From IMG/VR virus record IMGVR_UViG_3300023112_000011, positions 1 to 64,000 of that record: 64,000 bases of DNA; one strand, 5' to 3'. The notes beneath the pieces are model-generated. The model had not been told where the DNA came from. It did no database searches and worked only from the letters and a program-made list of their open reading frames with translations. Position 1 is the stretch's first letter. Each line of letters starts with the position of its first letter. Below, piece by piece: positions 1 to 64,000 of the stretch. Origin of the DNA: a virus. The position numbers and the translations under genes were made by a program.

Positions 1-1
1 C

Positions 2-1522
2 AAGGATGTTGCTGTCCCTGAGCCCGTATTGACCAAGGAAGCTAAGGCCGGCCTGCTGAAGCTAGCCCGCATCCGTAAGGTCGCCCAAACTCCTGAAGAG
101 ATGCAGGGCATGACGCAAGAGGCGGCTATGACCGACCCGAACGTTGTGCAGGCTATGGACTACCAGGAGATGGCTGCTGAGCGTGGAGCTCTTCAGCAGA
201 CTGTCCAAGGCATGCAACAGCAGCTCATGCAGTCTGCGCAAGCTCAACAGCAGGCTGAGCAGCAAGTTCAGCAGATGACCGCCAACACCGAGGCCCTCCA
301 AGGACAGCTCGAGCAGGCCAACGCCGGTCGCCAACAGGCGATGGAGCAGGCCGTGATGGCTAAGGATCAGGCGCTCACCGAGGTGGTCAATCAGCAGCAG
401 CACCGTCAGCAGATTATGCAGACAGCTGACCAGCTGGCGATGCAGCTCAAGCAGGTTGCTGCTACGAGCCCCAACGAGGCAATGGCTCAGCAACAGCAGC
501 AACAGGCCATGGCCGCCGAAGCACAGGGTGGTGGAGTTCCGCAAGGTGGCTCGGCCAAAGCGCAGCAGGAGGCCCAGGAGGCCCAGCAAGCTGGTGTCAA
601 TGCCCAGGTGCAGGGTGAGCAGGCCCAAGCTGCTCAACAGCAGGACGCAGCCAAGCAAGAGCAGGCTGCGGCTATGCAGCAGCAAGGGGGTGCTCAGCCG
701 GGGCAGGGAGCGGATCCAACCGCTGCGCAGGATCCTGCGGCTGCTCAGGCTGAACAGCAACAGCAAGGTGCCGCTGGTGCCCCTATGCCCAAGCAGGGCG
801 CCGACACGGTAGCCGAAGCTGCTATTCGAATACTAGAAAAGCGCGCAGGCAGCGTCAGTTCCGCGTACAAGCTCGGGAGAGTCGAAGCGGGCATCAAGAC
901 GCTGGCAAAAGAGTTGGGCGTGAAGGCCGAGAAAATCTCCACGAAAGGCCTGTCTCTTCCAACTCGGGCCGCCTACCACGTAGGCAAGCACCGGAACAAG
1001 TATCTGGCGGGTGCGGGAGGCGGCGTCGGGGTTGGTGGTGTAGCGCTTGCGGCGAAGAAGTTGAAAGAACGAAAAGAGAAGCACGCTCACGAGAAGACCG
1101 CAGCTCCGCTGGGTATTGGCGGTCGGTTAGCTTACACCGCCGGTGGGGCCGCTCTTGGTGCGGGACACGCTGCCGCTGAGCAGGCCACACACCGAAGGAA
1201 GTTCAACAAGAACCAAGCGTCCAACGACGAGATTGATCGTCGAGCGGACCAAGCGGCCGCACTAGCGAAAGGTCGGCGGAACCCGACTTATCTCAACAAG
1301 CTTCGTTACTCTACGGCCAGGTACAAAGCTGACCTCGAGCAAGCTGACCGGCAACATCCCGGTGGGGCTATCGCTCGAGGCGCTGCCAAGGGTGCCATCA
1401 TTGGTGGTCTCGGAGGAGGTGCTGCCCACAGTCTCGGTGGTTGGGTCAAGGCGTTGGCCAAGAATCAATCGGCGGGGAAAGCGGCGGCAAAGGCGGCAGC
1501 AAAAGCTGCCAAAGCGCAGTAG
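2..1522 (+). CDS. Gln/Ala/Gly-rich virion protein, 5' end cut by window
   Basis: The reading frame is open to the left edge, so the true start is outside; a TTG at 29 is only the first internal start-like codon. Roughly residues 40-270 are an extremely Gln/Ala-rich, probably coiled-coil stretch. After about 270 come a basic region and three Gly/Ala-rich hydrophobic segments resembling glycine zippers, ending in an Ala/Lys tail. The composition, and the position in front of other glycine-zipper proteins and the tail sheath, suggest a virion protein, perhaps one packaged and ejected with DNA. That role is inferred; no named family is recognised. Confidence 0.75.
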   Translation, partial: KDVAVPEPVLTKEAKAGLLKLARIRKVAQTPEEMQGMTQEAAMTDPNVVQAMDYQEMAAERGALQQTVQGMQQQLMQSAQAQQQAEQQVQQMTANTEALQGQLEQANAGRQQAMEQAVMAKDQALTEVVNQQQHRQQIMQTADQLAMQLKQVAATSPNEAMAQQQQQQAMAAEAQGGGVPQGGSAKAQQEAQEAQQAGVNAQVQGEQAQAAQQQDAAKQEQAAAMQQQGGAQPGQGADPTAAQDPAAAQAEQQQQGAAGAPMPKQGADTVAEAAIRILEKRAGSVSSAYKLGRVEAGIKTLAKELGVKAEKISTKGLSLPTRAAYHVGKHRNKYLAGAGGGVGVGGVALAAKKLKERKEKHAHEKTAAPLGIGGRLAYTAGGAALGAGHAAAEQATHRRKFNKNQASNDEIDRRADQAAALAKGRRNPTYLNKLRYSTARYKADLEQADRQHPGGAIARGAAKGAIIGGLGGGAAHSLGGWVKALAKNQSAGKAAAKAAAKAAKAQ

Positions 1523-1531
1523 GAGGCGGTC

Positions 1532-2335
1532 ATGGATATCTTTGAGCAAGAGTATGCCCAGCGTGGTGCGACCGCTTCTGATCAATTCGAGAAGCTCGCT
1601 GCCGAACTCGACGGCGCTAACGTAATCAACAAGGTGAATCCGCTGGGTTGCGACAACCAGCCGGGTGGCACGGATGCCAAGTCTCTCGAGGCGGGGCTTC
1701 GGATTGTTGAAAGTCGACGTGCCGGCCGAGGGAAGATCACCAGATTGGTGGAGGAGAAGCACCCGAGTCTCCGATATTCAGTCGACCGAGACTCCTCACC
1801 TATCATCAGCTCCATGCGGTCCCCCAAGATGGGCGACCCCAACTCTGCGATGCGGATGAAGACCGCGGCTCTCGAAGAAGTTGATCCGCCTGTTCAGGAT
1901 TTCAGTGGCGGTTTTGCGGATACCATCGCCAAGTTGGGCTCCGAGGGGCAGCTTCGTACACTCGATGGGTGGCGTCCCATCAAGATTGCTGAGAGTCAGG
2001 ATCAGTACGTTGCAAATGTTGGACGGGAGGCTAGGCGTCTCGGGGGCACGCTAGGTGCCGGAGCAGGTGGGTTACTTGGTGCGGCTGCTGGGGGAGCTAT
2101 TCGAGGAAGGAAAGGTGCCCTCATCGGTGGTGCGGTTGGCGGTGCCGGTGGGTTGCTCGCGGGTCGTGCGGGTCTAGGGGCTTTCGCCGAGAACAAGGCG
2201 CGTAAGGTGCCTGCGGGAACACGTAGGGCGGCAGATCGTGTCAACGCAATGCACGACAAGTACATGGCGGGGAGCATTTCCAAGAACCGATACGAGGCCG
2301 CGATGAACAACTTCGTGGAGAAGCATAGGAAGTAG
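1532..2335 (+). CDS. Glycine-zipper virion-module protein
   Basis: The gene encodes 267 residues from ATG 1532, with a strong AGGAGG-type ribosome site overlapping the previous stop. The N-terminus contains DQFEKLAAEL, a loose relative of the tag in the proteins starting at 3221, 3790 and 8732. Residues about 170-215 form a long Gly/Ala zipper (repeats such as GAGAGGLLGAAAGG and LIGGAVGGAGG) able to insert into or pack against membranes; a basic C-terminal region follows. Likely a minor virion or ejection protein by context. Function is not established. Confidence 0.75.
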   Translation: MDIFEQEYAQRGATASDQFEKLAAELDGANVINKVNPLGCDNQPGGTDAKSLEAGLRIVESRRAGRGKITRLVEEKHPSLRYSVDRDSSPIISSMRSPKMGDPNSAMRMKTAALEEVDPPVQDFSGGFADTIAKLGSEGQLRTLDGWRPIKIAESQDQYVANVGREARRLGGTLGAGAGGLLGAAAGGAIRGRKGALIGGAVGGAGGLLAGRAGLGAFAENKARKVPAGTRRAADRVNAMHDKYMAGSISKNRYEAAMNNFVEKHRK

Positions 2336-2339
2336 CTCA

Positions 2340-3224
2340 GTGCTTCAAGTCAAGAACGTTTCTGTGAAGTCCCTCGATGTGGATCACCTGGATATCTTCT
2401 GGGAGATCGGGGATACCTACGACAGCCCGCACGACTACACGTTCATCGTGGAGCGGAGCGAGTCCGCCATGGGGCCATTCGACCAGGTGAGTGATCCATT
2501 CTCGGACAAGTACCTCTTCCGTGACGTCCTCACCAACCTCTTTCACCGCACAAGGCAGTACTGGTACCGCATCCGTGTCACTCGGAAGTCAGACAGCAAC
2601 ATCGTCTACTCCGAGCCGGCCAGGCGTGAAGCTCGGCCCGACTTGGTAGCTGAAGAAGTTCGGCGTCTCGAGACGCTGGTCTTCCGTGAGCACATTGGTC
2701 GGGTCTGCTGGGTCTTCCCAGTCCGGACCTTCGGACAGCGCTGCCCCGATTGTTACGACCCGGTCAGCCGTGCGAGGATACGCTCGAACTGTTTGACCTG
2801 TTACGACACCACTTATGTTCGGGGTTACCTCGACCCCATTGCCGCACCTATCCAGATTGACCCGGCCCCGGCCGTTACGCAGCAACACGCAACCAACGAG
2901 AGCCAACAGCAGAACGCTACGGCGAGGTTGCCCTATTTTCCGCCGCTGAAGCCGAGAGACATACTGGTTGAGGCGGAAAATATCAGATGGTCGGTGACCA
3001 CGGTCAGTGCGACGAGGAGACTTCGATCGATCTTGCACCAAGAGGTTCAGATTCATCGAATCCCCGAGTCGGATATAGAGTTCAGACTCCCGATCAACAT
3101 TGCGGACCTCGAGGAGCTCGAGACGAGTCCGAATAGGGAGTTCACGAACCCTCACCACCTCGAGGCGACAGATGGTGCTGAGTGGTGGGATCTCAGTAAC
3201 AAAGGACACGGGTACGACCAATGA
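2340..3224 (+). CDS. Virion protein with FN3-like domain and zinc ribbon
   Basis: GTG start at 2340, 294 residues. Residues about 1-95 read as a fibronectin-III-like beta sandwich (WEIGDTYDSPHDYTFIVERS, later YWYRIRV). A CPDC...CLTC pair near residues 135-155 should bind zinc. The C-terminal half is beta-rich without a family I can name. It lies five bases after the previous gene and overlaps the next by ATGA, inside the tail module, so a neck, baseplate or connector role is plausible but inferred. Confidence 0.75.
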   Translation: MLQVKNVSVKSLDVDHLDIFWEIGDTYDSPHDYTFIVERSESAMGPFDQVSDPFSDKYLFRDVLTNLFHRTRQYWYRIRVTRKSDSNIVYSEPARREARPDLVAEEVRRLETLVFREHIGRVCWVFPVRTFGQRCPDCYDPVSRARIRSNCLTCYDTTYVRGYLDPIAAPIQIDPAPAVTQQHATNESQQQNATARLPYFPPLKPRDILVEAENIRWSVTTVSATRRLRSILHQEVQIHRIPESDIEFRLPINIADLEELETSPNREFTNPHHLEATDGAEWWDLSNKGHGYDQ

Positions 3225-3793
3225 TCGACTTCTCCGCATTTACCGACGAGATGCAGAAGATTGCTTACGCCGGCCGAGGGGCGCTCATTGGTGGTGTCGG
3301 AGGTGCTGGTTTGGGTGCTGCGATCGGAGGGCTCACAGGTCCCGAAGAGGGTAGGAAGAAACGTGCCCTCATAGGGGGCCTGGGGGGTGCGGCTCTTGGT
3401 GCTGGTGGTGGTGCTTTAGGCGGGCAAGTTCTCAAAGAGCGTGGTGCGCGGGCTGCGCGTATCGCAAAAGATAGAAGTCACTGGGCGGCTCGTGACGCAG
3501 CGTCTCGCACAAAGGCAAATCAGGCGCACCAAGCGCGGCGAGCAGCGGACCAAGAAGACGTAGCGATACGGATGGAAGAATCCGCCAAGCGGAGAAAGGC
3601 CAACATCGCTAAGGAGACAGCCGACGCCGCAAAGGAGAAGGCTGTAAAGAAGACTGAGAGCGCCAAGAAGCTAGATGCGGAACTGAAACCTGTACGAGAC
3701 GCATTGTGGGAACGAGAAAACCGCTACTACAGGGCCAACTACGGTAGGGACATGAAACCTGAAGAGACTCCGGCATTTTTGAGGGATCTATGA
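3221..3793 (+). CDS. Tagged glycine-zipper protein (copy A)
   Basis: 190 residues, ATG start overlapping the upstream stop. It begins MIDFSAFTDEMQKIA, nearly the same N-terminal tag as the next gene and the gene at 8732. Residues about 20-70 are two glycine-zipper blocks (LIGGVGGAGLGAAIGG and LIGGLGGAALGAGGGALGG). The remainder is a highly charged, Arg/Lys/Ala/Glu-rich probable helix. The pattern suggests a small protein targeted to the virion by its N-terminus that then acts on membranes. This is inference; no catalytic motif is visible. Confidence 0.75.
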   Translation: MIDFSAFTDEMQKIAYAGRGALIGGVGGAGLGAAIGGLTGPEEGRKKRALIGGLGGAALGAGGGALGGQVLKERGARAARIAKDRSHWAARDAASRTKANQAHQARRAADQEDVAIRMEESAKRRKANIAKETADAAKEKAVKKTESAKKLDAELKPVRDALWERENRYYRANYGRDMKPEETPAFLRDL

Positions 3794-4689
3794 TCGACTT
3801 CAGCGCATTCAGTGACGAGCTCGTCAAGATCGCTGAGAAAGGGCGGGATCTCTCAACGGGAGAGAAAGCCGCCGTCATTGGTGGTGCCGCTGTCGGTTCT
3901 GGCGCCGCAGCGCCTACTGGAATGCGTATTGGTGAGGCGATCAGGCACAGCCGAAAGATAAATCGAGCCGTGAAGGCCGGCGAGAAGAGTGTCACGCTTC
4001 GGTACTTGCGGGCACCTGGGTATGTCGCTCCCGCGGTAGGAGCTGCGCTTGTAAGCGGGGGAGTGATGGCGGCGGCAGTGCAATACCGCAAGAAGAGGCT
4101 CCAAAAGAACGCAGCCCAGGATGCTGGGGTGGATCACGCACGGTTTGCTGGTGGGATCACTGGGGTCTCGAGTGGCGCAGGATTGGGCTATACTTTAGCG
4201 CGCCGTGGCGGTATGGGGCAAACTGGTAAGTTACTCTCAAGTGCGGTTGGTGCGGCTCTGGGGTACACAGGTGGCCGGGCGGTTGGTGGGGCCGTTGCTA
4301 AGGGTAAGCATCATGAATTAGCTCGTGCCGCAGCCAAGGAGTATGTGGAAGCTAACGAGAATGATCCTATGGTGCGGGGGTTCCCAAAGACCTCCGAGGA
4401 TAAGAACCGGCGGATGAACAAGGAGAAGATCAAGCAGTTCCTCGGCAACACTGCCCTGGTCGCTGGTGGGACAGGTATCGGCTACGGCGCCTCCGAAGTG
4501 GTACGCCACGGTCTGAAGAAGTTCCGCGGTTCTCCCGGTAGCAAAGTCCGCCAAATAGCATCGATCGCGTTGCCCATGGTCGGTGGGGCGTCGGTGATCG
4601 GTTACAAGAGGCAGCTCGACAAAGAGAAGAAGCGCAGCCTTGAGGATGCGTACCAGCGTGGGGTAACGAAGGGTCAACGGGATGTCTGA
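3790..4689 (+). CDS. Tagged glycine-zipper protein (copy B)
   Basis: 299 residues, ATGA overlap with the previous gene. It starts MIDFSAFSDELVKIAEKG, matching the tag of the neighbouring gene. At least four Gly/Ala-rich hydrophobic stretches (near residues 25-45, 75-95, 115-165 and 220-275) alternate with basic linkers. Several segments could span or pack in membranes. The tandem position after copy A suggests an ancient duplication followed by divergence. Virion ejection protein is the working hypothesis. Confidence 0.75.
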   Translation: MIDFSAFSDELVKIAEKGRDLSTGEKAAVIGGAAVGSGAAAPTGMRIGEAIRHSRKINRAVKAGEKSVTLRYLRAPGYVAPAVGAALVSGGVMAAAVQYRKKRLQKNAAQDAGVDHARFAGGITGVSSGAGLGYTLARRGGMGQTGKLLSSAVGAALGYTGGRAVGGAVAKGKHHELARAAAKEYVEANENDPMVRGFPKTSEDKNRRMNKEKIKQFLGNTALVAGGTGIGYGASEVVRHGLKKFRGSPGSKVRQIASIALPMVGGASVIGYKRQLDKEKKRSLEDAYQRGVTKGQRDV

Positions 4690-5518
4690 CGAAGTCATTC
4701 CCTCAGCGCCACTGAGCCCTGGCGCCTTGAGTAGCTGGTCTACCAGCCCGCTCCGCCATCTTCAGCGGTTGACTCTGCTGTTTTTGCGTGAGCTCTTCAA
4801 GGCCGCACCCGAAGGATACTGGCACTGGGAAGACGACGAGGAGAAGACCGAGATCATCATTACCCGGGATGTGCCTGTCGAAGAGGCCGTGGTGATGAAG
4901 CGACCTGTGATCGCCCTTGTCCGCTCAGCCGTTGGTTGGAGTGGGTTGGGTATGGATCAGCTTCTCCACGAGGATGTCAGGACTGGCGAGCGTACACACG
5001 TCGATATGATGTCGGGCAACCTCACATTCAACTGCCTCGCACGCGTACCGTCTGAGGCTGAAGATATCGCCTGGTTGGTGGCTTCTCATGTGTGGCTGCT
5101 CCGGCGGGTACTACTCAAGCTCGGGTTCCACGACATCGGTCAACGGTGTCAGGTGTTCGCCCCTTCTCCACCGGGATCGCTTGTACAGGGTGCTGCGAAA
5201 GAGGAAACGATCAATGTTCCCGCAGTCACCCCGTTCCAGTTCAGTTGGGGCGCAAAGGTGCTCGAAGAAGACGTCCCGGTACTTCAAGCCGTTGAGACTC
5301 GTCTTACAGCAGCTGTTGGCGACGCGTACAAACCGACGAACATAAGAATGTCAGAAGGTTGGGGAACTGGGGTTTCGCAAGTAGATGGCAATCCTGTAGA
5401 ATTTCAAAACATAAAGGGCAATGTCCGGCCGCCTTCTATTAGAGGACGTCCGGCCCAAGTGACCGAGGTCCTCAGTAGCCAAAAGGGCGATCCGGCCGAA
5501 GTCATCGTGAAAACCTGA
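4682..5518 (+). CDS. Putative neck/tail-completion protein upstream of sheath
   Basis: 278 residues, overlapping the previous gene by 8 bases and ending 15 bases before the sheath gene. The N-terminal two thirds look like a mixed alpha/beta globular domain (TLLFLRELF, then EEKTEIIITRD); the C-terminal 80 residues are extended. In contractile-tail phages the gene before the sheath often encodes a tail terminator or completion protein, and that is the best guess. No sequence motif proves it. Confidence 0.65.
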   Translation: MSDEVIPSAPLSPGALSSWSTSPLRHLQRLTLLFLRELFKAAPEGYWHWEDDEEKTEIIITRDVPVEEAVVMKRPVIALVRSAVGWSGLGMDQLLHEDVRTGERTHVDMMSGNLTFNCLARVPSEAEDIAWLVASHVWLLRRVLLKLGFHDIGQRCQVFAPSPPGSLVQGAAKEETINVPAVTPFQFSWGAKVLEEDVPVLQAVETRLTAAVGDAYKPTNIRMSEGWGTGVSQVDGNPVEFQNIKGNVRPPSIRGRPAQVTEVLSSQKGDPAEVIVKT

Positions 5519-5533
5519 CGAGGGGTATGAACA

Positions 5534-8500
5534 ATGAGCGCAATCCCTGAACTTCCGCAGCCCGGGGTCAAGGTCATCCAGGAATATTCCGCTGCGGCTC
5601 CGGTCGTGGTTGTCCCTTCGCTGGTCCCTTGCGTCATCGGTGCTTGCTACGAGATCCATGAGCTCGAGGACGACGATGGCACTCTCAACAGTGACATCCT
5701 TGTGAGTGGGCCTGTTGTGGTCACCGCACCGAATGACGAGTCTAGCTACACGTCTGGCGTGTCGGCTACGACTCTCACGTTGCGGGTCGGTGGGGGCGTC
5801 GAACAGACGTTCACGATGCCGACTACAATAGTGACGTTGACAGCGGCGCAGCTTGCTATCGCCATCAACGGAGCCACTCCTGCACCGTCGGGCTTCGCGG
5901 CCTACGTGTACAACGATGGGTCGGTCAACTACCTCGAGCTACGCACAACGGGGTCCGGAGCACTTCAGAGCATCCAGATCACTGGCGGCACCCTGCTCGC
6001 CAACCCGGTTGTTGGCCCCGGCTGGACCCCCGGCTGGACCTACTACGGTCTGGGTTCCTACATCCAAGACGGGGTCTACCTCCAGCAGTCGGCTTTCCCG
6101 GATCCGAGAGGCAACCTCACGGAGCTCGACATCCAAGAGACGACCATCCGGGCGTTCCTCGACCTCGGCACTGAGACTCGAGAGATTCTCGACTCCGAGT
6201 CGTTCCTGCGCCGGGACAGCTACTACTCCGGTCCGTCGACTTACGGCGTCACTCCGCTCGACGATGGGGATGGGGATCAAACCACGCCATACATCGATCT
6301 GCTGAACGCGGCCGGTGGGGCGGCCGATTTGCTCGCGTCCCCTGGACCCGCAAACGTCACCAGCAACGGTAACGTTGATTTCTCGACTACGGATACTCTC
6401 GATATCCACGGCAAGACGCTCATCCTTCAGCTCAACGGCGGTGGCAAGCAGACCGTCACCTTCGTTGGTGATCCAGTCGTCAGCAACGATGGGGCAACCT
6501 TCAACTATGCCGCCGCGCACGCCTCCGAGCTCACAGTGGAGGTCAACGGTGTCAGCGCAGTACTCGTCCTAGCCGGTACTGACTTCGCGGCTGTCCTCGC
6601 TTCGGTGAACGTGGCATCGCAGGCAGCGTTCGGGATTGATATCGCGTTCGATTCGGACGTCAACGGGAATCCGTGGACTTCGGCCCTCCACTACATCGGT
6701 TTGGTGTACGGTGGTGACCCGGCCGCAGCCGCGGCAGCGACTGCCGACAACAAGATTGTGGTTACGGCTACCGGTGGGACGGACAACAACGAAGTCTTCA
6801 CCGACGCCAGCATGCCCTACAATCAGGTACACCAGCCTGCCGCTCTCGGTCCCCGGGATGCCGTATGGGACCAGATCAATGCGCTCATCACCGACCCGAG
6901 TCCCTTTGCCACTCTGGTGAGTACTGACCTCTATCTCGAAGCGGGCACGTCTGGTGCGGAGTCGAAGATCGAAATCGACGCACTGTCGACGGCGCTGGGT
7001 ACCGCCCTGCTCGACCTCACGGCTGGCACCTACTTCGGTGCCCCCTTCCTCGCTCGAGTGGGTGATTACATCTACGGAGACGGCACCTATCTCGGCATGA
7101 TCACCGAGGTGCATTCTGGCGGAACCACCGGACGGGTCAAGGTCGATACCGAGCAGCTTCTGACTCTGCGCAAGACGGCGTGGTACATCGTCGCCAAGAA
7201 CCTCGAGACGGTACCGTCGGCCCAGTACGGCAATACGGTGCCGACACCCGATCTCATCATCGACACCAACGGTGACGTTCACATCAAGCAAGACTTCTTG
7301 CGCGACACTGTCGGGGCACCGGTTGGTACGGCCGCAGTCTCAATCTACCTGATGTACAACGCGCTTCGTCTCGACGTGACTTCGCAGGCGACAGACCAAG
7401 CGCTCTTGTCCTTCGACAACGTTGATGACCTCGAGAGCGCTCTCGGCCCAATCACGCAGGACAACCCCTTGTCTTACGGATTGTTCGTCGCTATGTCGAA
7501 CGCTCCTGGTATTCGAGTCTTTGGTCTTGGTGTTCACGCAATCACCGCCGACAAGCCCTATGGGACGTTGGTGGCCTTCCAGTCGGCCCTCGATTACCTG
7601 AAGGCCAAAGAGGTCTACGCCTGCGCCACGATGACATCGGACCTTGATGTAGCCACCATCCTCCAAACGCACGTCAACACGATGAGCTCGCCCAACCAGA
7701 AGGCCGAGCGTATCGGTATCTTCCACCTCGGCACGCCGACAAGGAAGATGGACACCATCATGGTGTCGGGCAATGATGGGGACACGTCTGTTGCGGGCTC
7801 AGAGTTCGACACCAAGATCCCCACGCTGTCCGCGCAGCTTCTGGCGGCTGGGCTTGATCCCGCCACCTTCGATGCCGATGACGGGGTGTTCCTCGACATC
7901 AGCGATGACTCCTACGTCTGGAACATCGTCGGGCCCCTGGTCGATGGTACGAAGGTCACCATCAACAAGGTATTCTCGCCTGGGCAGAACGATGATGCTT
8001 TCTATGAAGAACTTGCTACTTTCCCGACGGTAGTCTCCGACAGCTTCTCGGTGAGCGTACGTGGTGCGGCGATTACCACCACAACCGAAGAGGTTGAGAC
8101 CGTCTACGGTCGCGGTCAGAGTTTCGCTGACCGGAGGATGTGGATGATGCAGCTCGACCAGCTGTACGCCACAATCGGTGGTATCACCCAGGCCATCCCT
8201 GGTTTCTTCATGGGAGCCGCCAAAGCTGGCCAGGTAGCCGGGCTCAACCCAGCGCTGCCGATGACCAACAGGCCCATTGCGGTCTTCACGGCCGTCACCG
8301 GTACCAATGATCGGTACGGTTCTTCGCAGCTCAACCAGATGGCGGCCGGCGGCGCTGATCTCATCGTGCAGGAGACGGACGGGGCAGCCCTGACGTCGCG
8401 CATGCAGGTCACCACCAAGATGAGTACTATTGCGGAACGAGAGCAGTCGATCGTCAAAGCCGTTGACTATTGCGCGAAGTTCTATCGAACGAGCCTGCGT

Positions 8501-8722
8501 CAGTACATCGGCTCTTACAACATCTCCCAGAGTTTCTTGGACACCTTGTCCACGGTTGTTGAGGGGCTCAGTCGTTGGCTGGTCGAAGAGGGTCAGGTAG
8601 TTGCTGGAGCTCAGATGAGCAACCTGCTCCAGGACGAGGATCAGCCGGATACGGTACTGGCGGATGTTTCGATCACGGTGCTTTATCCGGCCAACTACAT
8701 CCAAATCACCCTCCTGGTGTAG
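5534..8722 (+). CDS. Tail sheath protein
   Basis: 1062 residues, ATG start. The N-terminus PQPGVKVIQEYSAAAPVVVV matches the PGVYVxE-S-type opening of contractile sheath subunits, and the end YPANYIQITLLV resembles the family's C-terminal strand, which links neighbouring subunits. Sheath subunits form the outer contractile cylinder of the tail. The protein is long for the family (T4 gp18 is 659 residues); the extra length sits in Asp/Gly/Thr-rich beta domains at residues about 60-480, probably on the outside of the sheath. The tail tube gene lies 650 bases downstream with one small tagged protein between, which supports the call. Confidence 0.93.
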   Translation: MSAIPELPQPGVKVIQEYSAAAPVVVVPSLVPCVIGACYEIHELEDDDGTLNSDILVSGPVVVTAPNDESSYTSGVSATTLTLRVGGGVEQTFTMPTTIVTLTAAQLAIAINGATPAPSGFAAYVYNDGSVNYLELRTTGSGALQSIQITGGTLLANPVVGPGWTPGWTYYGLGSYIQDGVYLQQSAFPDPRGNLTELDIQETTIRAFLDLGTETREILDSESFLRRDSYYSGPSTYGVTPLDDGDGDQTTPYIDLLNAAGGAADLLASPGPANVTSNGNVDFSTTDTLDIHGKTLILQLNGGGKQTVTFVGDPVVSNDGATFNYAAAHASELTVEVNGVSAVLVLAGTDFAAVLASVNVASQAAFGIDIAFDSDVNGNPWTSALHYIGLVYGGDPAAAAAATADNKIVVTATGGTDNNEVFTDASMPYNQVHQPAALGPRDAVWDQINALITDPSPFATLVSTDLYLEAGTSGAESKIEIDALSTALGTALLDLTAGTYFGAPFLARVGDYIYGDGTYLGMITEVHSGGTTGRVKVDTEQLLTLRKTAWYIVAKNLETVPSAQYGNTVPTPDLIIDTNGDVHIKQDFLRDTVGAPVGTAAVSIYLMYNALRLDVTSQATDQALLSFDNVDDLESALGPITQDNPLSYGLFVAMSNAPGIRVFGLGVHAITADKPYGTLVAFQSALDYLKAKEVYACATMTSDLDVATILQTHVNTMSSPNQKAERIGIFHLGTPTRKMDTIMVSGNDGDTSVAGSEFDTKIPTLSAQLLAAGLDPATFDADDGVFLDISDDSYVWNIVGPLVDGTKVTINKVFSPGQNDDAFYEELATFPTVVSDSFSVSVRGAAITTTTEEVETVYGRGQSFADRRMWMMQLDQLYATIGGITQAIPGFFMGAAKAGQVAGLNPALPMTNRPIAVFTAVTGTNDRYGSSQLNQMAAGGADLIVQETDGAALTSRMQVTTKMSTIAEREQSIVKAVDYCAKFYRTSLRQYIGSYNISQSFLDTLSTVVEGLSRWLVEEGQVVAGAQMSNLLQDEDQPDTVLADVSITVLYPANYIQITLLV

Positions 8723-8731
8723 GGGGGCTCC

Positions 8732-9340
8732 TTGATCGACCTTGCCGCATTCTCCGATGAGCTTCAGAAAATTGCTGCCAGACGGCAAGCAGGTGGGATG
8801 CTCTATTCGGGGGTCGGCATCCCGCTCAACGCTAACGCGAACAAGCAAATGTCAAAGAACGACTGGAAGCAGACAGCTGTTCGGCTTGCTACGGATAACC
8901 GCAAACGCCTTGTAGGCTCCCGTTTGGCCGGTGTTGCTACTCTCGGGGCCTCCAAGGCGGGTATCCACCCGCTCGTTCAACTTGGTCTACAACTGGCCAC
9001 CAAACCGGCGGCGGGTAAGTTGTGGGACTCCTTCAGTTCGATGATGGGCACAAGGGTGAACACCCGGATGGCCAAGAAGATTGTGCAGACTAACGCACCC
9101 GGTACCCCGATCTTTGCCATCAAACAACCTATCCCTGGCGGTTCACTTTATGTGCCGCCGGTTGGTAGGGACAAGTCTCTGCGCAAGCTCATCACCACGT
9201 CTTACGGCGAAGCAATGAGCAAAAGAGACTTGAATACGTTACAGAGCAGGGGTGGGGTGTTGTTGGCGCCACTGGATCGAAAGGCTCGAACCGGTCTTGG
9301 GCAAGTCAGGCTCAAGTCCAAATTCAGAAGAGTCACGTGA
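8732..9340 (+). CDS. Tagged virion-module protein (copy C)
   Basis: 202 residues from TTG 8732, preceded by a G-rich ribosome site. The first residues read IDLAAFSDELQKIAARR, the same tag as the genes at 3221 and 3790. The TTG start is supported because it places the tag exactly at the N-terminus. The body is basic and mixed alpha/beta, with no glycine zipper as clear as in its relatives. Located between sheath and tube, so a virion protein is likely; its role is unknown. Confidence 0.75.
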   Translation: MIDLAAFSDELQKIAARRQAGGMLYSGVGIPLNANANKQMSKNDWKQTAVRLATDNRKRLVGSRLAGVATLGASKAGIHPLVQLGLQLATKPAAGKLWDSFSSMMGTRVNTRMAKKIVQTNAPGTPIFAIKQPIPGGSLYVPPVGRDKSLRKLITTSYGEAMSKRDLNTLQSRGGVLLAPLDRKARTGLGQVRLKSKFRRVT

Positions 9341-9346
9341 TATGAT
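9341..9346 (+). promoter_or_regulatory. Possible extended -10 promoter for tail tube gene
   Basis: TGATATGAT at 9338-9346 fits an extended -10 element (TGnTATGAT) 24 bases before the tube start. No convincing -35 box is seen. A separate promoter would suit a protein needed in many copies. Confidence 0.35.
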
Positions 9347-9369
9347 ACAACAAGGTAGGAGGCCGTAAG

Positions 9370-10098
9370 ATGGCAGGACCTTTCGAAGGCTGGAACCCCA
9401 TGCAGCATTACGTCCAAAAAGGTCTCGTGGACGGACGGTTCATGGCGGGTGGGTTGACGATGCTGGCGGCGGGGCCTCCACGGCTCAGCCAACTTGCTGC
9501 TAGTGTTGGTGCGTCGGCAGCGAGCTCATCCGGCGAGTCGGACATCGTGTACCCCTTGGGTATCACCCAGAATGTCAATCTCCAACAAAACAAGCAGTTC
9601 ATGCGTGTTTGGGAGCTCGGCTCTGAGCGGAGCTACTGGATTGGCGGTCGGTCCACAGGCACGATCTCTCTGTCGAGAGTCTACTACGACGGGGCGAGTC
9701 TCCTGCGCGTGCTCTACGCCTACTACCAGGATGTGGTCGGCGATGTTCAGGTACCTTGGGTGTTCCCGAACCAAGGTGCGGCCAACATGGCCAACCCGCA
9801 TGACGTGATCATCCCGCCAGGGTACGAGAACCTGTACATCAACCTCGCGTCGGATTTGTTCAACCAGCCGATCGGGATGATGGTGTACATGCGCAACTCG
9901 AACCTCGACACCATGGGTGCTGTGTACCTCGAGGCCTGTGTCATCCCGAATCATTCATTCAACACGGATGCGCAGGGCACCATCGTTCAGGAGTCCTGTG
10001 GTCTCCAGTTCGAGCGAGTTGTCCCAGTCAACGTTGGCGGCATCGCTCTAGTCAGCGGTCTCGTCAGCGCCGTGAGTGGCATCGCCGAAGCTGCGTAG
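9370..10098 (+). CDS. Tail tube protein
   Basis: 242 residues, ATG start after AGGAGGCC. The middle part (IVYPLGITQNVNLQQNKQFM, then the RSYWIGGRSTGTISLSRVYY region) has the strand pattern of phage tail tube proteins, which form stacked hexameric rings inside the sheath as the channel for DNA. Position directly after the sheath block is the usual order. Beta-rich, no membrane segment except a small hydrophobic C-terminus. Named from context and strand pattern rather than an exact motif. Confidence 0.75.
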   Translation: MAGPFEGWNPMQHYVQKGLVDGRFMAGGLTMLAAGPPRLSQLAASVGASAASSSGESDIVYPLGITQNVNLQQNKQFMRVWELGSERSYWIGGRSTGTISLSRVYYDGASLLRVLYAYYQDVVGDVQVPWVFPNQGAANMANPHDVIIPPGYENLYINLASDLFNQPIGMMVYMRNSNLDTMGAVYLEACVIPNHSFNTDAQGTIVQESCGLQFERVVPVNVGGIALVSGLVSAVSGIAEAA

Positions 10099-10106
10099 GA
10101 GGCCTG

Positions 10107-12083
10107 ATGGCACGGCCCGTGACGAGGGCTGACTGGCTGCTCGAAGAGAGCCAGCAGCACTTCCAGAAGCTCGCCTCGTTAGCGTTGAGAGCTGAAGGCG
10201 CCCAGCAAATGGGGAAGATCGCTGCTCGGCGGATAATGCTGCCGAGAGGCGGTATCTCCAAGCTGGGTGCCGTGCGGTCTCTGACAAAGACGGCCGTCCT
10301 TGCCACGGCGATAAATGTGGCGAAAGGCGGGGTCAAGGCGGTCGATACCGCGGCTGATGTGGCCAAGGGCGCGACTACGTTGGCCAAGGGGGTCAAGGGT
10401 GTGGCGAAGGCCGCCCCACCTGTTCAGCCCAGGCTGACGGCGAAGACTCAAGTATCTGGCCCACCGCGGATGCCTACTCCCGCGCCGAGAGTAAGGGCGA
10501 AGACTCAGGTATCCGGTGCCCCGCAAGGCATGCCCTACACACCTCCCGCCGCCCCTGCACCAAGAATGAGGGCAAATACCCAAGTATCCGGTGCCCCGCA
10601 GGGCATGACTCAGCCGCCAAGGGCTCTTACAGTTGCTGAAGGCGCTCCTCGGGGGATGCCCAGTCCTACCGCCGGTGTTGCTCAACGTCCCGTAGTCTCT
10701 GCGGGCAGCGCGGCGCCTACACCCGTGTCTGCTCCCCCACCGACGGCTGCTCCCCCAGTAGGCGCCGAGCAGCAGAAACTCATCGACGCGCTCCGTTCGG
10801 GCGGAATGCCGGCTGATGACGCCGCAGCACAAGCTAAGAGTCTGTACGGTATGGACAGTAGTGCGTCCTTCGGTACTGGGCACAAGGGGCGCACCCCAAC
10901 ACTCGGTAGGGTGAATACCCCAAATCCCGCTAGCACAGGTATGCCTACCGGTGCAGGGACTCCTAGAAGTGTCAGTGCCGCAAACTCACCATTGGGCGGT
11001 GTGAAAGCGCCAAAGCCAACTCCGCCCAAGGCGGAAACGCCAAGGGGAGTGACCCCAGCCGGTAAACGCCTGGAAGGGTACGCCAAGGAGCTCGAGGGGA
11101 TGGGGTCCCGCACCCTATCTAACGAGGTCGGCAAGCGAAAAGACTTGGTCAACCTATTGAAGGAGCACGGGTCAAAGCCCAAAGTTGTTCAAATAGCAGA
11201 ACAGCGCGTTCGAATGGCCCAGAGTAGTCTGAAGAACGCTGGTGGTGCACCAGCAGCTCCTGCATCCCCAAATGCCCTAACTAGCCCGCCGCGCGTTGTT
11301 CCTGCTCAAGCCGGTCCACCTCGCGTCGCTCCTGCTCAAGCCGGCCCACCTCGCGTCGCTCCTGCTCAAGCCGGCCCACCGCCACCGACGTTGATGCAGG
11401 CGTCTCCCGCGCCGGCAGCTTCGATGACACCGACACTACCGGTCAAGGGTCCACCTGCATTACCGTCTGGTGGTCAGGGTCCAGGTCAACTCGCTGCTGG
11501 ACCGCCAAGGGCCGCACCATCTGTCGCACAACAAGCAGCAGCCGGTCCGCCGCCATTAGCATCTGGCGGTCGTGGTCCAGGTCAACTCACGCAGCCTCCG
11601 ATGGCGCCATCTCGGGCTGTTCAACAGCAACGACCGGCGATGGTGTCCGCGGAAGCTCGGGCGAACCCAGTGATGCAGCCCGCACCTGCAACAGCACCAG
11701 CCGCACAGACCCCACAAGCTGCTGCATCACCAGCAGCGTCAATAGATGATCGGCTTTCGGCCATGCAGCAGCGAAATAAGCTGCTGGAAAGCATGCGCGA
11801 GGGAGATCGGGCCGGTATGGGCCTGTCAGCGGCAGCGCCCGCAGCGGCAGCGCCCGCAGCGGCAGCGCCCGCAGCGGCTACAGAAGCGGCTCCAGGGATG
11901 CTGGGTAGGGTCAGGGGTCTGGCCGGCCGCATTCCTGGTCCAATAAAGTACGCCCCGCACGCCATAGCCGGTGGTCTCGGACTCGGCGCGGCCGGTCTCG
12001 CTGTTGGCGGAGGCATGGCCCTCCAGCAGTCGGGAGCTCCCTACCGCTACGGTGGTGGGGCTCCGATGCCTGGATCGTACTAA
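10107..12083 (+). CDS. Pro/Ala-rich repetitive virion protein
   Basis: 658 residues, ATG start after GGAGGCCTG. The N-terminal 45 residues are helical and basic (SQQHFQKLASLALRAEG), loosely like the tags of other proteins in this module. Residues 95-200 carry three spaced copies of KTQVSG or NTQVSG. Residues 400-600 are Pro/Ala/Gln low complexity with short tandem repeats. The last 60 residues hold a Gly/Ala-rich hydrophobic segment. The next gene is on the opposite strand, so this ends the tail module. Possibly a long fibrous or ejected virion protein; unproven. Confidence 0.7.
   Translation: MARPVTRADWLLEESQQHFQKLASLALRAEGAQQMGKIAARRIMLPRGGISKLGAVRSLTKTAVLATAINVAKGGVKAVDTAADVAKGATTLAKGVKGVAKAAPPVQPRLTAKTQVSGPPRMPTPAPRVRAKTQVSGAPQGMPYTPPAAPAPRMRANTQVSGAPQGMTQPPRALTVAEGAPRGMPSPTAGVAQRPVVSAGSAAPTPVSAPPPTAAPPVGAEQQKLIDALRSGGMPADDAAAQAKSLYGMDSSASFGTGHKGRTPTLGRVNTPNPASTGMPTGAGTPRSVSAANSPLGGVKAPKPTPPKAETPRGVTPAGKRLEGYAKELEGMGSRTLSNEVGKRKDLVNLLKEHGSKPKVVQIAEQRVRMAQSSLKNAGGAPAAPASPNALTSPPRVVPAQAGPPRVAPAQAGPPRVAPAQAGPPPPTLMQASPAPAASMTPTLPVKGPPALPSGGQGPGQLAAGPPRAAPSVAQQAAAGPPPLASGGRGPGQLTQPPMAPSRAVQQQRPAMVSAEARANPVMQPAPATAPAAQTPQAAASPAASIDDRLSAMQQRNKLLESMREGDRAGMGLSAAAPAAAAPAAAAPAAATEAAPGMLGRVRGLAGRIPGPIKYAPHAIAGGLGLGAAGLAVGGGMALQQSGAPYRYGGGAPMPGSY
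11298..11388 (+). repeat. Tandem 30-bp coding repeat
   Basis: Three near-identical 30-base units (CCTCGCGTCGCTCCTGCTCA plus the next ten bases) encode PPRVAPAQAG repeats in the Pro/Ala-rich protein. A second low-complexity tract, of 15-base units coding Ala-Ala-Ala-Pro-Ala, lies at 11829-11878. Likely to expand and contract. Confidence 0.8.
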
Positions 12084-12131
12084 CTAGCTAAAACGAGCTC
12101 GGCGTCCTCATGACAGGAGCTCAGATGTCTT

Positions 12132-12155
12132 ATCACACCAAGATCGTGTGATTTT
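12132..12155. terminator. Bidirectional terminator between convergent genes
   Basis: ATCACAC-CAAGATC-GTGTGAT is a 7-bp stem with a 7-base loop followed by T residues on the plus strand. It lies between the plus-strand gene ending at 12083 and the minus-strand gene ending at 12155, where a shared terminator is expected. Confidence 0.55.
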
Positions 12156-12676
12156 CAGCCCTTCTGCTTCTCCCACCAACGGTCGACGCTTTTCGTGCCC
12201 TCAAGAACATCGAGATCAGGAATGGTGGTTATTCCGGGCATACCCGGCATGTCGGAAAGACTCGTGTTGAGACTTGGGGTAGGTGGGGGTGTAGTTCTTT
12301 TGGCCTTTTGGCTGTGGCGTACCCCTGAGAAATAGATGTTGGCGAGCCCCTCGAGGCGCTCGTCGGTCTCCCCCTCTTCCGCGGCCAAGTGGAGGTAGTC
12401 AAGCTCCTCGTCTTCCCACATCTGGGGCTGGGATAGGGCGAGCTCGACAAACTCCTCCTCGGTGAGGTGCAGCTGGTCGAACAGTGTAGGTCGGCGGTGC
12501 TCAACCTCCGGCGGCCGCTCGTTTGGGTCTGGTGGGGCCGGTGGTTTCGCGTCGAAGTAGCTGTGGAGCTCCTCTGTGGTGCGCGGCTTGAAGTACGCAA
12601 GCATCCCTTCCCAGCTTTCTGGAGCCTCTGAGGGTTTTGCTGTCCAGAACGTCGGGTCAGTCTTTTTCGTCGTCAT
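12155..12676 (-). CDS. Hypothetical acidic protein, last gene of minus operon
   Basis: 173 residues, ATG at 12676 overlapping the upstream gene by 20 bases. Acidic, Pro-rich, with one short helical region (LTEEEFVELALSQ). No family recognised. Last of four overlapping minus-strand genes (13634 to 12155), probably co-transcribed. Confidence 0.6.
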   Translation of the reverse strand: MTTKKTDPTFWTAKPSEAPESWEGMLAYFKPRTTEELHSYFDAKPPAPPDPNERPPEVEHRRPTLFDQLHLTEEEFVELALSQPQMWEDEELDYLHLAAEEGETDERLEGLANIYFSGVRHSQKAKRTTPPPTPSLNTSLSDMPGMPGITTIPDLDVLEGTKSVDRWWEKQKG

Positions 12677-12884
12677 GGCGCTTTCTCCAGAGCCAGGCTA
12701 GCATACCGGCAGCGTCGTCCTGTTCAGAGGCTAGGCGTAACTTCAATCGATGCTGCTCAATCAAGATACGAATGACCTGCGCTCGGTTGGCCCGGAGTCC
12801 TCTGCTTTTCAGTCTTTGGATTTCCAGCTCGAGCGTTCTCTGCTGCTCGTCACTGATGTCGAATTGGAGGTGGTTACGCGCCAT
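12657..12884 (-). CDS. Small ribbon-helix-helix-like protein
   Basis: 75 residues from ATG 12884. MARNHLQFDISDEQQ is followed by RANRAQVIRILIEQH, the pattern of a short strand plus two helices seen in CopG/Arc-type DNA-binding proteins. A longer upstream extension is open, but this ATG overlaps the preceding stop by 11 bases, as expected for coupling. Could regulate its own operon; that is inferred. Confidence 0.6.
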   Translation of the reverse strand: MARNHLQFDISDEQQRTLELEIQRLKSRGLRANRAQVIRILIEQHRLKLRLASEQDDAAGMLAWLWRKRHDDEKD

Positions 12885-13407
12885 GCTCACTTCGCCACGC
12901 GATGAGGCAGTGGGCAACCCTCGCAGCACTTGATCTAGGTTCTCCCCTCTCAATCTCATCGAGACGTTTGGTGAGCTCTCTCCGAACGATTTTCTCTTTG
13001 ATGCCGTAAGCCACAAATTGCCGTACTCGGCGTTCGAACCAGATGTCGCCTCTCACCAGGTCAGGAAAGCAGAGAATCTCACATTGCGCGCACTCACTCT
13101 CGTAGAACATTCGCCACTCGGGACGGAAGAGGTAGCGAAGGGACATCTTGATGCTGGCCTGCACTGCGTGACAGAGCTCGTGGCACTTGTGCGTGTCGGG
13201 TTCGGCATCCCAGTCCCACCCTGGGTTGTCGTAGAGGGTGTGGCCTATCGTGGTGCCGTAGCCGCCCATGAAGTTCTGGATGTTGGTGATGTGTAGGAAG
13301 TTGCCGATGGCGAGGAAGAAGGAGATCAGCTTCATGAACCAGCTGTCATCCTTGTCGACGAGCTTGATGTGGATGACGTGCTTGTCGAAGTACTTGAGGA
13401 AGGTCAT
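12874..13407 (-). CDS. HExxH metalloprotease-like protein
   Basis: 177 residues, ATGA overlap with the upstream gene. HELCHAVQ near residue 78 fits the HExxH zinc motif of metallopeptidases, and an acidic ESE near residue 105 could be the third ligand. An N-terminal hydrophobic stretch (FMKLISFFLAIGNFLHI, residues about 24-40) may be a membrane helix or hydrophobic core. Several cysteines follow (CHELCH, CAQCEILC). Peptidase activity is inferred from the motif alone. Confidence 0.6.
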   Translation of the reverse strand: MTFLKYFDKHVIHIKLVDKDDSWFMKLISFFLAIGNFLHITNIQNFMGGYGTTIGHTLYDNPGWDWDAEPDTHKCHELCHAVQASIKMSLRYLFRPEWRMFYESECAQCEILCFPDLVRGDIWFERRVRQFVAYGIKEKIVRRELTKRLDEIERGEPRSSAARVAHCLIAWRSEHGA

Positions 13408-13634
13408 CGGTTTTCCTTGTGGTGTTTGCGTGAGCTGTAGAAGCCGGGGTCCGCTGGGACTTTCGTAGCGAGCTCGATGTCCGCTATTCGGTCACCGGCA
13501 TCCAGGAGAGCCTCGGCGAGGTCAAAACACTGCATAGAGCCATGGAGAACTAGACCCGCGTCGGCATCCCCCTGGCGTCCTGTGATCAAGGTTAGCAACG
13601 CGTTGGTTCCAAACACCCGAATCCGATTTTTCAT
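13404..13634 (-). CDS. Hypothetical protein, first gene of minus operon
   Basis: 76 residues, ATG 13634. No recognised family. It overlaps the metalloprotease-like gene by four bases. A TATAAAAT box on the minus strand at 13667-13674 lies 33 bases upstream and could be its promoter. Confidence 0.6.
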   Translation of the reverse strand: MKNRIRVFGTNALLTLITGRQGDADAGLVLHGSMQCFDLAEALLDAGDRIADIELATKVPADPGFYSSRKHHKENR

Positions 13635-13666
13635 TCGTCAAATGCCCCGGCTTCGTGTCTTTTTGA

Positions 13667-13674
13667 ATTTTATA
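13667..13674 (-). promoter_or_regulatory. Possible -10 box for minus operon
   Basis: TATAAAAT on the minus strand in the divergent intergenic region 13635-13772. No clear -35 element. Confidence 0.4.
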
Positions 13675-13723
13675 GCACGGGAACGATCCAGTAGGCACGC
13701 TGTAAGTTTCGGGTACTACACGC

Positions 13724-13730
13724 TATAAGG
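13724..13730 (+). promoter_or_regulatory. TATAAGG promoter box
   Basis: CGCTATAAGG in the divergent region, 43 bases before the GTG start at 13773. The same TATAAGG word occurs before genes at 19511, 35137 and 51125. Confidence 0.45.
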
Positions 13731-13772
13731 GCCATGGACAACCGGTTGTCCCTAGCACCACAGGAGGTGAAC

Positions 13773-14030
13773 GTGTCAAACGTGGTGGTGTGCGCAAGGT
13801 GTGGTGATCGAATTTTCACCTGCGCAGCCGTCGGCAGAGACTACTCATCCGCGTCCATTAGAGCTGACGATTTTACCCCCCTGGGCGACTTCAAGGCGCC
13901 CGTCGATGGAGAGCAAATGAACTGCCCAAAGTGCGGGGAACTCTTCCCCTATCCCATCCACGATGGTCAGGTTGTGCTCAAGCTTGAAGGGGGTCAGTGG
14001 TGGCCGCATCCGCCCCTCAACGCCAGTTGA
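13773..14030 (+). CDS. Zinc-ribbon protein
   Basis: 85 residues. GTG 13773 is chosen over an in-frame ATG at 13734 because a perfect AGGAGGTGA site lies just before it. CARC near the N-terminus and CPKC about 45 residues later should form a zinc ribbon. Function unknown; DNA or RNA binding is possible. Confidence 0.75.
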   Translation: MSNVVVCARCGDRIFTCAAVGRDYSSASIRADDFTPLGDFKAPVDGEQMNCPKCGELFPYPIHDGQVVLKLEGGQWWPHPPLNAS

Positions 14031-14099
14031 CACCCTGATCATTCTACTGCACTGTTGAGCCCTAACTGCACTAAACACTAGGAAATGGGAGGACGAGTA

Positions 14100-14642
14100 G
14101 TGCCAGTTCACAAGGAGAAGAAGGCGAAGTACGCCAACTTGGGGGCGCGGCTTGCTGCGAGTAAGGCTCGAGCGACCGCACGTCACCAAGGAGTGATTGA
14201 GGAGGAGTCTCCGAAGAAGGAGAAGTCGAACGGAGCTACGGCAGCAGCAAAACCCGCCAGAAGGAAAGCTACCCAGACGTCGAAGCTCACCAAGGAGCAG
14301 AAGAACCCCAAACTCACTAGGGAGCCAGATAGCTCAGTGGATCAGTGTTTCCGGGATACCCTCGGTGACAACAAGGTGGACCCCAACACAGGCCTATCTG
14401 CATTCCAGATCGCTCTGGTGGAGCGGATCCGGGATAGAGAGGAGATTGGGGTTCTCGAGCTCTGTTACCTGCTTTGGGAGAAGGAGGAGCTCGCACAGGC
14501 CAAGCAGAACGGTAAGGACTTGACGCGCATCGTCCGTAACGCACTCCGTTCGCCCAAGGCGGCAGGTATCATCGCCCACTCCAGTACGCGCGGGAACTAT
14601 GTGTTCGTTGAGTGGCGGGTGGCCGGTCGTAGAGGCAAATAG
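14100..14642 (+). CDS. Basic N-terminus plus winged-helix-like domain
   Basis: 180 residues from GTG 14100 after GGGAGGACGA. Residues 1-80 are Lys/Ala-rich and probably disordered. Residues about 85-175 (TGLSAFQIALVERIRDREE onward) look like a small helical domain ending in a beta hairpin, compatible with a winged helix. A DNA-binding role fits the charge, but no family is recognised. Confidence 0.7.
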   Translation: MPVHKEKKAKYANLGARLAASKARATARHQGVIEEESPKKEKSNGATAAAKPARRKATQTSKLTKEQKNPKLTREPDSSVDQCFRDTLGDNKVDPNTGLSAFQIALVERIRDREEIGVLELCYLLWEKEELAQAKQNGKDLTRIVRNALRSPKAAGIIAHSSTRGNYVFVEWRVAGRRGK

Positions 14643-14664
14643 CCGACACCCTCCTGTTGGGCAC

Positions 14665-14727
14665 GAGCCGGCGTGGTTCCCTTTACTGACTCATCATCGT
14701 GGGGGTGCTGCGCCGGCTCATTTTTTT
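14665..14727 (+). terminator. Rho-independent terminator with long loop
   Basis: GAGCCGGCG at 14665-14673 pairs with CGCCGGCTC at 14711-14719, followed by seven T residues. The 37-base loop is unusually long. The next gene's ribosome site starts directly after the T run, so some read-through or an attenuator role is possible. Confidence 0.6.
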
Positions 14728-14741
14728 GAAAAGGAGACATC

Positions 14742-15101
14742 GTGGGAAAGAACATGAAACCAACTGGTGAAGAGATGGAAGCGGTCGGTCATGCACTGAA
14801 GGTGCATGACCCTGTGTGGGCGAACCTTGGGGCCGAGCTCATCAAGGTTGTCGACACGTCCAACCAGGCCTACGGCAACTCGACTGAGAAGTCTGCCAAG
14901 ATGATGAGCATCCTGTACCCGGAGGGCATCCAGCCGGAACAGATGCACGACGCTCGGTGCATGATCAGCGTCCTCGACAAGCTCTCGAGGATTGCCACCG
15001 ACAAGGATGCCTTCGGCGAGAGCCCTTGGAGAGACGTGGCTGGATACGCCCTGCTCGCCTACCGTCATGACCTGGCGGAGCACGAGGGGAGAGAGCGATG
15101 A
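14742..15101 (+). CDS. DUF1599/Nmad1-like nucleotide-associated protein
   Basis: 119 residues, GTG start after AAAAGGAGA. AYGNSTEKSAKMMSILYPEG followed by LDKLSRIA and DVAGYALLAYRHD matches the layout of the DUF1599 / nucleotide-modification-associated domain 1 family (YGDSW...LDKLxR...DxxxYAxLA). Such proteins are linked to altered nucleotide pools in phages. It overlaps the MazG-like gene downstream, which supports a joint role in dNTP metabolism. The biochemical reaction is not known. Confidence 0.65.
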   Translation: MGKNMKPTGEEMEAVGHALKVHDPVWANLGAELIKVVDTSNQAYGNSTEKSAKMMSILYPEGIQPEQMHDARCMISVLDKLSRIATDKDAFGESPWRDVAGYALLAYRHDLAEHEGRER

Positions 15102-15667
15102 GTAGTCGAAAGGATAAACCGGTCCGTAAGTGGTCCTTGCAGGACTGGACAGATGAGGCCAAAGAGCTCCAAAATCTCGTGTGGTGGCAGAATCGGGAGA
15201 TCAATAAGCTCAAGACTACTCATCAAGGGCGCGTCCACGAGATGATGGTGGCCCTTGCTATCCCCCTGCTCAACGAGGACATGCCTCGGGTGGACAACCT
15301 CAACTTCGATCTACTGAGAGCGCTGGTAGAGGAGGAGGCGAGAGAGTTCGATGCAGCCATGCTTGACATAGAGGACGCGCTCGAGCTCGAAGACGAAGGG
15401 ATGCTGCTCAAGGCATGGGCCGAGGTCATCGACGCCATCTGCGACATCGACGTGGTCATCCACAACACCAGCAACGCCATGGGCATCGATATCGAGCCCT
15501 TCTTCCAGGAGGTCCACAGGAGCAACATGGCCAAGGCCGATGGGCCCACAAGGGAGGACGGTAAGAAGCTGAAGCCCAAAGGGTGGAAGCCGCCTCGTAT
15601 CAGGGAGATGCTCGAGGAGGTGCTGAGTGGTGCAGTCAAAGCAGATGGAGCACTGGGAGGAGAGTGA
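15098..15667 (+). CDS. MazG/PRA-PH-like NTP pyrophosphohydrolase
   Basis: 189 residues, ATGA overlap. LVEEEAREFDAAM gives the EExxE-type metal-binding helix and AEVIDAICDIDVVIHNTSNA the second ExxD helix of the all-alpha NTP pyrophosphatase fold. The tail (HRSNMAK...REDGKKLKPKGWKPP) is typical of phage phosphoribosyl-ATP pyrophosphohydrolase-like members. Such enzymes hydrolyse nucleoside triphosphates to monophosphates, trimming unwanted nucleotides or alarmones. Substrate unknown. Confidence 0.82.
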   Translation: MSSRKDKPVRKWSLQDWTDEAKELQNLVWWQNREINKLKTTHQGRVHEMMVALAIPLLNEDMPRVDNLNFDLLRALVEEEAREFDAAMLDIEDALELEDEGMLLKAWAEVIDAICDIDVVIHNTSNAMGIDIEPFFQEVHRSNMAKADGPTREDGKKLKPKGWKPPRIREMLEEVLSGAVKADGALGGE

Positions 15668-16280
15668 GCTTTTCGGGGAAGGATATCTCACCAAGAGGGC
15701 CGTTCAGCCCGCAGCCAAGGTGGTAAGATCAACTTCCTCTCAGAATGAAAGCGAGGAAGTCAGGTATATGCAATCGCGCCTACCTCTACCCATGATGGCA
15801 CTAGGACAAGACGCCCCGCCCCTCTGGCGGTGCAACGCGCGCAAGAAGCACTACCCAGAGGGCACCGAGGTTCGGGAGCTCATGGAGAAGGCCCCGACGA
15901 TTCACGCCTGCATGTGCGTGCTGTGCATGCTCGAGAATTACCCCTACCTCGAGGAGGGACCGCCTTGGTTGTGCAAGGAGGAGTTCAACGATGTGCTCGA
16001 GGTTGAATTCGTGGGGTTGTACGAGCCTGCCGGTTACGACAAGGCCCGACCACGCTGCGTTGAGTGCGGTGAGCCCATCAAGATCGATGGGAAGATGGCG
16101 TCGAAGTTCCGGCACAACGATGAGGAGATCATTCACGTGACGTGCTTGAGTGTGGAGGATGCGTTGGCACTGAACACCATCGCTGGTGGGGCCTATGCCC
16201 TACCTTACCTCGTCAGAAGGCGGCCAGAGGCACAACCAGAAGAAACGAAGGAAGAGGAGTGTGATGACCGAGAAGAGTGA
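15627..16280 (+). CDS. Zinc-ribbon hypothetical protein
   Basis: Up to 217 residues from GTG 15627; ATG 15645 and later starts are possible because it overlaps the upstream gene. CMCVLC (residues about 95-100) and CVEC followed by a late Cys (residues about 143-170) are probable zinc sites. The acidic tail ends EECDDREE. Function unknown. Confidence 0.6.
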   Translation: MVQSKQMEHWEESELFGEGYLTKRAVQPAAKVVRSTSSQNESEEVRYMQSRLPLPMMALGQDAPPLWRCNARKKHYPEGTEVRELMEKAPTIHACMCVLCMLENYPYLEEGPPWLCKEEFNDVLEVEFVGLYEPAGYDKARPRCVECGEPIKIDGKMASKFRHNDEEIIHVTCLSVEDALALNTIAGGAYALPYLVRRRPEAQPEETKEEECDDREE

Positions 16281-16488
16281 TGAGGAAATGGATCGGAAAG
16301 TGACAGACGCCATCGTGGACGTGTTCTACGCAATACACGGTCTACTCATAGGCCTCACAGGGTTGTGCGAGTCGGGGTCCGAGTACCTCGACGCCAAGAC
16401 ACGCGAGCGCTTCTCGTCGCAAAACCTCCCGCCCATGCGATTCAGCAACATCAGCAAGCACAAGCTCATCCCACCGAAGAAGGGCTGA
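16264..16488 (+). CDS. Hypothetical small protein
   Basis: 74 residues from ATG 16264, after GAAGAGGAG. A mildly hydrophobic helix lies at residues about 15-35 (VDVFYAIHGLLIGLTGL). Overlaps the previous gene by 17 bases. Function unknown. Confidence 0.6.
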   Translation: MTEKSDEEMDRKVTDAIVDVFYAIHGLLIGLTGLCESGSEYLDAKTRERFSSQNLPPMRFSNISKHKLIPPKKG

Positions 16489-16490
16489 CC

Positions 16491-16715
16491 GTGCAGAAGC
16501 GCATGATGTTGATGTCCAACTGGCTACAGGCCAACCCTGGGTGGCACACACTCAGGGAGATAGGTATCAGTGCCCTACACCTCGACAAGACCAAGCGTTG
16601 GGGTGAGTCAGCCATCATTGGTCATCTGAAGAAGCTTCGGGCAATGGGGAAGGTAGAGTTTGGCCAAGGGAAGATCCCGGGGGTCCTCGAGGCCTACCGA
16701 GCGAAGGAGGTGTGA
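16491..16715 (+). CDS. Small winged-helix-like protein
   Basis: 74 residues from GTG 16491. The sequence NWLQANPGWHTLREIG, then GESAIIGHLKKLRAMGKVEF, fits a compact winged helix: two helices, a recognition-like helix and a beta wing. A DNA-binding regulator is plausible. Two bases separate it from the previous stop. Confidence 0.6.
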   Translation: MQKRMMLMSNWLQANPGWHTLREIGISALHLDKTKRWGESAIIGHLKKLRAMGKVEFGQGKIPGVLEAYRAKEV

Positions 16716-17564
16716 ATGTCGACGGAACCTGGGGATGGTAAGCCGCTGCTCGATCGACCCGCCAACCCCCTGTGCACACGCTGCGGTCTCTGTTGCGTCA
16801 TGCTCAGTGTCCAGGTGAGCTCTGAGAACAGGGAGATCATCGCAGAAGAGAACAACATCCCTCAGAAGAAGTTCTGCCACACTGAGCCGACCGGAACAGG
16901 TCCCAATCCCGGTGAGGAAGTCCTCACCATGCCTTGTCGGTTCTTGTTGGGCCGGCCCATGGACTACGTGTCGTGCCGAATTTACGGTAAGACGCGCCCG
17001 GACGTCTGTCCCACCTATCTGTGTCGGATAGCCATCCAGTACAAGCTCGGTATTGTCGAGCTCAATGAAGGTTTGCGTCTTCTCGATAAGGCGTACCGCA
17101 CCGGTCAGGTGAGCATCTTCAACTGGTGGGATCGAGAGGGGGACAAAGAGCTCCAGCAATCTATGCTCATGGCCCCGCTCCGAGAAGAAGCGACAGAGAT
17201 GGTCGAGAACTACGGTGTAGATGGGCTGCTGGGTGAACTAGATGAGGAGGAGGTGGGGGACATCCTCATTGCCAAGAGCCTCACACCAGCCTACCTGGTT
17301 CACTCAGACTTCGCTCACCTCGAGCTCAATCTGCTACTCGCCTTCTTCGATAGGGGGGACCACGAGCTCAAAGATGTCATTCCTGAGTCGTTGATTAGGA
17401 GCTGGACATCGAAAGAGCGGCAGGTCGCTATGGTGGTGTACACCGGCCTGCTGTGGAAGCTCCGGTCTCTGTTCAAGACCCGCGAAGAGATCGAAGCAGA
17501 CCAAGCCGATAAGGAGTTCGACGAGGGCGTCGAGCGGCCTGAACCACCAACCCAACAGAACTAG
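16716..17564 (+). CDS. YkgJ-family CxxCxxCC cluster protein
   Basis: 282 residues, ATG after GGAGGTG. CTRCGLCC (residues 20-27) and a downstream CRIYxxRPxxCPxYLC form the cysteine set of the YkgJ/PF03692 family, which binds zinc or an iron-sulfur cluster. The C-terminal 150 residues are helical with no known domain. The family's chemistry is poorly known, so the role in the phage is open. Confidence 0.75.
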   Translation: MSTEPGDGKPLLDRPANPLCTRCGLCCVMLSVQVSSENREIIAEENNIPQKKFCHTEPTGTGPNPGEEVLTMPCRFLLGRPMDYVSCRIYGKTRPDVCPTYLCRIAIQYKLGIVELNEGLRLLDKAYRTGQVSIFNWWDREGDKELQQSMLMAPLREEATEMVENYGVDGLLGELDEEEVGDILIAKSLTPAYLVHSDFAHLELNLLLAFFDRGDHELKDVIPESLIRSWTSKERQVAMVVYTGLLWKLRSLFKTREEIEADQADKEFDEGVERPEPPTQQN

Positions 17565-17580
17565 ACAAAAGGAGGCCCCC

Positions 17581-17625
17581 ATGGGCTTTTCAGCTGGAAC
17601 TGCACCCGGTGCGGGCGTTCCATAA
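17581..17625 (+). CDS. 14-residue leader-type peptide
   Basis: AAAAGGAGGCCCCC leads directly to ATG 17581 and an open frame of 14 codons (MGFSAGTAPGAGVP) ending in TAA that overlaps the next ATG (TAATG). The strong ribosome site belongs to this mini-frame, while the downstream gene has none of its own. It therefore probably serves translational coupling; a functional peptide is less likely. Confidence 0.5.
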   Translation: MGFSAGTAPGAGVP

Positions 17626-17969
17626 TGAACCCCTATGCCATCACGAAGGAGACGGCGTGGCTCAACGAGTGCGTGGCGCTGTTCCAGGACGGCACGGTCA
17701 TCTACGGCGACTACGACGGCTACGGTCGGGTCAACGACTATGAGATTGACTACCACACCCCGGTCGATTTCCAGCACAAGCGGTGCTGGGAGAAGAATGG
17801 CAGCCCCATCCACTTCGAGACGGCGAGTACCGATGCGAAGGGGCAGGGCCACTTCTACGATGATGGTGACCCGCCTGAGCGCACTTGGCGTGATGCCCTG
17901 ACCGACGGCAGTGACGATGTCCTCGAGACGGCTGCTGCGAACGCAGAGGAGACCGCAAAGAGCAGCTGA
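17625..17969 (+). CDS. Hypothetical acidic protein
   Basis: 114 residues from ATG 17625, coupled by TAATG to the mini-frame before it. The N-terminal half looks beta-rich (ALFQDGTVIYGDYDGYG); the C-terminus is acidic and Ala-rich. No family recognised. Confidence 0.65.
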   Translation: MNPYAITKETAWLNECVALFQDGTVIYGDYDGYGRVNDYEIDYHTPVDFQHKRCWEKNGSPIHFETASTDAKGQGHFYDDGDPPERTWRDALTDGSDDVLETAAANAEETAKSS

Positions 17970-18008
17970 GATGTCAGACCCAAACCCCGCAAAACGTCCC
18001 AGAAAGGA

Positions 18009-18034
18009 GGGATAAGACTAATAGTGGACTCGGG
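18009..18034 (+). promoter_or_regulatory. GGGATAAGACTAATAG motif (copy 1)
   Basis: GGGATAAGACTAATAGTGG followed by ACTCGGG lies 33 bases before the DHH-like gene. It matches the copy at 19060 over most of 25 bases, and two minus-strand copies at 56299 and 59038. Probable phage promoter or operator. Confidence 0.6.
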
Positions 18035-18066
18035 CAATCACGCCCAACAAAAACAAGGAGACCACC

Positions 18067-18969
18067 ATGTTGTTTATTCTTGCCGCATCCGCATCCGCCC
18101 TGACTGACTACTTCGCGAGCTGCGAGGGTCGGGGCGAGAAGACTGGCGGCATTGAAACCCAGTGGGGAGCCCTCACAGCTGAGGGCTCTGGATTTACCCT
18201 CGTTCACCACGAGAAGCATCGAGACAACCCCGCCCCGTGTGAGGCCGAAGCGGGCAGCCTGCCCGTGGTCGACGTCGTCGGCCTGAGCCACGTGGACCAT
18301 GACGCCATGATGGGGTGCGGTGTCGCCATGGGTCGAGATGCCTTCCCGCCGGCGTTCGTGAAGTTGGCCGCAGTGGCCGATGTTCGAGGACCCGGGGCCG
18401 CTCGCGATCTCCCCGAGTGGGGTGAGCGCGCCGCGAACGGCGCCTTCACCTGGGGAGAGGCCCTCGACTCCGTCTGGGCCTACGAGGAGAGCCACAAGGT
18501 GTGGCCCCCTCGAGAGGGAGTCGCTGATGTCACCGAGGAGGTCGAGAGCTACGTGGGCGTCATCGACCGCATCCTCGCCGGCGACCAGGAGCTCCTGTTC
18601 CTTGGTCGTCAGTGGCGGGCGGCCGAGGTGGTCCTCGCCGCCTCCTCAATCGAGGAGGTGATGTTTGGGGGGTCGGTACTTCTCCGAAAGTCGGAAGAGT
18701 TTGTCAACCACCTCTACCGTCACGAGGGCCACGACGCCGACTGCGTGGTGGCTCTCACCCCCACCTCGGGGGATGTGACGGTAAGCTTCCGGGAGCCCGA
18801 GAAGTTCTCGGCGGAGGAGTTCGGGGGCGAGCCCGCCCTCTACTTTGTCCGCAAGGCCTTCGGGCCCGAGGCGGGGGGTGGTGCCGGTTGTGCTGGCGGC
18901 CCGCGCAACGCGGGTGCGACCATGGATGCGGTATATGAGGTCGCCGACCTCCTCCGCCCCTACTTCTAA
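18067..18969 (+). CDS. DHH-superfamily phosphoesterase-like protein
   Basis: 300 residues, ATG after AAGGAGACCACC. Residues about 66-90 read VVDVVGLSHVDHDAMMGCG, similar to the metal-binding HxDxDA strand of DHH phosphoesterases. The C-terminus has AGGGAGCAGGPRNAGA, resembling the GGGHxxAAG loop of DHHA1 domains. DHH proteins hydrolyse oligonucleotides, cyclic dinucleotides or pyrophosphate. The family call is tentative because the other catalytic motifs are not clear. It follows a strong upstream motif and stands alone between terminator-like sequences. Confidence 0.45.
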   Translation: MLFILAASASALTDYFASCEGRGEKTGGIETQWGALTAEGSGFTLVHHEKHRDNPAPCEAEAGSLPVVDVVGLSHVDHDAMMGCGVAMGRDAFPPAFVKLAAVADVRGPGAARDLPEWGERAANGAFTWGEALDSVWAYEESHKVWPPREGVADVTEEVESYVGVIDRILAGDQELLFLGRQWRAAEVVLAASSIEEVMFGGSVLLRKSEEFVNHLYRHEGHDADCVVALTPTSGDVTVSFREPEKFSAEEFGGEPALYFVRKAFGPEAGGGAGCAGGPRNAGATMDAVYEVADLLRPYF

Positions 18970-19004
18970 TCCGCTGCCCCGTCCGGGGCGGCGATGAAAA
19001 ATGG

Positions 19005-19035
19005 AACAGCAATCCCTCACGGGGGCGCTGTTTTT
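19005..19035 (+). terminator. Rho-independent terminator
   Basis: AACAGC...GCGCTGTTTTT forms a hairpin with inner CCC/GGGGG pairing and a T run, about 40 bases after the DHH-like gene. Confidence 0.6.
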
Positions 19036-19059
19036 AGCTGCAAAAGAGAGGGGGAAAGG

Positions 19060-19084
19060 GGGATAAGAGTATTGTGGACTCGGG
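19060..19084 (+). promoter_or_regulatory. GGGATAAGAGTATTG motif (copy 2)
   Basis: GGGATAAGAGTATTGTGG plus ACTCGGG, directly after the terminator and 31 bases before ATG 19115. Close variant of the motif at 18009. Confidence 0.6.
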
Positions 19085-19114
19085 ATATCTAACCCCCGAA
19101 GAATGGAGAAATTC

Positions 19115-19357
19115 ATGCAGGTCAAAGAGATTCATGATGGTTCGTTTGGTGTCTACGGGTCTGACGGTCTCGTCGCAATTCTGCCGACAGAGCTGTCGGC
19201 AGAGATGGTGGCGGCCTGTCAGGCGCGCGACCAGGATGCGGCGCAGGCCCAGTTCAACAAGCATCTCACCAGCCAGGGCATGACGCCCTGGGGTATCGGG
19301 GAGGTGGCAATCGACGAGTGGTTGGTGGTCTCCCATTACGGCGGGCGACTCATCTGA
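19115..19357 (+). CDS. Hypothetical protein in own transcription unit
   Basis: 80 residues from ATG 19115, preferred over ATG 19103 because the GGAG at 19104-19107 is then correctly spaced. Alpha/beta composition (DGSFGVYGSDGLVAILP, then an Ala/Gln-rich helix). Sits alone between two intergenic regions with its own upstream motif. Function unknown. Confidence 0.65.
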   Translation: MQVKEIHDGSFGVYGSDGLVAILPTELSAEMVAACQARDQDAAQAQFNKHLTSQGMTPWGIGEVAIDEWLVVSHYGGRLI

Positions 19358-19457
19358 AGAAACAAGGCGGCATCCTTGTAAAAAACTGCCGCACACCCAG
19401 GACACTGAGAGATTCTTTTTAGCAGGGTATTACCCTCAATACGGGCTACGATGTGGG

Positions 19458-19464
19458 TATAAGG
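19458..19464 (+). promoter_or_regulatory. TATAAGG promoter box
   Basis: TGTGGGTATAAGGTGAACG; the first 14 bases recur exactly at 35082-35096. Located 47 bases before the GTG at 19511. Confidence 0.5.
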
Positions 19465-19510
19465 TGAACGGCCAGTGACATACTTCGCTGGCGATAGGTA
19501 GGAGGATAGT

Positions 19511-19693
19511 GTGGGCGGTTTCGTGAGAATGACTAGGGAAATCAAGGAGGCACTACAGCACTGGGATGCGGTTACAGAACGCCGATTTACCCCGATGTAT
19601 GTTGGGGTAGGCAAAACCCCAGACACTGAGGAGCGTGTGAGAGATGAGGATAGAAGAAAGGGATGGTATGGACAAGCCGCAGATCTTCGCTGA
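19511..19693 (+). CDS. Small hypothetical protein
   Basis: 60 residues, GTG after TAGGAGGATA. Basic and charged; overlaps the next gene. No family recognised. Confidence 0.55.
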   Translation: MGGFVRMTREIKEALQHWDAVTERRFTPMYVGVGKTPDTEERVRDEDRRKGWYGQAADLR

Positions 19694-20240
19694 TGTGACC
19701 CCACCACCGGAATCTGGAGAAGAGTACGCGAAGGTAGTGCTCAGAGGTATGGCTTTCGACCTCGAGAGCCCCAAGATGAAAATGGAGCAAGCTCAGGCAA
19801 TCGCTGCCGAGCTCAACGACCGCACGGAGGCGGGTGATCTGCACAAGCTCATCGAGGCAGGTCACGCTGACAGTATGCGGGACCAAGTCTTTCTGAGAGC
19901 GGTGCGCTACGCGAAGGGGAAGGCTGCTGGGCGCCGGAGAGCTGATGTGGGCCCGCTCAGTACGTTGGCAGCTCTGATGGCTGGTTTGGGTGATCTAGCG
20001 GTTACGGTGTCGGAGGCGGACATGAACGAGCACCATGACCCTCTCGAGAGTGGGTTCTTCGAGCAAGCGTGCCGAGGGACGTCCGTCATAATCCTCGAGA
20101 CCATCATCTTGCTCAGTACCTGGGGTATCGACGCCCGTGTCGTCATCCGTACCTTCTTGGATGCTATGGAGGGGCGTGATGTTGATGACGAAGCGAGAGT
20201 TGGCTACCTCCAGCTCGTAGACAACAAGGAATCGAACTGA
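19668..20240 (+). CDS. Hypothetical helical protein
   Basis: 190 residues from ATG 19668; an in-frame ATG at 19644 would add eight. Largely helical, with an Ala/Leu-rich stretch (LSTLAALMAGLGDLAVTV). No catalytic motif or family recognised. Overlaps the genes on both sides. Confidence 0.65.
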   Translation: MDKPQIFADVTPPPESGEEYAKVVLRGMAFDLESPKMKMEQAQAIAAELNDRTEAGDLHKLIEAGHADSMRDQVFLRAVRYAKGKAAGRRRADVGPLSTLAALMAGLGDLAVTVSEADMNEHHDPLESGFFEQACRGTSVIILETIILLSTWGIDARVVIRTFLDAMEGRDVDDEARVGYLQLVDNKESN

Positions 20241-20356
20241 TGTGCCCTCACTGCCTTGCCGTAGCCCTTCTCGGATTTCTGTCCGGACTTCCTGCCGTGG
20301 GCTACTTGTTCTGGAGACTGAAGATGCGGCTGAAGCGGCACAAGCAAGGTGCTTGA
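20240..20356 (+). CDS. 38-residue membrane peptide
   Basis: ATG 20240 overlaps the previous stop as TGATG; the frame ends at TGA 20356. MCPHCLAVALLGFLSGLPAV continues to about residue 28 as one probable membrane helix, followed by a strongly basic tail (KMRLKRHKQ), giving a positive-inside orientation. CPHC at the start could bind metal. Last gene before the palindromic element. Confidence 0.55.
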   Translation: MCPHCLAVALLGFLSGLPAVGYLFWRLKMRLKRHKQGA

Positions 20357-20466
20357 TCTGAGAGGGCTCCTTCTCTATGGTGGTTTTACTACAGATAGGG
20401 GTATCTAGTAAGACCCCCTAATATATTATAGGAGGGTCTTACTAGACTTACCTAGTTGAAGTAAAA
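20355..20466. repeat. Long palindromic element with GATC-led module
   Basis: A 29-base lead (GATCTGAGAGGGCTCC, then CTTCTCT) is followed by two inverted 33-base arms, 20384-20416 and 20434-20466, separated by 17 A/T-rich bases. The right arm is identical to 55281-55313 and is the exact reverse complement of 55208-55240. The transcript could fold into a very stable hairpin. It lies between two plus-strand genes, 19 bases before the LAGLIDADG-like gene. Confidence 0.85.
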
Positions 20467-20484
20467 GCTGAAAGGAGAGCGAGA

Positions 20485-21015
20485 TTGCTTGAGCAGGAGG
20501 ACTATGACCAGTTCCCCGGTTGGGTTGGTGGTCTGTTCGCAGCGAACGGTTCGTTCTACATCACGAGGTCTGGCGAGACGGTTGCGGGGCGTACCAGATA
20601 CCTACTCTGTGCCGCTGTCAGGATACACGTCAGTAGGAAAGAGCTGGTGCAGGATCTCATCGACCTCCTCGGTGGTCGCCTTATCTTGAAGAAGAAGGGC
20701 TACTACAACCGCGTCACTTGGGAGGTTCGGACCGTCAAGGGCACTACCAAGATTGTCGAGTTGCTCGATCAGGTCGTGTGGCCCATGCCGACCATCATCA
20801 ATCGACAGCACGACATAGCCAGGCGGTGGTTGGCACACAAGCTACTGCCCGGTCGCCCAACAGATGACGAGTTGGCTAACGATGTGCAGTTCTTTCGGGA
20901 GCAGCTCTACGACGAGATGAGGGAACTGACCGAGTACAAACGGTCGTTGGAGTTCAAGAGGAAAGAGGAGATCGAGGATGGAGAGGACGTTGAAGGAGCT
21001 GTTGGAGGGACGTGA
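20485..21015 (+). CDS. LAGLIDADG-like protein, catalytic acid replaced
   Basis: 176 residues from TTG 20485 after AAAGGAGAG. GWVGGLFAANGSFYI (residues about 10-24) aligns with the LAGLIDADG helix and first strand of homing endonucleases, and VRIHVSRKELVQDLIDLLGG matches the following strand-helix unit. The usual catalytic Asp before the final Gly is Asn here. A single motif means it would act as a dimer. Either a decayed homing endonuclease or one kept for binding. The palindrome immediately upstream may be linked to its mobility. Confidence 0.7.
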   Translation: MLEQEDYDQFPGWVGGLFAANGSFYITRSGETVAGRTRYLLCAAVRIHVSRKELVQDLIDLLGGRLILKKKGYYNRVTWEVRTVKGTTKIVELLDQVVWPMPTIINRQHDIARRWLAHKLLPGRPTDDELANDVQFFREQLYDEMRELTEYKRSLEFKRKEEIEDGEDVEGAVGGT

Positions 21016-21709
21016 GGAGCCCTGCATTCTGTACTGTAGGTCTCACGTGCCCTACGACGGGTGCTGGTGGGAGCCCAACTACTTCCTGTTCAAGGAGGGG
21101 GAGGTGTTCCCTATCTACGTGTCAGGCAAGGCCTACGGGTGGCTTGGCTTCAAGAAGCTGGACAATGCAATCGACGTCGTCCTGCACGGCACTATTGCTG
21201 CTGCGTTCGTCGAGGTGATGGAGGGCGGCAACTACGATACTTGGGAGCTCGAGGAGATCGAGGAGATCGATCCGAACCCCAACACACTGAATACCATGAC
21301 AACCATCTTGGACCTCCATGATCTCAAGGGACCAATCTGGCACTGTCATAGCTGCGGTGAGCCCTATCAGGGGATTGCCAAATTCCTCGGTTCCCAGGGC
21401 AACGGCGGTGTCGGCATCTACCTGTCGATGCCCACCTGCCTTGACTGTTTCAGGGCGTTGCGGTGGTGCGAGCGGTGCTATTGCACGGTCACGCTCGACG
21501 AAGACGGTACCTGCCCAAGTTTCGGCTGCAAGGACCTCGATGACGATGAGGAACCGGGTGAGCTGACCCCACTCGATGAGGTGGAGGATGACGAGGCAGT
21601 GAAGTTCGGACTTGATGGTCGACGGTTCCTCGCTGATGGGTATGCCTGCGGGCCGCCACCAGTCATCGTCATCATGACGAAAGGTGCGACAGATGAAGAA
21701 GGAGAGTGA
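20978..21709 (+). CDS. Cys-rich hypothetical protein
   Basis: 243 residues, ATG 20978, overlapping the LAGLIDADG-like gene by 38 bases. An N-terminal globular part of about 110 residues is followed by CHSC, CLDC, CERCYC and CPSFGC (residues about 120-185), enough for two zinc sites. An acidic linker precedes the tail. Function unknown. Confidence 0.65.
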   Translation: MERTLKELLEGREEPCILYCRSHVPYDGCWWEPNYFLFKEGEVFPIYVSGKAYGWLGFKKLDNAIDVVLHGTIAAAFVEVMEGGNYDTWELEEIEEIDPNPNTLNTMTTILDLHDLKGPIWHCHSCGEPYQGIAKFLGSQGNGGVGIYLSMPTCLDCFRALRWCERCYCTVTLDEDGTCPSFGCKDLDDDEEPGELTPLDEVEDDEAVKFGLDGRRFLADGYACGPPPVIVIMTKGATDEEGE

Positions 21710-22061
21710 AGAGGGTGCTGGCGTCTTTCGACTAAAGCGCCCTATCAGGGCTTACACATTTGCTGCTCTTTTCGCCAATGGGCAGTGGGTCGCAACGGAT
21801 ACGTTCGATTGCAGGTCCGAAGCAGTGGCTCGGGAGCTGATTGAGGTGGCGGTAGAGAAGAAGATGTGGGTCGGGAGCTCGGTGCCTCGTGGGGAGGTGC
21901 AGTGCGATCATGGTGGTTTGGGTAATTGGCGGAGGCCGAAGTCGAAGCATGACCCCTTGTGTGCGGCGTGTTGCCATGAGACCGAGTGCGAGCACATGAG
22001 TGCTCTTCGGTTGGAGCACCTGCTTTTGTTGCACGAAGGGGAGGTAGAGGACAGTGGCTGA
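21693..22061 (+). CDS. Zinc-binding hypothetical protein
   Basis: 122 residues from ATG 21693, with GAAAGG upstream. CDHGG...CAACCHETECEH (residues about 70-105) has Cys/His spacing suitable for zinc. The N-terminal YTFAALFANGQWVATDTF is beta-rich. Overlaps both neighbours. Confidence 0.6.
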   Translation: MKKESEEGAGVFRLKRPIRAYTFAALFANGQWVATDTFDCRSEAVARELIEVAVEKKMWVGSSVPRGEVQCDHGGLGNWRRPKSKHDPLCAACCHETECEHMSALRLEHLLLLHEGEVEDSG

Positions 22062-22344
22062 CATACCTGAGCAAGTGAAGAAGTTCGTGGAGGCTGCTAC
22101 GGCCAATGCGTTCGAGGCTTGGGGTATCGATAGCCCCATCGCCAAAGACGTGATGTACGCCAGCATCAATGATGAGGGCCTTTGGGTTGTCTGTGACAAC
22201 TACGAACGGTTCTTCTCTACCATCTACGAGTACGACCCCAAGAAGGGTGCGTGGACAACGCGCACCATGTACGCCGGTGATGAGCGAAAGCCGTACACAT
22301 TCGAGCTGGTCATGGCCGATGCTCGGATACTGTTCACAGGATAG
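22054..22344 (+). CDS. Hypothetical protein
   Basis: 96 residues, GTG start overlapping the previous gene. Begins with an amphipathic helix (PEQVKKFVEAATANAFEAWG) followed by strands. No family recognised. Confidence 0.6.
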   Translation: MADIPEQVKKFVEAATANAFEAWGIDSPIAKDVMYASINDEGLWVVCDNYERFFSTIYEYDPKKGAWTTRTMYAGDERKPYTFELVMADARILFTG

Positions 22345-22353
22345 GAGGGTGAG

Positions 22354-22812
22354 ATGGCCGACTACTACAGCATGTTCTCCGTCATGATTGAGACGAAGGT
22401 CAAGGAAGAGCGGGAGTGGCTCATCGCACAAACGAAGGCACTCACAAATGCCTACGAAGAGGCGAACCCCGATGGCTTGTCGGAGGAAATCATTGCCGTC
22501 CTCACTGAGCAAGGCGTGACAGTTGAGGAGGTCTACCCGCCCGAGTGTGACCTCGATGAAAGGGGATTGTGGCTGCGCAACGATGAGTCGTGTGGTCACG
22601 AGTTCGCGGCGTACATCGCTCAGGCGTACCTGCGCAAGTTCAAGCCGGACGGTTGCTTTGGCATTGAGGTGTCCCACAGCTGCTCAAAGCCGCGGCTTGA
22701 CGCCTTCGGGGGCTCGGCCTGCTTCATTACCGCGGATGGGGTCGAGTGGCACGGCACAGGTCGGTGGCTCGATGAGAAGCGCGCAGGGCACGACGAGAGG
22801 GAGAACAAATGA
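22354..22812 (+). CDS. Hypothetical protein
   Basis: 152 residues, ATG after ATAGGAGGGTGAG. Acidic helical N-terminal half, then a Cys/His-containing C-terminal half (ESCGHEF, SHSCSKP, SACF). No known family; overlaps the next gene by ATGA. Confidence 0.65.
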   Translation: MADYYSMFSVMIETKVKEEREWLIAQTKALTNAYEEANPDGLSEEIIAVLTEQGVTVEEVYPPECDLDERGLWLRNDESCGHEFAAYIAQAYLRKFKPDGCFGIEVSHSCSKPRLDAFGGSACFITADGVEWHGTGRWLDEKRAGHDERENK

Positions 22813-23189
22813 GTAACTGGGAGGATGATGTGGGCACGTTTCTGCCTGGGGAGGAGGAAGAGGGGGAGGGTTCTGTTCCGTACCGGGAAGTGTCCGATCT
22901 CGCCATAATCGGTGACGGTCTCAGGACCACCATCGAGGACATCCAGGAGCATGATGTCCGCATCACAGAGTTCGAGTGCTTTGCTGCGGGCCGGGAGGTG
23001 TGCTCCGGTGATGCCGTCTTGGACGTTGTGGAGCACAAGTCAGCTCTACACCTCTCCCGGCTTCGGATGCTGGCCGCAGTCGTTCTTCCCTTTCTGTTGG
23101 GTATGGCGGTCATGCTGGGTGTCGTGACGGCGGAGCTTCGGGAGTTGCAGCAGCGCATCCAGGTGCTCGAGGAGGCTGCTGATGAGTAG
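22809..23189 (+). CDS. Single-span membrane protein
   Basis: 126 residues. A strong hydrophobic helix lies at residues about 85-107 (LAAVVLPFLLGMAVMLGVVT), preceded by basic residues and followed by a short coiled coil (LRELQQRIQVLEEA). The acidic N-terminal part is probably cytoplasmic. Could be an envelope-acting accessory protein; function unknown. Confidence 0.65.
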   Translation: MSNWEDDVGTFLPGEEEEGEGSVPYREVSDLAIIGDGLRTTIEDIQEHDVRITEFECFAAGREVCSGDAVLDVVEHKSALHLSRLRMLAAVVLPFLLGMAVMLGVVTAELRELQQRIQVLEEAADE

Positions 23190-23529
23190 CCTCATGCAGT
23201 TCGGTGGCGAGACGAGGAAGAACCCCAAGACCGGCCGAGGTGAGGTAGGCCTCGAGTTCGAGAGGTACATCTCAGACACCAGCAAGAAGATCAGCGAGTG
23301 CTACCTCGACCCGAAGGTGCCCTGCACCATCTGCGGGAAGGAGCACGGACAGATTGGTGTTGCTTGGCGTCAGCCTCGTGGCATGTGGGGCGCCTGGGTC
23401 GTCTTTGAGTACCTCGGTGGGAAGCATGCGCCGGACCTCTCGGTACCCATCAGTGTGCCGACGTGGCCCAAGGGTACGCATGTCCTCACGCAGGAAGAAA
23501 ATAGCAAGAATTGGCACAGGGAGGATTGA
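23182..23529 (+). CDS. Hypothetical protein with CxxC
   Basis: 115 residues, ATG 23182, overlapping the membrane-protein gene. Contains CTICGKEHG near residue 50, half a zinc site. No family recognised. Confidence 0.6.
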   Translation: MSSLMQFGGETRKNPKTGRGEVGLEFERYISDTSKKISECYLDPKVPCTICGKEHGQIGVAWRQPRGMWGAWVVFEYLGGKHAPDLSVPISVPTWPKGTHVLTQEENSKNWHRED

Positions 23530-23531
23530 CG

Positions 23532-23732
23532 GTGGGTGACGAGAAGAAGCTTCCCGTATTCGTCCATGTCAACTACGGACCCGGGTCTGCTACTTGTCGG
23601 TGCAAGTGTCCGGAGTCCTGTGAGCATGTGTGGGATGGCCCCATCTATCAGGATGAGCAGGTCACGACCACAACGTGCTCGAGGTGCGGCAAGCACAGCA
23701 TTGATCACGATATGGTGCTGTCATGGGATTGA
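23532..23732 (+). CDS. Small zinc-ribbon protein
   Basis: 66 residues from GTG 23532 after GGGAGGATTG. CRCKC...C and CSRCGKH give a probable zinc ribbon. Function unknown. Confidence 0.6.
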   Translation: MGDEKKLPVFVHVNYGPGSATCRCKCPESCEHVWDGPIYQDEQVTTTTCSRCGKHSIDHDMVLSWD

Positions 23733-23747
23733 GAAAAGGAGAGAAGT

Positions 23748-24071
23748 ATGATCACTGGGAGTGTGGACTCAGCTGAGTTGACCACGAAGACCCTCCGAGC
23801 GGGGGACTACCTCATCGACCCCGAGAAGTTGGCCAAGGATCTCGTCCGGACTTGGCTCGAGGCCAACGGGCTCGACAAGCTCATTCGGTCGAACAGTCCG
23901 TACATGAACCAGCTCAAGATTGAGATTCAGCACGCTGTCCGTATCGCCTACGAGCGTGGACAGCAGAACGCGTTGCTCACTGCTGCGGAGTTGCGGGACA
24001 TCATTCATCAGCCGACGGTGGCTCGGCAAATCATGCCTCCGAAGCGTCTTGATGGGTCGGAGATGCCATGA
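23748..24071 (+). CDS. Hypothetical helical protein
   Basis: 107 residues, ATG after AAAGGAGAGAAGT. Mostly helical (PEKLAKDLVRTWLEANGLDK, then ALLTAAELRDIIH). No family recognised; ATGA overlap with the next gene. Confidence 0.65.
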   Translation: MITGSVDSAELTTKTLRAGDYLIDPEKLAKDLVRTWLEANGLDKLIRSNSPYMNQLKIEIQHAVRIAYERGQQNALLTAAELRDIIHQPTVARQIMPPKRLDGSEMP

Positions 24072-24379
24072 GCTACAACATCGACAGGAAGGAGTTCGAC
24101 GAGGCTGTTGAGCGGAAGGACTGGGAGTTCATCTGGTCTGCCGTCGAGTACGCCATCGAGGCAGCGAAGCCGCCCGTTTGCATCTGCTGCGTCATCGAAG
24201 GCCGCAGGTACACGTGCGAGAACTGCACCGCCAAGCTCGATGCCGAGTGCAGTTCTCTGAAGGAAAAGGTCCGGTCTACATCAGAGCTCTGCGAGAAGGC
24301 TCTGGCGCAGATCAGTCGACTACAGAACAGCCTCGCCGTTCTCACGGGCGGGGTTTGCGACAACAAGGTGGGACCGTGA
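24068..24379 (+). CDS. DWEFIWSA-type zinc protein (paralog 1)
   Basis: 103 residues. The N-terminus IDRKEFDEAVERKDWEFIWS closely matches the gene at 45602. CICC...CENC near residues 38-55 is a zinc site; the rest is a coiled-coil helix. The paralog keeps the N-terminus but has a different zinc region, so the N-terminal helix pair is probably the conserved functional part. Confidence 0.65.
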   Translation: MSYNIDRKEFDEAVERKDWEFIWSAVEYAIEAAKPPVCICCVIEGRRYTCENCTAKLDAECSSLKEKVRSTSELCEKALAQISRLQNSLAVLTGGVCDNKVGP

Positions 24380-24555
24380 CTACCGCACAGCTCAGGCTGC
24401 TCTTGATGACCGCCAAGCTCGTTCGGCGGCTCTTCGCCAAGATGGTGAGTTACGACATGTTCAACTACGTCGAGAAGGATCAGATTCAGAAGAGCATTGA
24501 TGAGGCCATCTTCATCGTCGAGGAGGAGAAGGATCATAAGAGGGTACGGACATGA
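24376..24555 (+). CDS. Small helical protein
   Basis: 59 residues from GTG 24376 (GTGA overlap). Two helices: TTAQLRLLLMTAKLVRRLFA and an acidic one near the end. Function unknown. Confidence 0.55.
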   Translation: MTTAQLRLLLMTAKLVRRLFAKMVSYDMFNYVEKDQIQKSIDEAIFIVEEEKDHKRVRT

Positions 24556-25265
24556 CAAGGACCAAAGGTCCAGTGCGTTTACGTGCGCTTGCTGCCACGT
24601 TTGGTGTTTCCCTCGAAGGTGTACCAGACGCGGTAGTGAATTTTGTGGGTCACCGTAACCGCAGAGAGCTCCGAGAACATGCTGAGGGGTATTCTGTGGG
24701 CACCATCCGGCTACGTGAGATTGTAGAGAAGGAACTCCCCGAACGCTGGCGTGAGCACAGAACTCTTCGTGGGGCTGCTCTTTTGTTGTGCGAGGTGTTT
24801 TGCGTCAAGCCCAGCATCCCAAAATGGGACAACGCAGCTCAAGTGGCCCGTCGTGTAAAGGATGCGTCTCGTAGATTGACCCTCCAACAACTGGTCGCCA
24901 TCTCGAGGCTTTACGGGATTGACGGTGGGCCGAGGATGACTAAGGGGGAGGTCGCTACGAAGCTGGGCATAAGCGAACAGGACATGGAAGATCTGCACCA
25001 GGCGGCGTTGATCGTTCTTCGGCAGCCTTCCGCTCAGAGATCCATCGGCAGGTACGGTCTAGTACGCGCCAAGTCGTTGGCCAAGGTGATGGAGCAGGAG
25101 CGTGAGGAGATCATCAGCCGCGTGCGCTTGGAGGAAAACGCCAGGGCCAACCAGCACGCTCTGGTTGATTCGGAGTTCACCGATAAGTGGTGGAATGAGT
25201 TCCAGAAGAGGCTCGCGCTTGAGGCAGAGTTGCGAAGGATGAAGGAGGGGCAGGATGGATCCTGA
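24552..25265 (+). CDS. Sigma-region-4-like HTH protein
   Basis: 237 residues, ATGA overlap. LVAISRLYGIDGGPRMTKGE, then VATKLGISEQDMEDLHQAAL (residues about 113-152), fits the sigma-70 region 4 helix-turn-helix, with the GL-GG-xMT-EV order seen in primary and alternative sigma factors. No region 2 is evident in the N-terminal 100 residues. It could be a divergent sigma factor or a region-4-type regulator steering host RNA polymerase. The C-terminal 15 residues are encoded within an inverted repeat shared with the gene at 26139. Confidence 0.55.
   Translation: MTRTKGPVRLRALAATFGVSLEGVPDAVVNFVGHRNRRELREHAEGYSVGTIRLREIVEKELPERWREHRTLRGAALLLCEVFCVKPSIPKWDNAAQVARRVKDASRRLTLQQLVAISRLYGIDGGPRMTKGEVATKLGISEQDMEDLHQAALIVLRQPSAQRSIGRYGLVRAKSLAKVMEQEREEIISRVRLEENARANQHALVDSEFTDKWWNEFQKRLALEAELRRMKEGQDGS
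25190..25234 (+). repeat. 45-bp inverted repeat, left copy
   Basis: Begins GTGGAATGAGTTCCAGAAG; its reverse complement occurs at 26712-26756 with one mismatch in 45. It lies inside the sigma-like gene and encodes WNEFQKRLALEAEL. Confidence 0.9.
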
Positions 25266-25434
25266 TGCTGCATTGGAGGAGATTCGGCGCATCGTGGCGA
25301 GAGCTGATGCGGATGACACTGACGCCATCGAAGACCACAGCAGGCTCGTCGACCTCATCGATGGGCTCGACGGGTGGATGAGCAGAGGCGGCGCACTGCC
25401 CGAGATGTGGGCGGTCATGCGGGAGAGGTGGTGA
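25255..25434 (+). CDS. 59-residue hypothetical protein
   Basis: ATG 25255 after AAGGAGGGGCAGG, ending at TGA 25434. Acidic, helical (PDAALEEIRRIVARADADD), overlapping the end of the sigma-like gene. Good ribosome site and natural composition support it; function unknown. Confidence 0.55.
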   Translation: MDPDAALEEIRRIVARADADDTDAIEDHSRLVDLIDGLDGWMSRGGALPEMWAVMRERW

Positions 25435-25437
25435 GAG

Positions 25438-25719
25438 GTGATCAGGGTACCAGGAGTGGAAGCAGAGGTCTCGATCCCGGAGACCGCTGATGAGTGGGAG
25501 CTCTTCTCAGATATGAAGGGTGTGGGCAAAGTGGCCAGGTCCCTGACAAGCGGACTCAAGAAGGCGCTCATGGCTCGAACTCGGGAGAAGGCCATCGAGA
25601 TCATGAGTGAGCGTCTCTCGAAGTACCCCGAGTTCGGAGCTCGAGACACCGAGCCTCGTTCGATTGCTGAACGTTGCCTGACTGATGGTCGGGGCGGCGA
25701 CTACTACTGGAGCCTGTGA
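25438..25719 (+). CDS. Hypothetical protein
   Basis: 93 residues, GTG 25438 just after the previous stop. A helical basic middle region (KVARSLTSGLKKALMARTRE). No family recognised. Confidence 0.6.
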   Translation: MIRVPGVEAEVSIPETADEWELFSDMKGVGKVARSLTSGLKKALMARTREKAIEIMSERLSKYPEFGARDTEPRSIAERCLTDGRGGDYYWSL

Positions 25720-25720
25720 G

Positions 25721-26095
25721 ATGCGGTCGTTTACCAATCAGCAAATTTCGGACTACTTAGGCATCACCCCAAGACAGCTCACCTACCTTGCCGAGAAGGG
25801 AATCGTGACGCCTTCTGTTCGAGATGCCTACGGCAGTGGGTCGCAGCGTTCGTACTCCTACGAAGACATTAGTCGGATTGTTTTGGTGATCGCACTACGG
25901 GGCATTGGGGTGGAGCACAGCAGGTTGAAGGGGGCGCTAGACCGGTGGGACCTGCCCATCTGGGACGAGAACAGGCAGGAGTTCATTGTGCTGCTGACCT
26001 CCGAGCACGCTGAGGTCAACGTAGTGGTGAACCGACACGCCCTTGCCGATGAGATCAATTCGGTCAGAGAGGGGTTCTCTCGGCGATGGAGGTGA
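25721..26095 (+). CDS. MerR-like HTH regulator
   Basis: 124 residues from ATG 25721. TNQQISDYLGITPRQLTYLA and the following EKGIV...RSYSYEDISRIVLVIALR show the MerR helix-turn-helix plus wing (Y/F-D boundary). After it comes a short domain (about 45 residues) instead of the usual long dimerisation helix and effector domain. Probably a DNA-binding regulator of phage genes. The gene at 54008 has the same arrangement in its C-terminal half. Confidence 0.7.
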   Translation: MRSFTNQQISDYLGITPRQLTYLAEKGIVTPSVRDAYGSGSQRSYSYEDISRIVLVIALRGIGVEHSRLKGALDRWDLPIWDENRQEFIVLLTSEHAEVNVVVNRHALADEINSVREGFSRRWR

Positions 26096-26138
26096 TGTGG
26101 GAGACATCGAGTGCGGTCGTCAAGAAAGAGAGGGAGAA

Positions 26139-27140
26139 GTGAGGGAACCGAAACACAAGAAGTACAAGAAGTATTCAGGGCCTGTGCTCTACGGGCGCGA
26201 CAAGATAGACATCGAGATGGACACAACGTGGGACGATGCTCCTTTTCTCGAGAAGCTCGTCTATATCACCGCCACGGTCGAGAGTGGTGGTTTCTACGGA
26301 TCCGTGTTCATGGCTGACGGCACCGGTATCACTGCCGGGCTGTGTCAGCACGTGGCCATCTTGCCCAGGCGTATGCAGTGGGGTGGTTTTTGGAAGCTCA
26401 TGGCTTTCATCGACTGCGTCTTTCCTGTTTACCACTACGACCTCTCGAGACTTCTCGAGGAACAGGGGTGGTTCTTCCAACCGGATGGTGTACTCAGGGG
26501 TTACGACGACATCCCTGTTCCCGTCCACGTGTTTCGTAATACGGTAACCCCGGTTGATGGTGCTGTACCCGATGGGGGCCCCGAGTGGGAGGACTCGGTG
26601 CGCTGGTGCAAGGCCGTGCGCCAGATCTTCGCCCACCCCCACACCTACCGGGCCCAGCTCATGTACGAGTGTCGGCACTTCCAGAAGATGATTGAGCGTA
26701 ACCACTTCCGCCGCAACTCTGCCTCAAGTGCGAGCCTCTTCTGGAACTCATTCCACGGGGTGCTCGATGGTAAGCGTGTGAGTGACGTGGCGTTCCCGCG
26801 GGGCGTGACCTGCCAAACACCTTTCGAGGACCCCCACATCGAGCTCGCTATGCTCGTGCTCCTGTCCTTCGCGGTCAACGCACCTAAGTGGGCGTACACG
26901 GCGCTCGACAAGACGCTCAAATTTCATGGTCACAACGGGATGGTACCGCTTGACGGACACACACGGTCGCGACTCTTTGCCTGCGAGCTCGTGAAGAACC
27001 TCGAGCAAGCCGGCGGTACCAAGTGGGACGACGATAGGAAGTACGGGAGGTACCAGCGAACCAGGAACGTGCTCAACGAGGTGTTCGACGACAAGGTCAT
27101 CGACTTGGTGATGCCCAAGGACTTACCAGAGGAGGGGTGA
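26139..27140 (+). CDS. Hypothetical protein, possible peptidoglycan hydrolase fold
   Basis: 333 residues from GTG 26139; GTG 26097 with a perfect GGAGGTGAT site would add 14. Residues about 40-75 read YITATVESGGFYGSVFMADG, then TGITAGLCQ. This is reminiscent of the ESGG...G-I-T-G segment around the catalytic Glu of lysozyme-like hydrolases, but the match is weak. The C-terminal half is helical. Codons near residue 195 lie in an inverted repeat shared with the sigma-like gene. Function not established. Confidence 0.6.
   Translation: MREPKHKKYKKYSGPVLYGRDKIDIEMDTTWDDAPFLEKLVYITATVESGGFYGSVFMADGTGITAGLCQHVAILPRRMQWGGFWKLMAFIDCVFPVYHYDLSRLLEEQGWFFQPDGVLRGYDDIPVPVHVFRNTVTPVDGAVPDGGPEWEDSVRWCKAVRQIFAHPHTYRAQLMYECRHFQKMIERNHFRRNSASSASLFWNSFHGVLDGKRVSDVAFPRGVTCQTPFEDPHIELAMLVLLSFAVNAPKWAYTALDKTLKFHGHNGMVPLDGHTRSRLFACELVKNLEQAGGTKWDDDRKYGRYQRTRNVLNEVFDDKVIDLVMPKDLPEEG
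26712..26756 (-). repeat. 45-bp inverted repeat, right copy
   Basis: Reverse complement of 25190-25234 with 44 of 45 bases identical. Here the plus strand encodes RNSASSASLFWNSF inside the gene starting at 26139, so the repeat is read from opposite strands in the two genes. Confidence 0.9.
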
Positions 27141-27382
27141 GTGTAGTTGTCAATCATCTTTTGCACACGTCTCGTGTCGCAGAGATTGGCAAAGGTGTTT
27201 CACACATTACACAGGCTAGTGTCCCAAGGATTGGCAAAGTGTGTAAGGTGGGGGAGTAGGCTAGGGAGGGCATAAGACCCCCGTGTAAAACGATCTTTGT
27301 GCGGAAAAGGATCAAGCTGGCTTTTATGTGCAATTAGTCGACTTGATCAAAGTGGGCATGATCAAAGAAGGGTAGTGTAGTA
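27141..27382 (+). promoter_or_regulatory. 242-bp intergenic region with short repeats
   Basis: Contains two direct copies of GATTGGCAAAG (27185 and 27230 area), several TGTGTAA/CACAC words, a GGGCATAAGACC box at 27268-27279 resembling the phage -10 word, and paired GATCAAA words near 27345 and 27361. Probably a promoter-operator region for the gene at 27383. No gene or clear terminator seen. Confidence 0.45.
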
Positions 27383-28465
27383 ATGTCGGTAACTTACGAC
27401 GTTTTGGATGCGATGAAGAAATGGTGTGGTGAGAACGTAAACATCATCGAAGTCGTTTCGGCGGCTGTTCGGAGAGGTTGGGACGAGGGTGGTGCGGCGA
27501 CTGACCCATTCGGGGATGCTTGTGCTGAAGGTGGTCTGTTTCGAGATGGGAGTCGGCCGAGGGATACTGTGGTAGCGGCGGCGCTTCGGCACCAAGAGCA
27601 GGTGAGGGTGAGCACTGAACTGCTGAGGGCCCAAGTCCGGGAGGAGCGTACTGCGAAGGTTGGGGGGCAGGAGGTGTCGCAGGAAGAGGAGCTGGTCGAG
27701 CTCTCCAATGGCTGGTGGAAGTCCAGCGTTAGCGATGGGGAGTGTGCTTGGCCACGGTGTGATGTGGCGGCGGGGTCGAGCTTGGCCCTCTGTGATGAGC
27801 ACTTGAGCAAGCTCTATGGAGGTGAGCAGCCTCAAGACCCACGTGTCCCACCGCCCACGGGTGAGGACGAGCCCGTCGAGGTTCCGGACCGTTCCACACC
27901 AGAGACTGATCAAGACGCGGAGTCGTCTTCAGAGAACGTGCTCAGCGGGGGTCGCTTCATCCTCTACAAGAAGCTAGCCGCTCTGGGTCAGATGCAGGGA
28001 CTGAATCCTGTCGCCAAGAAACTACTGGTGAGGGAGTCGCTGCACCTACTCGAGAACGTTCCCATCAAGGACCTCTTGTCGTTGGCCGTGTTCCTTCAGG
28101 ATGCGTCTTCGGTGCGGGTCCGACTCAAGGACATGATCGAGTCTGATGAGAGTGATCGGGCAATTCTCCTGCACACCATTGTCTGCTTGGCGAGCAACAC
28201 GGCTGAGATCGAGGAACTCGACAACGGCTGGTGGCCGAAGGCGTGGTACCCCGAGGAAGCTATCGAGACGGAGTTCTTCCGGTTGCTCTCCGAGAACTCC
28301 CTACTCCCGTTCCACAAGTTGGAGCTGGCTATGGCTGCGAAGTTCCCAGAGGCTCGGGACTTCCGGCCCGGTTCATGGAAGAAGCTCCGGAACCGGTTCT
28401 GCAAGGAGGGGAGGATGAAGCAAGTAGCCCGACTCGTCTACGCCCTTCCCAGCAAGAAGAGGTAG
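27383..28465 (+). CDS. Hypothetical protein
   Basis: 360 residues, ATG with no obvious ribosome site. An N-terminal helical part (residues 1-110), a CAWPRC...LCDEH zinc-like stretch near residue 122-138, an acidic linker and a helical C-terminal domain (residues 190-350). The Trp-rich words SNGWWK and DNGWWP recur at about 107 and 276, hinting at an internal duplication. No family recognised. Confidence 0.7.
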   Translation: MSVTYDVLDAMKKWCGENVNIIEVVSAAVRRGWDEGGAATDPFGDACAEGGLFRDGSRPRDTVVAAALRHQEQVRVSTELLRAQVREERTAKVGGQEVSQEEELVELSNGWWKSSVSDGECAWPRCDVAAGSSLALCDEHLSKLYGGEQPQDPRVPPPTGEDEPVEVPDRSTPETDQDAESSSENVLSGGRFILYKKLAALGQMQGLNPVAKKLLVRESLHLLENVPIKDLLSLAVFLQDASSVRVRLKDMIESDESDRAILLHTIVCLASNTAEIEELDNGWWPKAWYPEEAIETEFFRLLSENSLLPFHKLELAMAAKFPEARDFRPGSWKKLRNRFCKEGRMKQVARLVYALPSKKR

Positions 28466-28469
28466 TGAG

Positions 28470-28937
28470 ATGGGAATGTACACGCACCTTCAGCTGGATG
28501 TGAGGCTGCGCAAGGACACACCGGTAGCGGCCATCGAGATCCTCCACATTATGTGTCAGGTCCAGGGGCACAAGCAGGAGGACATCAACCCAATCTTGGC
28601 GATCCACCCTGGGTTGGCTCACCCGCTCTTCAATACGTGGCGGGGTGCTTGGATGCTCAGGTGCAACGGCGGGTGCGGGGTCTGGGCGGCTCCCTACTTC
28701 GTGAGGGACGAGGCTGGTGTCTACCAGCTCAAGCTCTCCTTCAGCGTGAAGAACTACGAGAGGTCGATTCAGTACTTCCTGGACTGGCTCTCCCAGTTCG
28801 TCTCGTGTTCACCGGATGAGGTAAGGCTCGGCACCTACATGTATGAGGAGGACCGTGAGGAGAGCAGTGTCGTCTGGAAGGGTGGCAAGCTCAAAATCGT
28901 GAAGCTTATTCAGGCAGGAGAGCCGTGGCCAGATTGA
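28470..28937 (+). CDS. Conserved phage protein of MGMYT type
   Basis: 155 residues, ATG after AAGAGGTAGTGAG. The opening MGMYTHLQLDVRLRKDTP, the middle LFNTWRGAWMLRC and the later KNYERSIQYFLDWL follow a pattern I recall from small phage proteins of unknown function. Soluble, alpha/beta. The family assignment is from memory and unverified. Confidence 0.65.
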   Translation: MGMYTHLQLDVRLRKDTPVAAIEILHIMCQVQGHKQEDINPILAIHPGLAHPLFNTWRGAWMLRCNGGCGVWAAPYFVRDEAGVYQLKLSFSVKNYERSIQYFLDWLSQFVSCSPDEVRLGTYMYEEDREESSVVWKGGKLKIVKLIQAGEPWPD

Positions 28938-28946
28938 GGAGACAGG

Positions 28947-29141
28947 ATGCACGCGATAAAGAAGCTGAAGGGGGAGAGGGAGTTGCTGGTGTTCTTGGAC
29001 ACTCTCGAGGAGTGTCGGGCCATTGTTGTTGAGGTGGCCTTGGGTAGCCGAGCTCATCGAGTGGTCTTTCGGACGACCGTCGGTGATCTGGAGCTCGACT
29101 ACATCAACGGAACGTTCGAGGCGAATATGGAGAGGCAGTGA
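28947..29141 (+). CDS. Small hypothetical protein
   Basis: 64 residues, ATG after GGAGACAGG. Mixed helix and strand. GTG/TGA overlap with the next gene. Unknown. Confidence 0.55.
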   Translation: MHAIKKLKGERELLVFLDTLEECRAIVVEVALGSRAHRVVFRTTVGDLELDYINGTFEANMERQ

Positions 29142-29470
29142 AGGCGGCCATCCGACGTTGGGTGTCGCTCTACTGGCAGACGCTTGGGGTCGTCGAACTG
29201 GAGGGGCACTCGAACCCCTACAGACCTCACGACCTGGTGGGGGATTGCTACTTCGACCCCGCCCCTCCCGCTATCAGGTGGGGCGGTCATGTTCAGTCCG
29301 CGTACCACTTCTGTACGGAGGAGGCTGCGCTGAAGAAGGCGATAGAGCTCGCAGAGAGCCGACTGGAGGCCCTGGACTTTCAGCGGAAGAAGGTGGGGGA
29401 GAGACTTGAGGAGATGAAGGACCGGCTGTTCAAGAAGGAGAAGTGGGATGAAGCTCCTAGACGACGATGA
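29138..29470 (+). CDS. Hypothetical protein with C-terminal coiled coil
   Basis: 110 residues, GTG start overlapping the previous stop. N-terminal aromatic-rich half, C-terminal charged helix (EEAALKKAIELAESRLEALD). Unknown. Confidence 0.6.
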   Translation: MKAAIRRWVSLYWQTLGVVELEGHSNPYRPHDLVGDCYFDPAPPAIRWGGHVQSAYHFCTEEAALKKAIELAESRLEALDFQRKKVGERLEEMKDRLFKKEKWDEAPRRR

Positions 29471-29639
29471 TTACGAGCTAAGAGAGCGTGCGATCTGGCT
29501 CGGTATCAGGTCCCTGTCCCTGCGCATCTACGAGTGCGACACAGGGGTCCGTATCAGTGTCTGTCATCGGGGCCGAGAGGCCGATGACGCTATCGAGGAA
29601 CTGTGGGTGGCTTACGTGGAGGGAGAGTCGACCGAGTGA
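29448..29639 (+). CDS. Small hypothetical protein
   Basis: 63 residues, ATG after GGAGAAGTGGG, overlapping upstream by 23 bases. Beta-rich middle. Unknown. Confidence 0.55.
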   Translation: MKLLDDDDYELRERAIWLGIRSLSLRIYECDTGVRISVCHRGREADDAIEELWVAYVEGESTE

Positions 29640-29764
29640 CTAGAGACGTTCGAGTAACGGGCATCCTGATCGTCGCTGCGGTGGCGATCGGGGTGCTCCG
29701 GACGTTCGAGAAGTACGTGTTCCGTCCCATCATGGGCCGGGGCTTCCGGCTGAGAGGAGAATGA
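29636..29764 (+). CDS. 42-residue membrane peptide (paralog 1)
   Basis: GTG 29636 (GTGA overlap) to TGA 29764. One probable membrane helix (VTGILIVAAVAIGVL), then YVFRPIMGRGFRLRGE. The same ending, PIMGRGFRLRGE, occurs in the peptide at 34207, so both are likely functional paralogs. Basic end outside the helix. Confidence 0.6.
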   Translation: MTRDVRVTGILIVAAVAIGVLRTFEKYVFRPIMGRGFRLRGE

Positions 29765-29765
29765 G

Positions 29766-29966
29766 GTGGGCTGGGTACTTCAGATAAACGTGATGTGCCG
29801 TACCCCGCCCGATTGGGAGGATTACGACGAAGAGATGGGGACGGATACCCCCCTGGTCTTCGACACGAAGACAGCGGCGGAGTGCTATGTCACCACCGAG
29901 TTTTCGGACGACGCGTTCGATGACCCGCCGATGTTTCGGGTGATTGAGGAGGGAGGTGACGTGTGA
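29766..29966 (+). CDS. Small acidic protein
   Basis: 66 residues, GTG 29766 one base after the previous stop. Acidic (WEDYDEEMGTD), no motif. Unknown. Confidence 0.55.
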   Translation: MGWVLQINVMCRTPPDWEDYDEEMGTDTPLVFDTKTAAECYVTTEFSDDAFDDPPMFRVIEEGGDV

Positions 29967-30145
29967 AGGAGTACACCTACGTGATCGAGACGCTGAAGGG
30001 TGACGTGCTGGTCAAGGCGAAGAACATCGCTGAGGCTCGGGCCGTCGCCAAGAAGAAATACAAGGTCAAGCATCCGAAGTGTGTGCGAAGAGATCAAGTC
30101 TACGTCTGGTGCGCGAAGTGCGACAGCAAGCCCTGCTGTTGCTGA
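29963..30145 (+). CDS. Small Cys-rich basic protein
   Basis: 60 residues, GTG start (GTGA overlap). Lys-rich body with helix EARAVAKKKYKVK and a C-terminal CAKCDSKPCCC that may bind metal. Unknown. Confidence 0.55.
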   Translation: MKEYTYVIETLKGDVLVKAKNIAEARAVAKKKYKVKHPKCVRRDQVYVWCAKCDSKPCCC

Positions 30146-30154
30146 GGAGGTGGG

Positions 30155-30394
30155 ATGGCGATTGAGGGAGAGTTGAGTGGGACCGAGGGAGTCACATGCG
30201 GTTGCGGTGTGAAGCTCGAGCTGGCTGTGCAGATGAGCGCAGCTGGGCACTACCTCGGCTACTTCTGCAACCAGTGCGGGCCGTGGTCGAGGGAGACCGG
30301 CTACTTCAAGAACCGTAAGGAGGCGGAGAAGGCGCTCGAGGGTCGAGGTGCTGGTCATTTGCGGGACACGGGGTACAAGAGGGCCACACCGTGA
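30155..30394 (+). CDS. Zinc-ribbon protein
   Basis: 79 residues, ATG after GAGGAGGTGGG. CGCG and CNQCG about 22 residues apart form a likely zinc ribbon, followed by a basic helix. Unknown role. Confidence 0.6.
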   Translation: MAIEGELSGTEGVTCGCGVKLELAVQMSAAGHYLGYFCNQCGPWSRETGYFKNRKEAEKALEGRGAGHLRDTGYKRATP

Positions 30395-31122
30395 GTATGC
30401 TTTTCGAGTGCCCCCACTGTGCGGTGAAGTTCCACCTCTATCAGTCGGACCGCGATTTCGACACGTTGTGGTGTCCACGGTGCGGGCACTCAATGGTGTG
30501 GAAGCCCAATGGTGAGTTGCTCTCCCGTAACCCCCTCACTGATCGATTTGTGGGGGATCTCGATGCGGCTACGGCTCTCTTGGTTGCCGTGGGGTTGGAA
30601 CTAGATCCGGTTACCATCGAGGTCCGCGGTGAGCTGGCCAGGTTCGCGTGGGACTTGGGGGACTTCTGCGACTTCGGAACGGACTTCTTCGATTACGGTT
30701 GTTTCGACACGCCCGGCTTATACGTCTGGGAAGGTGAGGTTGTCGTAATCGATAACGGTACTGAGCGCGTATGGGACTACCTCGAGGATTTGAAGCATGC
30801 GGGTGGTTGGACCTTGGACTCCCGAAAGATGAGCAGCCTGCGGAAGCCGCTGCTCAGTGATGCGTGGGACTGTCTGCGCGTGGAAGGAGAGGATGTGAGG
30901 CGACAGAGGATCAGCTTGGAACTGCGGGAACAAGAAGAGGGTCATTCGATCCTCTTCCTGAATCCAGACGATAACGAGGAACCGATGATTGCCGTTGGTT
31001 TGCTCACAAGCGGCCAGGTAGAAGGTGGCGACCAGCACCTGTACCTCATCGAAGCGATCAAGGATAACGCGGAGACCTTTGCCGACTTCATCCTCATGGC
31101 TGAGTCAGTGGGGGAGAAGTGA
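30391..31122 (+). CDS. N-terminal zinc ribbon, hypothetical
   Basis: 243 residues, GTG start. CPHC and CPRCGH (residues 8-33) form a classical zinc ribbon; the following 200 residues are acidic alpha/beta without known motif. Overlaps both neighbours by GTGA. Confidence 0.65.
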   Translation: MSMLFECPHCAVKFHLYQSDRDFDTLWCPRCGHSMVWKPNGELLSRNPLTDRFVGDLDAATALLVAVGLELDPVTIEVRGELARFAWDLGDFCDFGTDFFDYGCFDTPGLYVWEGEVVVIDNGTERVWDYLEDLKHAGGWTLDSRKMSSLRKPLLSDAWDCLRVEGEDVRRQRISLELREQEEGHSILFLNPDDNEEPMIAVGLLTSGQVEGGDQHLYLIEAIKDNAETFADFILMAESVGEK

Positions 31123-31367
31123 GATTCAAGGGAATTGATGGCTACGAGTTCACCCCTATCGGTGATGGCAAATCGCCAGCGTACACAGCCCATCAAGGTT
31201 GCTCCAACGTTGGATCCATCACGAAGCTTCGGCCCAAGCAGTGGAGAGCTTGGCCTGCGAAAGACGGAAGGCCGGGGCCCAAGGCGATAGTCTCCGTGCA
31301 CGAGTCGCTACGAAGAGCAGCTGCCCATATCGCCAAGACGCACGTTGAGCTGACCAGGGAGAGCTGA
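31119..31367 (+). CDS. Hypothetical basic protein
   Basis: 82 residues, GTG start. The C-terminal HESLRRAAAHIAKTHVE helix is basic. No motif. One-base overlap (TGATG) with the next gene. Confidence 0.6.
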   Translation: MRFKGIDGYEFTPIGDGKSPAYTAHQGCSNVGSITKLRPKQWRAWPAKDGRPGPKAIVSVHESLRRAAAHIAKTHVELTRES

Positions 31368-31672
31368 TGCACCCACAGTGTCCGTTGCGACTGAAGCGAG
31401 AGTGCGTTGTCTGCTCTGAGTACGACAACGATCCCCATCCGTCCTGTGCGTTGATCGACAACCCGGGGCGGGTGGGGGAGTGTGAGGAATGCGGGGAGCC
31501 CCACCTTGTCGCCGACCTAGATGGTGGGACATGCCCAGACTGCCAAGAGCGGGAGGTGAGTCGGATTAGGGTGCAGGTGTGTGCATCGGCGTTCAAGCAC
31601 ATGTCGTATCACCAGGCCGGGAAACCTGCTGTTGATTTGCTCAAGCCCGAAGAAGAGGAGAATGATGAGTAA
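31367..31672 (+). CDS. Multi-zinc-ribbon protein
   Basis: 101 residues, ATG. Cysteine pairs CVVC, CEEC and CPDC across residues 13-64 suggest one or two zinc sites. Acidic tail. Unknown. Confidence 0.6.
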   Translation: MHPQCPLRLKRECVVCSEYDNDPHPSCALIDNPGRVGECEECGEPHLVADLDGGTCPDCQEREVSRIRVQVCASAFKHMSYHQAGKPAVDLLKPEEEENDE

Positions 31673-32003
31673 ACCAACTTGGCGGAACGAGCTCTCAGAA
31701 GAGGAGCGTGAGCTTCAAGTCGACACCCTGTTGGGGGTGTTGAGGAAACTCATGATCAACCCCGATGCAAGCTGCGACATAAAGCAGTCGAAGCCTGTCG
31801 ATAACTCCGGCCTAGGTTTTCGCTACAAGGGGTACACCACCATGAGCATCCAGGTCATCGCACCTATGCACCCCTTCTGCCGACACTGCGGTAATAGCGG
31901 GGCGGTACCGGTGTTCGGTGTGTACTGTCCGGATCAGTTTCCTTCTTGCACCTGTGAGTGCGGAGACCGGCGGCGCAGACGTGAAGGGAGTACGAAGGAG
32001 TGA
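31665..32003 (+). CDS. Zinc-binding hypothetical protein
   Basis: 112 residues from ATG 31665, after GAAGAGGAGA. CRHCG...CPDQFPSCTCECG in the C-terminal third is Cys-rich. N-terminal helix (LSEEERELQVDTLLGVLRKL). Unknown. Confidence 0.6.
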   Translation: MSKPTWRNELSEEERELQVDTLLGVLRKLMINPDASCDIKQSKPVDNSGLGFRYKGYTTMSIQVIAPMHPFCRHCGNSGAVPVFGVYCPDQFPSCTCECGDRRRRREGSTKE

Positions 32004-32004
32004 A

Positions 32005-32592
32005 ATGACAAAGGACATCATTGAGAGGTCCGAGTTAGAGGACATCCCACAGTGGGACATCAACGAGGCCGCTACTCTGATCAAGGAGCTCCAGGAGCTG
32101 AACGAGCGCCTTCAGTATCGAGTGAAGCGCCTCGACGAGCTGTATCAGAGCACCTTGGGCGTGGTCAACAAGCTCCAAGCCGAGCGGGAGCTGCTCCTCG
32201 ACCGGGTCAAGAATGCGGGGTCGGCACAAATCACTATTGATCGATACCTGGCCGCTGTCCAGGAGCTCGAGGAGGAGAAAGACAAGTCCGAACCGTGGTT
32301 CCCAACACAGGAGCCTGATCGGTTCGTCGAGGCTATGAGGGACGAGCGTCTGTACATAGACATTGGGGACTTCGCCAGCATAACCGATGCAGAGTTCATC
32401 CCAGATCGCCTGGTCGTGTCGATGCGGGGGATGGGGACTGGGGAAGAGGCTCTCGCAGACTTTGAAGCCGCTATGGCGCGTCAGAGCTACAAGCTCGTCT
32501 CGAGGAGCGGCGTCTGGTGGGACAACGCTGGAACGTTGGTTCTCGAACGCCCCATCATCGCGTGGATGGGTGAGTTCGATAAGGAGAAGTAG
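32005..32592 (+). CDS. Coiled-coil hypothetical protein
   Basis: 195 residues from ATG 32005 after GAAGGAGTGA. Residues about 20-100 form a long charged coiled coil (IKELQELNERLQYRVKRLDE); residues 105-195 are alpha/beta. Unknown. Confidence 0.65.
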   Translation: MTKDIIERSELEDIPQWDINEAATLIKELQELNERLQYRVKRLDELYQSTLGVVNKLQAERELLLDRVKNAGSAQITIDRYLAAVQELEEEKDKSEPWFPTQEPDRFVEAMRDERLYIDIGDFASITDAEFIPDRLVVSMRGMGTGEEALADFEAAMARQSYKLVSRSGVWWDNAGTLVLERPIIAWMGEFDKEK

Positions 32593-33063
32593 ATGACACC
32601 GATTGCTGACCTCCGACCCCACCTCAAGAAGACAGTGAGGGTTCGAGTACTGAACGCCATCACCATCAGTGGAATCAAGCACGTTGAGGATCTAGTTGGG
32701 ATGGACGATCTTCAGCTCTACTGTTTGGGCGGTATGACGGGCAGGCTGGGCGAAGTATCTGTCAAATCTTTGAAGAGGGCTGTGGTTGTGGTGATGAGCA
32801 AAGAAGGCTGGTGTACCCAGTGTGGCTACAACGGATCGGGAGAGCCCATCCTCGTTGAAGATGACGAGAAGCTCTGCGTGCGGTGTGCCGCGAGTACGAT
32901 CAGGGCGCTGAAGAAGCCAAGGTTTCAGCTGGCCGACGCTCTTGGCCACAACCAGTACACTGAGCCGCCAGCCTTCAAGCCCCTTGTGAAGGAGGTCAAG
33001 AAGCTGATTGAGATGCGGAGCACGCTCAACGAGTTCCGACGATTCATGAAGGAGGAAGAATGA
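32593..33063 (+). CDS. Alpha-CTD-like domain plus zinc ribbon
   Basis: 156 residues, ATG after AAGGAGAAGTAG. Residues about 18-65 (VLNAITISGIKHVEDLVGMD, then LGEVSVKSLKRAV) resemble the helix-hairpin-helix of the RNA polymerase alpha C-terminal domain. Next CTQCGYNGSG...CVRCAAS forms a zinc ribbon, related to that of the gene at 34768. A role in binding DNA or the transcription machinery is plausible, but inferred. Confidence 0.6.
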   Translation: MTPIADLRPHLKKTVRVRVLNAITISGIKHVEDLVGMDDLQLYCLGGMTGRLGEVSVKSLKRAVVVVMSKEGWCTQCGYNGSGEPILVEDDEKLCVRCAASTIRALKKPRFQLADALGHNQYTEPPAFKPLVKEVKKLIEMRSTLNEFRRFMKEEE

Positions 33064-33392
33064 GCTTCAACATCACCATCCGAGTCACCTACGACACGGA
33101 CACTGTTCCCGACGACATGCGGGGGCGGCTTTACGAGATCATCCATCGAGCTGTTGAGCAAGGACTACTCACCGACGGATCATCCGAGGCCGTGGTGGAT
33201 CACTGGGACCTCGAGGTGAGAGAGGTCGGCCTGACCAGCGTGCATGGGACGTGGCCGAGAACGCCGACGCCCTGTTCAATCTGCGCAGGGAAGGAACCGG
33301 ACTTCGTTCCTGGTGAGCGGCTTGGGGAGGTGGAGATGCTCTACCCAGTGAAGCAGCTGAAGATCAGTCTCCTGGAAGATGAGGAGGAGTAG
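33060..33392 (+). CDS. Hypothetical protein
   Basis: 110 residues, ATGA overlap. N-terminal alpha/beta part (FNITIRVTYDTDTVP) and a short CSIC. Acidic end. Unknown. Confidence 0.6.
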   Translation: MSFNITIRVTYDTDTVPDDMRGRLYEIIHRAVEQGLLTDGSSEAVVDHWDLEVREVGLTSVHGTWPRTPTPCSICAGKEPDFVPGERLGEVEMLYPVKQLKISLLEDEEE

Positions 33393-33394
33393 GT

Positions 33395-33826
33395 ATGGGA
33401 TACTGCATGGACATGCGGGGGGCGAGGTTCGGGATCAAGCGAGAGCACTTCGATGCTTGTCGTAGGGCCGTCAGCGACATGATGGAGAGCTACCCAAATG
33501 CGTACTCGTGGGTGAGCACCGACGAAGTGCTCGACGCTTGCAACCGCAAGGACATCGTTGGGGTGTTCAGGGCTTGGCGCTGGGATGTCGACTTCTCCAA
33601 GCACGAAGGACTCACCGACATCGAGTTCGCTGGGGAGAAGCTGGGGAGCGACGAGAACTTCTTTGATGTGATCGCCCCCTTTGTCACCGATCGATCCTAC
33701 ATCGAGATGGAGGGCGAGGACAGTTGTCGCTGGCGTTGGTGGTTCAGCAACGGGAAGATGCAAACAGATCACATGAGAGCTGAGTGGGACTCAGACGAGG
33801 CTCTGTTCGAGGGCGAGAAGACGTGA
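33395..33826 (+). CDS. Conserved phage protein of MGYCM type
   Basis: 143 residues, ATG after GGAGTAGGT. The features MGYCMDMRGARFGIKREHFD, FRAWRWDVDF, IEFAGEKLG and SYIEMEGEDSCRWRWWF follow a pattern I recall from widespread phage proteins of unknown function. No catalytic motif. Probably a soluble accessory protein. The family assignment is from memory and unverified. Confidence 0.7.
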   Translation: MGYCMDMRGARFGIKREHFDACRRAVSDMMESYPNAYSWVSTDEVLDACNRKDIVGVFRAWRWDVDFSKHEGLTDIEFAGEKLGSDENFFDVIAPFVTDRSYIEMEGEDSCRWRWWFSNGKMQTDHMRAEWDSDEALFEGEKT

Positions 33827-34032
33827 GCGTGACAACGAAGAATCTGGACGCTATACAGGTAGAGATCGATCGATACCAGAGGGCCGTGAATGATCTCTAC
33901 GCTCGCCTCCAAGCAGACAAGAAGGACAGAGGGTCAAACCCGTACCTGGCCTACTACCCAAGGGAGACGGGGGCGATCAGAAGGGCTTTAATGGATCTGA
34001 GTCGTGCCTTGGTCAAGGTGAGGAAGTCCTGA
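33823..34032 (+). CDS. Small coiled-coil protein
   Basis: 69 residues from GTG 33823 (GTGA overlap). Helical (LDAIQVEIDRYQRAVNDLYA), basic end. Unknown. Confidence 0.55.
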   Translation: MSVTTKNLDAIQVEIDRYQRAVNDLYARLQADKKDRGSNPYLAYYPRETGAIRRALMDLSRALVKVRKS

Positions 34033-34280
34033 GTCTCACTCGAGAGATCACCGTCTGGTGTGACGGGTGCGCCGAGTGGGTGCAACGATCAGGTGTCCGG
34101 GCTCCAGCGATCCGAAGAGAGCTGAAGGCCATAGGCTGGTCAAGAGTAAGTGCGGGCGGGGTGATGAAGGACTATTGCCCCGCCTGCACTCGGAGGAGGA
34201 GATCTGATGGTGATCGACATCGTAGCTGCCAGCATCATGGTTGCCGCAACAGTGATCATTGCAGTGCTCAGGGTCTATGA
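34029..34280 (+). CDS. Zinc-ribbon protein, unusual start and overlap
   Basis: The coding signal (VWCDGCAEW ... DYCPACTRRRR) is a two-CxxC zinc ribbon. No ATG, GTG or TTG precedes the first CxxC in this frame, so a CTG at 34029, overlapping the previous stop as CTGA with AGGAA upstream, is the likely start; a GTG at 34080 would lose the first pair. The frame runs to 34280, 74 bases into the next gene, a longer overlap than others here. A small sequence error or a real read-through is possible. Confidence 0.45.
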   Translation: MSLTREITVWCDGCAEWVQRSGVRAPAIRRELKAIGWSRVSAGGVMKDYCPACTRRRRSDGDRHRSCQHHGCRNSDHCSAQGL

Positions 34281-34335
34281 GACGTGGGTGTTCACCCCCA
34301 TCATGGGCCGTGGATTTCGATTGAGAGGGGAGTGA
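34207..34335 (+). CDS. 42-residue membrane peptide (paralog 2)
   Basis: ATG 34207 after GGAGGAGGAGATCTG, to TGA 34335. IVAASIMVAATVIIAVL is a membrane helix, followed by WVFTPIMGRGFRLRGE, shared with the peptide at 29636. The conserved soluble tail suggests a specific partner. Confidence 0.65.
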   Translation: MVIDIVAASIMVAATVIIAVLRVYETWVFTPIMGRGFRLRGE

Positions 34336-34535
34336 TGGAGTACCTGGAGGAGGTGAAGAACCCAGGCAAGGATGATGGCAACTGCGCCCTCTGTAGCACG
34401 AAGGGGCTCACAGAAGAGAACCGCTGCTTCGGCTGTGGCTATCTTGTTTGCGATCTCCACCCTAGTCACTGTTGCGGGCAGCATCTTGTGGTGGAACACG
34501 ACGATGAGGAGGAGGAGGAGGAGGAGGAGGAGTAG
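34335..34535 (+). CDS. Zinc protein with poly-Glu tail
   Basis: 66 residues, ATG (TGATG overlap). CALC, CFGCGY, CDLHPSHCCGQH give a RING/B-box-like Cys/His density; the last residues are EEEEEEEEE, encoded by a GAG tandem run prone to slippage. Unknown. Confidence 0.6.
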   Translation: MEYLEEVKNPGKDDGNCALCSTKGLTEENRCFGCGYLVCDLHPSHCCGQHLVVEHDDEEEEEEEEE

Positions 34536-34538
34536 GAG

Positions 34539-34766
34539 ATGATTCACGGAACCGTAGTGCCCTGGCCTCTCAGTGAGGGGCTTCGTACTTGGTGCGGGCT
34601 CGGTTTCAGCGATGGGAGATTGGGGAAGGACAGCATTGCCGCCATTCCAGAGGTCATCAACTGCCCGGTGTGCATCAGGCACATGCGGGACGCCAAGAGG
34701 AACCTGGATGAGTGGGTTCCGCGCTTGGTGAGTATGAGCTCGGCATCGAATTTGAAAGGGAGGTGA
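34539..34766 (+). CDS. Small hypothetical protein
   Basis: 75 residues, ATG after AGGAGTAGGAG. CPVC near residue 43. Unknown. Confidence 0.55.
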   Translation: MIHGTVVPWPLSEGLRTWCGLGFSDGRLGKDSIAAIPEVINCPVCIRHMRDAKRNLDEWVPRLVSMSSASNLKGR

Positions 34767-34767
34767 G

Positions 34768-35064
34768 ATGACGGAGAATCTGGACCGTATTCAACGACTC
34801 GAGGAAGCGGTCACGAAGTTGACTGTGAAGGTCGTCATCCTCGAGCAAACTCTCAGCGATACGATTGCCACGAATGCGGGGAAGGACCCCAACCTGACGG
34901 GATGGTGCTCAGGTTGTGGCTACAGTGGGACCGGGCATGTGGTCCATGTCGGCGGTGACTTGAAGTACTGCACAAGCTGCGCAGCGAAGACCATTCGGAA
35001 GTTGAAGGCCGAGCTCGTCCGAGCCATCCAAGAGGAGGACCCCAACGGGGGGTACGGTCGCTGA
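34768..35064 (+). CDS. Coiled coil plus zinc ribbon
   Basis: 98 residues, ATG after GGGAGGTGAG. An N-terminal coiled coil (LDRIQRLEEAVTKLTVKVVI) and a zinc ribbon CSGCGYSGTG...CTSCAAKTIRKLK that matches the ribbon of the gene at 32593 (CTQCGYNGSG...CVRCAASTIRALK). Probably paralogous ribbons on different N-terminal domains. Confidence 0.65.
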   Translation: MTENLDRIQRLEEAVTKLTVKVVILEQTLSDTIATNAGKDPNLTGWCSGCGYSGTGHVVHVGGDLKYCTSCAAKTIRKLKAELVRAIQEEDPNGGYGR

Positions 35065-35088
35065 CAGCAAGGTTGGTGAGCCTGTGGG

Positions 35089-35095
35089 TATAAGG
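35089..35095 (+). promoter_or_regulatory. TATAAGG promoter box
   Basis: CTGTGGGTATAAGGTTCACG, sharing TGTGGGTATAAGGT with 19453-19466. Located 42 bases before ATG 35137. Confidence 0.5.
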
Positions 35096-35136
35096 TTCAC
35101 GCATGTGCGAATGACTTAGATGGAGAGGTGAGTGTG

Positions 35137-35802
35137 ATGTGGTTTGTGGCAGGACCAGTTCAGACGTTTGGCTTTGGCGAAAACGCGTCGAAGAACAACA
35201 TCTGTGCTCCTTTGTCAGAGGATGGAAACATTGGCTACGACGGCTTTGATCAGCTGGTCATACAATGGAAAGATGACGACGATTGCATGGTCAAGACCTT
35301 CACGGTCGACCTTCGTGAGGAGAAGTGCTCGATCTGCGGGAAGAAGTGGGAAATGGCGGTCGAGTCGTGGCGTGACCACTATCTCTGGCGTCGTTACGGA
35401 GAGCATGTCCACAACAGCTGCTTCGACCGCTACATGTCCCTGGGTGATCGGGACACGATCTTCAACTGCTTCGCGGCTGCTCGTGTCCGATTCACGATAC
35501 GCTCGGTGCCCAACGAGTACACGGGAAACGTGAATCGCCCGTGGTACCGGATTGACCTCCCCGACCTGGGTTTCTTCTTCGTGATAGGCATGCGGAGGAG
35601 GGTCACATCCATCGAGGTCTGCCCCGTAGAGGGGGGCGCCATCAGCTGGCATGGCGACGCCGAGGAGGCGTTCAGAAACGAGAACACCACCCAGGAGTTC
35701 GGCTCCTCGAGTGTGCGGATTCATGCGTGGACCGCCGAGAAGGAGCGTGAGTACGTCCATCTGCTCTTGTCCTTCATGGGTACGGGGGAAGACGATGCGT
35801 AG
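35137..35802 (+). CDS. Hypothetical protein with CxxC and C-terminal sheet
   Basis: 221 residues from ATG 35137, 8 bases after GGAGAGG; GTG 35128 or 35134 are alternatives. CSICGKKW near residue 64 and a later NSC may bind zinc. The second half is beta-rich (RFTIRSVPNEYTG, WYRIDLPDLGFFFVIGMRR). Unknown. Confidence 0.6.
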   Translation: MWFVAGPVQTFGFGENASKNNICAPLSEDGNIGYDGFDQLVIQWKDDDDCMVKTFTVDLREEKCSICGKKWEMAVESWRDHYLWRRYGEHVHNSCFDRYMSLGDRDTIFNCFAAARVRFTIRSVPNEYTGNVNRPWYRIDLPDLGFFFVIGMRRRVTSIEVCPVEGGAISWHGDAEEAFRNENTTQEFGSSSVRIHAWTAEKEREYVHLLLSFMGTGEDDA

Positions 35803-35959
35803 TGAGAAGGGATTCACCCTCATTGAACTGCTGGTCATGATACTGCTCACGTCTGTCTTCCTGCTCGTATTGGTGATGAGCGGGATACTCATCTACAACT
35901 GCGGGGCCGGGCACGACTGCGAGGAGCACAACCACAATCAGAGCGGGGAGGTTGAGTGA
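35795..35959 (+). CDS. Prepilin-like small membrane protein
   Basis: 54 residues, ATG 35795, overlapping the upstream stop. The sequence MRSEKGFTLIELLVMILLTS carries the type IV prepilin cleavage signature: short basic leader, Gly, Phe, then a hydrophobic helix with Glu at mature position 5. The helix runs to about residue 34, and the rest is a short acidic/His tail with two Cys. Real pilins have 100 or more extra residues, so this is a minimal pilin stalk without a globular head. The host prepilin peptidase could process it. Confidence 0.7.
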   Translation: MRSEKGFTLIELLVMILLTSVFLLVLVMSGILIYNCGAGHDCEEHNHNQSGEVE

Positions 35960-36105
35960 TGGAGGAGAAGCCTGTGCGCTCGTGGACTCGTGCGGAGCTC
36001 GAGGCGTACTTGGAGGGCCGCGGTTTCGCAGTCTACTCCGATGAGTCGATAGATAAGTTACGAGAAGCTGTGCGATTGGACATGGTGACGGGAGAGGGAG
36101 AGTGA
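35959..36105 (+). CDS. 48-residue SAP-like peptide
   Basis: ATG 35959 (TGATG overlap) to TGA 36105. WTRAELEAYLEGRGFAVYSD followed by a second helix fits a SAP-like helix-extended-helix DNA-binding motif. Function inferred only. Confidence 0.5.
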   Translation: MEEKPVRSWTRAELEAYLEGRGFAVYSDESIDKLREAVRLDMVTGEGE

Positions 36106-36106
36106 G

Positions 36107-36760
36107 ATGAGCGAGAGAAATGATCTGAAGATCCAGGGTGTAAGTGTGAGCTTGCCCACGGCGCTGTTCGGGACAGAAAAAGATGCTCGGTGCCTCAATG
36201 GCACGTGCGGATCTGCCAGCAATGGACACTGGGCCATCTTCTCGGGCTCGCCAGATCTGTCCATCATCCGTAAGGCCGCTGAGAAGAAGGCGAAGAACGG
36301 GAAGATCGACTGGAAGGAGTCCAGGAACAACATCCTCGCCGACCTCGAGCAGAGCTACGCCAGTGACACCGACGTGAAAGCCCACATCCGGGATATGTAC
36401 TACGGCAAGCCCTATGCTTTGGCAGATGACGTGGCCATCGTGGCGGGTGAGGGTGATCAAGCTCTTCTTGTTGCCCACACCCCCGTGACGTGGGTCACCG
36501 ACAACACCTACGAGCTGACCCGCGAGAACATGGACGAGCCTTACGTGGCTCTCATCAACCCCCAGTACTACTTCGTCTTCCGTAAGCTCGGCTTCTTCTT
36601 CCTGCTCGGGCCGGGCGAGACAGAGACCTTCACGAACCCGGAAACCGGGGAGATCACTCAGACGTTCTTCGTGCCGTCAGTACTGCTGTTGGTGCGGAAG
36701 AACATACTGGGTGAGTTCGATGTGCGGGGTTGCTTGATGGGAATCAAAGATGACGTCTGA
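36107..36760 (+). CDS. Hypothetical protein
   Basis: 217 residues, ATG after GGGAGAGTGAG. Alpha/beta, with a strand-rich C-terminal third (YYFVFRKLGFFFLLGPGETE). Similar strand patterns occur in the 35137 product (FFFVIG). No family recognised. Confidence 0.65.
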   Translation: MSERNDLKIQGVSVSLPTALFGTEKDARCLNGTCGSASNGHWAIFSGSPDLSIIRKAAEKKAKNGKIDWKESRNNILADLEQSYASDTDVKAHIRDMYYGKPYALADDVAIVAGEGDQALLVAHTPVTWVTDNTYELTRENMDEPYVALINPQYYFVFRKLGFFFLLGPGETETFTNPETGEITQTFFVPSVLLLVRKNILGEFDVRGCLMGIKDDV

Positions 36761-38066
36761 GTACATCCCCGAGTTTGAGGTCACTGTATCTATCCGGAAC
36801 AACAAGCTGAAGAAGAGGAGGAAAGCGCTGGGGCTGCACCAGAAGGAGCTGGATAGGGCAGCGGGTGTGCCCGTCCAGACGGTGGGGCACTACGAGACGA
36901 TGAAAGCGAGCCCGCTGACAGCCAAGCTCGCCTGGAAGAGCAGTGCCCTGAAGCTGGCAGAGTTCTTCAAGGTGGACATCTGGGAGTTGTTCCCGCCCAG
37001 CGTCGTGGATGCGGTGGGCAAGGAGAAATCAGCCGTCAAAGAGCTAAGCGCGGACAAGCTCAAGAGCTTCCTTCGGAGTGATGAGGTCACTGCCCTTCCG
37101 CCAGCAACACCAGAGGAGGAATACGAGATCAAGGAGCTGACGGACTCCGTCATGGCCGTACTGCCGTCGCTGACTGACCAGGAGAGGCTGATAATCGAGC
37201 ACAGATTCGGGTTAGGCAGGAGGCCTCTGGGTCTGAAGGAGGTCGGTGAGCTCATCCACAAGAGTAAAGAACGCGTGAGGCAGCTCGAGCGTAGGGCGAT
37301 GGTCAAGATATATGAGCGCACGCGCAAGAAGGAGGATTTCGTCGAGCACGCCCCCCACTACAGCAGTCGGACTCGGCCGGCTAAGGTGCGAGCATGCAGT
37401 CTGTGTAGTAGCCTGGCTGCTCAGTTTTCCCTTGTGGAGAAGCAGGAACGGGGGAGGTACACAAGCTACTGTACTCGCGATATCACCAACACCTACATAG
37501 TCCCTGCCTACTACTGCGGGCACCAGTTTCGAGAGAAGAACATGCTGGAGGATCCTCACGAGGAGGAGTGCCGGTGGTTCCGCGGTCGACCTGACTGCGA
37601 CAAGGGCGAACTGATCCATGGTTTGGTGGACAGTTATTACGAGGCCGTACCAGTGGTAAGGTCGAGGCCGAGGGCGGAGCCTAGCCGGTTGCTAAAGCCG
37701 CCCCCTGTGTCGGAACGGGGGACGGCGGCCGCAGAGCTGAAATCTCGAGCGAAGAATCTCGGTGTTTACGGGACTGAGTGGCTCTCGATGACATTCGGGG
37801 CCAGCTCACTGAGTAGGCGCACGGAGAGCCCCATACTGCACTGGCTCCGGTACCTCCTCGATCTTCATAGCGAGGGGCTGGATTGGAGAGAAGAGGTTTT
37901 CAACAGTGAGTGCCCGTCCCGTGTTCCGCATCAAGTTGAGGCGGCGGCTTTGCGGAAGCTGGATGTGGATTATCAGGAGTTCGGGAAGGTGACAGCAGTT
38001 GAACCTCCCCAGGACCCTGATTCGCGTGGTGCGCTCAATAAACAGGAAGGAGAGGAAATTGCCTAG
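36750..38066 (+). CDS. XRE-type HTH fused to sigma region 4
   Basis: 438 residues, ATG 36750. Residues about 18-80 form an XRE/Cro helix-turn-helix (RRKALGLHQKELDRAAGVPV...). Residues about 135-190 are a good sigma-70 region 4: LPSLTDQERLIIEHRFGLGR, LKEVGELIHKSKERVRQLER. Region 2, needed for melting the -10 box, is not visible. The C-terminal 240 residues contain CSLC and other Cys/His pairs and are unassigned. Probably a transcription regulator contacting both an operator and RNA polymerase or a -35 element. An unusual combination. Confidence 0.75.
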   Translation: MTSEYIPEFEVTVSIRNNKLKKRRKALGLHQKELDRAAGVPVQTVGHYETMKASPLTAKLAWKSSALKLAEFFKVDIWELFPPSVVDAVGKEKSAVKELSADKLKSFLRSDEVTALPPATPEEEYEIKELTDSVMAVLPSLTDQERLIIEHRFGLGRRPLGLKEVGELIHKSKERVRQLERRAMVKIYERTRKKEDFVEHAPHYSSRTRPAKVRACSLCSSLAAQFSLVEKQERGRYTSYCTRDITNTYIVPAYYCGHQFREKNMLEDPHEEECRWFRGRPDCDKGELIHGLVDSYYEAVPVVRSRPRAEPSRLLKPPPVSERGTAAAELKSRAKNLGVYGTEWLSMTFGASSLSRRTESPILHWLRYLLDLHSEGLDWREEVFNSECPSRVPHQVEAAALRKLDVDYQEFGKVTAVEPPQDPDSRGALNKQEGEEIA

Positions 38067-38247
38067 TCCTATTGAGATCAGGGTCATCTGTGATGACTGC
38101 GGGAAGGAGCTCACATACTACCTGACGGGTAGCGGTAGAATGTGGGAGCTCCAGGTTGACAGCTGCGAAGGCTGCGTTGAGGCAGCTGAGGAAAAGGGCC
38201 GTGAGGCTGGCTACGAGGATGGTCTCGCAGACGGTAAGGGGACATGA
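38059..38247 (+). CDS. Small zinc-ribbon protein
   Basis: 62 residues from TTG 38059 after AAGGAGAGGAAA. CDDCGKE and CEGC about 30 residues apart. Unknown. Confidence 0.6.
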   Translation: MPSPIEIRVICDDCGKELTYYLTGSGRMWELQVDSCEGCVEAAEEKGREAGYEDGLADGKGT

Positions 38248-38636
38248 TCAAGAACATCGAGGATCTGGCAGCCCATTTCAGCGCCTACCACGACACGGAG
38301 GCGTCAATCGCCAAGCGGCTCTACAAGGACACCAGCTGTGGTGTCTCGGCGGGGGTCGACGAGAAGGGATTCTGGGTTGCCGGGTATTGTGAGGGATCTG
38401 ACTGGGAGCATGCTGTACACCGCCTGCCCTTTCCCTTCACCGAGGAGGCTGCGAACGAGGCCGTTGAGCACGCCGACAAGGAGGGCTGCCACACCTGGGA
38501 TCAGACTCACGGGTGTGAGAAGTGCAACCCCGAGGGAGGCATCGACGAGTGGGGCAACGAGACTGCGCCGGGTGAGTGCGGCGGTCCCATTGATCCGAGT
38601 TGCCTCGAGTGCGAGGGGCACGGGACCATCCTGTAG
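38244..38636 (+). CDS. Hypothetical protein with C-terminal zinc pairs
   Basis: 130 residues, ATGA overlap. C-terminal CEKC and CLECEGHG resemble the CxxCxGxG zinc motif of DnaJ-type proteins. N-terminal part alpha/beta. Unknown. Confidence 0.6.
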   Translation: MIKNIEDLAAHFSAYHDTEASIAKRLYKDTSCGVSAGVDEKGFWVAGYCEGSDWEHAVHRLPFPFTEEAANEAVEHADKEGCHTWDQTHGCEKCNPEGGIDEWGNETAPGECGGPIDPSCLECEGHGTIL

Positions 38637-38649
38637 GAGGGGTGATCTA

Positions 38650-38922
38650 GTGGAAAGGGTAGATTACAAGCCCAAATTCTACACAACAATACGCGAAGGC
38701 AAGGTGGCGTTGTGGGTGAAGATGCCTGATGGGAAACACTACAATATCTGGGATATCCCCAGAAAGCAGTTCACACCAGAGATGAAGAGAGCCGTCGTGT
38801 CTGCGTTTCAACTTGGCGGTAGGGCAATGCGGCACGAGGTGGAGGTCACATTTCGCAGAGAGTCGATCAGCAGTATGACTACAGAGGATCGCTGGGAAGG
38901 GGAGGTAGATGACGAAGAGTGA
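38650..38922 (+). CDS. Hypothetical protein
   Basis: 90 residues from GTG 38650, after GGAGGGGTG. Beta-rich N-terminus (FYTTIREGKVALWVKMPDG). Unknown. Confidence 0.6.
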   Translation: MERVDYKPKFYTTIREGKVALWVKMPDGKHYNIWDIPRKQFTPEMKRAVVSAFQLGGRAMRHEVEVTFRRESISSMTTEDRWEGEVDDEE

Positions 38923-39331
38923 AGGTCCTTTGGTAGTTCGCGGAGGGAACATGACAGAGAAGACTGCGATACCGAGAGTTGAGTGGGAAGTGGGGCAGAA
39001 GGTCATGGCGGTTACGCGTATCACTGAGGGCGGGCTTGGCGGCCGACTCGATGCCAAGTTCCCCAACTCAGACTACATCCACGCTGAAGAGGGAGATCTG
39101 GGCGTGGTTGAGGGTGTGGACGACGGTTGCCCGACTGTGCGTTTCGAGCCCAAGGGCACGGCGACCATCGTTGGCGACAATGAGGTCAAGGTCATCGACC
39201 TGGAGCATCTCCGTGAGGAGCCCGACTTCGTGCCCATCCGCATTGTTCCGGGGCTGGCAATGGTCAACACTGAGGCGGTGAAAAAGCTCGAGCTCTACCG
39301 GGAGGATGATGAAGAAGGTAATCATGCCTGA
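38909..39331 (+). CDS. Hypothetical beta-rich protein
   Basis: 140 residues, ATG after GGGGAGGTAG; ATG 38951 is an alternative. The core (VGQKVMAVTRITEGG ... GDLGVVEGVDDGCPTVRFEP) resembles SH3-like barrels. Unknown. Confidence 0.6.
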   Translation: MTKSEGPLVVRGGNMTEKTAIPRVEWEVGQKVMAVTRITEGGLGGRLDAKFPNSDYIHAEEGDLGVVEGVDDGCPTVRFEPKGTATIVGDNEVKVIDLEHLREEPDFVPIRIVPGLAMVNTEAVKKLELYREDDEEGNHA

Positions 39332-40505
39332 AACCGTAGTGTTCGACCTCGAGACAACCGGGGTCAACGTCAAGAAAGACCGCATCGTTCAGCTCGCTGC
39401 GGTGAAAATCGACGAGAATTTCGTGGAATTGGGCCGGTTGGTGTTGGACATCAACCCCACGGTCCCTATCCCGCAAGGCGCATCCCGAGTTCACGGCATC
39501 TACGACAAGGATGTGCGGAATTGCAAGACCTTCAAGGGTGTGGCGGACGCCGTTGTCCTCTTCTTCGACGGCTGCGACCTGGCGGGCTACAACATCATCA
39601 CTTTCGACATCCCACTGCTGGAGGCTGAGCTTCAGCGGTGCGGGCGGGCGCTGAATGTGAGCTCTGTGCGGGTCTTTGACGCCTTTGCGGTGTTTCGGAA
39701 GCTCGAAAAGGGCGTAAAGGGCAAGAAATTGACCGACGCCTTCCGCCATTACTGCGAGGAAGAGCTCGGAGACGACGCGCACGATGCCTTCGCCGACACC
39801 ATGGCTACTACGGCCATCCTCGAGGCGCAGGTTGAGCGGTACCGCTGCACTGAGGGTAACCCGATCAGCTGCTTGGGCGATATGCACGACCTGGTTGTGC
39901 TGAACAAGGTCGACTTGGGCGGAAGGTTCTGTTGGAACGAGAGTGGGGACGCTGTGATCGATTTTGGCAAGCACGCCGGGATGACACTCCAGACTCTCTG
40001 TACCAAGAACATTGGCTATGCTCAGTGGATACTGAACGGGAAGTTCTCAGAAGAGGCAAAGGGTCTGGTTCGGGCGGGTTTGAGGGGCGTTTTCCCCGTC
40101 CGCCCGAAGAAGGAGGCACCAAAGGGGGCGAAGAAGACGAAGAAGATGAAGCCGCTCTGGCATTACGAGGATTGCACGGTTTGCGGGACCGAGGGTCTGG
40201 CTACACGAGCTCGGGACGTGCCAATCGACGAGAAGTACGTCTGTAACGAGTGCGAAATGCTAGAGAGGGGCGCTGCGGGGGGTCGGACGGAGGTTAGGGA
40301 TGCTCTGCTCGAGGAGATTAGCGACTGGATGGCTTGGGGCCATGAGCTTCGGGAGCGTGTCAAGCGCACATTCGACAACAAGATCGATGGAATGCGGTTG
40401 ACTGGCACAAACTGCTCAGTGTGCGGAAAACCACAGTATGAGAGCCCTGGCGGGGTGACCTGTGAGAACGGGCATGGCGGGGCTCCCGCCAAGGAGGATG
40501 GGTGA
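39324..40505 (+). CDS. DnaQ-like DEDD exonuclease with accessory domain
   Basis: 393 residues from ATG 39324 (AAGAAGG spaced correctly); ATG 39306 would add six. FDLETTG (Exo I), YNIITFDIPLL (Exo II) and HDAFADTMAT (Exo III, with His) give a DEDDh 3'-5' exonuclease in residues 1-185. VIDFGKHAGMTLQTLCTKNI, then GYAQWIL, matches the small domain found C-terminal in exonuclease X-type proteins. The last 120 residues hold two CxxC pairs. Likely trims or proofreads DNA; it lies next to an SSB-like gene. Confidence 0.85.
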   Translation: MPETVVFDLETTGVNVKKDRIVQLAAVKIDENFVELGRLVLDINPTVPIPQGASRVHGIYDKDVRNCKTFKGVADAVVLFFDGCDLAGYNIITFDIPLLEAELQRCGRALNVSSVRVFDAFAVFRKLEKGVKGKKLTDAFRHYCEEELGDDAHDAFADTMATTAILEAQVERYRCTEGNPISCLGDMHDLVVLNKVDLGGRFCWNESGDAVIDFGKHAGMTLQTLCTKNIGYAQWILNGKFSEEAKGLVRAGLRGVFPVRPKKEAPKGAKKTKKMKPLWHYEDCTVCGTEGLATRARDVPIDEKYVCNECEMLERGAAGGRTEVRDALLEEISDWMAWGHELRERVKRTFDNKIDGMRLTGTNCSVCGKPQYESPGGVTCENGHGGAPAKEDG

Positions 40506-40825
40506 CAAAACGGACGGAAAACAGTGTGCGTTTGTGCGGGTTCGTAGGGGATTACATCAAGCTCCCCGATGGAGACGGGCCGGCGCGATTTGACATCATG
40601 ACCAGTGACCGACTCAACACTCTCGAGGGTGAGATCATCTCAACGCACGACTGGCACACCATTGTCACGTCGGACCTCGAGTTTGTCAGGTCGAATGTAC
40701 GCACGGGGGCGCTGATCAAGATAAGTGGGAGGATTTCGAGTCGCAAGACGGGCAACGGTCCTCAGATCGAGATTGCCGCACGTGAGCTCGAGCTCGTGAC
40801 CGGCCCCAAACGGAGAAGGGGGTGA
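40502..40825 (+). CDS. ssb: SSB-like OB-fold protein
   Basis: 107 residues, GTG start (GTGA overlap with the exonuclease). The order NSVRLCGFVGDYIKL, HDWHTIVTSD, VRTGALIKISGRISSRK, IEIAARELELV follows the strand pattern of bacterial SSB: V-x-L-x-G, T-x-W-H/F, GxxIxVxG, and a last strand of hydrophobic residues. It lacks the long acidic tail used by cellular SSB to recruit partners, ending in basic residues. Probably binds single-stranded DNA during replication or recombination. Confidence 0.75.
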   Translation: MTKRTENSVRLCGFVGDYIKLPDGDGPARFDIMTSDRLNTLEGEIISTHDWHTIVTSDLEFVRSNVRTGALIKISGRISSRKTGNGPQIEIAARELELVTGPKRRRG

Positions 40826-41907
40826 GGGTAAGTTGGTTCGAGGATGGTGAGGGTGATGGGTCGGACGATTACGGTCTGATTCCCGGCGAGGAGTACAACA
40901 ACAGGTTTGATCAGCTGAGGACAGCGAACTGGGCCGATTGGTTCGACGAGGATGAGGTGTTCGACCGCCACTTCCTCGCTTGGGAGCCCGAGGGCGAGCC
41001 CTGGTACGTAGTAGAGACTGGAGAGAAGAAGCACCGCCAGAAGGTGCTGCGCAAGCTGCGCAAGTTGGAGGAGCAGCGTGTTCCTCGTGATGTGTTCAAT
41101 GGCCTGTTCCTGGACAAACTTGACTCGCCCGAGGGGAGAGCGGCGACCGCGGCTTTCGGCGGTTCGTACATCAGGGATCATCTTCGTGAGGTAGCGTTCA
41201 GCAGAAACATCATCCCGCCGTCTAGGGTGGTGAAGAGTGATGTGGCGTTGGTCAATCGTGACGCTCTTGTCACGATCGAGGAGATCGAGCCCGAAAGCCG
41301 GGCCATGGCGATCAACATGCGAGGTCGGCTCACTGCGCGGGTGATTCGTGCTCCGCAAGACGAGGTCCCCTTCTTCTCGATCTCGCCGAAGCGTTTTGAG
41401 GAGTACGAGCGAGAGCTGCTGTCCTATCGTGCGAAGAGGGGAGAGCTGATGGAAACGATCAACCGCATCGAGGATTTGCCACCCGAGATGCAGGATACCG
41501 CACACCGACACCTGCTTCTCTACGGCAACGTCTTCATCTACAACACCGAGAAGGGGCCGGTTCTTCTCGACCCGGTCAAGCTGACCACGCTTCAGGTGCC
41601 CAAGGGTGCCGAGTACGGTACACCCGCTTGGTTACCCCACGTCAAGGCGCTCCTGGATAACGCGCTCGTAGACAAGGAGTTTCTCAGAGTAGTTGACGCC
41701 GACGGTAACCAGGTCAAGCGCCAAAGATTTGAGGCAATCAAGGAAGAGGATATCCAGCGTAAGATTGCGAAGGACTGGCACCTAGCTGGTCGCATCGGCG
41801 ATACGACGCTATTGAAGGGAAGTGAGGATGGACAGAAAGAAGCTGAGGGAGCACTGCGAGAGGGTGGTGCTAGCGCGAGCGGACAAGAAACACCTGACCC
41901 TGCATGA
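40822..41907 (+). CDS. Hypothetical protein after SSB
   Basis: 361 residues, GTG start. Acidic N-terminus with DWFDEDEVFDRHF, then a Lys/Arg-rich helical region and an alpha/beta C-terminal half. Overlap with SSB suggests a replication-linked role. No motif recognised. Confidence 0.65.
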   Translation: MRVSWFEDGEGDGSDDYGLIPGEEYNNRFDQLRTANWADWFDEDEVFDRHFLAWEPEGEPWYVVETGEKKHRQKVLRKLRKLEEQRVPRDVFNGLFLDKLDSPEGRAATAAFGGSYIRDHLREVAFSRNIIPPSRVVKSDVALVNRDALVTIEEIEPESRAMAINMRGRLTARVIRAPQDEVPFFSISPKRFEEYERELLSYRAKRGELMETINRIEDLPPEMQDTAHRHLLLYGNVFIYNTEKGPVLLDPVKLTTLQVPKGAEYGTPAWLPHVKALLDNALVDKEFLRVVDADGNQVKRQRFEAIKEEDIQRKIAKDWHLAGRIGDTTLLKGSEDGQKEAEGALREGGASASGQETPDPA

Positions 41908-42448
41908 TAGGCAGTTGGTTGGGGAGCACGAGTTGGTGCTCGAGGTGCTGAAGGAGAACGAGGAGCTGGAGTACGTGGCTGACAAGTATGCTGGTCAGCT
42001 CAACGCCATCAGTGACGAGTTCGACGATGCGCCGGACTACCCGTCGGGGCTAGACGATTTCCTGCACGAGATACGGAAACTTAGAGCGGCGGCCGTCGGT
42101 TATGAGAACGAAGTCATCGGCGTCTACGAGAACGAAGTCATCGGCGTCTACGAACACGAGGTCATCAAGGCCATCGAGATGAACATGGACCCCCAGGGAG
42201 ACGAAGCCCGCCACATTCACAAGGCACTGGCTGACGCTTCCTCCATCATACGGGGGAAGCCTACCTCGGACGGGCGGATCGCGGAGCCCTGCCCTCAATG
42301 CCGGCAGACCTACGGGTTCCACAAGTTCAGCTGCTCGAACCAGCCAAATACTCAGTTGCGGCTGGCGATGAGGGGCGTGCCTGACTACGAGGAGACTGTG
42401 CAAGAAGAAGCGGACCGTGAGACGGACTGCGGAGAGGACAATCAATGA
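41828..42448 (+). CDS. Hypothetical protein with triplicated segment
   Basis: 206 residues from ATG 41828, overlapping the previous gene by 80 bases. N-terminal helix, then three tandem copies of YENEVIGV at residues about 93-116, then CPQCRQTYGFHKFSC, a zinc-like site. Unknown. Confidence 0.55.
   Translation: MDRKKLREHCERVVLARADKKHLTLHDRQLVGEHELVLEVLKENEELEYVADKYAGQLNAISDEFDDAPDYPSGLDDFLHEIRKLRAAAVGYENEVIGVYENEVIGVYEHEVIKAIEMNMDPQGDEARHIHKALADASSIIRGKPTSDGRIAEPCPQCRQTYGFHKFSCSNQPNTQLRLAMRGVPDYEETVQEEADRETDCGEDNQ
42103..42172 (+). repeat. 24-bp tandem coding repeat
   Basis: GAGAACGAAGTCATCGGCG plus TCTAC is repeated twice exactly and a third time with changes, coding YENEVIGV-type units. 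Recent slippage duplication is likely. Confidence 0.85.
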
Positions 42449-42579
42449 GAAGTAGAGGGATGTTTGAGTTGCCCGGCCCGAACTGGGTCAAGGTGCTCTT
42501 GCTGGGTGTTGTCCTGGTTGAGTGGGGCATCTGGAAGACGACGGGTCTCCAGGTGCCCAGTGCCCGGTGGGGGAAGTGA
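42445..42579 (+). CDS. 44-residue membrane peptide
   Basis: ATG 42445 (ATGA overlap) to TGA 42579. NWVKVLLLGVVLVEWGIW is one probable membrane helix between short polar ends. Unknown. Confidence 0.55.
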   Translation: MRSRGMFELPGPNWVKVLLLGVVLVEWGIWKTTGLQVPSARWGK

Positions 42580-42842
42580 GCTGCTACTGCGACTACGACC
42601 CGAGCGATGTCTGGGATGAGCGGAAGCGCAAGGCTCGCAAAGAGCACGTGTGCTACGAGTGCAGAGAAAAGATAGAGAAGGGAGATGAATACGTCTACAT
42701 CACCAGCCTCTCTGACGGGAGCTGGTGGCACTACAAGATCTGTGAATACTGTGAGCACGATTGGAAGATTGTGCGGGAAGCTGGCCACTGCTACCTGATT
42801 GGCGGGTTGCAGATAGCCTGGGAGGACATGTGGGATGGTTGA
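42576..42842 (+). CDS. Zinc-ribbon protein
   Basis: 88 residues from GTG 42576 (GTGA overlap) after GGGGGAA. CYCDYDP, then CYECREKIEKGDEYVYI and CEYCEHDW give a two-knuckle zinc domain of a type common in small phage proteins. Unknown role. Confidence 0.65.
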   Translation: MSCYCDYDPSDVWDERKRKARKEHVCYECREKIEKGDEYVYITSLSDGSWWHYKICEYCEHDWKIVREAGHCYLIGGLQIAWEDMWDG

Positions 42843-43299
42843 CGAGAAGGTGATTGAGGACCTGCGGGAGCGCAACGCCGCACTCAACGAGGAGCTCGCG
42901 AAGGAGCGCAAGTACAACAGCGACCTGGTTATGAACGGTCGGTGTAGCGTGGACCGTGAGAAGCTGTTCGAGCGTGTCTACATGGCGGCCACTTCGGCAC
43001 TCCAATTCGTGGTCGTCAAGACGGCTATACCGTTCATCGACGTGGGACAAGCTATGGCGGAGATCAACCCGGTCCTTCAACAAATCCTCGCCGAGCTTAT
43101 CATCCCCTACGAGGCAGAGAATCTCACGGACTTCTCTACTTGGTGGGGCGAGTTCGAGGCGTACCGAGAGGGAATCGATGAGGAGCATGTCCTCGATGAG
43201 TTCGATCTCGCGCTCGGATGGTTTGCGGGCAAGGGCCTCAGTTACGACCAGGCGCTACAGGCGGCTGGCACAGCGAGAGAGAAATGGGGCGGTGCGTGA
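42835..43299 (+). CDS. Hypothetical helical protein
   Basis: 154 residues, ATG 42835. N-terminal coiled coil (VIEDLRERNAALNEELAKER), helical remainder. Unknown. Confidence 0.65.
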   Translation: MVDEKVIEDLRERNAALNEELAKERKYNSDLVMNGRCSVDREKLFERVYMAATSALQFVVVKTAIPFIDVGQAMAEINPVLQQILAELIIPYEAENLTDFSTWWGEFEAYREGIDEEHVLDEFDLALGWFAGKGLSYDQALQAAGTAREKWGGA

Positions 43300-43640
43300 T
43301 GTTGAAGAAGAGCATGCCGATAAACCTAATTACGGCAGACGAGCTGGCTGAGAAGCTCGAGAAGTTTCATTGCCCTCTCAGCGGGGATGACGTCAAGGCG
43401 CTCGCTCACGAAGACCGTATCCCCTACTTCGCCTGGGTCGTGCCCGGTAACGGGACTGGGCAAGCTGAGGTGCACGAACCATTGTTCCAACTGACTGCCA
43501 CCAAGGAGTGGCTGATGGAAAACGGGTGGCTCTCTTTCAAGGAAGGCGACCCGCCTGCGACTCCGAAGGATGAAGTCTCGTTGCGTCAGCGCGTGGCGTA
43601 TCTCGAGGAGCTCGTGGGCGCTGAAATGGAGGAAAAATGA
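43299..43640 (+). CDS. Small HTH-like protein upstream of endolysin
   Basis: 113 residues from ATG 43299 (TGATG overlap). LITADELAEKLEKFHCPLSG, then DDVKALAHEDRIPYFAW, resembles excisionase-like winged helices. Overlaps the endolysin by ATGA. Assignment tentative. Confidence 0.6.
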   Translation: MLKKSMPINLITADELAEKLEKFHCPLSGDDVKALAHEDRIPYFAWVVPGNGTGQAEVHEPLFQLTATKEWLMENGWLSFKEGDPPATPKDEVSLRQRVAYLEELVGAEMEEK

Positions 43641-44551
43641 GACTGGGCGACAAGGGAGCTGACGTTCAGGAGATGCAGGAGAGCCTGCTGGCCAGTGGAC
43701 AAAAGCTGCCGAAGTACGATGCTGATGGCGACTACGGCCAAGAGACGTTGGCAGCTGTCAGGAGCTTTCAGTTCGAGAAGGGCCTCTCCAGAGCTGCGAA
43801 CGATGGAGTCATTTCCGACGAAACCCTCGACGCACTTGGGTGGGATGCCCCCGAGGACCCGTCAGTGCCCGGTATTCCGACTCGTCGGTACGAGGGGGTC
43901 AAGTGCTATGACCTTCGCGAAGAGCCCTGGGAAGATCGAGTGGCCAAGAAGTTCAAACGACATGGTGGTGTGCCTGTCGTTAGGGATCCGGCTCAAGTTA
44001 CCGGGATCACGATCCACCAGACGGCCGCTAAGTACGGTGTGGTGCCCTACCAGATTCAGGCTGCGGGCGGTGACGCTGAGTTGGCTCTCGCCAGACGGTC
44101 ACTGAGGGTGGCCTGTCACGTGATGGCGTTCCACAAGGGCTTCATCGCCTGGCCCAACAACCTGGAGGACTACGTCTACCACGGCAACGGGTTCAACGCG
44201 TTTGAGCTCGGGCTCGAGATCGATGGCAACTATCCCGGCGCCGAGGGCGGCAAGACCTGGAACAACAAGAAGCCCACCAAGGTTACCCCCGAGGTCATTC
44301 GCAGTGCTTGCGCAGCCATCGAGCTTATGGTCGTTGAGGGTCGCGAGATGGGGATGCCCATCGAGTATATCCACGCTCATCGTCAGAGCTCGAACACCCG
44401 ACGGGATGATCCAGGTGAGGAGCTGTGGAGAACTGTTGTACTTGGCTACGCTGTACCCATTCTAGGTCTGAAGACTGAGCCGGCTCGGACCATTGGCAAG
44501 GGTCAGCCCGTTCCCAGAGATTGGGACCCACGTGGTGTCGGGAGGTACTGA
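43637..44551 (+). CDS. Endolysin: peptidoglycan-binding domain plus amidase
   Basis: 304 residues, ATG after GGAGGAAAA. Residues about 1-70 are a PG_binding_1 domain (GDKGADVQEMQESL ... DGDYGQETLAAVRSFQ). Residues about 110-290 form an amidase_2-type N-acetylmuramoyl-L-alanine amidase: TGITIHQTAA supplies the first zinc His, AHRQSS with the following RRDDPGEELW the C-terminal ligand region. It cleaves the bond between muramic acid and the peptide stem during lysis. No signal peptide is visible, so a holin is probably needed; none is certain here, though a one-helix protein lies two genes downstream. Confidence 0.9.
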   Translation: MRLGDKGADVQEMQESLLASGQKLPKYDADGDYGQETLAAVRSFQFEKGLSRAANDGVISDETLDALGWDAPEDPSVPGIPTRRYEGVKCYDLREEPWEDRVAKKFKRHGGVPVVRDPAQVTGITIHQTAAKYGVVPYQIQAAGGDAELALARRSLRVACHVMAFHKGFIAWPNNLEDYVYHGNGFNAFELGLEIDGNYPGAEGGKTWNNKKPTKVTPEVIRSACAAIELMVVEGREMGMPIEYIHAHRQSSNTRRDDPGEELWRTVVLGYAVPILGLKTEPARTIGKGQPVPRDWDPRGVGRY

Positions 44552-44949
44552 TGGCAGGCCTCAGACGCAAATACCGAGTGACGAAGGCCGATGGTACCCC
44601 CGCTGACCGCAACGGGATGTTCTTCGTCCTGAAACTCAACTCGAGCAACAGGGCGCACGCCCGAGCGTCTCAGGCTGCCGTGCTGGTTTACGCGGAGATG
44701 GTCGAGGACGATATCCCTCGTTTGGCTGCGGATCTTCGCTCAACTGTCATGCAGCTACGCCGTGATGGTGAGTCGGTCTTGTGGGACGGCAGCGTCAAGC
44801 TCCCCCCACTGACGAGTCTCTACCATCGCGCGCTGAACATCATCGCCGGCGGGTGCCTTGCTCACGATATCATGAGCACCCTCGCCCGAAATGTGCTCAA
44901 TAACCGGACTGGCCTGTTGGAGACGCTCGAGGCCGAACAGGAGGAATAG
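44551..44949 (+). CDS. Conserved phage protein
   Basis: 132 residues from ATG 44551 (TGATG overlap with endolysin). The opening YRVTKADGTPADRNGMFFVL recalls a small phage protein pattern; the rest is helical. Function unknown; the position suggests co-expression with lysis. Confidence 0.65.
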   Translation: MAGLRRKYRVTKADGTPADRNGMFFVLKLNSSNRAHARASQAAVLVYAEMVEDDIPRLAADLRSTVMQLRRDGESVLWDGSVKLPPLTSLYHRALNIIAGGCLAHDIMSTLARNVLNNRTGLLETLEAEQEE

Positions 44950-44956
44950 GCTCTGA

Positions 44957-44962
44957 TATCAT
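44957..44962 (+). promoter_or_regulatory. Possible extended -10 promoter
   Basis: TCTGATATCAT contains TGnTATCAT; the ATG at 44969 lies 6 bases after it, so the transcript may start at or near the start codon. Confidence 0.35.
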
Positions 44963-44968
44963 CGGCGC

Positions 44969-45523
44969 ATGGCTGATGACACATCGATCGAAGACGTCGA
45001 AGAGGGAGATCTCGAAAACGAGTCCTTCCCTGGCGTGCCAGAGTCCGTGGAGAAGTTCTCGGCGTGGACCAACAAAACTGCGGTCCGCGGCACATTCAAC
45101 ATCGCGTTCCCCTGGGTCGGAGGCAGCGTCATCGTCAAGTGGCCTGCCTCCGGCCGTCAGGCAATGCTCGAGATCGCGGCAGTGTGCTTCGCTCTCGCTA
45201 TTGTCGTGCCGGCGACCATGTACATCATTTTCGTCGGGGCATCGTCAGAGAACATTTCGAGTTTCGGGAGATTGGTGGGCTCGTCAACCAGTAGTGGCGC
45301 ACACAAACCTGATGAGTACCGAGCCCCAGAGCGTATTCAGGTCAAGACCAACGATGGTATTGAGATTATTGAGGCGTGCCCGCCGTGCGCCGAGACTGAC
45401 TGCGGAGAAGACTGTCCCTGCCCGACCTGTCCGATGTGCCCACCCCCAATTATGTGCCCGCCTTCAGCTGACGCTGCTGCTGCTGAGAAGGTAGCTCCGC
45501 TCTCCCAGACACCAATACTTTAG
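44969..45523 (+). CDS. One-helix membrane protein with Cys/Pro-rich tail
   Basis: 184 residues, ATG 44969 with no ribosome site. An acidic N-terminal 70 residues, then a membrane helix (residues about 68-92, AAVCFALAIVVPATMYIIFV), then a 90-residue tail ending in a run of Cys/Pro motifs (CPPCAETDCGEDCPCPTCPM). The tail may bind metal or form disulfides outside the membrane. Position behind the endolysin allows a lysis role (holin or spanin-like), but the topology fits neither well. Confidence 0.6.
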   Translation: MADDTSIEDVEEGDLENESFPGVPESVEKFSAWTNKTAVRGTFNIAFPWVGGSVIVKWPASGRQAMLEIAAVCFALAIVVPATMYIIFVGASSENISSFGRLVGSSTSSGAHKPDEYRAPERIQVKTNDGIEIIEACPPCAETDCGEDCPCPTCPMCPPPIMCPPSADAAAAEKVAPLSQTPIL

Positions 45524-45547
45524 TTGAGAAAACACGCCCGAAAAGGG

Positions 45548-45554
45548 CATAAGG
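45548..45554 (+). promoter_or_regulatory. CATAAGG box
   Basis: AGGGCATAAGGTCCAC lies 48 bases before ATG 45602 and resembles the TATAAGG boxes elsewhere. Confidence 0.35.
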
Positions 45555-45601
45555 TCCACAGCGCTGACCACAAATCTAGCGTGAGAGGAGAGTTACGCGG
45601 C

Positions 45602-45868
45602 ATGAATCGAAAAGAGTTCGACGACGCAATCGGCCGGGCGGATTGGGAGTTCATCTGGTCCGCCTATGTGGCGGCAAGTCAGATCAAACCCGGCTCCGCC
45701 TCGGGCATTGGTCCTTGGCAGTGCCCGGGCTGCGGAGCTTACTGCATCACCAAGGACTTCTATGACCACATCAACGAGTGCGTGAGCGGTAAGGAGTTCT
45801 TCCGTAAAGAGTTCGCAAAAGCGGCTAGGGCCGTGAAACACGGCGGTAGCTCTGAGGAGGAAATGTGA
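45602..45868 (+). CDS. DWEFIWSA-type zinc protein (paralog 2)
   Basis: 88 residues from ATG 45602. The N-terminus NRKEFDDAIGRADWEFIWSA parallels the gene at 24068. CPGCGAYC with HINEC resembles a C2HC zinc finger. Unknown role; the conserved N-terminus is probably the functional core. Confidence 0.65.
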   Translation: MNRKEFDDAIGRADWEFIWSAYVAASQIKPGSASGIGPWQCPGCGAYCITKDFYDHINECVSGKEFFRKEFAKAARAVKHGGSSEEEM

Positions 45869-46641
45869 ACACAGCGATCGAGGTGTTCGAGCACGAGGAG
45901 TTCGGACAGGTCCGTACCCTCACAATCGACGATGAGCCTTGGTTTGTCGCCAAAGACGTAGCGGTGGCCCTGGGGTACAGCGATACCGATCAGGCGACCA
46001 GAAAACACTGCAAAAATGCGGTGTTGGTCGATGTCCCGTCGATTCGACGGGGGGTTCAGCAGACGAAAGTCATCCAAGAGCCCGATGTCTACAGGCTGAT
46101 CAGCCGCTCTCGTCTCCCCGGCGCCGAGCGGTTCATGGACTGGGTGTTCGAGGTGGTACTACCGACGATCAGGAGGACCGGGCAGTTCTCTGCAACGCCA
46201 GAAGAACTCGACTACTTCCCAACCATCCTGCCCGCGTGGGATACGGCCCGAGCTCTGGCCGAGCGCAACGGGTATCGAGGCAACCAGGCTATCTTGACCG
46301 CCAACAAGACGATCAAGCGTAGGTACGACCTCGATATCCCCGAGATTCTCGGTGGAACGAATCTACTCAGCGACCACCAGGAGAGGTATCTGACCGCCAC
46401 CGAGATTGGGGAGATGGTGGGCCTGAACCCTCGGGCGGTCAATAGGTGCTTTGAGGAGATGGGCCTGCACACTTCCGGACGGGACCGCAGAGATCGCCTT
46501 ACGTGGACAATCTCCGAATGGGGCAAGGACTTCGCGGTTCTGCTCGACGTCGGCAAGGCACACAGCGACGGATCACCGGTTCAGCAGACGAAGTGGCGCG
46601 AAGGTGTTGTGATCGAACTACGCGATTTTCTGTCCCAGTAA
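45865..46641 (+). CDS. BRO-N domain antirepressor-like protein
   Basis: 258 residues, GTG start. Residues about 1-105 form a BRO-N domain: IEVFEHEEFGQVRTLTIDDE, WFVAKDVAVALGYSDTDQA, then RLPGAERFMDWVFEVVLPTI, which is the diagnostic end. The C-terminal half holds a second helix-turn-helix-like segment (LTATEIGEMVGLNPRAVNRC). BRO-N proteins bind DNA and often act as phage antirepressors. Good match over the N-terminus. Confidence 0.88.
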   Translation: MNTAIEVFEHEEFGQVRTLTIDDEPWFVAKDVAVALGYSDTDQATRKHCKNAVLVDVPSIRRGVQQTKVIQEPDVYRLISRSRLPGAERFMDWVFEVVLPTIRRTGQFSATPEELDYFPTILPAWDTARALAERNGYRGNQAILTANKTIKRRYDLDIPEILGGTNLLSDHQERYLTATEIGEMVGLNPRAVNRCFEEMGLHTSGRDRRDRLTWTISEWGKDFAVLLDVGKAHSDGSPVQQTKWREGVVIELRDFLSQ

Positions 46642-46656
46642 CTGAAAGGGAGTGAG

Positions 46657-47745
46657 ATGGAGCTACCTACCCTGTACCACCTAGGCAAGAAGGACAAGAT
46701 CTTCAGTTGGAAGATCTGGACAACCGGATCCGTCATCCACACTGAGTATGGAACGGATCTAGGCAAGAAGCAGCTGGCTGCGAAGGAAGCTAAGCCAAAG
46801 AACGTCGGTCGGGCCAACGAGACTACGGCGGAGGAGCAGGCACTGCTCGAGGCCAAGTCGATGTGGCAGAACAAATTGGACCGTAAATACAGGCGAACAG
46901 TGGAGGAGGCCATGGAGCCTCTGCCGCTACCGATGTTGGCGAAGAAGTTCGCTGACCGTAGGAAGAAGGTAGTCTACCCGGTCCATGTTCAGCCGAAGCT
47001 GGATGGGATCCGGTGCTTGGCTCAGAGGTTCAACGGTAAACTCGAGCTCACGTCGAGATCCGGCAAACCGTTGAATTGCCCACACATCCTCAAGGAGCTG
47101 GAAGATCTGGATCTGGCTGACAACCTGGTTCTCGACGGTGAGCTCTACGTCCACGGCGAATCTTTTCAGACCATCACCTCGTGGGTGAAGAAGCTCCGTC
47201 CGGAAACAACGAACGTCAAACTGCATGTCTACGATGTGCTGGACATGAATGATCTCGACCTCCCGTGGAGTAAGCGTTACGAGTGGCTCCAGTGGTTTGA
47301 GGAGTACGGCCTTCCGTCGTTGGAGACCGTGCGGACCTTCAGCGCCGGGACAGAGGAGGCCGTAACCAATTTGCACGATGTGTTTGTCAGGGACGGTTAC
47401 GAGGGGGCCATCGTCAGAATGCTCCACGGCAAATACCTCTTCGGGTATCGGTCAGACGAGCTCCTGAAGGTCAAGATCTTCCAGGACGCTGAGTTCAAGG
47501 TCATCGGATGGCAGCCGGGTGTCGGCAAGTTCAAGGACGTGCCCGTCTTTAGGTGCGTCATGGACAACGGCATTGAGTTCGACGTTGCGCCCAAGGGTAC
47601 CAAGGCCCAGCGCAAGGAGATGCTCGAGGAGGCTGATGGGTACATCGGACAGTGGCTCAAGGTCGAGTACTTTGGGCTCTACGACAGCGGCTGTGTCCGG
47701 TTCCCTGTGGGGCTCGGGTTCCGCATGAAAGAAGACATGTCATGA
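46657..47745 (+). CDS. ATP-dependent DNA ligase
   Basis: 362 residues, ATG after AAAGGGAGTGAG. Residues about 1-85 look like a WGR-type domain (TLYHLGKKDKIFSWKIW ... NVGRANETT) found in some phage ligases. VQPKLDGIRCLA gives the KxDG nucleotidyl-lysine motif, LDGELY motif III, EGAIVRM motif IV and LLKVKIF motif V. The C-terminal OB-like part follows. It seals nicks in duplex DNA using ATP. All core motifs are present, so it should be active. Confidence 0.9.
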   Translation: MELPTLYHLGKKDKIFSWKIWTTGSVIHTEYGTDLGKKQLAAKEAKPKNVGRANETTAEEQALLEAKSMWQNKLDRKYRRTVEEAMEPLPLPMLAKKFADRRKKVVYPVHVQPKLDGIRCLAQRFNGKLELTSRSGKPLNCPHILKELEDLDLADNLVLDGELYVHGESFQTITSWVKKLRPETTNVKLHVYDVLDMNDLDLPWSKRYEWLQWFEEYGLPSLETVRTFSAGTEEAVTNLHDVFVRDGYEGAIVRMLHGKYLFGYRSDELLKVKIFQDAEFKVIGWQPGVGKFKDVPVFRCVMDNGIEFDVAPKGTKAQRKEMLEEADGYIGQWLKVEYFGLYDSGCVRFPVGLGFRMKEDMS

Positions 47746-48428
47746 TCCAGTTCCACGAGACGGGGTATGGACACCGGTTCTTCAATGGACAGCTGCCCGC
47801 ACTCATCGCAGCTATCGAACGGGTTGCCTACGTTTTGGGGAAGAAGCACGAATACGAGATCGAGAAGGGTGGGCAGATGAATGATGCCGGGGAAGAGACC
47901 GGAAGTGGGCGACATGTGGATCATGAACCTGGACGACCCAAAGACGGGGCTGGAGAAGGAGCTCCTGGTGTATCTGGCGGAGGATCTGACGGACGATTGT
48001 ATGGAGCCGACATTCTGGGCGCAGATAGGGCGGAACGAGCAGGAGTTGAGCGAGCACCCAATCGAGAAGGCGATGACGGAGTCGATGATTCTGGAGCGGT
48101 GTTATCAAATCGGGTTCTAGCACTCGAGCGAGCGGTTCTCGACTTCGTTCAGCAGACCCACGAGCTCGAGAAGAAGAACAAGCGCCTCCATGAGCTCAAC
48201 GAGAGCTCGATGGCGGTCACCCGGCGGCACCAGAACGACGCCAGTGATCGCAGGCATCGCATGGAGACGCTCAAGAAGACCATCGCGACGAACCGCGAGA
48301 ATTGGAATCAGCGGGATGCGGAGTGGGATTCCCTAGACTCATCCGATCAGCAGGAGCACGGCGAACACGGCGCCTTCATCGATGGCCTGAAGGCTGCTTG
48401 GACGATTCTGGATACGGAGGGGGTGTGA
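47742..48428 (+). CDS. Hypothetical protein, composite frame
   Basis: 228 residues, ATGA overlap with the ligase. The first 45 residues (MIQFHETGYGHRFFNGQLPA...) and the last 110 (coiled coil LERAVLDFVQQTHELEKKNK onward) look like real protein. The stretch between them is Gly/Asp/Arg-rich and resembles out-of-frame reading of the gene at 47881. Either one protein with a disordered linker, or two genes fused by loss of a stop, the second starting at GTG 48099. Confidence 0.45.
   Translation: MIQFHETGYGHRFFNGQLPALIAAIERVAYVLGKKHEYEIEKGGQMNDAGEETGSGRHVDHEPGRPKDGAGEGAPGVSGGGSDGRLYGADILGADRAERAGVERAPNREGDDGVDDSGAVLSNRVLALERAVLDFVQQTHELEKKNKRLHELNESSMAVTRRHQNDASDRRHRMETLKKTIATNRENWNQRDAEWDSLDSSDQQEHGEHGAFIDGLKAAWTILDTEGV
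47881..48120 (+). CDS. Nested hypothetical protein in alternate frame
   Basis: 79 residues from ATG 47881 entirely inside the frame 47742-48428. Composition is natural (TGLEKELLVYLAEDLTDDCM, MTESMILERCYQIGF), better than the overlapping frame at the same bases. Probably a genuine gene; the overlap is the anomaly. Confidence 0.5.
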   Translation: MMPGKRPEVGDMWIMNLDDPKTGLEKELLVYLAEDLTDDCMEPTFWAQIGRNEQELSEHPIEKAMTESMILERCYQIGF

Positions 48429-48598
48429 GGGGGGAGGCCGCTATCAGGATGGACGCAGCACTTTGGGCCCTGGTCGCAGAGTTGGAGGCGTTGAAGACCG
48501 AGCGTGAAGCGATGATCGATCAGGGATATGATGAGGCGGCCTTCTTCGATCTCGCTGAACAGCTGCGGAAGATCAAGGAGCGACTGGAGGCGATGTGA
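48425..48598 (+). CDS. Small coiled-coil protein
   Basis: 57 residues from GTG 48425 (GTGA overlap); ATG 48449 is an alternative. Helical (ALVAELEALKTEREAMIDQG). Unknown. Confidence 0.5.
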   Translation: MRGEAAIRMDAALWALVAELEALKTEREAMIDQGYDEAAFFDLAEQLRKIKERLEAM

Positions 48599-49029
48599 GC
48601 GAAGACTACATCAGGGATGAGCTTCAGAAGGCGACCGCCACGTACATCAACGCTCTGCGTCGAGCCATTTCGAGCACGAGGGATGCGCAGAAGAGCGCAG
48701 GCTCGTACTACCCGCCGGGTTCTCGGAGTTACGTGGCCATGACTAACGTTGAGCAGTTCCATGAAGACCGACGCATGACCCTCGAGGTGCTGCTGCATGA
48801 GATGGGGACGTACTACGACAATGGGGTAGCGATATCGTTCCAGGACTGGTTTGACATACGGTATCGGCCCACCGTCATGCCCCTAGAGGAATTGATGGGA
48901 AAGGATTTGAGCGAGGATGAGCGAGAGAGAATCAAAGAAGAGTTCGGAGTTGTCGGCAGTGATGATTCAAGATCCCCCAAGATTCACGCGGAAGGCGGAA
49001 CGGGGGGCTCCGACGACGTACCTAGTTGA
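48595..49029 (+). CDS. Hypothetical protein
   Basis: 144 residues, GTG start. Helical N-terminus, acidic and Gly/Ser-rich end. Overlaps the next gene by about 110 bases, so its last 35 residues may be spurious. Unknown. Confidence 0.6.
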   Translation: MSEDYIRDELQKATATYINALRRAISSTRDAQKSAGSYYPPGSRSYVAMTNVEQFHEDRRMTLEVLLHEMGTYYDNGVAISFQDWFDIRYRPTVMPLEELMGKDLSEDERERIKEEFGVVGSDDSRSPKIHAEGGTGGSDDVPS

Positions 49030-49453
49030 GGCCCAGAGGCTCCAATCTCGATGGCACGAAGAGTCCATGGAGCTCACTGGCGATGAGTTTGAGGAAGAGG
49101 CGCACAACACCATCCACGCTCTCGTAGGGCTGGTCGCTGCCGCTGAGCGTCGTAGTACCGTGCATGTGACTGGGCCAGCGCAGCGGGACTATCAGTTCGA
49201 TGGTATGGAGCGTTGTCCGAGCTTCGCTATCATCACCAAGGGCTCCGAGATCAACATCGTCATCAACCCCAGGCTGTGGCTCTTCGATGGTGCTGATGAG
49301 TTGGGCGAGGAGCTGTTCCACGAGATCCTCGACCCACTCAAGCAGTTCCAGCACAGACGACTCGATGAACCAACTGTGCATGCCATGGCGTCAACTATGC
49401 GGGGGAAGATGGAGGCATTGGTCGACGAGGACCGCATCACGAGACGCCCCTGA
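48917..49453 (+). CDS. Hypothetical protein
   Basis: Up to 178 residues from ATG 48917; ATG 48962 is an alternative. Middle helical, then a beta-rich part (CPSFAIITKGSEINIVINPR). Unknown. Confidence 0.6.
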   Translation: MSERESKKSSELSAVMIQDPPRFTRKAERGAPTTYLVEAQRLQSRWHEESMELTGDEFEEEAHNTIHALVGLVAAAERRSTVHVTGPAQRDYQFDGMERCPSFAIITKGSEINIVINPRLWLFDGADELGEELFHEILDPLKQFQHRRLDEPTVHAMASTMRGKMEALVDEDRITRRP

Positions 49454-49531
49454 TGCCGCTATCAGGTGGGTGGGATCGGTGTGGTAAAGTGAGGAACAGT
49501 GTGGGGGCGCTTTCGGCGCTAGGGGTAGGAC

Positions 49532-49681
49532 GTGACCGAGTTGGAGTTGGAATTGTGGAGCAACGTTGTTGACGTACCTCGTCGGACGAGGCGCTCAATA
49601 ACCAGGTCCTTCGTATTCATGATGGGCTTCATAGCGGGGATCTCCGCTGCCGGCCTTGCCGGTCATTTGCTCTTCGGATAG
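49532..49681 (+). CDS. 49-residue membrane peptide
   Basis: GTG 49532 after GGGGTAGGAC, to TAG 49681. Acidic start, a basic patch (PRRTRRSITR), then one membrane helix (FVFMMGFIAGISAAGLAGHL). Placed just before a lipoprotein gene; envelope function plausible. Confidence 0.55.
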   Translation: MTELELELWSNVVDVPRRTRRSITRSFVFMMGFIAGISAAGLAGHLLFG

Positions 49682-49723
49682 GGATAGCCGGGTCGCAGGG
49701 CCCGGGAGGAGAGGAGGACGACT

Positions 49724-50806
49724 ATGAACGTCATCCGTGTAGTGATCATCGTGTTCACCCTGACTGTGGCTGCCGTAGCGGTTGTCACGTTCGCTGGTTG
49801 CACCGAGGGCGAGGCTTCTGCGGAAGGCCGTCTCGAGGAGCGTCGAGCTGGACGTGCGGCTTTGCTGGCGCAGTATGCCGCCAATCGACAGGCCAGGAGT
49901 GAGAAGAACAAGAGGCAGAGGGAGGAGTTCGACAGACGTCTGAACGCCCCCAGGGAAGAGGTAGCGGAACAGGCCGAAGTACCGCCGCCGCCAAAGCGGC
50001 GGGTTCGCCGGTTCATTTGGGGAAGCCCGGCAGAGACCCAGGGGAAAGCCTGGAACGTTCCCGAAGAGGATTCGGTTCAATCGACCCTCACGGCGTTTCT
50101 TCGGATCTGTATTGCGGAGGCTGATGGTAACCCGCAGGACTGTGTCGGTATATGGCAGTCGCTGCGCAACATCCGTCGTCGTGGGTGTGAGCGTGGTCAC
50201 GTTCGCCGTATCACTGAGTGTGATGAGAGCGGTGAGACAATGCTCTCAGTCTTCAGGCGGGGACAACCCCACATCATGGCCGTGAAGGGCTATGCGTTGC
50301 GTAATGCTCGAGCAGCTTGGATACGCAACCTGGAGACAGATTGTGAGATGCCGGGTGGTTATCTCGACTATCTACGTCGCCAGAACAAGTCGATCACACA
50401 AGAGTCTGCGCTTGACCGCTGGGATGCTCAATACGGCTCCCGCCGTTGCTCCTACGCTGTTGAGCTCGGCAAGGCGCTCATCTCAAAGCGCCCTCTCGTA
50501 GAGATCTCCAGACCAGGACATCGACTAGAGTGGGTTCCTGGCAGGCCGATCACTTGGGGTGGGCGGTGTGAGAGTGGCAAGGCTTCTTGCGATGACAGGG
50601 TCGCGTGTGCGAGAGGTCTTGCGCGGATCACGTCCGGACCAAAAACACACAACGCCTTCTGGCGTCGGCCCACAAATGAGGGTGAGATCGACCCTGTGTG
50701 CAAGCAGATGGGCTACACCAAAGTGCCATCAGACCCCCCACCAGAACTACCCACCTCGGCCCCCATTGCTGCCGCAGATCCACCCATGCTAGTCTCAGAT
50801 GGTTGA
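49724..50806 (+). CDS. Putative lipoprotein, possible cell-wall-active enzyme
   Basis: 360 residues, ATG after GAGGAGAGGAGG. Residues 1-26 are a signal peptide with lipobox TFAGC, so Cys 26 should be lipidated and the protein exported. A charged coiled coil follows (residues 35-90). Residues about 115-230 (LRICIAEADGNPQDCVGIWQ, then LRNIRRRGC) recall transglycosylase or wall-hydrolase folds with an early Glu, and paired cysteines suggest disulfides outside the cytoplasm. Catalysis is conjecture. A terminator follows. Confidence 0.7.
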   Translation: MNVIRVVIIVFTLTVAAVAVVTFAGCTEGEASAEGRLEERRAGRAALLAQYAANRQARSEKNKRQREEFDRRLNAPREEVAEQAEVPPPPKRRVRRFIWGSPAETQGKAWNVPEEDSVQSTLTAFLRICIAEADGNPQDCVGIWQSLRNIRRRGCERGHVRRITECDESGETMLSVFRRGQPHIMAVKGYALRNARAAWIRNLETDCEMPGGYLDYLRRQNKSITQESALDRWDAQYGSRRCSYAVELGKALISKRPLVEISRPGHRLEWVPGRPITWGGRCESGKASCDDRVACARGLARITSGPKTHNAFWRRPTNEGEIDPVCKQMGYTKVPSDPPPELPTSAPIAAADPPMLVSDG

Positions 50807-50839
50807 GGTCAGGGAACGTCCCCCCCACCCCTGATCTCA

Positions 50840-50869
50840 CAGGGCGTCTCTTCGGAGGCGCCCTGTTTT
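50840..50869 (+). terminator. Rho-independent terminator
   Basis: CAGGGCGTCTC-TTCG-GAGGCGCCCTG followed by TTTT; near-perfect stem with a stable TTCG loop, 34 bases after the lipoprotein stop. Confidence 0.85.
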
Positions 50870-51124
50870 AGTTCATGACCAGCTAAGAGAATGCCCCCGG
50901 AGAGAGGGCAAGGCAGGCGAACCGTTGAGCTAGCTAGCGGTTGGCGCGGCGAAGGACTTCGCCGCATCGAGCGCCAGCATCTCTAGCGTCAACTCCTCGT
51001 ACAGTTTTTCGACGAGCTTGTCTCCTAGGGGGCCCATCTCGCACAAGATCCGCCGCTATTATGGGGCTCAGATTGTTATAAGGGATACGCGAAGGGAACC
51101 CTTCTAGCTGAAAAGGAGATCGAA
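50870..51124. other. Intergenic region with palindrome and possible minus mini-gene
   Basis: Between the terminator and the gene at 51125. GCGGCGAAGGACTTCGCCGC at 50946-50965 is a near-perfect palindrome. A minus-strand frame 51037-50930 could encode 35 residues of natural composition (MGPLGDKLVEKLYEELTLEM...), but has only a weak ribosome site. A TATAAGG box sits at 51077. Confidence 0.4.
51077..51083 (+). promoter_or_regulatory. TATAAGG promoter box
   Basis: ATTGTTATAAGGGATAC, which is also an extended -10 (TGTTATAAG), 48 bases before GTG 51125. Confidence 0.5.
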
Positions 51125-51808
51125 GTGGGAGAGTACATTCATACGAAGTTCTGGATTGGTGGCGACGTTCGCAGGCCACTGGCTAGTCGCTTGTGCGACG
51201 CAATTATTCGTGAGGAGATCTTCGTTGACGATGATTACTGCAAGGAGGAGCAGTGGTTGCCAGAGGGTCCGGTCGACCTTCTCGCGCATCGGGTTGACGG
51301 TATCATCGCGCTGTTCGAGTACGAGAAAAACTACGGGGATTGCCGTGTCCTCGAGGAGTTCTGTACCGAGAAACTCATCCCGTGGGACAAGTGGCACACT
51401 GGGGGTATGGGCGGCGAGTTGAGCCCGGCCCACTACTGGTGGCGGCCGGGGATGGAGTCAGAGGAGTGTCTGCTCTGCACCCATGACCAGGATCTGCTCA
51501 TCGAAAAACAGCCCATCGACGCGATCATCGAGCTCATCGATGATACCGCCCTGACTATCTTCGTCAGCGACAGTAAGCGTTTGAAGGAGAGGATCCTCAG
51601 AAAGCTCCGTCTGGCCTGCCCAACTGTACCGAATCTACCACCATTTCGGGTCATCAACGACGAGGGTGAGAGTGAGGAAGACGTGCAGCTGGCCAAGGCC
51701 GTCAACATACTCCACGAAGCCGCTGACGTGGTGTCTGCCATGGACCCCCAGGCCCGCGACGCCATCCGGGATCTAGCCAAACGGCTCGAGCCCAAGGAGG
51801 AAGAGTGA
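51125..51808 (+). CDS. Hypothetical protein
   Basis: 227 residues, GTG after AAAAGGAGATCGAA. Alpha/beta, with CLLC near residue 117; helical C-terminus (VQLAKAVNILHEAADVVSAM). First gene of a unit with the thymidylate-synthase-like gene. Unknown. Confidence 0.65.
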   Translation: MGEYIHTKFWIGGDVRRPLASRLCDAIIREEIFVDDDYCKEEQWLPEGPVDLLAHRVDGIIALFEYEKNYGDCRVLEEFCTEKLIPWDKWHTGGMGGELSPAHYWWRPGMESEECLLCTHDQDLLIEKQPIDAIIELIDDTALTIFVSDSKRLKERILRKLRLACPTVPNLPPFRVINDEGESEEDVQLAKAVNILHEAADVVSAMDPQARDAIRDLAKRLEPKEEE

Positions 51809-52587
51809 GACCAATCAATATCGAAGCTCGGGATCTACCTGACGCGTGGTTCCAGTGCGTGGACGCCTGCTATCAGCAAGGACGCGACTACAAGATCACT
51901 GAGGGGAGCTACGAGGGGCAGACACGGCGTGAGCTCGACTACATCACTGTCCATATCACGCACCCCCACGTCCGGCCGCTCCTGCCGGACATCCCGCCGC
52001 ACCTCAACATCCCGAACCCCGTCGAGGACGACTACATTGCTCAGTACCTTCCGTACCTCATGACGGATGAGAGGAAGGAGGGGGAGCAGTACACCTACGG
52101 AGAGCGACTCTTTGGGCCGACCTGGGCACCGATAGTATCGCCGGAGACGTCCTATCACGAATTCGGGCACTCGCTCCAGCGCATGTCGCCCCAGGTCGAA
52201 GAGGTCATTGCGAAGTTCAAGAGAAGCTTTGGCAACAACCAGGCCTGCATGACCATCGCCCAGCCAAGCGACATCCACCTCGAGGACCCGCCCTGCCTGC
52301 GCCAAATCGACTGCCGTGTCTACCCTGCGACGGATGGAGACCGATTCCAGGATTATCCGTCGTTGGACGAGGAGAAGTTGCACTTCTGCATCTACTTCAG
52401 GAGCTGGGACTTGTGGGGCGGCTTCCCCGCCAACCTGGCGGCCATCGTCAACCTCCAGGAGTACATGGCCGACGAGATCGGTGTGGCACCTGGGGAGATC
52501 ATCGCCGCGTCGAAGGGTCTTCATCTCTATGACCACTGCTGGGAGCTGGCCAAGTGCCGGCTTGGAGGAACGGATACTGATGGCTGA
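51805..52587 (+). CDS. Thymidylate synthase / pyrimidine hydroxymethylase-like
   Basis: 260 residues, GTG start (GTGA overlap). DPPCLRQIDCRVY places the catalytic Cys at residue 164; FRSWDLWGGFPANLAAIVNL gives the RSxD nucleotide-binding segment and the conserved Asn; SKGLHLYDHCWELA is the family's end. YLMTDERKEGEQYTYGERL matches the archaeal/phage subgroup. Enzymes of this fold methylate dUMP or hydroxymethylate dUMP or dCMP. The subgroup is uncertain, so a role in making a modified base is as possible as dTMP supply. Confidence 0.8.
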   Translation: MRPINIEARDLPDAWFQCVDACYQQGRDYKITEGSYEGQTRRELDYITVHITHPHVRPLLPDIPPHLNIPNPVEDDYIAQYLPYLMTDERKEGEQYTYGERLFGPTWAPIVSPETSYHEFGHSLQRMSPQVEEVIAKFKRSFGNNQACMTIAQPSDIHLEDPPCLRQIDCRVYPATDGDRFQDYPSLDEEKLHFCIYFRSWDLWGGFPANLAAIVNLQEYMADEIGVAPGEIIAASKGLHLYDHCWELAKCRLGGTDTDG

Positions 52588-52813
52588 CCATGAGGACGAG
52601 GTGGTCGTCGCCGACTTCGGTGCCGGCTGCAAGATCACAGGTAAGCGTCTCGAGGGCGAGACGGACAAGGACGTGAAGATGCGCTTCGCAAGAGCCAAGA
52701 TGGAGCGCGAAGAAGAGAGGCTTCGTGCGAATGCAGAGCGGAAGCAGCTCACCAAGCTGCTCAGCAACTGGAAGCCGCCCAAGGATACCGTCTACAAGGA
52801 GCGAGAGAGGTGA
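52580..52813 (+). CDS. Small basic protein
   Basis: 77 residues from ATG 52580. Beta start (EVVVADFGAGCKITGK), then a long charged helix (RFARAKMEREEERLRANAER). Unknown. Confidence 0.55.
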   Translation: MADHEDEVVVADFGAGCKITGKRLEGETDKDVKMRFARAKMEREEERLRANAERKQLTKLLSNWKPPKDTVYKERER

Positions 52814-53046
52814 GCCACGACTCAAAGTATTGCAAGGATCAGATCCTGGATCAACTTCTAGGCGGCACAATCGTCGGGGTCATCGGGGTGCCCGAGGATG
52901 CAGATCCTGACTACTTCGGTATCCAGATACTGCTCAGGGGCAAGCGGAAGTTCATGTGGATCCAGTCTGACGCCGAGGGCAACAATGCGGGCTGGGTCGA
53001 CATCGAGGATGCTCCCAGCGAGCTCGATGAGAAGGAGGCAGGCTGA
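52810..53046 (+). CDS. Small hypothetical protein
   Basis: 78 residues, GTG start (GTGA overlap). IVGVIGVPEDADPDYFGIQI and KFMWIQSDAEG suggest a small beta domain. Unknown. Confidence 0.6.
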   Translation: MSHDSKYCKDQILDQLLGGTIVGVIGVPEDADPDYFGIQILLRGKRKFMWIQSDAEGNNAGWVDIEDAPSELDEKEAG

Positions 53047-53363
53047 TGGAGCGCACGCACGAAAGGGCGAAGAACGACGACTATTTGTGCTTCTTGTTGG
53101 AGCAAGTAGAGGACAAGCTAGGCCACGCCCAAATCAGTCTCGAGATATGCAGTGACGAAGAAGAGACTGAATGCAGACAGCACGTGAACCACTGCGAGGC
53201 CATGCTGGAGATTCTGTCTGACCAGGACATAGAGGAGTTCCCTTACACGGTAGAGCAGCGGCTGCTTGATTTCGGGATGTCGTCTCAATGGGCGCTTCGT
53301 AATGCCGGGAAGCGCCTCCTGCGTATGCGCGATCAGTGGCGTGAGGAAGAGGTGGCACCCTGA
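53046..53363 (+). CDS. Hypothetical protein
   Basis: 105 residues, ATG (TGATG overlap). Helical, Glu/Cys-containing. Unknown. Confidence 0.6.
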   Translation: MERTHERAKNDDYLCFLLEQVEDKLGHAQISLEICSDEEETECRQHVNHCEAMLEILSDQDIEEFPYTVEQRLLDFGMSSQWALRNAGKRLLRMRDQWREEEVAP

Positions 53364-53452
53364 TGTCGAGGGACGACGACTACCAGATGGGGAACGCCAC
53401 GTGCATTCGTGACAGCGGGGTTGGGTCTGATGAACATTATCGGCATAGATGA
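53363..53452 (+). CDS. Possible 29-residue peptide
   Basis: ATG 53363 overlaps the previous stop (TGATG) and runs 29 codons into the RNase HII gene. Likely serves to carry ribosomes to the RNase HII start, which lacks a strong ribosome site. Weak. Confidence 0.3.
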   Translation: MSRDDDYQMGNATCIRDSGVGSDEHYRHR

Positions 53453-54011
53453 GGTGGGGCTTGGGCCCATTGCGGGTCCGGTGGTCGTCGCTGCCGTGGT
53501 CTTCCCGGAGGAGCTGGTCGTGGACGGTGTGGGTGACTCAAAGGCGCTCAAGCCCCATCAGCGTGTCAATGTCATCCACGCCATCCACGAACACAGTCTT
53601 CACTGGGTGATTGCCCAGTCGGGGGTCGAGTTCATCGACGAGCACGGCATCAATCAGTGTCTTCGGGGCTGCATGGTCTCCTGCGCCATGTGCTGCCTCG
53701 AACGGTTCCCTGATGCCCACGTCGTCGTGGACGGCAAGACCAAGTTGCCTCACCCCGTGCCTACCGCTCAGCAGACTGCCATGCCTAAGGCTGACGCCAA
53801 GGTGCAGGCTGTTGGGGCAGCATCCATCATCGCTAAGGTCTGGAGAGACCAGCTGATAGCAGGGATGGCGGCGGCGTACCCAGCCTACGGGTTCGAGACA
53901 CACAAGGGCTACCCAACGGTGGTACACCTTGCCCAGTTGAAGAAGCACGGGCCCTGTCCAGAGCACCGACGGTCCTACGCGCCCGTCAAGCGGGCCATAA
54001 GGGGAGCATGA
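53430..54011 (+). CDS. rnhB: Ribonuclease HII
   Basis: 193 residues from ATG 53430 (a GTG at 53409 would add seven). IIGIDEVGLGPIAGPVVVAA is the hallmark N-terminal strand with the catalytic Asp-Glu; VGDSKALKP, HVVVDGK and KADAKVQAVGAASIIAKVWR carry the remaining acidic and substrate-binding residues. It cuts the RNA strand of RNA-DNA hybrids, for example primers or R-loops. All motifs are intact, and the length is typical. Cellular in type; uncommon in phages. Confidence 0.92.
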   Translation: MNIIGIDEVGLGPIAGPVVVAAVVFPEELVVDGVGDSKALKPHQRVNVIHAIHEHSLHWVIAQSGVEFIDEHGINQCLRGCMVSCAMCCLERFPDAHVVVDGKTKLPHPVPTAQQTAMPKADAKVQAVGAASIIAKVWRDQLIAGMAAAYPAYGFETHKGYPTVVHLAQLKKHGPCPEHRRSYAPVKRAIRGA

Positions 54012-54652
54012 AGGTAGACATGAAGCGCGCCACGGACTGGAAGGTTCAACTAGCGGCGAATGGTATCAGGCAGAATCAGATGTCGCGTGATCTCGACCTG
54101 AACGTGGGCAGATTGAACAAGATATTCAACGGTTGGGTCAACCCAAAACCGGGAGAGGTCGAGAGCATAGATCTGTACCTCTACGGAGACGTAGAGAAGG
54201 CTGCGGTAACGATAGAGCGAATGAGGGAGGAAGAAAGGGGGAAGTCAGAGAAGAGGAGAGCCGTTGCGGTTGTCCGCGGGGTGGTGGGGGAGATTGCCGC
54301 GAGTGGCGTGCGTATCTCGAAAGCCCTCGGGATTACGCAACGCATGATGATCCACATGGCGGAGACGTTGGTGGTGGTGCCATCGATTGGGGAAGCGGAC
54401 GGGAAGGGTACTCGACGAGTGTGGTCCGTGGAGGATGTTCGTCGTCTGCTCCTCGCTACCATCTTGAACAGGATGAGGTTACCGGTTCGGCAAATCGGTA
54501 CCGCGCTAGAACGGTGGGCGGATATCCGTTCTGGTGCGCGGAGTAGCGTTGTCTTGCTCGAGGACCCCTCTGGTACGGTTCGGCTCATCATCGACTGCGA
54601 TAGGTTTGATGATGAGTGCCGAAGGGTTCTCAGTAAGTTGGGGGCGGCGTGA
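54008..54652 (+). CDS. Two-HTH regulator with MerR-like half
   Basis: 214 residues, ATGA overlap. N-terminal part (DWKVQLAANGIRQNQMSRDL...LNKIFNGW) resembles an XRE-type helix-turn-helix. The second half is MerR-like (ISKALGITQRMMIHMAETLV, RRVWSVEDVRRLLLATIL) with a short domain after it, as in the gene at 25721. Two DNA-binding modules in one chain are unusual. Probably regulates late or middle phage genes. Confidence 0.65.
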   Translation: MKVDMKRATDWKVQLAANGIRQNQMSRDLDLNVGRLNKIFNGWVNPKPGEVESIDLYLYGDVEKAAVTIERMREEERGKSEKRRAVAVVRGVVGEIAASGVRISKALGITQRMMIHMAETLVVVPSIGEADGKGTRRVWSVEDVRRLLLATILNRMRLPVRQIGTALERWADIRSGARSSVVLLEDPSGTVRLIIDCDRFDDECRRVLSKLGAA

Positions 54653-54879
54653 GCGGTGTTTGCATGAACTGCGGCAAGCCCAAGGTCGCGTTGTGGGAGG
54701 GTGTACCGGTCTGTGATGACTGCCACAAGGTTGCCACCCACATCATCGCCAAGAGCGCCAGGCAGATGCAGATGCTGCTGGCCGTGCAGAAGGAGGCGGT
54801 CAGGAGTAGGCTTGTCGAAGGCAAGCTGGTGCTCGGTACTGGAGATGACGATGAAACGAAAGACGGCGCTGATAGTTGA
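54649..54879 (+). CDS. Small zinc-ribbon protein
   Basis: 76 residues, GTG start (GTGA overlap). CMNCGK and CDDCHK 15 residues apart, then a helix. Unknown. Confidence 0.6.
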   Translation: MSGVCMNCGKPKVALWEGVPVCDDCHKVATHIIAKSARQMQMLLAVQKEAVRSRLVEGKLVLGTGDDDETKDGADS

Positions 54880-55060
54880 ATACCTCCTGCGCTGCACGAG
54901 CCCGACGTGCAACAAGGATCAGACAATGGAGGATGTCGGCAACCTGAACCTTGGCGATGTCATTCGACCCGCCACCAAAAAGTCCAAGTACGGGCGCTGC
55001 ATCCTCTGCAAACACGAGGGGCTGTTGGTAGTTCGTCGGTCGGACGACCAGGTTGAGTAA
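54851..55060 (+). CDS. Small zinc-ribbon protein
   Basis: 69 residues from ATG 54851 (GGAG six bases upstream). CTSPTC and CILCKHEG form a zinc ribbon. Last plus-strand gene before the palindrome cluster. Confidence 0.6.
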   Translation: MKRKTALIVEYLLRCTSPTCNKDQTMEDVGNLNLGDVIRPATKKSKYGRCILCKHEGLLVVRRSDDQVE

Positions 55061-55099
55061 CATTCGTTACTCAATCTTCTTAGCTAGTTACGCCCGTTT

Positions 55100-55161
55100 G
55101 ATCCAGAGAGGCTCTTTCTCTCTAGGTGTTTTACTTCAACTAGGGGTATCTAGTAAGACCC
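55100..55161. repeat. 62-bp palindromic module R1
   Basis: GATCCAGAGAGGCTCTTTCT lead with a small inner hairpin, then the 33-base arm 55129-55161 starting TTTTACTTCAACTAGGGG. Direct repeat of R2; its arm shares GGGGTATC with the left arm at 20384. Confidence 0.85.
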
Positions 55162-55178
55162 TCCTATTTGTACTGGGT

Positions 55179-55240
55179 GATCCAGAGAGGCTCTTTCTCT
55201 CTAGATGTTTTACTTCAACTAGGTAAGTCTAGTAAGACCC
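55179..55240. repeat. 62-bp palindromic module R2
   Basis: Same GATCCAGAGAGGCTCTTTCT lead; its arm 55208-55240 is the exact reverse complement of R3's arm 55281-55313, giving a perfect 33-bp stem with a 40-base spacer. Confidence 0.9.
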
Positions 55241-55280
55241 CCTCATTATCCTCTCTAGTTCTATCTAAAGTAAAATTAGA

Positions 55281-55342
55281 GGGTCTTACTAGACTTACCT
55301 AGTTGAAGTAAAACCGCCACAGAGAGGGGGCCCTCTCAGATC
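55281..55342. repeat. 62-bp palindromic module R3 (inverted)
   Basis: The arm 55281-55313 is followed by the lead in reverse, ending in ...CTCTCAGATC. The arm is identical to 20434-20466, and the lead is close to that at 20355-20383. Confidence 0.9.
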
Positions 55343-55379
55343 ATACGTCATCAGCTAAAAAGAATTCTCCACAGTCGGA

Positions 55380-55405
55380 GGGGAACCGGACTATTCCGGT
55401 TCCCC
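55380..55405 (-). terminator. Strong hairpin after minus-strand gene
   Basis: GGGGAACCGGA-CTAT-TCCGGTTCCCC, an 11-bp perfect stem just past the stop at 55418; on the minus strand a T run follows about 18 bases later. Probable terminator. Confidence 0.55.
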
Positions 55406-55417
55406 CATTGAGATGCG

Positions 55418-56086
55418 CTAGCGGGCGAAGGCCCAATTCACCAACTTGGTTGCGATCTTGGCCCTGCGGGTCTTGGGCTTGGCGGCCTCGACGGCCATCC
55501 CGATGATCCCTCCATAGAGCCCGCCCATCGCGGCCATCGAGGCCCCGACCTTCAGGGCGGTGGCAATCTTCTTGCGGCGAGTTGCCGCCCTTTCCTGCTC
55601 CCTCGCAGTGAGTGCGAACAGGATCGCGTCAGCCGCATCATCGCCGAGCTTTTCGGCGAGCAGAGCCTTCGCCTGCTCTACTGGCGCCATCGAATTGAAC
55701 TCTTCGATGGTGGCCTGCGCGAGAGCCTCAGCCTCAGCTTCGGCTTTGTCCGCCGCCGCGCAGGCGTCCACATATTGTGCGGTGCGCACGCCGATGTAGT
55801 CGGCGTTGGCGTCGGCGAGCGCGAAGCGGGCTTGGTCGGCGTCGTCTCTGAGACGCTCGACATGGCTCAGGCCTAGTCGCCGCTCGCGCTCGGCGTATTT
55901 AGCCGCATCCTCGGCATTCTCTGCCGCGTCTGCGGCGTCGGCCACGAGGGTCTCGACCTGTCGCTCCAGGCGAGATAGGTGGCTGGCGAATATTTCGGCC
56001 GCGTCGGTTTCATCGACGAACTCGGCGTTTGAGGGTGTCGTGTTAGAGCCGTTTCCCTTGCGGGCTTCGTTGTCCATGTGTGCCAT
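55418..56086 (-). CDS. Ala-rich coiled-coil protein with glycine-rich C-terminus
   Basis: 222 residues from ATG 56086; ATG 56077 is an alternative. An upstream extension to 56230 is open, but would run through the tRNA-like element. Residues about 30-150 are an Ala/Glu/Asp-rich coiled coil (ADAADAAENAEDAAKYAERE); residues about 185-205 form a Gly/Ala/Met hydrophobic segment. It resembles the virion glycine-zipper proteins in composition. No ribosome site precedes either ATG, and the first ATG shares its A with the CCA end of the tRNA-like sequence. Confidence 0.65.
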   Translation of the reverse strand: MAHMDNEARKGNGSNTTPSNAEFVDETDAAEIFASHLSRLERQVETLVADAADAAENAEDAAKYAERERRLGLSHVERLRDDADQARFALADANADYIGVRTAQYVDACAAADKAEAEAEALAQATIEEFNSMAPVEQAKALLAEKLGDDAADAILFALTAREQERAATRRKKIATALKVGASMAAMGGLYGGIIGMAVEAAKPKTRRAKIATKLVNWAFAR

Positions 56087-56165
56087 GGGGGGACCGACTG
56101 GAGTCGAACCAGTAAACAACCAAAGTCCAGAGGCGATCAACCCTCCTTCTCCTTGGCGTTCGAGC
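56086..56165 (-). tRNA. tRNA-like element, possibly degenerate tRNA-Gln
   Basis: On the minus strand ACTGG-TTCGACT-CCAGT is a perfect T-arm with the invariant TTCGA loop, followed by CGGTCCC, C and CCA as a 3' acceptor strand with encoded CCA. Upstream, CTCTGGACTTTGG resembles a Gln(TTG) anticodon region, but the anticodon stem does not pair and no matching 5' acceptor strand is seen. It may be a decayed tRNA, a tRNA-like structure, or a tRNA 3' fragment acting as an attachment site. Its start boundary is a guess. Confidence 0.4.
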
Positions 56166-56298
56166 GTACCATCCATCATCAGTGTCAGGCTTACCAGGCC
56201 TTTCAACGGTGTTACTTTAGGATTGGTCATCCTTCAGTTTCACAAGACGGAACTCGCGGTCCCCATAATGATTCGGAGGTAGCACCTCCAAGATCACT

Positions 56299-56313
56299 AT
56301 TAGTCTTATCCCC
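56299..56313 (-). promoter_or_regulatory. GGGGATAAGACTAAT motif (copy 3)
   Basis: The minus strand reads GGGGATAAGACTAATAGTG, identical in its core to 18009. Located upstream of the tRNA-like element and the Ala-rich gene. Confidence 0.6.
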
Positions 56314-56317
56314 AGTT

Positions 56318-56728
56318 TTACTGCGGTTTTGCACCTTCTGGGGGCCACTCCTCGAACTGCTGAACACGCACGCACACGCCCAGGATGTGGGCCTTCATCA
56401 TCCGGTGCAGCCCATCCATCACACCCCCTTCCGGGTTCAACAAGATGGGGAAGCTCAGGTCGGCATCGTTGACCCGGCGGATGTGGTCTGCCAGATCACG
56501 CATCGTGAACTGTTCTTTGGTCCCTCGAGCCCGGGACCACCAGAAGAACCGTGGCTCCGAGTCGATGTAGAAGTCGAACTCGGGGAGCTGTTCGGGTGGG
56601 AGCTCGAAGGTGTGTAGGTCTTTGGCCAGCTCCCATAGGTCAAGGACCGGCCAGCTTCGGTAGACACCACCGCGATTGGTGGTGCAGGTGTGCCCTAGAA
56701 ATCGTGCCTCGTCTTGCACCACGGGCAT
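56318..56728 (-). CDS. ParB-like small protein
   Basis: 136 residues from ATG 56728 (an upstream extension overlaps the zinc-ribbon gene). TMRDLADHIRRVNDADLSFP, then ILLNPEGGVMDGLHRMMKAH, matches the DGxHR motif and preceding strand of ParB-like/Srx-fold nucleotide-binding domains. Such single-domain proteins in phages may bind DNA or act on nucleotides. Start uncertain. Confidence 0.55.
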   Translation of the reverse strand: MPVVQDEARFLGHTCTTNRGGVYRSWPVLDLWELAKDLHTFELPPEQLPEFDFYIDSEPRFFWWSRARGTKEQFTMRDLADHIRRVNDADLSFPILLNPEGGVMDGLHRMMKAHILGVCVRVQQFEEWPPEGAKPQ

Positions 56729-56832
56729 ATCCCCAGTCTCAGGTCCTCCATCGTCTCGATGTTGGCTCCGCAGAACCGACACACGTGAAGTGGTTCGATC
56801 TCCTCTTCCCTCGGAACTTCTATCTGCCACAC
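56695..56832 (-). CDS. 45-residue zinc-ribbon protein
   Basis: GTG 56832 follows GAAGGAGGATGC; the frame ends at TAG 56695. CRFCGAN and CPWCKTRHD form a zinc ribbon after an acidic start. The strong ribosome site supports this gene rather than the longer overlapping frame. Confidence 0.6.
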   Translation of the reverse strand: MWQIEVPREEEIEPLHVCRFCGANIETMEDLRLGICPWCKTRHDF

Positions 56833-56948
56833 GCATCCTCCTTCTTAGTTAGTTACCAAAGTCCGCACACTACCTATCACGGATTTGTTAGTGTTTTTGC
56901 ATACCTAGCTAGAGAAAGAACCACAGGAGCCTGACGAGTGTCAGCGCT

Positions 56949-57119
56949 TTATTTCCTGCGGTTCCTTGGTGGCCAGTAGTACCCCTCTTCTTTGGGGGGC
57001 TCTGGGGCGTCGACCCAGCTGGTGGCCCGCATGAGGTTGCGGCGTGCGCGGAGGCGGGGGTCCTCCGCCGCTTCCCAGTGAGAGCCCAGCCGCTTCTTCT
57101 CTTCAACGGGGAGGCTCAC
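56949..57119 (-). CDS. Small basic protein downstream of CCA enzyme
   Basis: 56 residues from GTG 57119 (GTGA overlap with the enzyme's stop). Arg/Lys/Pro/Trp-rich, no motif. Translationally coupled to the nucleotidyltransferase. Confidence 0.6.
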   Translation of the reverse strand: MSLPVEEKKRLGSHWEAAEDPRLRARRNLMRATSWVDAPEPPKEEGYYWPPRNRRK

Positions 57120-58993
57120 GACATCACTCGAGCGATGAGCTCCTCGAGGGCGAGCTCGGGCTCGTCTAGCTGGATGACGTAGGCCGCCTTCACCAGCTTG
57201 CCCATCTGGGGTCCGGGCTTGACCCCGGCCTTGATGAGGTCGCGCCCGCCGACCAAGGGCTCGGCCTTCTCGAGCTCGCGGTGCATCTCCCAGCACCTCT
57301 CGGCAATCTCGTGGTGGTCGCGGTCCGTCTCCGTGGTGGAGCCGTTGGCGAAGCGGGTGCCGACTGGGCGGGAGCCCATCCAGTCTGCTCGGGAGAGGTA
57401 GCCAGCATCTTCGAGGCTGGGCAGACCGCCATTCTTCAGCTTGGGGTGCTTGACCAGGTCGGCCTTGAGCCGCCCCCAGCGCGACTCTCGAGCTTTGCCG
57501 TCCACGAGACCGAATGGTCTCATGTGGTTTCGACTCAGGGCGACGACCGCCTCGGTCAGGACCGTTTCGTTGGTGAGGCGTCCGAGGAAGGAGCGCACCA
57601 ACTCTTCGCCCTCGACGTCATGCTTGGGGCACGACAAGTCGTCTTGCACCGTGACTGGCTTCCCCAAGTCGTGGCAGAGCGCCGCGAACATGAGGGCCTT
57701 CCGGCGCAGGCCATCGAGGGGCTCCTCGGTCCAGGAGGTGCCGGTGCGCGCGAGGGAGGACATGGCGTCCACCACTAGCATCGTGTGGTCCCACACCGGA
57801 CCCTCGGGGTGGTGGTCTGGGTTCTGCGGACACCCGACCAGTGCCTCGAGTTCAGGGAAGAAGCGCAACCACCCCGATTCTCGGAGTACCTCGAGACCGA
57901 TGGATGGCTTCTCAGCCATCATCAGTTTGTGGAACTCCTCCCCCACGCGTTCGATGGCCAAGGAGGCGAACGCCTCGTCGGTGGCCATTGAGCGGAGGAG
58001 CGCCATGGTGAGGGGGTCGACGTTTGGCACCTTGCGTGCCGCGAGTTGCATTGCGCGCAGGGGGCGGATCGGGTCTTGTGCGTAGTGCTCGGGCGACGTT
58101 GCCCGAAGCACCCCGTCACGTAGGTCATCTAGCCCTCCGTGGCTGTCGATGACCTTCCTAGCCTCGATGTCGTACATGAGGCTGTTGATGGTGAGGTCCC
58201 GCCGGAGGGCGGCCTCGGCGGGTGTCATGTAGATGTCGACTGGACCGAAGTCCGTCTCGCCATCTCGGGTGTTGTCAGCTTTGGGGAAGCTGATATCAAT
58301 ACTGACGCCATCCGTGGCGTCGTGCGCGAGCTTTACAACCCCAAACGCATTCCCCACCGCCTGGGGTTTCCACCCGTGTCGATCGAGCACCTCGATCACG
58401 TCCGGGGGCGCCACCCCGTACACCTCGAGGTCCCAATCCTTTGGCGTTCGTCCCTGGAGGGCGTCTACCACGGCACCGCCTACTAGCAGCACCGTGGCCT
58501 TCGCAAACACTTGGAGGTGTTTGGCCACCTGCCGTACCGCCTTCGGTAGCTCTATCGGCCCTTCCCAGGACTTGGCCATAGTCCATCCTTGGGCTTCCGC
58601 GACTTTGGGCATCCCGCTCGGCCAGAACGCAGGTCTGCCATCCCATTTGTCCGTCGGCCATGCGGCGCCGAGGTGGGCCGCGAGGTCGGTGTACCCCTTG
58701 CTCACGCAGGCGTTCCGGTCCTGAGAAGGACCGTAGTCGCAATAATACTCGGGCTCTTCGGCCAGGAACACGTTGTCCCGGCCGACGATCTCAACCCACC
58801 AACTATCTCCATCAGTGAGCCGCTCGCGCGTTGACGCGACATAGCACCTGAACCCGCTGTTGACGGCCGCTTCCAGTTTCTCAGTCGAGACGTACACGCC
58901 GTCTCTATTCTCTGCCACTATCCGGCCGGAGGGCCGGTTACGGAGGTTGGTAAAAATGTCACTGGTTGAGAAGATCATGACTTCGTTGTTCAC
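57116..58993 (-). CDS. cca: CCA-adding tRNA nucleotidyltransferase with HD domain
   Basis: 625 residues from GTG 58993 after AAAAGGAAAAGCC. Residues 1-150 are an unassigned extension. Then VLLVGGAVVDALQGRTPKDW, followed by DLEV, is the class II nucleotidyltransferase signature (GGxVRD, DxD), although the Arg of RD is Val here. RDLTINSLMYD, DGVLRATSPEHYAQDPIRPL and the following RAMQLAAR are the head and neck motifs that select CTP and ATP. HTMLVVDAM and ALCHDLGKP are an HD phosphohydrolase domain. It should add or repair the CCA end of tRNAs. Confidence 0.88.
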   Translation of the reverse strand: MNNEVMIFSTSDIFTNLRNRPSGRIVAENRDGVYVSTEKLEAAVNSGFRCYVASTRERLTDGDSWWVEIVGRDNVFLAEEPEYYCDYGPSQDRNACVSKGYTDLAAHLGAAWPTDKWDGRPAFWPSGMPKVAEAQGWTMAKSWEGPIELPKAVRQVAKHLQVFAKATVLLVGGAVVDALQGRTPKDWDLEVYGVAPPDVIEVLDRHGWKPQAVGNAFGVVKLAHDATDGVSIDISFPKADNTRDGETDFGPVDIYMTPAEAALRRDLTINSLMYDIEARKVIDSHGGLDDLRDGVLRATSPEHYAQDPIRPLRAMQLAARKVPNVDPLTMALLRSMATDEAFASLAIERVGEEFHKLMMAEKPSIGLEVLRESGWLRFFPELEALVGCPQNPDHHPEGPVWDHTMLVVDAMSSLARTGTSWTEEPLDGLRRKALMFAALCHDLGKPVTVQDDLSCPKHDVEGEELVRSFLGRLTNETVLTEAVVALSRNHMRPFGLVDGKARESRWGRLKADLVKHPKLKNGGLPSLEDAGYLSRADWMGSRPVGTRFANGSTTETDRDHHEIAERCWEMHRELEKAEPLVGGRDLIKAGVKPGPQMGKLVKAAYVIQLDEPELALEELIARVMS

Positions 58994-59037
58994 GGCTTTT
59001 CCTTTTGTAAATGTCAGAGGTAAAGTCCCCACGACTT

Positions 59038-59054
59038 CTAATAGTCTTATCCCC
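59038..59054 (-). promoter_or_regulatory. GGGGATAAGACTATTAG motif (copy 4)
   Basis: On the minus strand, 45 bases upstream of the CCA-adding enzyme's GTG. Same core as the copies at 18009, 19060 and 56299. Confidence 0.6.
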
Positions 59055-59180
59055 TAATTTCGTTACGCTTTTCGCCTCATTGACAGGTAAAATCACAGTG
59101 GGTGTGTGTAGGCAAACGTGCCGCATATTGCTGCACATTTCTCTTGACAGCTCGAGACTTCATGCCGCAAGGTGGTGGCC

Positions 59181-59411
59181 ATGGGCGCTCTGACGGAAGA
59201 GCAGGTCGAGGAAATCTGGGAGGGGAACGGGCTGAAGTTCCACGTGGAGCGGATGTACGTGTACCTCATACAGAATGGACTGATGCCCATGACGGTGCAG
59301 AAGCACACCTTTCTGAACAATTTCAGGAAGCGGATTCTGACGAACTTTCTTGTGAAAGGCGTGGTAGAGGATGAGCACGGACGACAAGTCTTCCCCGGCG
59401 ACCCCGACTGA
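59181..59411 (+). CDS. Hypothetical protein
   Basis: 76 residues from ATG 59181 (GTGs at 59172 and 59175 are alternatives). Helical with a basic centre (MTVQKHTFLNNFRKRILTNF). Overlaps the next gene by 41 bases. First gene of the right-hand plus-strand module. Confidence 0.6.
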   Translation: MGALTEEQVEEIWEGNGLKFHVERMYVYLIQNGLMPMTVQKHTFLNNFRKRILTNFLVKGVVEDEHGRQVFPGDPD

Positions 59412-60399
59412 GGCGGCCAAGGGGCACGACCAACCGCTCGGTGGTGCGCCGCCGATGCCGGGCCCCGGTCCGCAGCCTCCACAGGCGCAGCAGGGCCACC
59501 CCATACCGCCGGGTATGCAGCAAGGGCAGCCTGGTATGGTCTATGACCCGACGCAGGCTCCGCAGCCCATGTACCCGCATCCTGGGATGCCTCAGTATCC
59601 TCAGCAGGGTTACCCGCCGCCGGGTTATCCTCCGCAGCCTATCCCGATGCAGCCGCAGGGTTTCCCCCAGCCGGGTCCGCAGCAAGGCCCCCAGGGCGTC
59701 TCCATGCAGCAGCTCGCGCAGCAGGGTCAGCAACAACAAGGAGTCCCTCAACAACAGAGCCCGAGGCCTGTCGAAGCCATCAAGTCGGATATGCAGGCCC
59801 TCGGCGACGCCATGAACAGGGAGCAGGCCGCACAAGCTGCGCAGGCACCACCGGCACAGGATGAGGCTCCTGATGCTGCCGCTGAGCCCAAAGAGACTCC
59901 TCCCCTGGAAGATGAGAATCTTTGGCTGGGCTCCATGGACCAGGAGATGGACTCGGCCATTGACAAGTTCAACAACCCCCGTCGGCGCGCTCGCATAGAG
60001 AAGGCTCTCGATGACATGAGCATCGAGGATCTGGCTCTGCACGGTGAGCTACGCCAGACGGTGAAGATCAGCGCCGGTTTCAGTGTGACGTATCGCACAA
60101 CGTCTGGTGCGGAGAATCAGGGCATCCTTCAGGAGCTCGGCAAGCTCGATGGATCGGAGCTCTATCTTCGTGAGCGTTTGGCGCTGATGAATCTGGCCGC
60201 CGGACTTCACGCTGTTGGTAGTGAGATCATGCCAGCGCACTTGGTCGATGACGACTTTGACTCCGAGGCCTTCCTGAAGAAGCTCAAGCGCGTGCTCCGT
60301 TACCCGGTGCAGGTTCTGGCCGACATGCGGGTCAACTACTTCTGGTTCGATGACCGGGTTCGCAACATCATGATTGCCGAAGAGTTGGGAAATGGTTGA
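59371..60399 (+). CDS. Pro/Gln-rich virion or assembly protein
   Basis: 342 residues, ATG after GGTAGAGG. Residues about 25-180 are Pro/Gln/Gly/Met low complexity with PQQGYPPPGYPPQ-type repeats; residues 190-340 are a helical, acidic folded domain. The two-part layout suits a structural linker or assembly protein. No family recognised. Confidence 0.7.
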   Translation: MSTDDKSSPATPTEAAKGHDQPLGGAPPMPGPGPQPPQAQQGHPIPPGMQQGQPGMVYDPTQAPQPMYPHPGMPQYPQQGYPPPGYPPQPIPMQPQGFPQPGPQQGPQGVSMQQLAQQGQQQQGVPQQQSPRPVEAIKSDMQALGDAMNREQAAQAAQAPPAQDEAPDAAAEPKETPPLEDENLWLGSMDQEMDSAIDKFNNPRRRARIEKALDDMSIEDLALHGELRQTVKISAGFSVTYRTTSGAENQGILQELGKLDGSELYLRERLALMNLAAGLHAVGSEIMPAHLVDDDFDSEAFLKKLKRVLRYPVQVLADMRVNYFWFDDRVRNIMIAEELGNG

Positions 60400-60815
60400 A
60401 GACTCCCCTTGGCTGGGCGCGGGCCAACATGATGTACGATCTGTTGAGCAAACCGCCCAAGGTGGGGTCTGTTCTCGAGGCGCTTTGCCTCATGATTCAA
60501 ATGCGTCGTCAGCTCATTCAGCTTTTTGGGATGCACACCGTCGTCCAGGCGGTCAGGACAGCGCAGGAAGAGTCATCGGAGACGATTCAGGAGTCGTTCA
60601 ACAAGTACCGGGATGCGCTCCTTCCGTTCTTGTCGGAGGAGATGACCAAGGAGACCAACGAGATAATCGACGCCCTCAAGGCAGAGACCTCTCGAGGGCC
60701 GATGCTCGTGCGTAAGGTTGGCGGTAGGGATCAGGGGAGCCGGTTGCGTAAGAAGCTGAAGGGGAACGTCGTAAGGCCTCCGACAGCGGCATGGGGAAGG
60801 AAGAAGCGATGGTAG
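60396..60815 (+). CDS. Hypothetical helical basic protein
   Basis: 139 residues from TTG 60396 (TTGA overlap). Helical (VGSVLEALCLMIQMRRQLIQ) with a basic disordered end. Forms a run with its neighbours. Unknown. Confidence 0.6.
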   Translation: MKTPLGWARANMMYDLLSKPPKVGSVLEALCLMIQMRRQLIQLFGMHTVVQAVRTAQEESSETIQESFNKYRDALLPFLSEEMTKETNEIIDALKAETSRGPMLVRKVGGRDQGSRLRKKLKGNVVRPPTAAWGRKKRW

Positions 60816-61150
60816 TGTGCCCTCAGTGCGGCTGCCCACAGGTTGAAGACTTACTCGTCATAGGGGAGTGGGATCGGCAATGCGATATGTGCAGTTGGCG
60901 GGGGAAGTCCTCCGACCTCGTGCGGATGGGGGACGACGAGAAGTTCAAGGACCCTCGTGCGTTCATCGAGTTCATGCGTTTTCTTCAGCGGGATATCGCC
61001 CCGCAGGTTGGTCGTGAGCTCGTTAGGCTCGAGTTTGTCACCAAAGATCACACACCCGGTAATCTTGCTCATATCACGAAGCTGCTCGTCGAGTTTTCCA
61101 GAGCGGGCTTTGGGGCTGTGCTGAAGGGGGTGATCAGTGCGAGAGAATAA
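60809..61150 (+). CDS. Zinc-ribbon protein
   Basis: 113 residues from ATG 60809 after GGAAGGAAGAAGCG; ATG 60791 would add six. CPQCGCP and CDMCSWRG form a zinc ribbon; a helical domain of about 75 residues follows. Unknown. Confidence 0.65.
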   Translation: MVVCPQCGCPQVEDLLVIGEWDRQCDMCSWRGKSSDLVRMGDDEKFKDPRAFIEFMRFLQRDIAPQVGRELVRLEFVTKDHTPGNLAHITKLLVEFSRAGFGAVLKGVISARE

Positions 61151-61337
61151 CCTGCGCTGCTGGCTTAGTTCTGACAGACGATGCACTGATCAGTGTGTCG
61201 CGTTTGCGGATAAGGTGACGGATCCCTGTAAGTTGGTCAAGGCTATGGTTGAGGGATCATTGGCCCTTCGGCAGTTGGTTCGTCACACAGAGGGTCCCCC
61301 TCAGGGGTCACAGCTTCCACCAGGAGTACCGCGATGA
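61137..61337 (+). CDS. Small Cys-containing protein
   Basis: 66 residues, GTG start. Four Cys in the first 32 residues. Unknown; ATGA overlap with the next gene. Confidence 0.55.
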   Translation: MRENNLRCWLSSDRRCTDQCVAFADKVTDPCKLVKAMVEGSLALRQLVRHTEGPPQGSQLPPGVPR

Positions 61338-61843
61338 TGGTCATCAAGCACTTGAGCTCCGAGGTCAATCTCGAGCTTGGGCAGAGTCAGCACAGTATGG
61401 TGGTCGGCTTGCTCGATGGGGGAGCTGTTGAGCTACCTATTGACGCACTGACCTACGGGCAACTGGTCGGGGCTTTTGAGCAGCTCCATATCCAGGCACA
61501 AGAGGAAGCGTATGGGACTCAGTCCCCTTACGTGGAACCGGTCCCCACAGTTGAAGACGTTCGACAGCAGGTCGAGGGCCACCTCGGTCATCAGCTTGCA
61601 GCGGGCCCAATCCCCCAGGACGAGCTCGACGCGGCGGAGCAGCTTCGCCAGCTCGAGGAGCAGCACACTGGTCAAGGTGACTCGGCCCAGGCACTGCTCG
61701 AGTCAGTGGGGTTTTACCCTGATCCTGAGCCTCCTCGTGACCTCGACGCTTTTGCTGCGGGCGGTGCGGAGGGTGATGATTCGGATCCAGGTGAGCAGAA
61801 CTACGACCTAGATGACGATGATGGTGGGGTCGAGGCTTACTGA
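61334..61843 (+). CDS. Hypothetical acidic protein
   Basis: 169 residues, ATG. A beta-rich start (HSMVVGLLDGGAVELPIDAL), then an acidic, Gln/Glu-rich, probably disordered half. Unknown. Confidence 0.65.
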   Translation: MMVIKHLSSEVNLELGQSQHSMVVGLLDGGAVELPIDALTYGQLVGAFEQLHIQAQEEAYGTQSPYVEPVPTVEDVRQQVEGHLGHQLAAGPIPQDELDAAEQLRQLEEQHTGQGDSAQALLESVGFYPDPEPPRDLDAFAAGGAEGDDSDPGEQNYDLDDDDGGVEAY

Positions 61844-62442
61844 TGCAGCTGGCGGGATTCACGTGCCCGGAGTGCAATGTCCTCTTTGCGATTGACGGCG
61901 ATCTGCCGGAGGAGGGGTACGTTGAGCTCTTGTTGCGGGGCACGTTCGCTTGTCCGCTGTGTGGGAAGGCAGCAGTGCAGGCGACGCTCGGGGCCGGCAA
62001 CTTCTTCGATGTTGTCCGCCTTGGTCCCCGCGCACTTTGGGCTTACCTCAACGGTCTCGGGCTGCCGAAGGATGTGGCGGACTGGCGGACTGTGAAGGGC
62101 CTGCTGATGAGCCATAAGGTGACCGATGTCGTGTTCGACTGCGGTGCGCCGATTAGCCCCGGTAGGTGCATCGTTGAGCGCATTCTACTGGATAACGGGA
62201 AGACGCTCCACTTTGCCCCATCGGGCGCCGGAGCAATGATCTACATGGTTACGGAGGAAGAAGATGGGCGGCAAAGTACAGAGTTACGAGACCACAAAGG
62301 TGCCGAAGGGTCCAAAGAACACCCTACTGGGCGTGAAGCCTCTCCCGCTGCTGATGTGGCAGGTCACGGACCGCAAGGGGAACATCATGACGGAGCTCGG
62401 CGTGGAGATGGAGCCGGGGAAGGTTCGGAAGTTCCCGAATGA
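61843..62442 (+). CDS. Zinc-ribbon protein with long 3' overlap
   Basis: 199 residues, ATG. CPECN and CPLCGK in the first 45 residues form a zinc ribbon; a folded domain runs to about residue 135. From about residue 140 the composition becomes Gly/His/Glu/Asp-rich where the frame overlaps the next gene by 179 bases, so this tail may be non-functional read-through. Confidence 0.65.
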   Translation: MQLAGFTCPECNVLFAIDGDLPEEGYVELLLRGTFACPLCGKAAVQATLGAGNFFDVVRLGPRALWAYLNGLGLPKDVADWRTVKGLLMSHKVTDVVFDCGAPISPGRCIVERILLDNGKTLHFAPSGAGAMIYMVTEEEDGRQSTELRDHKGAEGSKEHPTGREASPAADVAGHGPQGEHHDGARRGDGAGEGSEVPE

Positions 62443-62623
62443 CCTGATGAAACAGTCATTCCCCGTGGGCGACAAGCTTCAGAAACTGCTGTTCGAGCAT
62501 CTGCACCCGGACCTGGCTGAGACCAACGAGGACGGTCCCGAGGCGGCACCACCGGGTAGGACCCCGAAAGCTACTGCGGCTACGCGGATGCCCAAGGACA
62601 TCGATGTAGGAGGTGCTCAGTGA
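62264..62623 (+). CDS. Hypothetical protein upstream of GroES
   Basis: 119 residues, ATG after GGAGGAAGAAG. Basic N-terminus, helical middle, Pro/Ala-rich end. Overlaps GroES by GTGA. Unknown. Confidence 0.65.
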   Translation: MGGKVQSYETTKVPKGPKNTLLGVKPLPLLMWQVTDRKGNIMTELGVEMEPGKVRKFPNDLMKQSFPVGDKLQKLLFEHLHPDLAETNEDGPEAAPPGRTPKATAATRMPKDIDVGGAQ

Positions 62624-62970
62624 GTGAAGTGCGCGTCAGGCCTGTAGGGGATCGGGTTCTCGTTCAGTTCGACCCATTGGAGGACGCGGAACGGGAGATC
62701 ATTCCCGGTGTCCTCGCCCCGGCCCGGGCCGTCGATGACGTGCATCAGTGGGGGACTGTGCTTGCTGTTGGGGCCGGGAGGCTGACTAAGAAGGATATTC
62801 TTGTGCCGCCTCAAGTAGCTCCAGGTGACCGGGTGCTCTACATCAGGTACCTGAAGAACACGCACACTGGTGATTCAATTCGGGCCTCGGGTTGTATTGG
62901 GCATGACCAGTTCATTATCCACGAGGGTGACATTCTTGCGATCGAAGAGGGAGAAGAAGGGGCACCTTAG
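62620..62970 (+). CDS. groES: GroES-like co-chaperonin
   Basis: 116 residues, GTG start. VRPVGDRVLVQFDPLEDAER, GVLAPA, HQWGTVLAVGAGR, VAPGDRVLYIRY and FIIHEGDILAIEE follow the order of the 10-kDa chaperonin fold: N-terminal strands, mobile loop, core, C-terminal strand. The mobile-loop region lacks the full IVL tripeptide of cellular GroES. Probably caps host GroEL to fold a phage protein, as T4 gp31 does for the capsid protein. Confidence 0.85.
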   Translation: MSEVRVRPVGDRVLVQFDPLEDAEREIIPGVLAPARAVDDVHQWGTVLAVGAGRLTKKDILVPPQVAPGDRVLYIRYLKNTHTGDSIRASGCIGHDQFIIHEGDILAIEEGEEGAP

Positions 62971-63112
62971 CTGCCGTATCGATTCCTCCTTGCTCGCTTG
63001 GGTGAGGTGGTTCGCCCGGCAACAGGATACGACGATGACACGGATTATCACGGACTACTTCAAGGCGCTCCGTGGTGCTCATGAGAGCTCAGCGGAGGTG
63101 GATCAGCTCTGA
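62936..63112 (+). CDS. Ribbon-helix-helix-like protein
   Basis: 58 residues from TTG 62936, overlapping GroES. HLSCRIDSSLLAWVRWFARQ, then QDTTMTRIITDYFKAL, has the strand-helix-helix pattern of CopG-type proteins. A DNA-binding role is likely. Start codon uncertain. Confidence 0.55.
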   Translation: MRSKREKKGHLSCRIDSSLLAWVRWFARQQDTTMTRIITDYFKALRGAHESSAEVDQL

Positions 63113-63690
63113 TGGCGGAACTTGTACCAGTCCAGCGGAAGTTTGATCTTCCGAAGAAGTCGACGGCGGACTCTCTTGCGGAGATGGTCAGGGCCATCTT
63201 GGGGCAGGATGCCGTAGTTCGAAAGATGGTTCTCACCGCGGAGCCGCCGGTCATTGAGGTCGACATGCTGGTTCCTAATCGTGAGCCACCGTTTGGGGAG
63301 GTCGAGACTGATGACCCGACGGACATCTGGCAGGCCATCCAAGCTGTCGACCTCGAGGAGGTGGAGAAGGGGGAGGGAGCTCGGCTCAACGTCGGCGCCA
63401 TTGCCCAGTTGACTGTGATGATGGTTCGGGCGTCGGAGAAGAAGATGGCCGGCGTTGGTGTGGTTACAGGCAGCGTCGTCAATTTCATGAGGTGGTTAGG
63501 TGTGGACGTGAGAGAGGATCACGTTCCGACCATGTTCTGGAACATGCCGTTGATTCAACTTCCGGCGTTGCCGGATGACAAGTGCGTCCTCCTCTGTGCG
63601 AAGAGCGCGAGGCTTGGGCCACTGAAGGCGACGGTTGGTTACGTGGCTCAAATGTTCGAGGAGGCAGACAGTGTTGGACAAAGCGAGTGA
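63112..63690 (+). CDS. Hypothetical protein of right structural module
   Basis: 192 residues, ATG (TGATG overlap). N-terminal charged helix, then alpha/beta (GAIAQLTVMMVRASEKKMAG). No family recognised. Confidence 0.65.
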   Translation: MAELVPVQRKFDLPKKSTADSLAEMVRAILGQDAVVRKMVLTAEPPVIEVDMLVPNREPPFGEVETDDPTDIWQAIQAVDLEEVEKGEGARLNVGAIAQLTVMMVRASEKKMAGVGVVTGSVVNFMRWLGVDVREDHVPTMFWNMPLIQLPALPDDKCVLLCAKSARLGPLKATVGYVAQMFEEADSVGQSE

Positions 63691-63961
63691 AATCTATAAC
63701 TCCGGGCTGCTCAACAAGAACGCTCAACGAGAGTTCGGGGCTATCGTCGTAACGCGAGATGGTATCGAGGTGTCTGCGTCGACGAACAACGGATTCCGCT
63801 TCGAGTACGCGAACACGTGGGAGAAGATGCGTGCCGCTTGGGCCGAGATGGATGCTGGGCTCAAAGTCCGCCGACAGGAGATTGCGGAGGAGCGGGCGGA
63901 GCAGGCAGCGTTCGCGCAGAAGGTACCGCAGCAGTGTGACTCGGATCTCGGGAGGAACTGA
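63671..63961 (+). CDS. Hypothetical protein
   Basis: 96 residues from GTG 63671 after GAGGAGGCAGACA. Alpha/beta start (FGAIVVTRDGIEVSASTNNG) and a charged helix. Unknown. Confidence 0.6.
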   Translation: MLDKASEIYNSGLLNKNAQREFGAIVVTRDGIEVSASTNNGFRFEYANTWEKMRAAWAEMDAGLKVRRQEIAEERAEQAAFAQKVPQQCDSDLGRN

Positions 63962-63964
63962 GCG

Positions 63965-64000
63965 ATGACCGAAGAGGAACTGGCTTGCTCCGCTCAGCTG
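63965..64000 (+). CDS. Start of a gene cut by window end
   Basis: ATG 63965 after GGGAGGAACTGAGCG opens a frame (MTEEELACSAQL) that continues past the edge. Spacing and ribosome site suggest a real gene. Confidence 0.5.
   Translation, partial: MTEEELACSAQL

Follow-up and report, generated by a model that had tools for sequence, protein, structure and literature searches.

A recurrent N-terminal peptide on unrelated proteins of an uncultured large-phage lineage, a candidate signal for loading proteins into the head

The window analysed here is a stretch of 64,000 nucleotides, the first part of a 110,652-base phage record. It contains three genes whose products begin with almost the same 15 residues (Table 1), with the consensus MID(F/L)(S/A)AF(S/T)DE(L/M)xKIA. 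The bodies diverge afterwards, as a preliminary description of this DNA had stated, and gave no BLAST match to one another. The sheath protein encoded between these genes has distant matches to phage G gp178 (annotated as tail sheath), to Vibrio D69 and to Salmonella Arash gp236, and the probable tail tube is named from its position after the sheath only. Searches of ten window proteins against Pfam and PHROGs returned little except weak glycine-zipper matches, those to Pfam being below the cut-off.

Table 1. Genes, N-terminal tags and bodies in the first part of the window (all on the plus strand).
Feature	Position	Strand	Length	Description
First gene	29..1522	+		cut at the record start
Glycine-zipper protein	1532..2335	+	267 aa	no significant tag
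Tagged gene 1	3221..3793	+	190 aa	ATG start; N-terminus MIDFSAFTDEMQKIA
Tag 1	3221..3265	+		residues 1-15; putative cleavage after residue 15
Body 1	3266..3793	+	175 aa	glycine-zipper segment, then charged stretch
Tagged gene 2	3790..4689	+	299 aa	ATG start; N-terminus MIDFSAFSDELVKIA
Tag 2	3790..3834	+
Body 2	3835..4689	+	284 aa
Tail sheath	5534..8722	+		no K-x-A excess
Tagged gene 3	8732..9340	+	202 aa	TTG start; N-terminus MIDLAAFSDELQKIA
Tag 3	8732..8776	+		TTG start
Body 3	8777..9340	+	187 aa
Probable tail tube	9370..10098	+		without K-x-A
Pro/Ala-rich protein	10107..12083	+	658 aa	no significant tag

When the 140 predicted proteins of the 110,652-base record were scanned, only these three scored as tags (33.6-37.4 bits), with shuffled N-termini reaching at most 9.2 bits and the best match beyond residue 60 reaching 1.5; a few of this phage's own tags went into the score matrix, and for that reason the test is not fully independent. 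The TTG start of the third gene had been put forward as an argument against chance. It is preceded by an SD-like TAGGGGGG, and the same TTG occurs in G001, a longer, overlapping and near-identical record that consequently offers no independent case. Looser versions of the tag had been proposed for the truncated first gene and for the genes at 1532 and 10107. Scores such as theirs (4.6, with the full N-terminus taken from G001, -1.0 and -5.2) should arise by chance 0.3, 1.3 and 4.7 times in a genome, respectively, and we do not retain them as tags; each has a K-x-A close to the N-terminus. The full product of the first gene in G001 (533 aa, 36 residues more) carries the tag-like AAFFVELKDVA, below significance, and then LTKEA, whose K-x-A is conserved in all six aligned members. 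The 1532 protein has QFEKLA at residues 18-23 (K-L-A at 1592-1600), and the single relative found, in G002, has QFRKLA. The 10107 protein has HFQKLA at residues 18-23, and its four relatives in other phages are divided between K-L-A (two) and K-L-G (two).

The preliminary description had proposed a search of the full genome and of related phages, and this extended the family well beyond three proteins. Among the 210 proteins of G001, with genes called on this and the other related records by a simple script, nine tags (27.8-37.4 bits) and two degenerate ones (18.4 and 15.7) were found, the nine being the three of the window and a tandem cluster of six; Pfam and PHROGs gave nothing useful for this second cluster and its neighbours. 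Compared by strand, tagged genes of G001 number 12 among the 175 on the minus strand and 0 among the 39 on the plus strand, a comparison that is uninformative. Body 1 has a relative only in G001 among the compared records. The C-terminal ~90 aa of Body 2 are 28-44% identical to proteins of related phages, every one of them tagged, which indicates divergence of the body behind a conserved tag. Body 3 shares a stretch of ~80-115 residues with tag-bearing proteins (G006), and this stretch is also found behind other N-termini, which retain LQKIA in G005 and IKKLA in G008. In all seven records, the stretch between the protease-side and the scaffold-like genes encodes a small protein that bears the tag or something close to it, ending in KIC in one record. 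A degenerate-tag gene directly precedes the portal gene in three of four records, and the fourth has a relative with K-x-A alone. The term tail module, used earlier for the window genes, fits the three that flank the sheath but does not cover the relatives, where tagged genes occur next to the portal gene, too, and between those for the protease and the capsid protein. In the window phage itself the tags sit among tail genes, an arrangement that counts against head targeting.

Across viral contigs, FxDELxKIA is a genuine tag of protein N-termini. In a sample of 130 among the matches listed, 119 have a start codon at most 15 codons away, as compared with 45% for random codons. Occurrence of the tag at random positions in non-structural proteins had been named as evidence against a sorting role. 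Matches beyond residue 60 that exceed the shuffled maximum do exist in G005 (17.3 and 29.8 bits) and G009 (15.5 bits), and count against the reading favoured here. The 133 tagged bodies fall into 82 clusters, a set that keeps a few chance matches, and the residue before F, which was unscreened, is A, S or G in 67 of 71 body clusters. Across 80 capsid loci (1.05 Mb, kept from 272, with near-identical phages present more than once), 54 of the 56 tag matches are near a start. One capsid-protein lineage is present in 32 of 39 tag contigs of at least 60 kb (those among the first 80 loci listed, minus G001, G005, G008 and G009) and in none of 15 control contigs, 13 of which are shorter than 60 kb. 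In the genome_contigs set, ATG followed by seven codons and the motif gave 16 matches in four sequence families; judged from these sequences, FxDELxKIA is not a cellular motif.

The bodies include zipper-containing proteins, C92-type amidases and a 720-aa SNF2-type helicase. Glycine zippers, already pointed out in the window, are enriched, occurring in 36 of the 82 tagged body clusters versus 84 of 820 other proteins. Conservation drops abruptly behind KIA, with 1-2 bits at the variable positions tested before the final A (except 0.8 at +1) and 0.3-0.5 bits after it. This boundary and the number of body clusters give good support to the earlier proposal that the shared N-terminus is a sorting signal.

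The ending of the tag recurs in head proteins. In the head-core module of four genomes, with bounds set by the analyst, K-x-A occurs 189 times versus 86.5 expected (z 12.2), the highest z of 400 residue pairs at spacings 1-4; CxxC, general to these genomes, is close behind (z 12.0), and LxK, IxK and MxK are the next most over-represented at their spacing. The protein called scaffold-like, a label resting on position, has 11 versus 2.7 expected and a 302-aa core protein 9 versus 1.2; two further K-x-A-rich families were chosen after the excess was seen and form no independent test. Elsewhere, K-x-A occurs once in sheath plus tube (2.5 expected), 11 times in six large late genes (11.0 expected) and 16 times in a ten-protein tail set including the portal (17.1 expected). 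The rest of the four genomes is mildly enriched (1002 versus 877), and an excess is seen in one large late gene (33055: 4 versus 1.3, p 0.05) and in two early-side genes. By module, N-terminal K-x-A gave p values of 0.026 in G001, which is weak, 5e-5 in G002 and 2e-6 in G005.

K-x-A is found near the N-termini of the capsid protein, the head protease and the scaffold-like protein. The capsid N-terminus has K-x-[AS] in all 48 distinct forms and strict K-x-A in 45, and LxKxAA precedes the protease domain in six of seven aligned proteins. The head maturation protease matches PHROG 18299 in five of six records (E 1.2e-7 to 0.0012), the region being absent from G000. The homologues in D69 (6.6e-7), Arash (2.1e-6) and phage G (2.6e-19) match the same family, and all three match a PHROG of unknown function better; between G001 and Arash, the protease aligns with E 5e-39. 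The portal is G001 6070, a relative of Arash gp204 (E 5e-76), and not the 670-aa G001 163232, a protein to which no function is assigned; it is without N-terminal K-x-A and has no K-x-A excess.

Salmonella phage Arash and Bacillus phage G have distant relatives of the capsid protein, portal and protease, the protease motif being GLTKQAAA in Arash (gp222) and GLVKTAA in phage G, and the Arash capsid protein, gp226, having LVKEA; but the FxDELxKIA tag was absent from the whole Arash genome and from the part of phage G that was scanned (35 kb). Among 145 of the 252 Arash proteins, compared with a virion table of which 114 rows were used (excluding Gp225.1 and the one named xxxxx), the three K-x-A-rich ones (gp220, gp223 and gp225, the last by two peptides only) were all positive by mass spectrometry, as were 93 of 142 others. 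The phage G capsid, 6wkk, was the only solved capsid relative found; it is without K-x-A at the corresponding place, and its sequence starts at residue 1, so that no cleavage is visible in it. Two AlphaFold2 capsid models (mean pLDDT 32 and 44) were too poor for locating a propeptide.

The preliminary description had left the destination as capsid or tail. The head is favoured, given that the LxKxA ending recurs in the capsid protein, the head protease and the scaffold-like and core proteins, and shows no excess in the sheath, the tube or the six large late genes. Our sequence comparisons suggest that the tag is probably a head-targeting propeptide, which would be cut at the motif of the head protease, releasing the cargo in the head for delivery with the DNA. 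Dispatch into the growing head followed by removal of the peptide is the most likely course; cleavage, which the preliminary description had raised as a question, is now the leading interpretation. Drawn as a helix, the conserved [ASG]-F-x-D-E-L-x-K-I-A is short and amphipathic, with F, L and I on one face, and may dock cargo on the scaffold or the inner capsid surface during head assembly. The phage's own head maturation protease, once active, would then cut after the A of [LIM]-x-K-x-A, a motif that it may also use on the capsid N-terminus, on itself and repeatedly on scaffold and core proteins. The freed zipper proteins, amidases and helicase would remain in the head and be ejected together with the DNA, and the zipper proteins may act on membranes. 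Packaging and ejection receive indirect support from the zipper-containing bodies and amidases among the tagged proteins and from the occurrence of a helicase homologue in Arash virions.

Alternatively, the tag could be a permanent docking helix that is never cut and that anchors proteins to the tail tube lumen, the neck or the inner capsid, LxKxA being an interaction motif. The position of the window tags on either side of the sheath and probable tube genes, and of a degenerate tag adjoining a gp5-like hub gene in G001, would suit such an anchor. We consider it unlikely, since conservation stops directly after the A, and since K-x-A precedes the protease domain and recurs many times in scaffold-like and core proteins but is not over-represented in sheath, tube or portal. 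A leftover of a coding segment copied before many genes, for example one that aids expression, without a sorting function, is less probable still. Segments are indeed copied, as the adjacent G001 tags 30122 and 30298, almost identical in DNA, indicate; however, the codons of the nine G001 tags vary synonymously (Ser AGT/AGC/TCT/TCC/TCA, Asp GAC/GAT), which means that conservation concerns the peptide, and its retention over 82 body clusters in many contigs likewise points to selection on the peptide.

In another reading, the tag is a double-glycine-type leader, as found on small bacteriocin-like peptides that a C39 peptidase transporter exports; the tag has a likeness to LSxxELxxIxGG leaders, and some tagged bodies are small glycine-zipper proteins. 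This reading was dropped as very improbable: the three window tags have no GG or GA at their end, KIA being followed by YA, EK and AR; Peptidase_C39 was found in none of six records, some of them incomplete, versus 8 of 14 genomes for the control; and the bodies include the large helicase. Chance or a compositional artefact has next to no probability and is already refuted for the tag family as a whole, for although a few matches are probably of this kind (a transketolase subunit and a T4-type portal fragment, among 67 scanned), the reversed motif gave 15 stretches versus at least 120, and 0 versus 56 in the same 1.05 Mb of capsid loci.

The head-targeting propeptide favoured here would work like the capsid targeting sequence of phage T4, with its own sequence and probably its own protease specificity. 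The T4 prohead protease cuts after glutamate, whereas the tag ends in LxKxA, where cleavage is predicted. The T4 internal proteins IPII and IPIII carry such a targeting sequence, short N-terminal peptides are cut from IPI and Alt too, and the peptide brings foreign proteins to the core, where it is removed by a protease with further substrates, trimming the capsid protein and breaking down core proteins but leaving the portal unprocessed (PMC9958956, PMC5694885). Both systems place a peptide of ~10-20 residues on different cargo proteins, and the tagged lineage also encodes a head maturation protease (PHROG 18299); the tag described here differs in being on nine clear and two degenerate genes in one phage (G001) and on 82 body clusters overall. 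In P1, the N-terminal 30 residues of DarB suffice to carry a reporter into the capsid, and the authors report no consensus among Dar N-termini (PMC9024508), in contrast to the strong one found here. For SPN3US and phiKZ, the relevant text describes head-protein propeptides, mostly of more than 100 residues, cut at AxE or SxE rather than KxA, and an identical N-terminus of 15 residues limited to two paralogues, gp53 and gp54 (PMC5694885). A specificity for [LIM]-x-K-x-A would differ from the T4, SPN3US and phiKZ motifs as given there.

On balance, we lean towards the view that a widespread lineage of uncultured large phages may use one loading code, [ASG]FxDELxKIA, together with a prohead protease specific for [LIM]-x-K-x-A, with the cargo swapped freely and the code fixed. 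The tag is thus a candidate code by which a phage marks the proteins that it ships into its host. If this is true, the injected proteins of each phage could be listed from sequence alone, and one regular expression would pick out the proteins that many uncultured phages are likely to inject, most of them without a match to any known family. The head protease would have a testable specificity, and the tag, like the T4 sequence before it, could serve as a portable label that brings foreign proteins into phage heads, here of a very different kind. In the open-access literature, to which the search was confined (subscription papers and preprints being outside its scope), no paper describing the tag motif or the loading-code idea was found, and our searches returned no virion proteome or N-terminal sequence for the tagged lineage. 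A cultured tagged phage was also sought; Pseudanabaena phage PA-SR01 matches the tagged helicase from residue 9, without the tag. The Arash homologue of this helicase, gp217, is also untagged, and has been detected in virions by published mass spectrometry with 38 peptides.

The three N-terminal tags at 3221, 3790 and 8732 are present in the sequence as first described, and the 15-residue segment (conserved part [ASG]FxDELxKIA) recurs in many viruses. The pattern FxDEL(CTS)xKIA was found in at least 120 stretches of viral contigs, and the reversed pattern in 15 stretches of the whole collection. Among the matches listed, 119 of 130 had a start codon within 15 codons; the corresponding figures were 2668 of 5928 for random codons drawn from long frames and only 6 of 15 for the control matches, so the motif is N-terminal beyond chance. 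Although the search pattern left the residue preceding F free, 95 of 103 proteins among the matches listed have A, S or G there, as do 67 of 71 clusters of bodies for which a locus reference exists (background 23%). Downstream of KIA, information drops to 0.3–0.5 bits. In cellular genomes, with ATG fixed eight codons before F, 16 motif matches formed four sequence families, presumably HslU-like (8), PhoU-like (4), acyl-CoA-hydrolase-like (3) and one other; these 16 showed no spread over many bodies, the body being the remainder of the protein.

The window opens a virus record of 110,652 bases and overlaps a near-identical record, G001 (167,832 bases); the genes compared, namely sheath, the one at 9370 and that of the 3790 protein, are 100% identical. 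G001 has six further tagged genes adjoining large late genes. Matrix scoring of its 210 proteins yielded nine clear tags at 27.8–37.4 bits, plus two that are degenerate (18.4 and 15.7), with shuffled N-termini reaching at most 7.9 bits and the top match past residue 60 reaching 1.5. The nine differ in synonymous codons; two adjacent G001 tags are almost the same in DNA, so that recent copying of the segment has occurred as well. Scores over the genome's own shuffled maximum were obtained for 8, 9 and 8 proteins of the compared records G002, G005 and G009. Past residue 60, such scores also occur twice in G005 (17.3 and 29.8 bits) and once in G009 (15.5); a mis-called start may account for one or more of these matches. 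The looser versions suggested for the proteins at 1532 and 10107 and for gene 1 score within chance as tags. The 658-aa protein at 10107 carries tandem PPRVAPAQAG-like repeats.

From 136 tagged proteins, 133 bodies at least 30 residues long were obtained, which fall into 82 BLAST clusters. At E 0.001, few of 67 representative bodies have a Pfam match; the matches cover 15 families with a single member each, MazG, TsaE and DUF6321 among them. Among the tagged proteins are a 720-aa SNF2-type helicase and a 195-aa C92-type amidase over the cut-off, with a 212-aa relative just under it; two others, a transketolase subunit and a fragment of a T4-type portal, probably match the motif by chance. Glycine zippers, as noticed earlier, lie in apolar stretches of 36 of 82 tagged bodies, compared with 84/820 among other proteins, and classical membrane helices are not enriched (4/82 vs 62/820). 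The helicase's homologue in Salmonella phage Arash, a distant relative, is gp217 (38% identity), which lacks the tag; in the Arash study it is a virion protein with 38 unique peptides, among the more abundant by spectra (PMC10585845), and provides the single experimental link between tagged cargo and virions.

The tag accompanies one capsid lineage. The same capsid protein family is encoded in 32 of 39 tag contigs of at least 60 kb and in 0 of 15 control contigs, a weak control because 13 of them are shorter than 60 kb. A search for this family found 272 loci; the 80 kept (1.05 Mb) contained 56 tag matches, 54 of them close to a start codon, and no match to the reversed motif. At least one tag occurs in 28 of the 80, and in 15 of the 23 loci of at least 20 kb. 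In 7/7 records, the tag or a variant close to it (some with M for F; KIC ending in G003) is found on a small protein encoded between protease-side genes and the scaffold-like gene. The gene immediately before the portal gene has a degenerate tag, I/VDxQxDE(M/F)xKIA, in G001, G002 and G008; its G005 relative retains EKQA only. Because tagged genes also adjoin scaffold-like and portal genes, the tagged set is not limited to tail genes; the tail-module label of the preliminary description fits the three window genes. A 361-aa window protein is a second capsid-like copy: behind an N-terminus of unrelated sequence it matches the major capsid protein over residues 4–147 of the latter, at 59% identity.

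Positions of features in the window, loci and virus records
Feature	Window or locus	Virus record	Strand in record
658-aa repeat protein	window 10107-12083		
361-aa capsid-like protein	window 40822-41907		
Further tagged genes		G001 30.1-32.6 kb	
Tagged SNF2-type helicase	L078 766-2925		
399-aa protein near portal gene	L019 11278-12474	G001 11275-12474	minus
Head-module family, MNPVxEFLxxE...KxA	L026 13179-13817	G001 153176-153817	minus
Head protease frame	L053 8910-11714	G009 148907-151714	minus
Structural region, short similar starts	L212 22800-25084, 31305-32006, 49207-49959	PA-SR01	

The head protease is identified through homology, although for its relatives the head-protease PHROG is a poorer match than another PHROG that has no assigned function. 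One His and one Ser are invariant in the alignment and would be the catalytic residues. In G009, a 192-kb relative, the protease frame spans 935 aa and includes a second region with matches to PHROGs annotated as minor head protein, DarB-like antirestriction and endolysin.

Mutually unrelated head proteins carry K-x-A, as in the tag's ending, close to the N-terminus and retained in orthologues: EGKEKIA in the capsid protein, LxKxAA in the protease, MxKIA in the scaffold-like protein, and EKMA and EKLA in proteins of 321 and 670 aa. Distinct capsid N-termini have K-x-[AS] in 48/48 and strict K-x-A in 45/48. Among conserved pairs two apart at positions 4–50, K-A ranks first, in 6 of 22 head-module families vs 2 of 40 elsewhere, the runner-up occurring in 3 families. 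An alignment-free test, applied to the head-core module of four genomes, scored 400 residue pairs at spacings 1–4 for excess over shuffled sequence. K-x-A had the top z, 12.2 (189 observed vs 86.5), with CxxC, common to whole genomes, a close second (12.0); LxK, IxK and MxK came next at the same spacing, and EK, KT and KI at spacing 1 and KxxS at spacing 3 were also high. The proteins that carry the excess are the scaffold-like, core and 670-aa ones and some of the proteases, with up to 13 sites per protein; the capsid protein has a single, N-terminal K-x-A. Outside the module, K-x-A is mildly in excess in the four genomes (1002 vs 877). Sheath and tube together (1 vs 2.5), a set of six large late genes (11 vs 11.0) and the portal (3 vs 2.8) show none, and the large late gene 33055 a weak one. 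The strongest excess outside the module is that of the 399-aa protein near the portal gene, and it is seen in G002, G005 and G009 as well. Of 145 Arash proteins tested, the richest in K-x-A are gp220, gp225 and gp223, encoded just upstream of the capsid gene; the virion data of the Arash study include all three, as well as 93 of 142 others tested (PMC10585845).

K-x-A looks like a head-protease site by its distribution: single and near the N-terminus in the capsid protein and the protease, repeated in scaffold-like and core proteins, and without excess in sheath, tube and portal. Since the tag's end coincides with this motif and with the end of conservation, the tag reads as a propeptide, which would comprise a targeting helix and a predicted cleavage site. 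Proteins related to the one at 8732 agree with this reading: one is tagged, and the others retain LQKIA or IKKLA within different N-termini. The T4 protease is reported to trim capsid and internal proteins, digest the core and spare the portal (PMC9958956, PMC5694885). The tag would work like the T4 capsid targeting sequence, as a functional parallel rather than a demonstrated member of that family. Tail delivery may apply to some tagged proteins. The observation of the tag is confirmed, and its interpretation as a sorting signal is partly supported and made more specific: the tag would be a capsid-targeting-like propeptide, widely used and novel both in sequence and in its probable protease motif.

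A head-module family represented in G001 starts with MNPVxEFLxxE...KxA in several members, which we take to be closer to the T4 targeting peptide than the main tag is. In the structural region of Pseudanabaena phage PA-SR01, several proteins with different bodies start with MRKSANF, MKHFANF, MKYANI or MQHFAKF, possibly a further short tag of this N-terminal kind.
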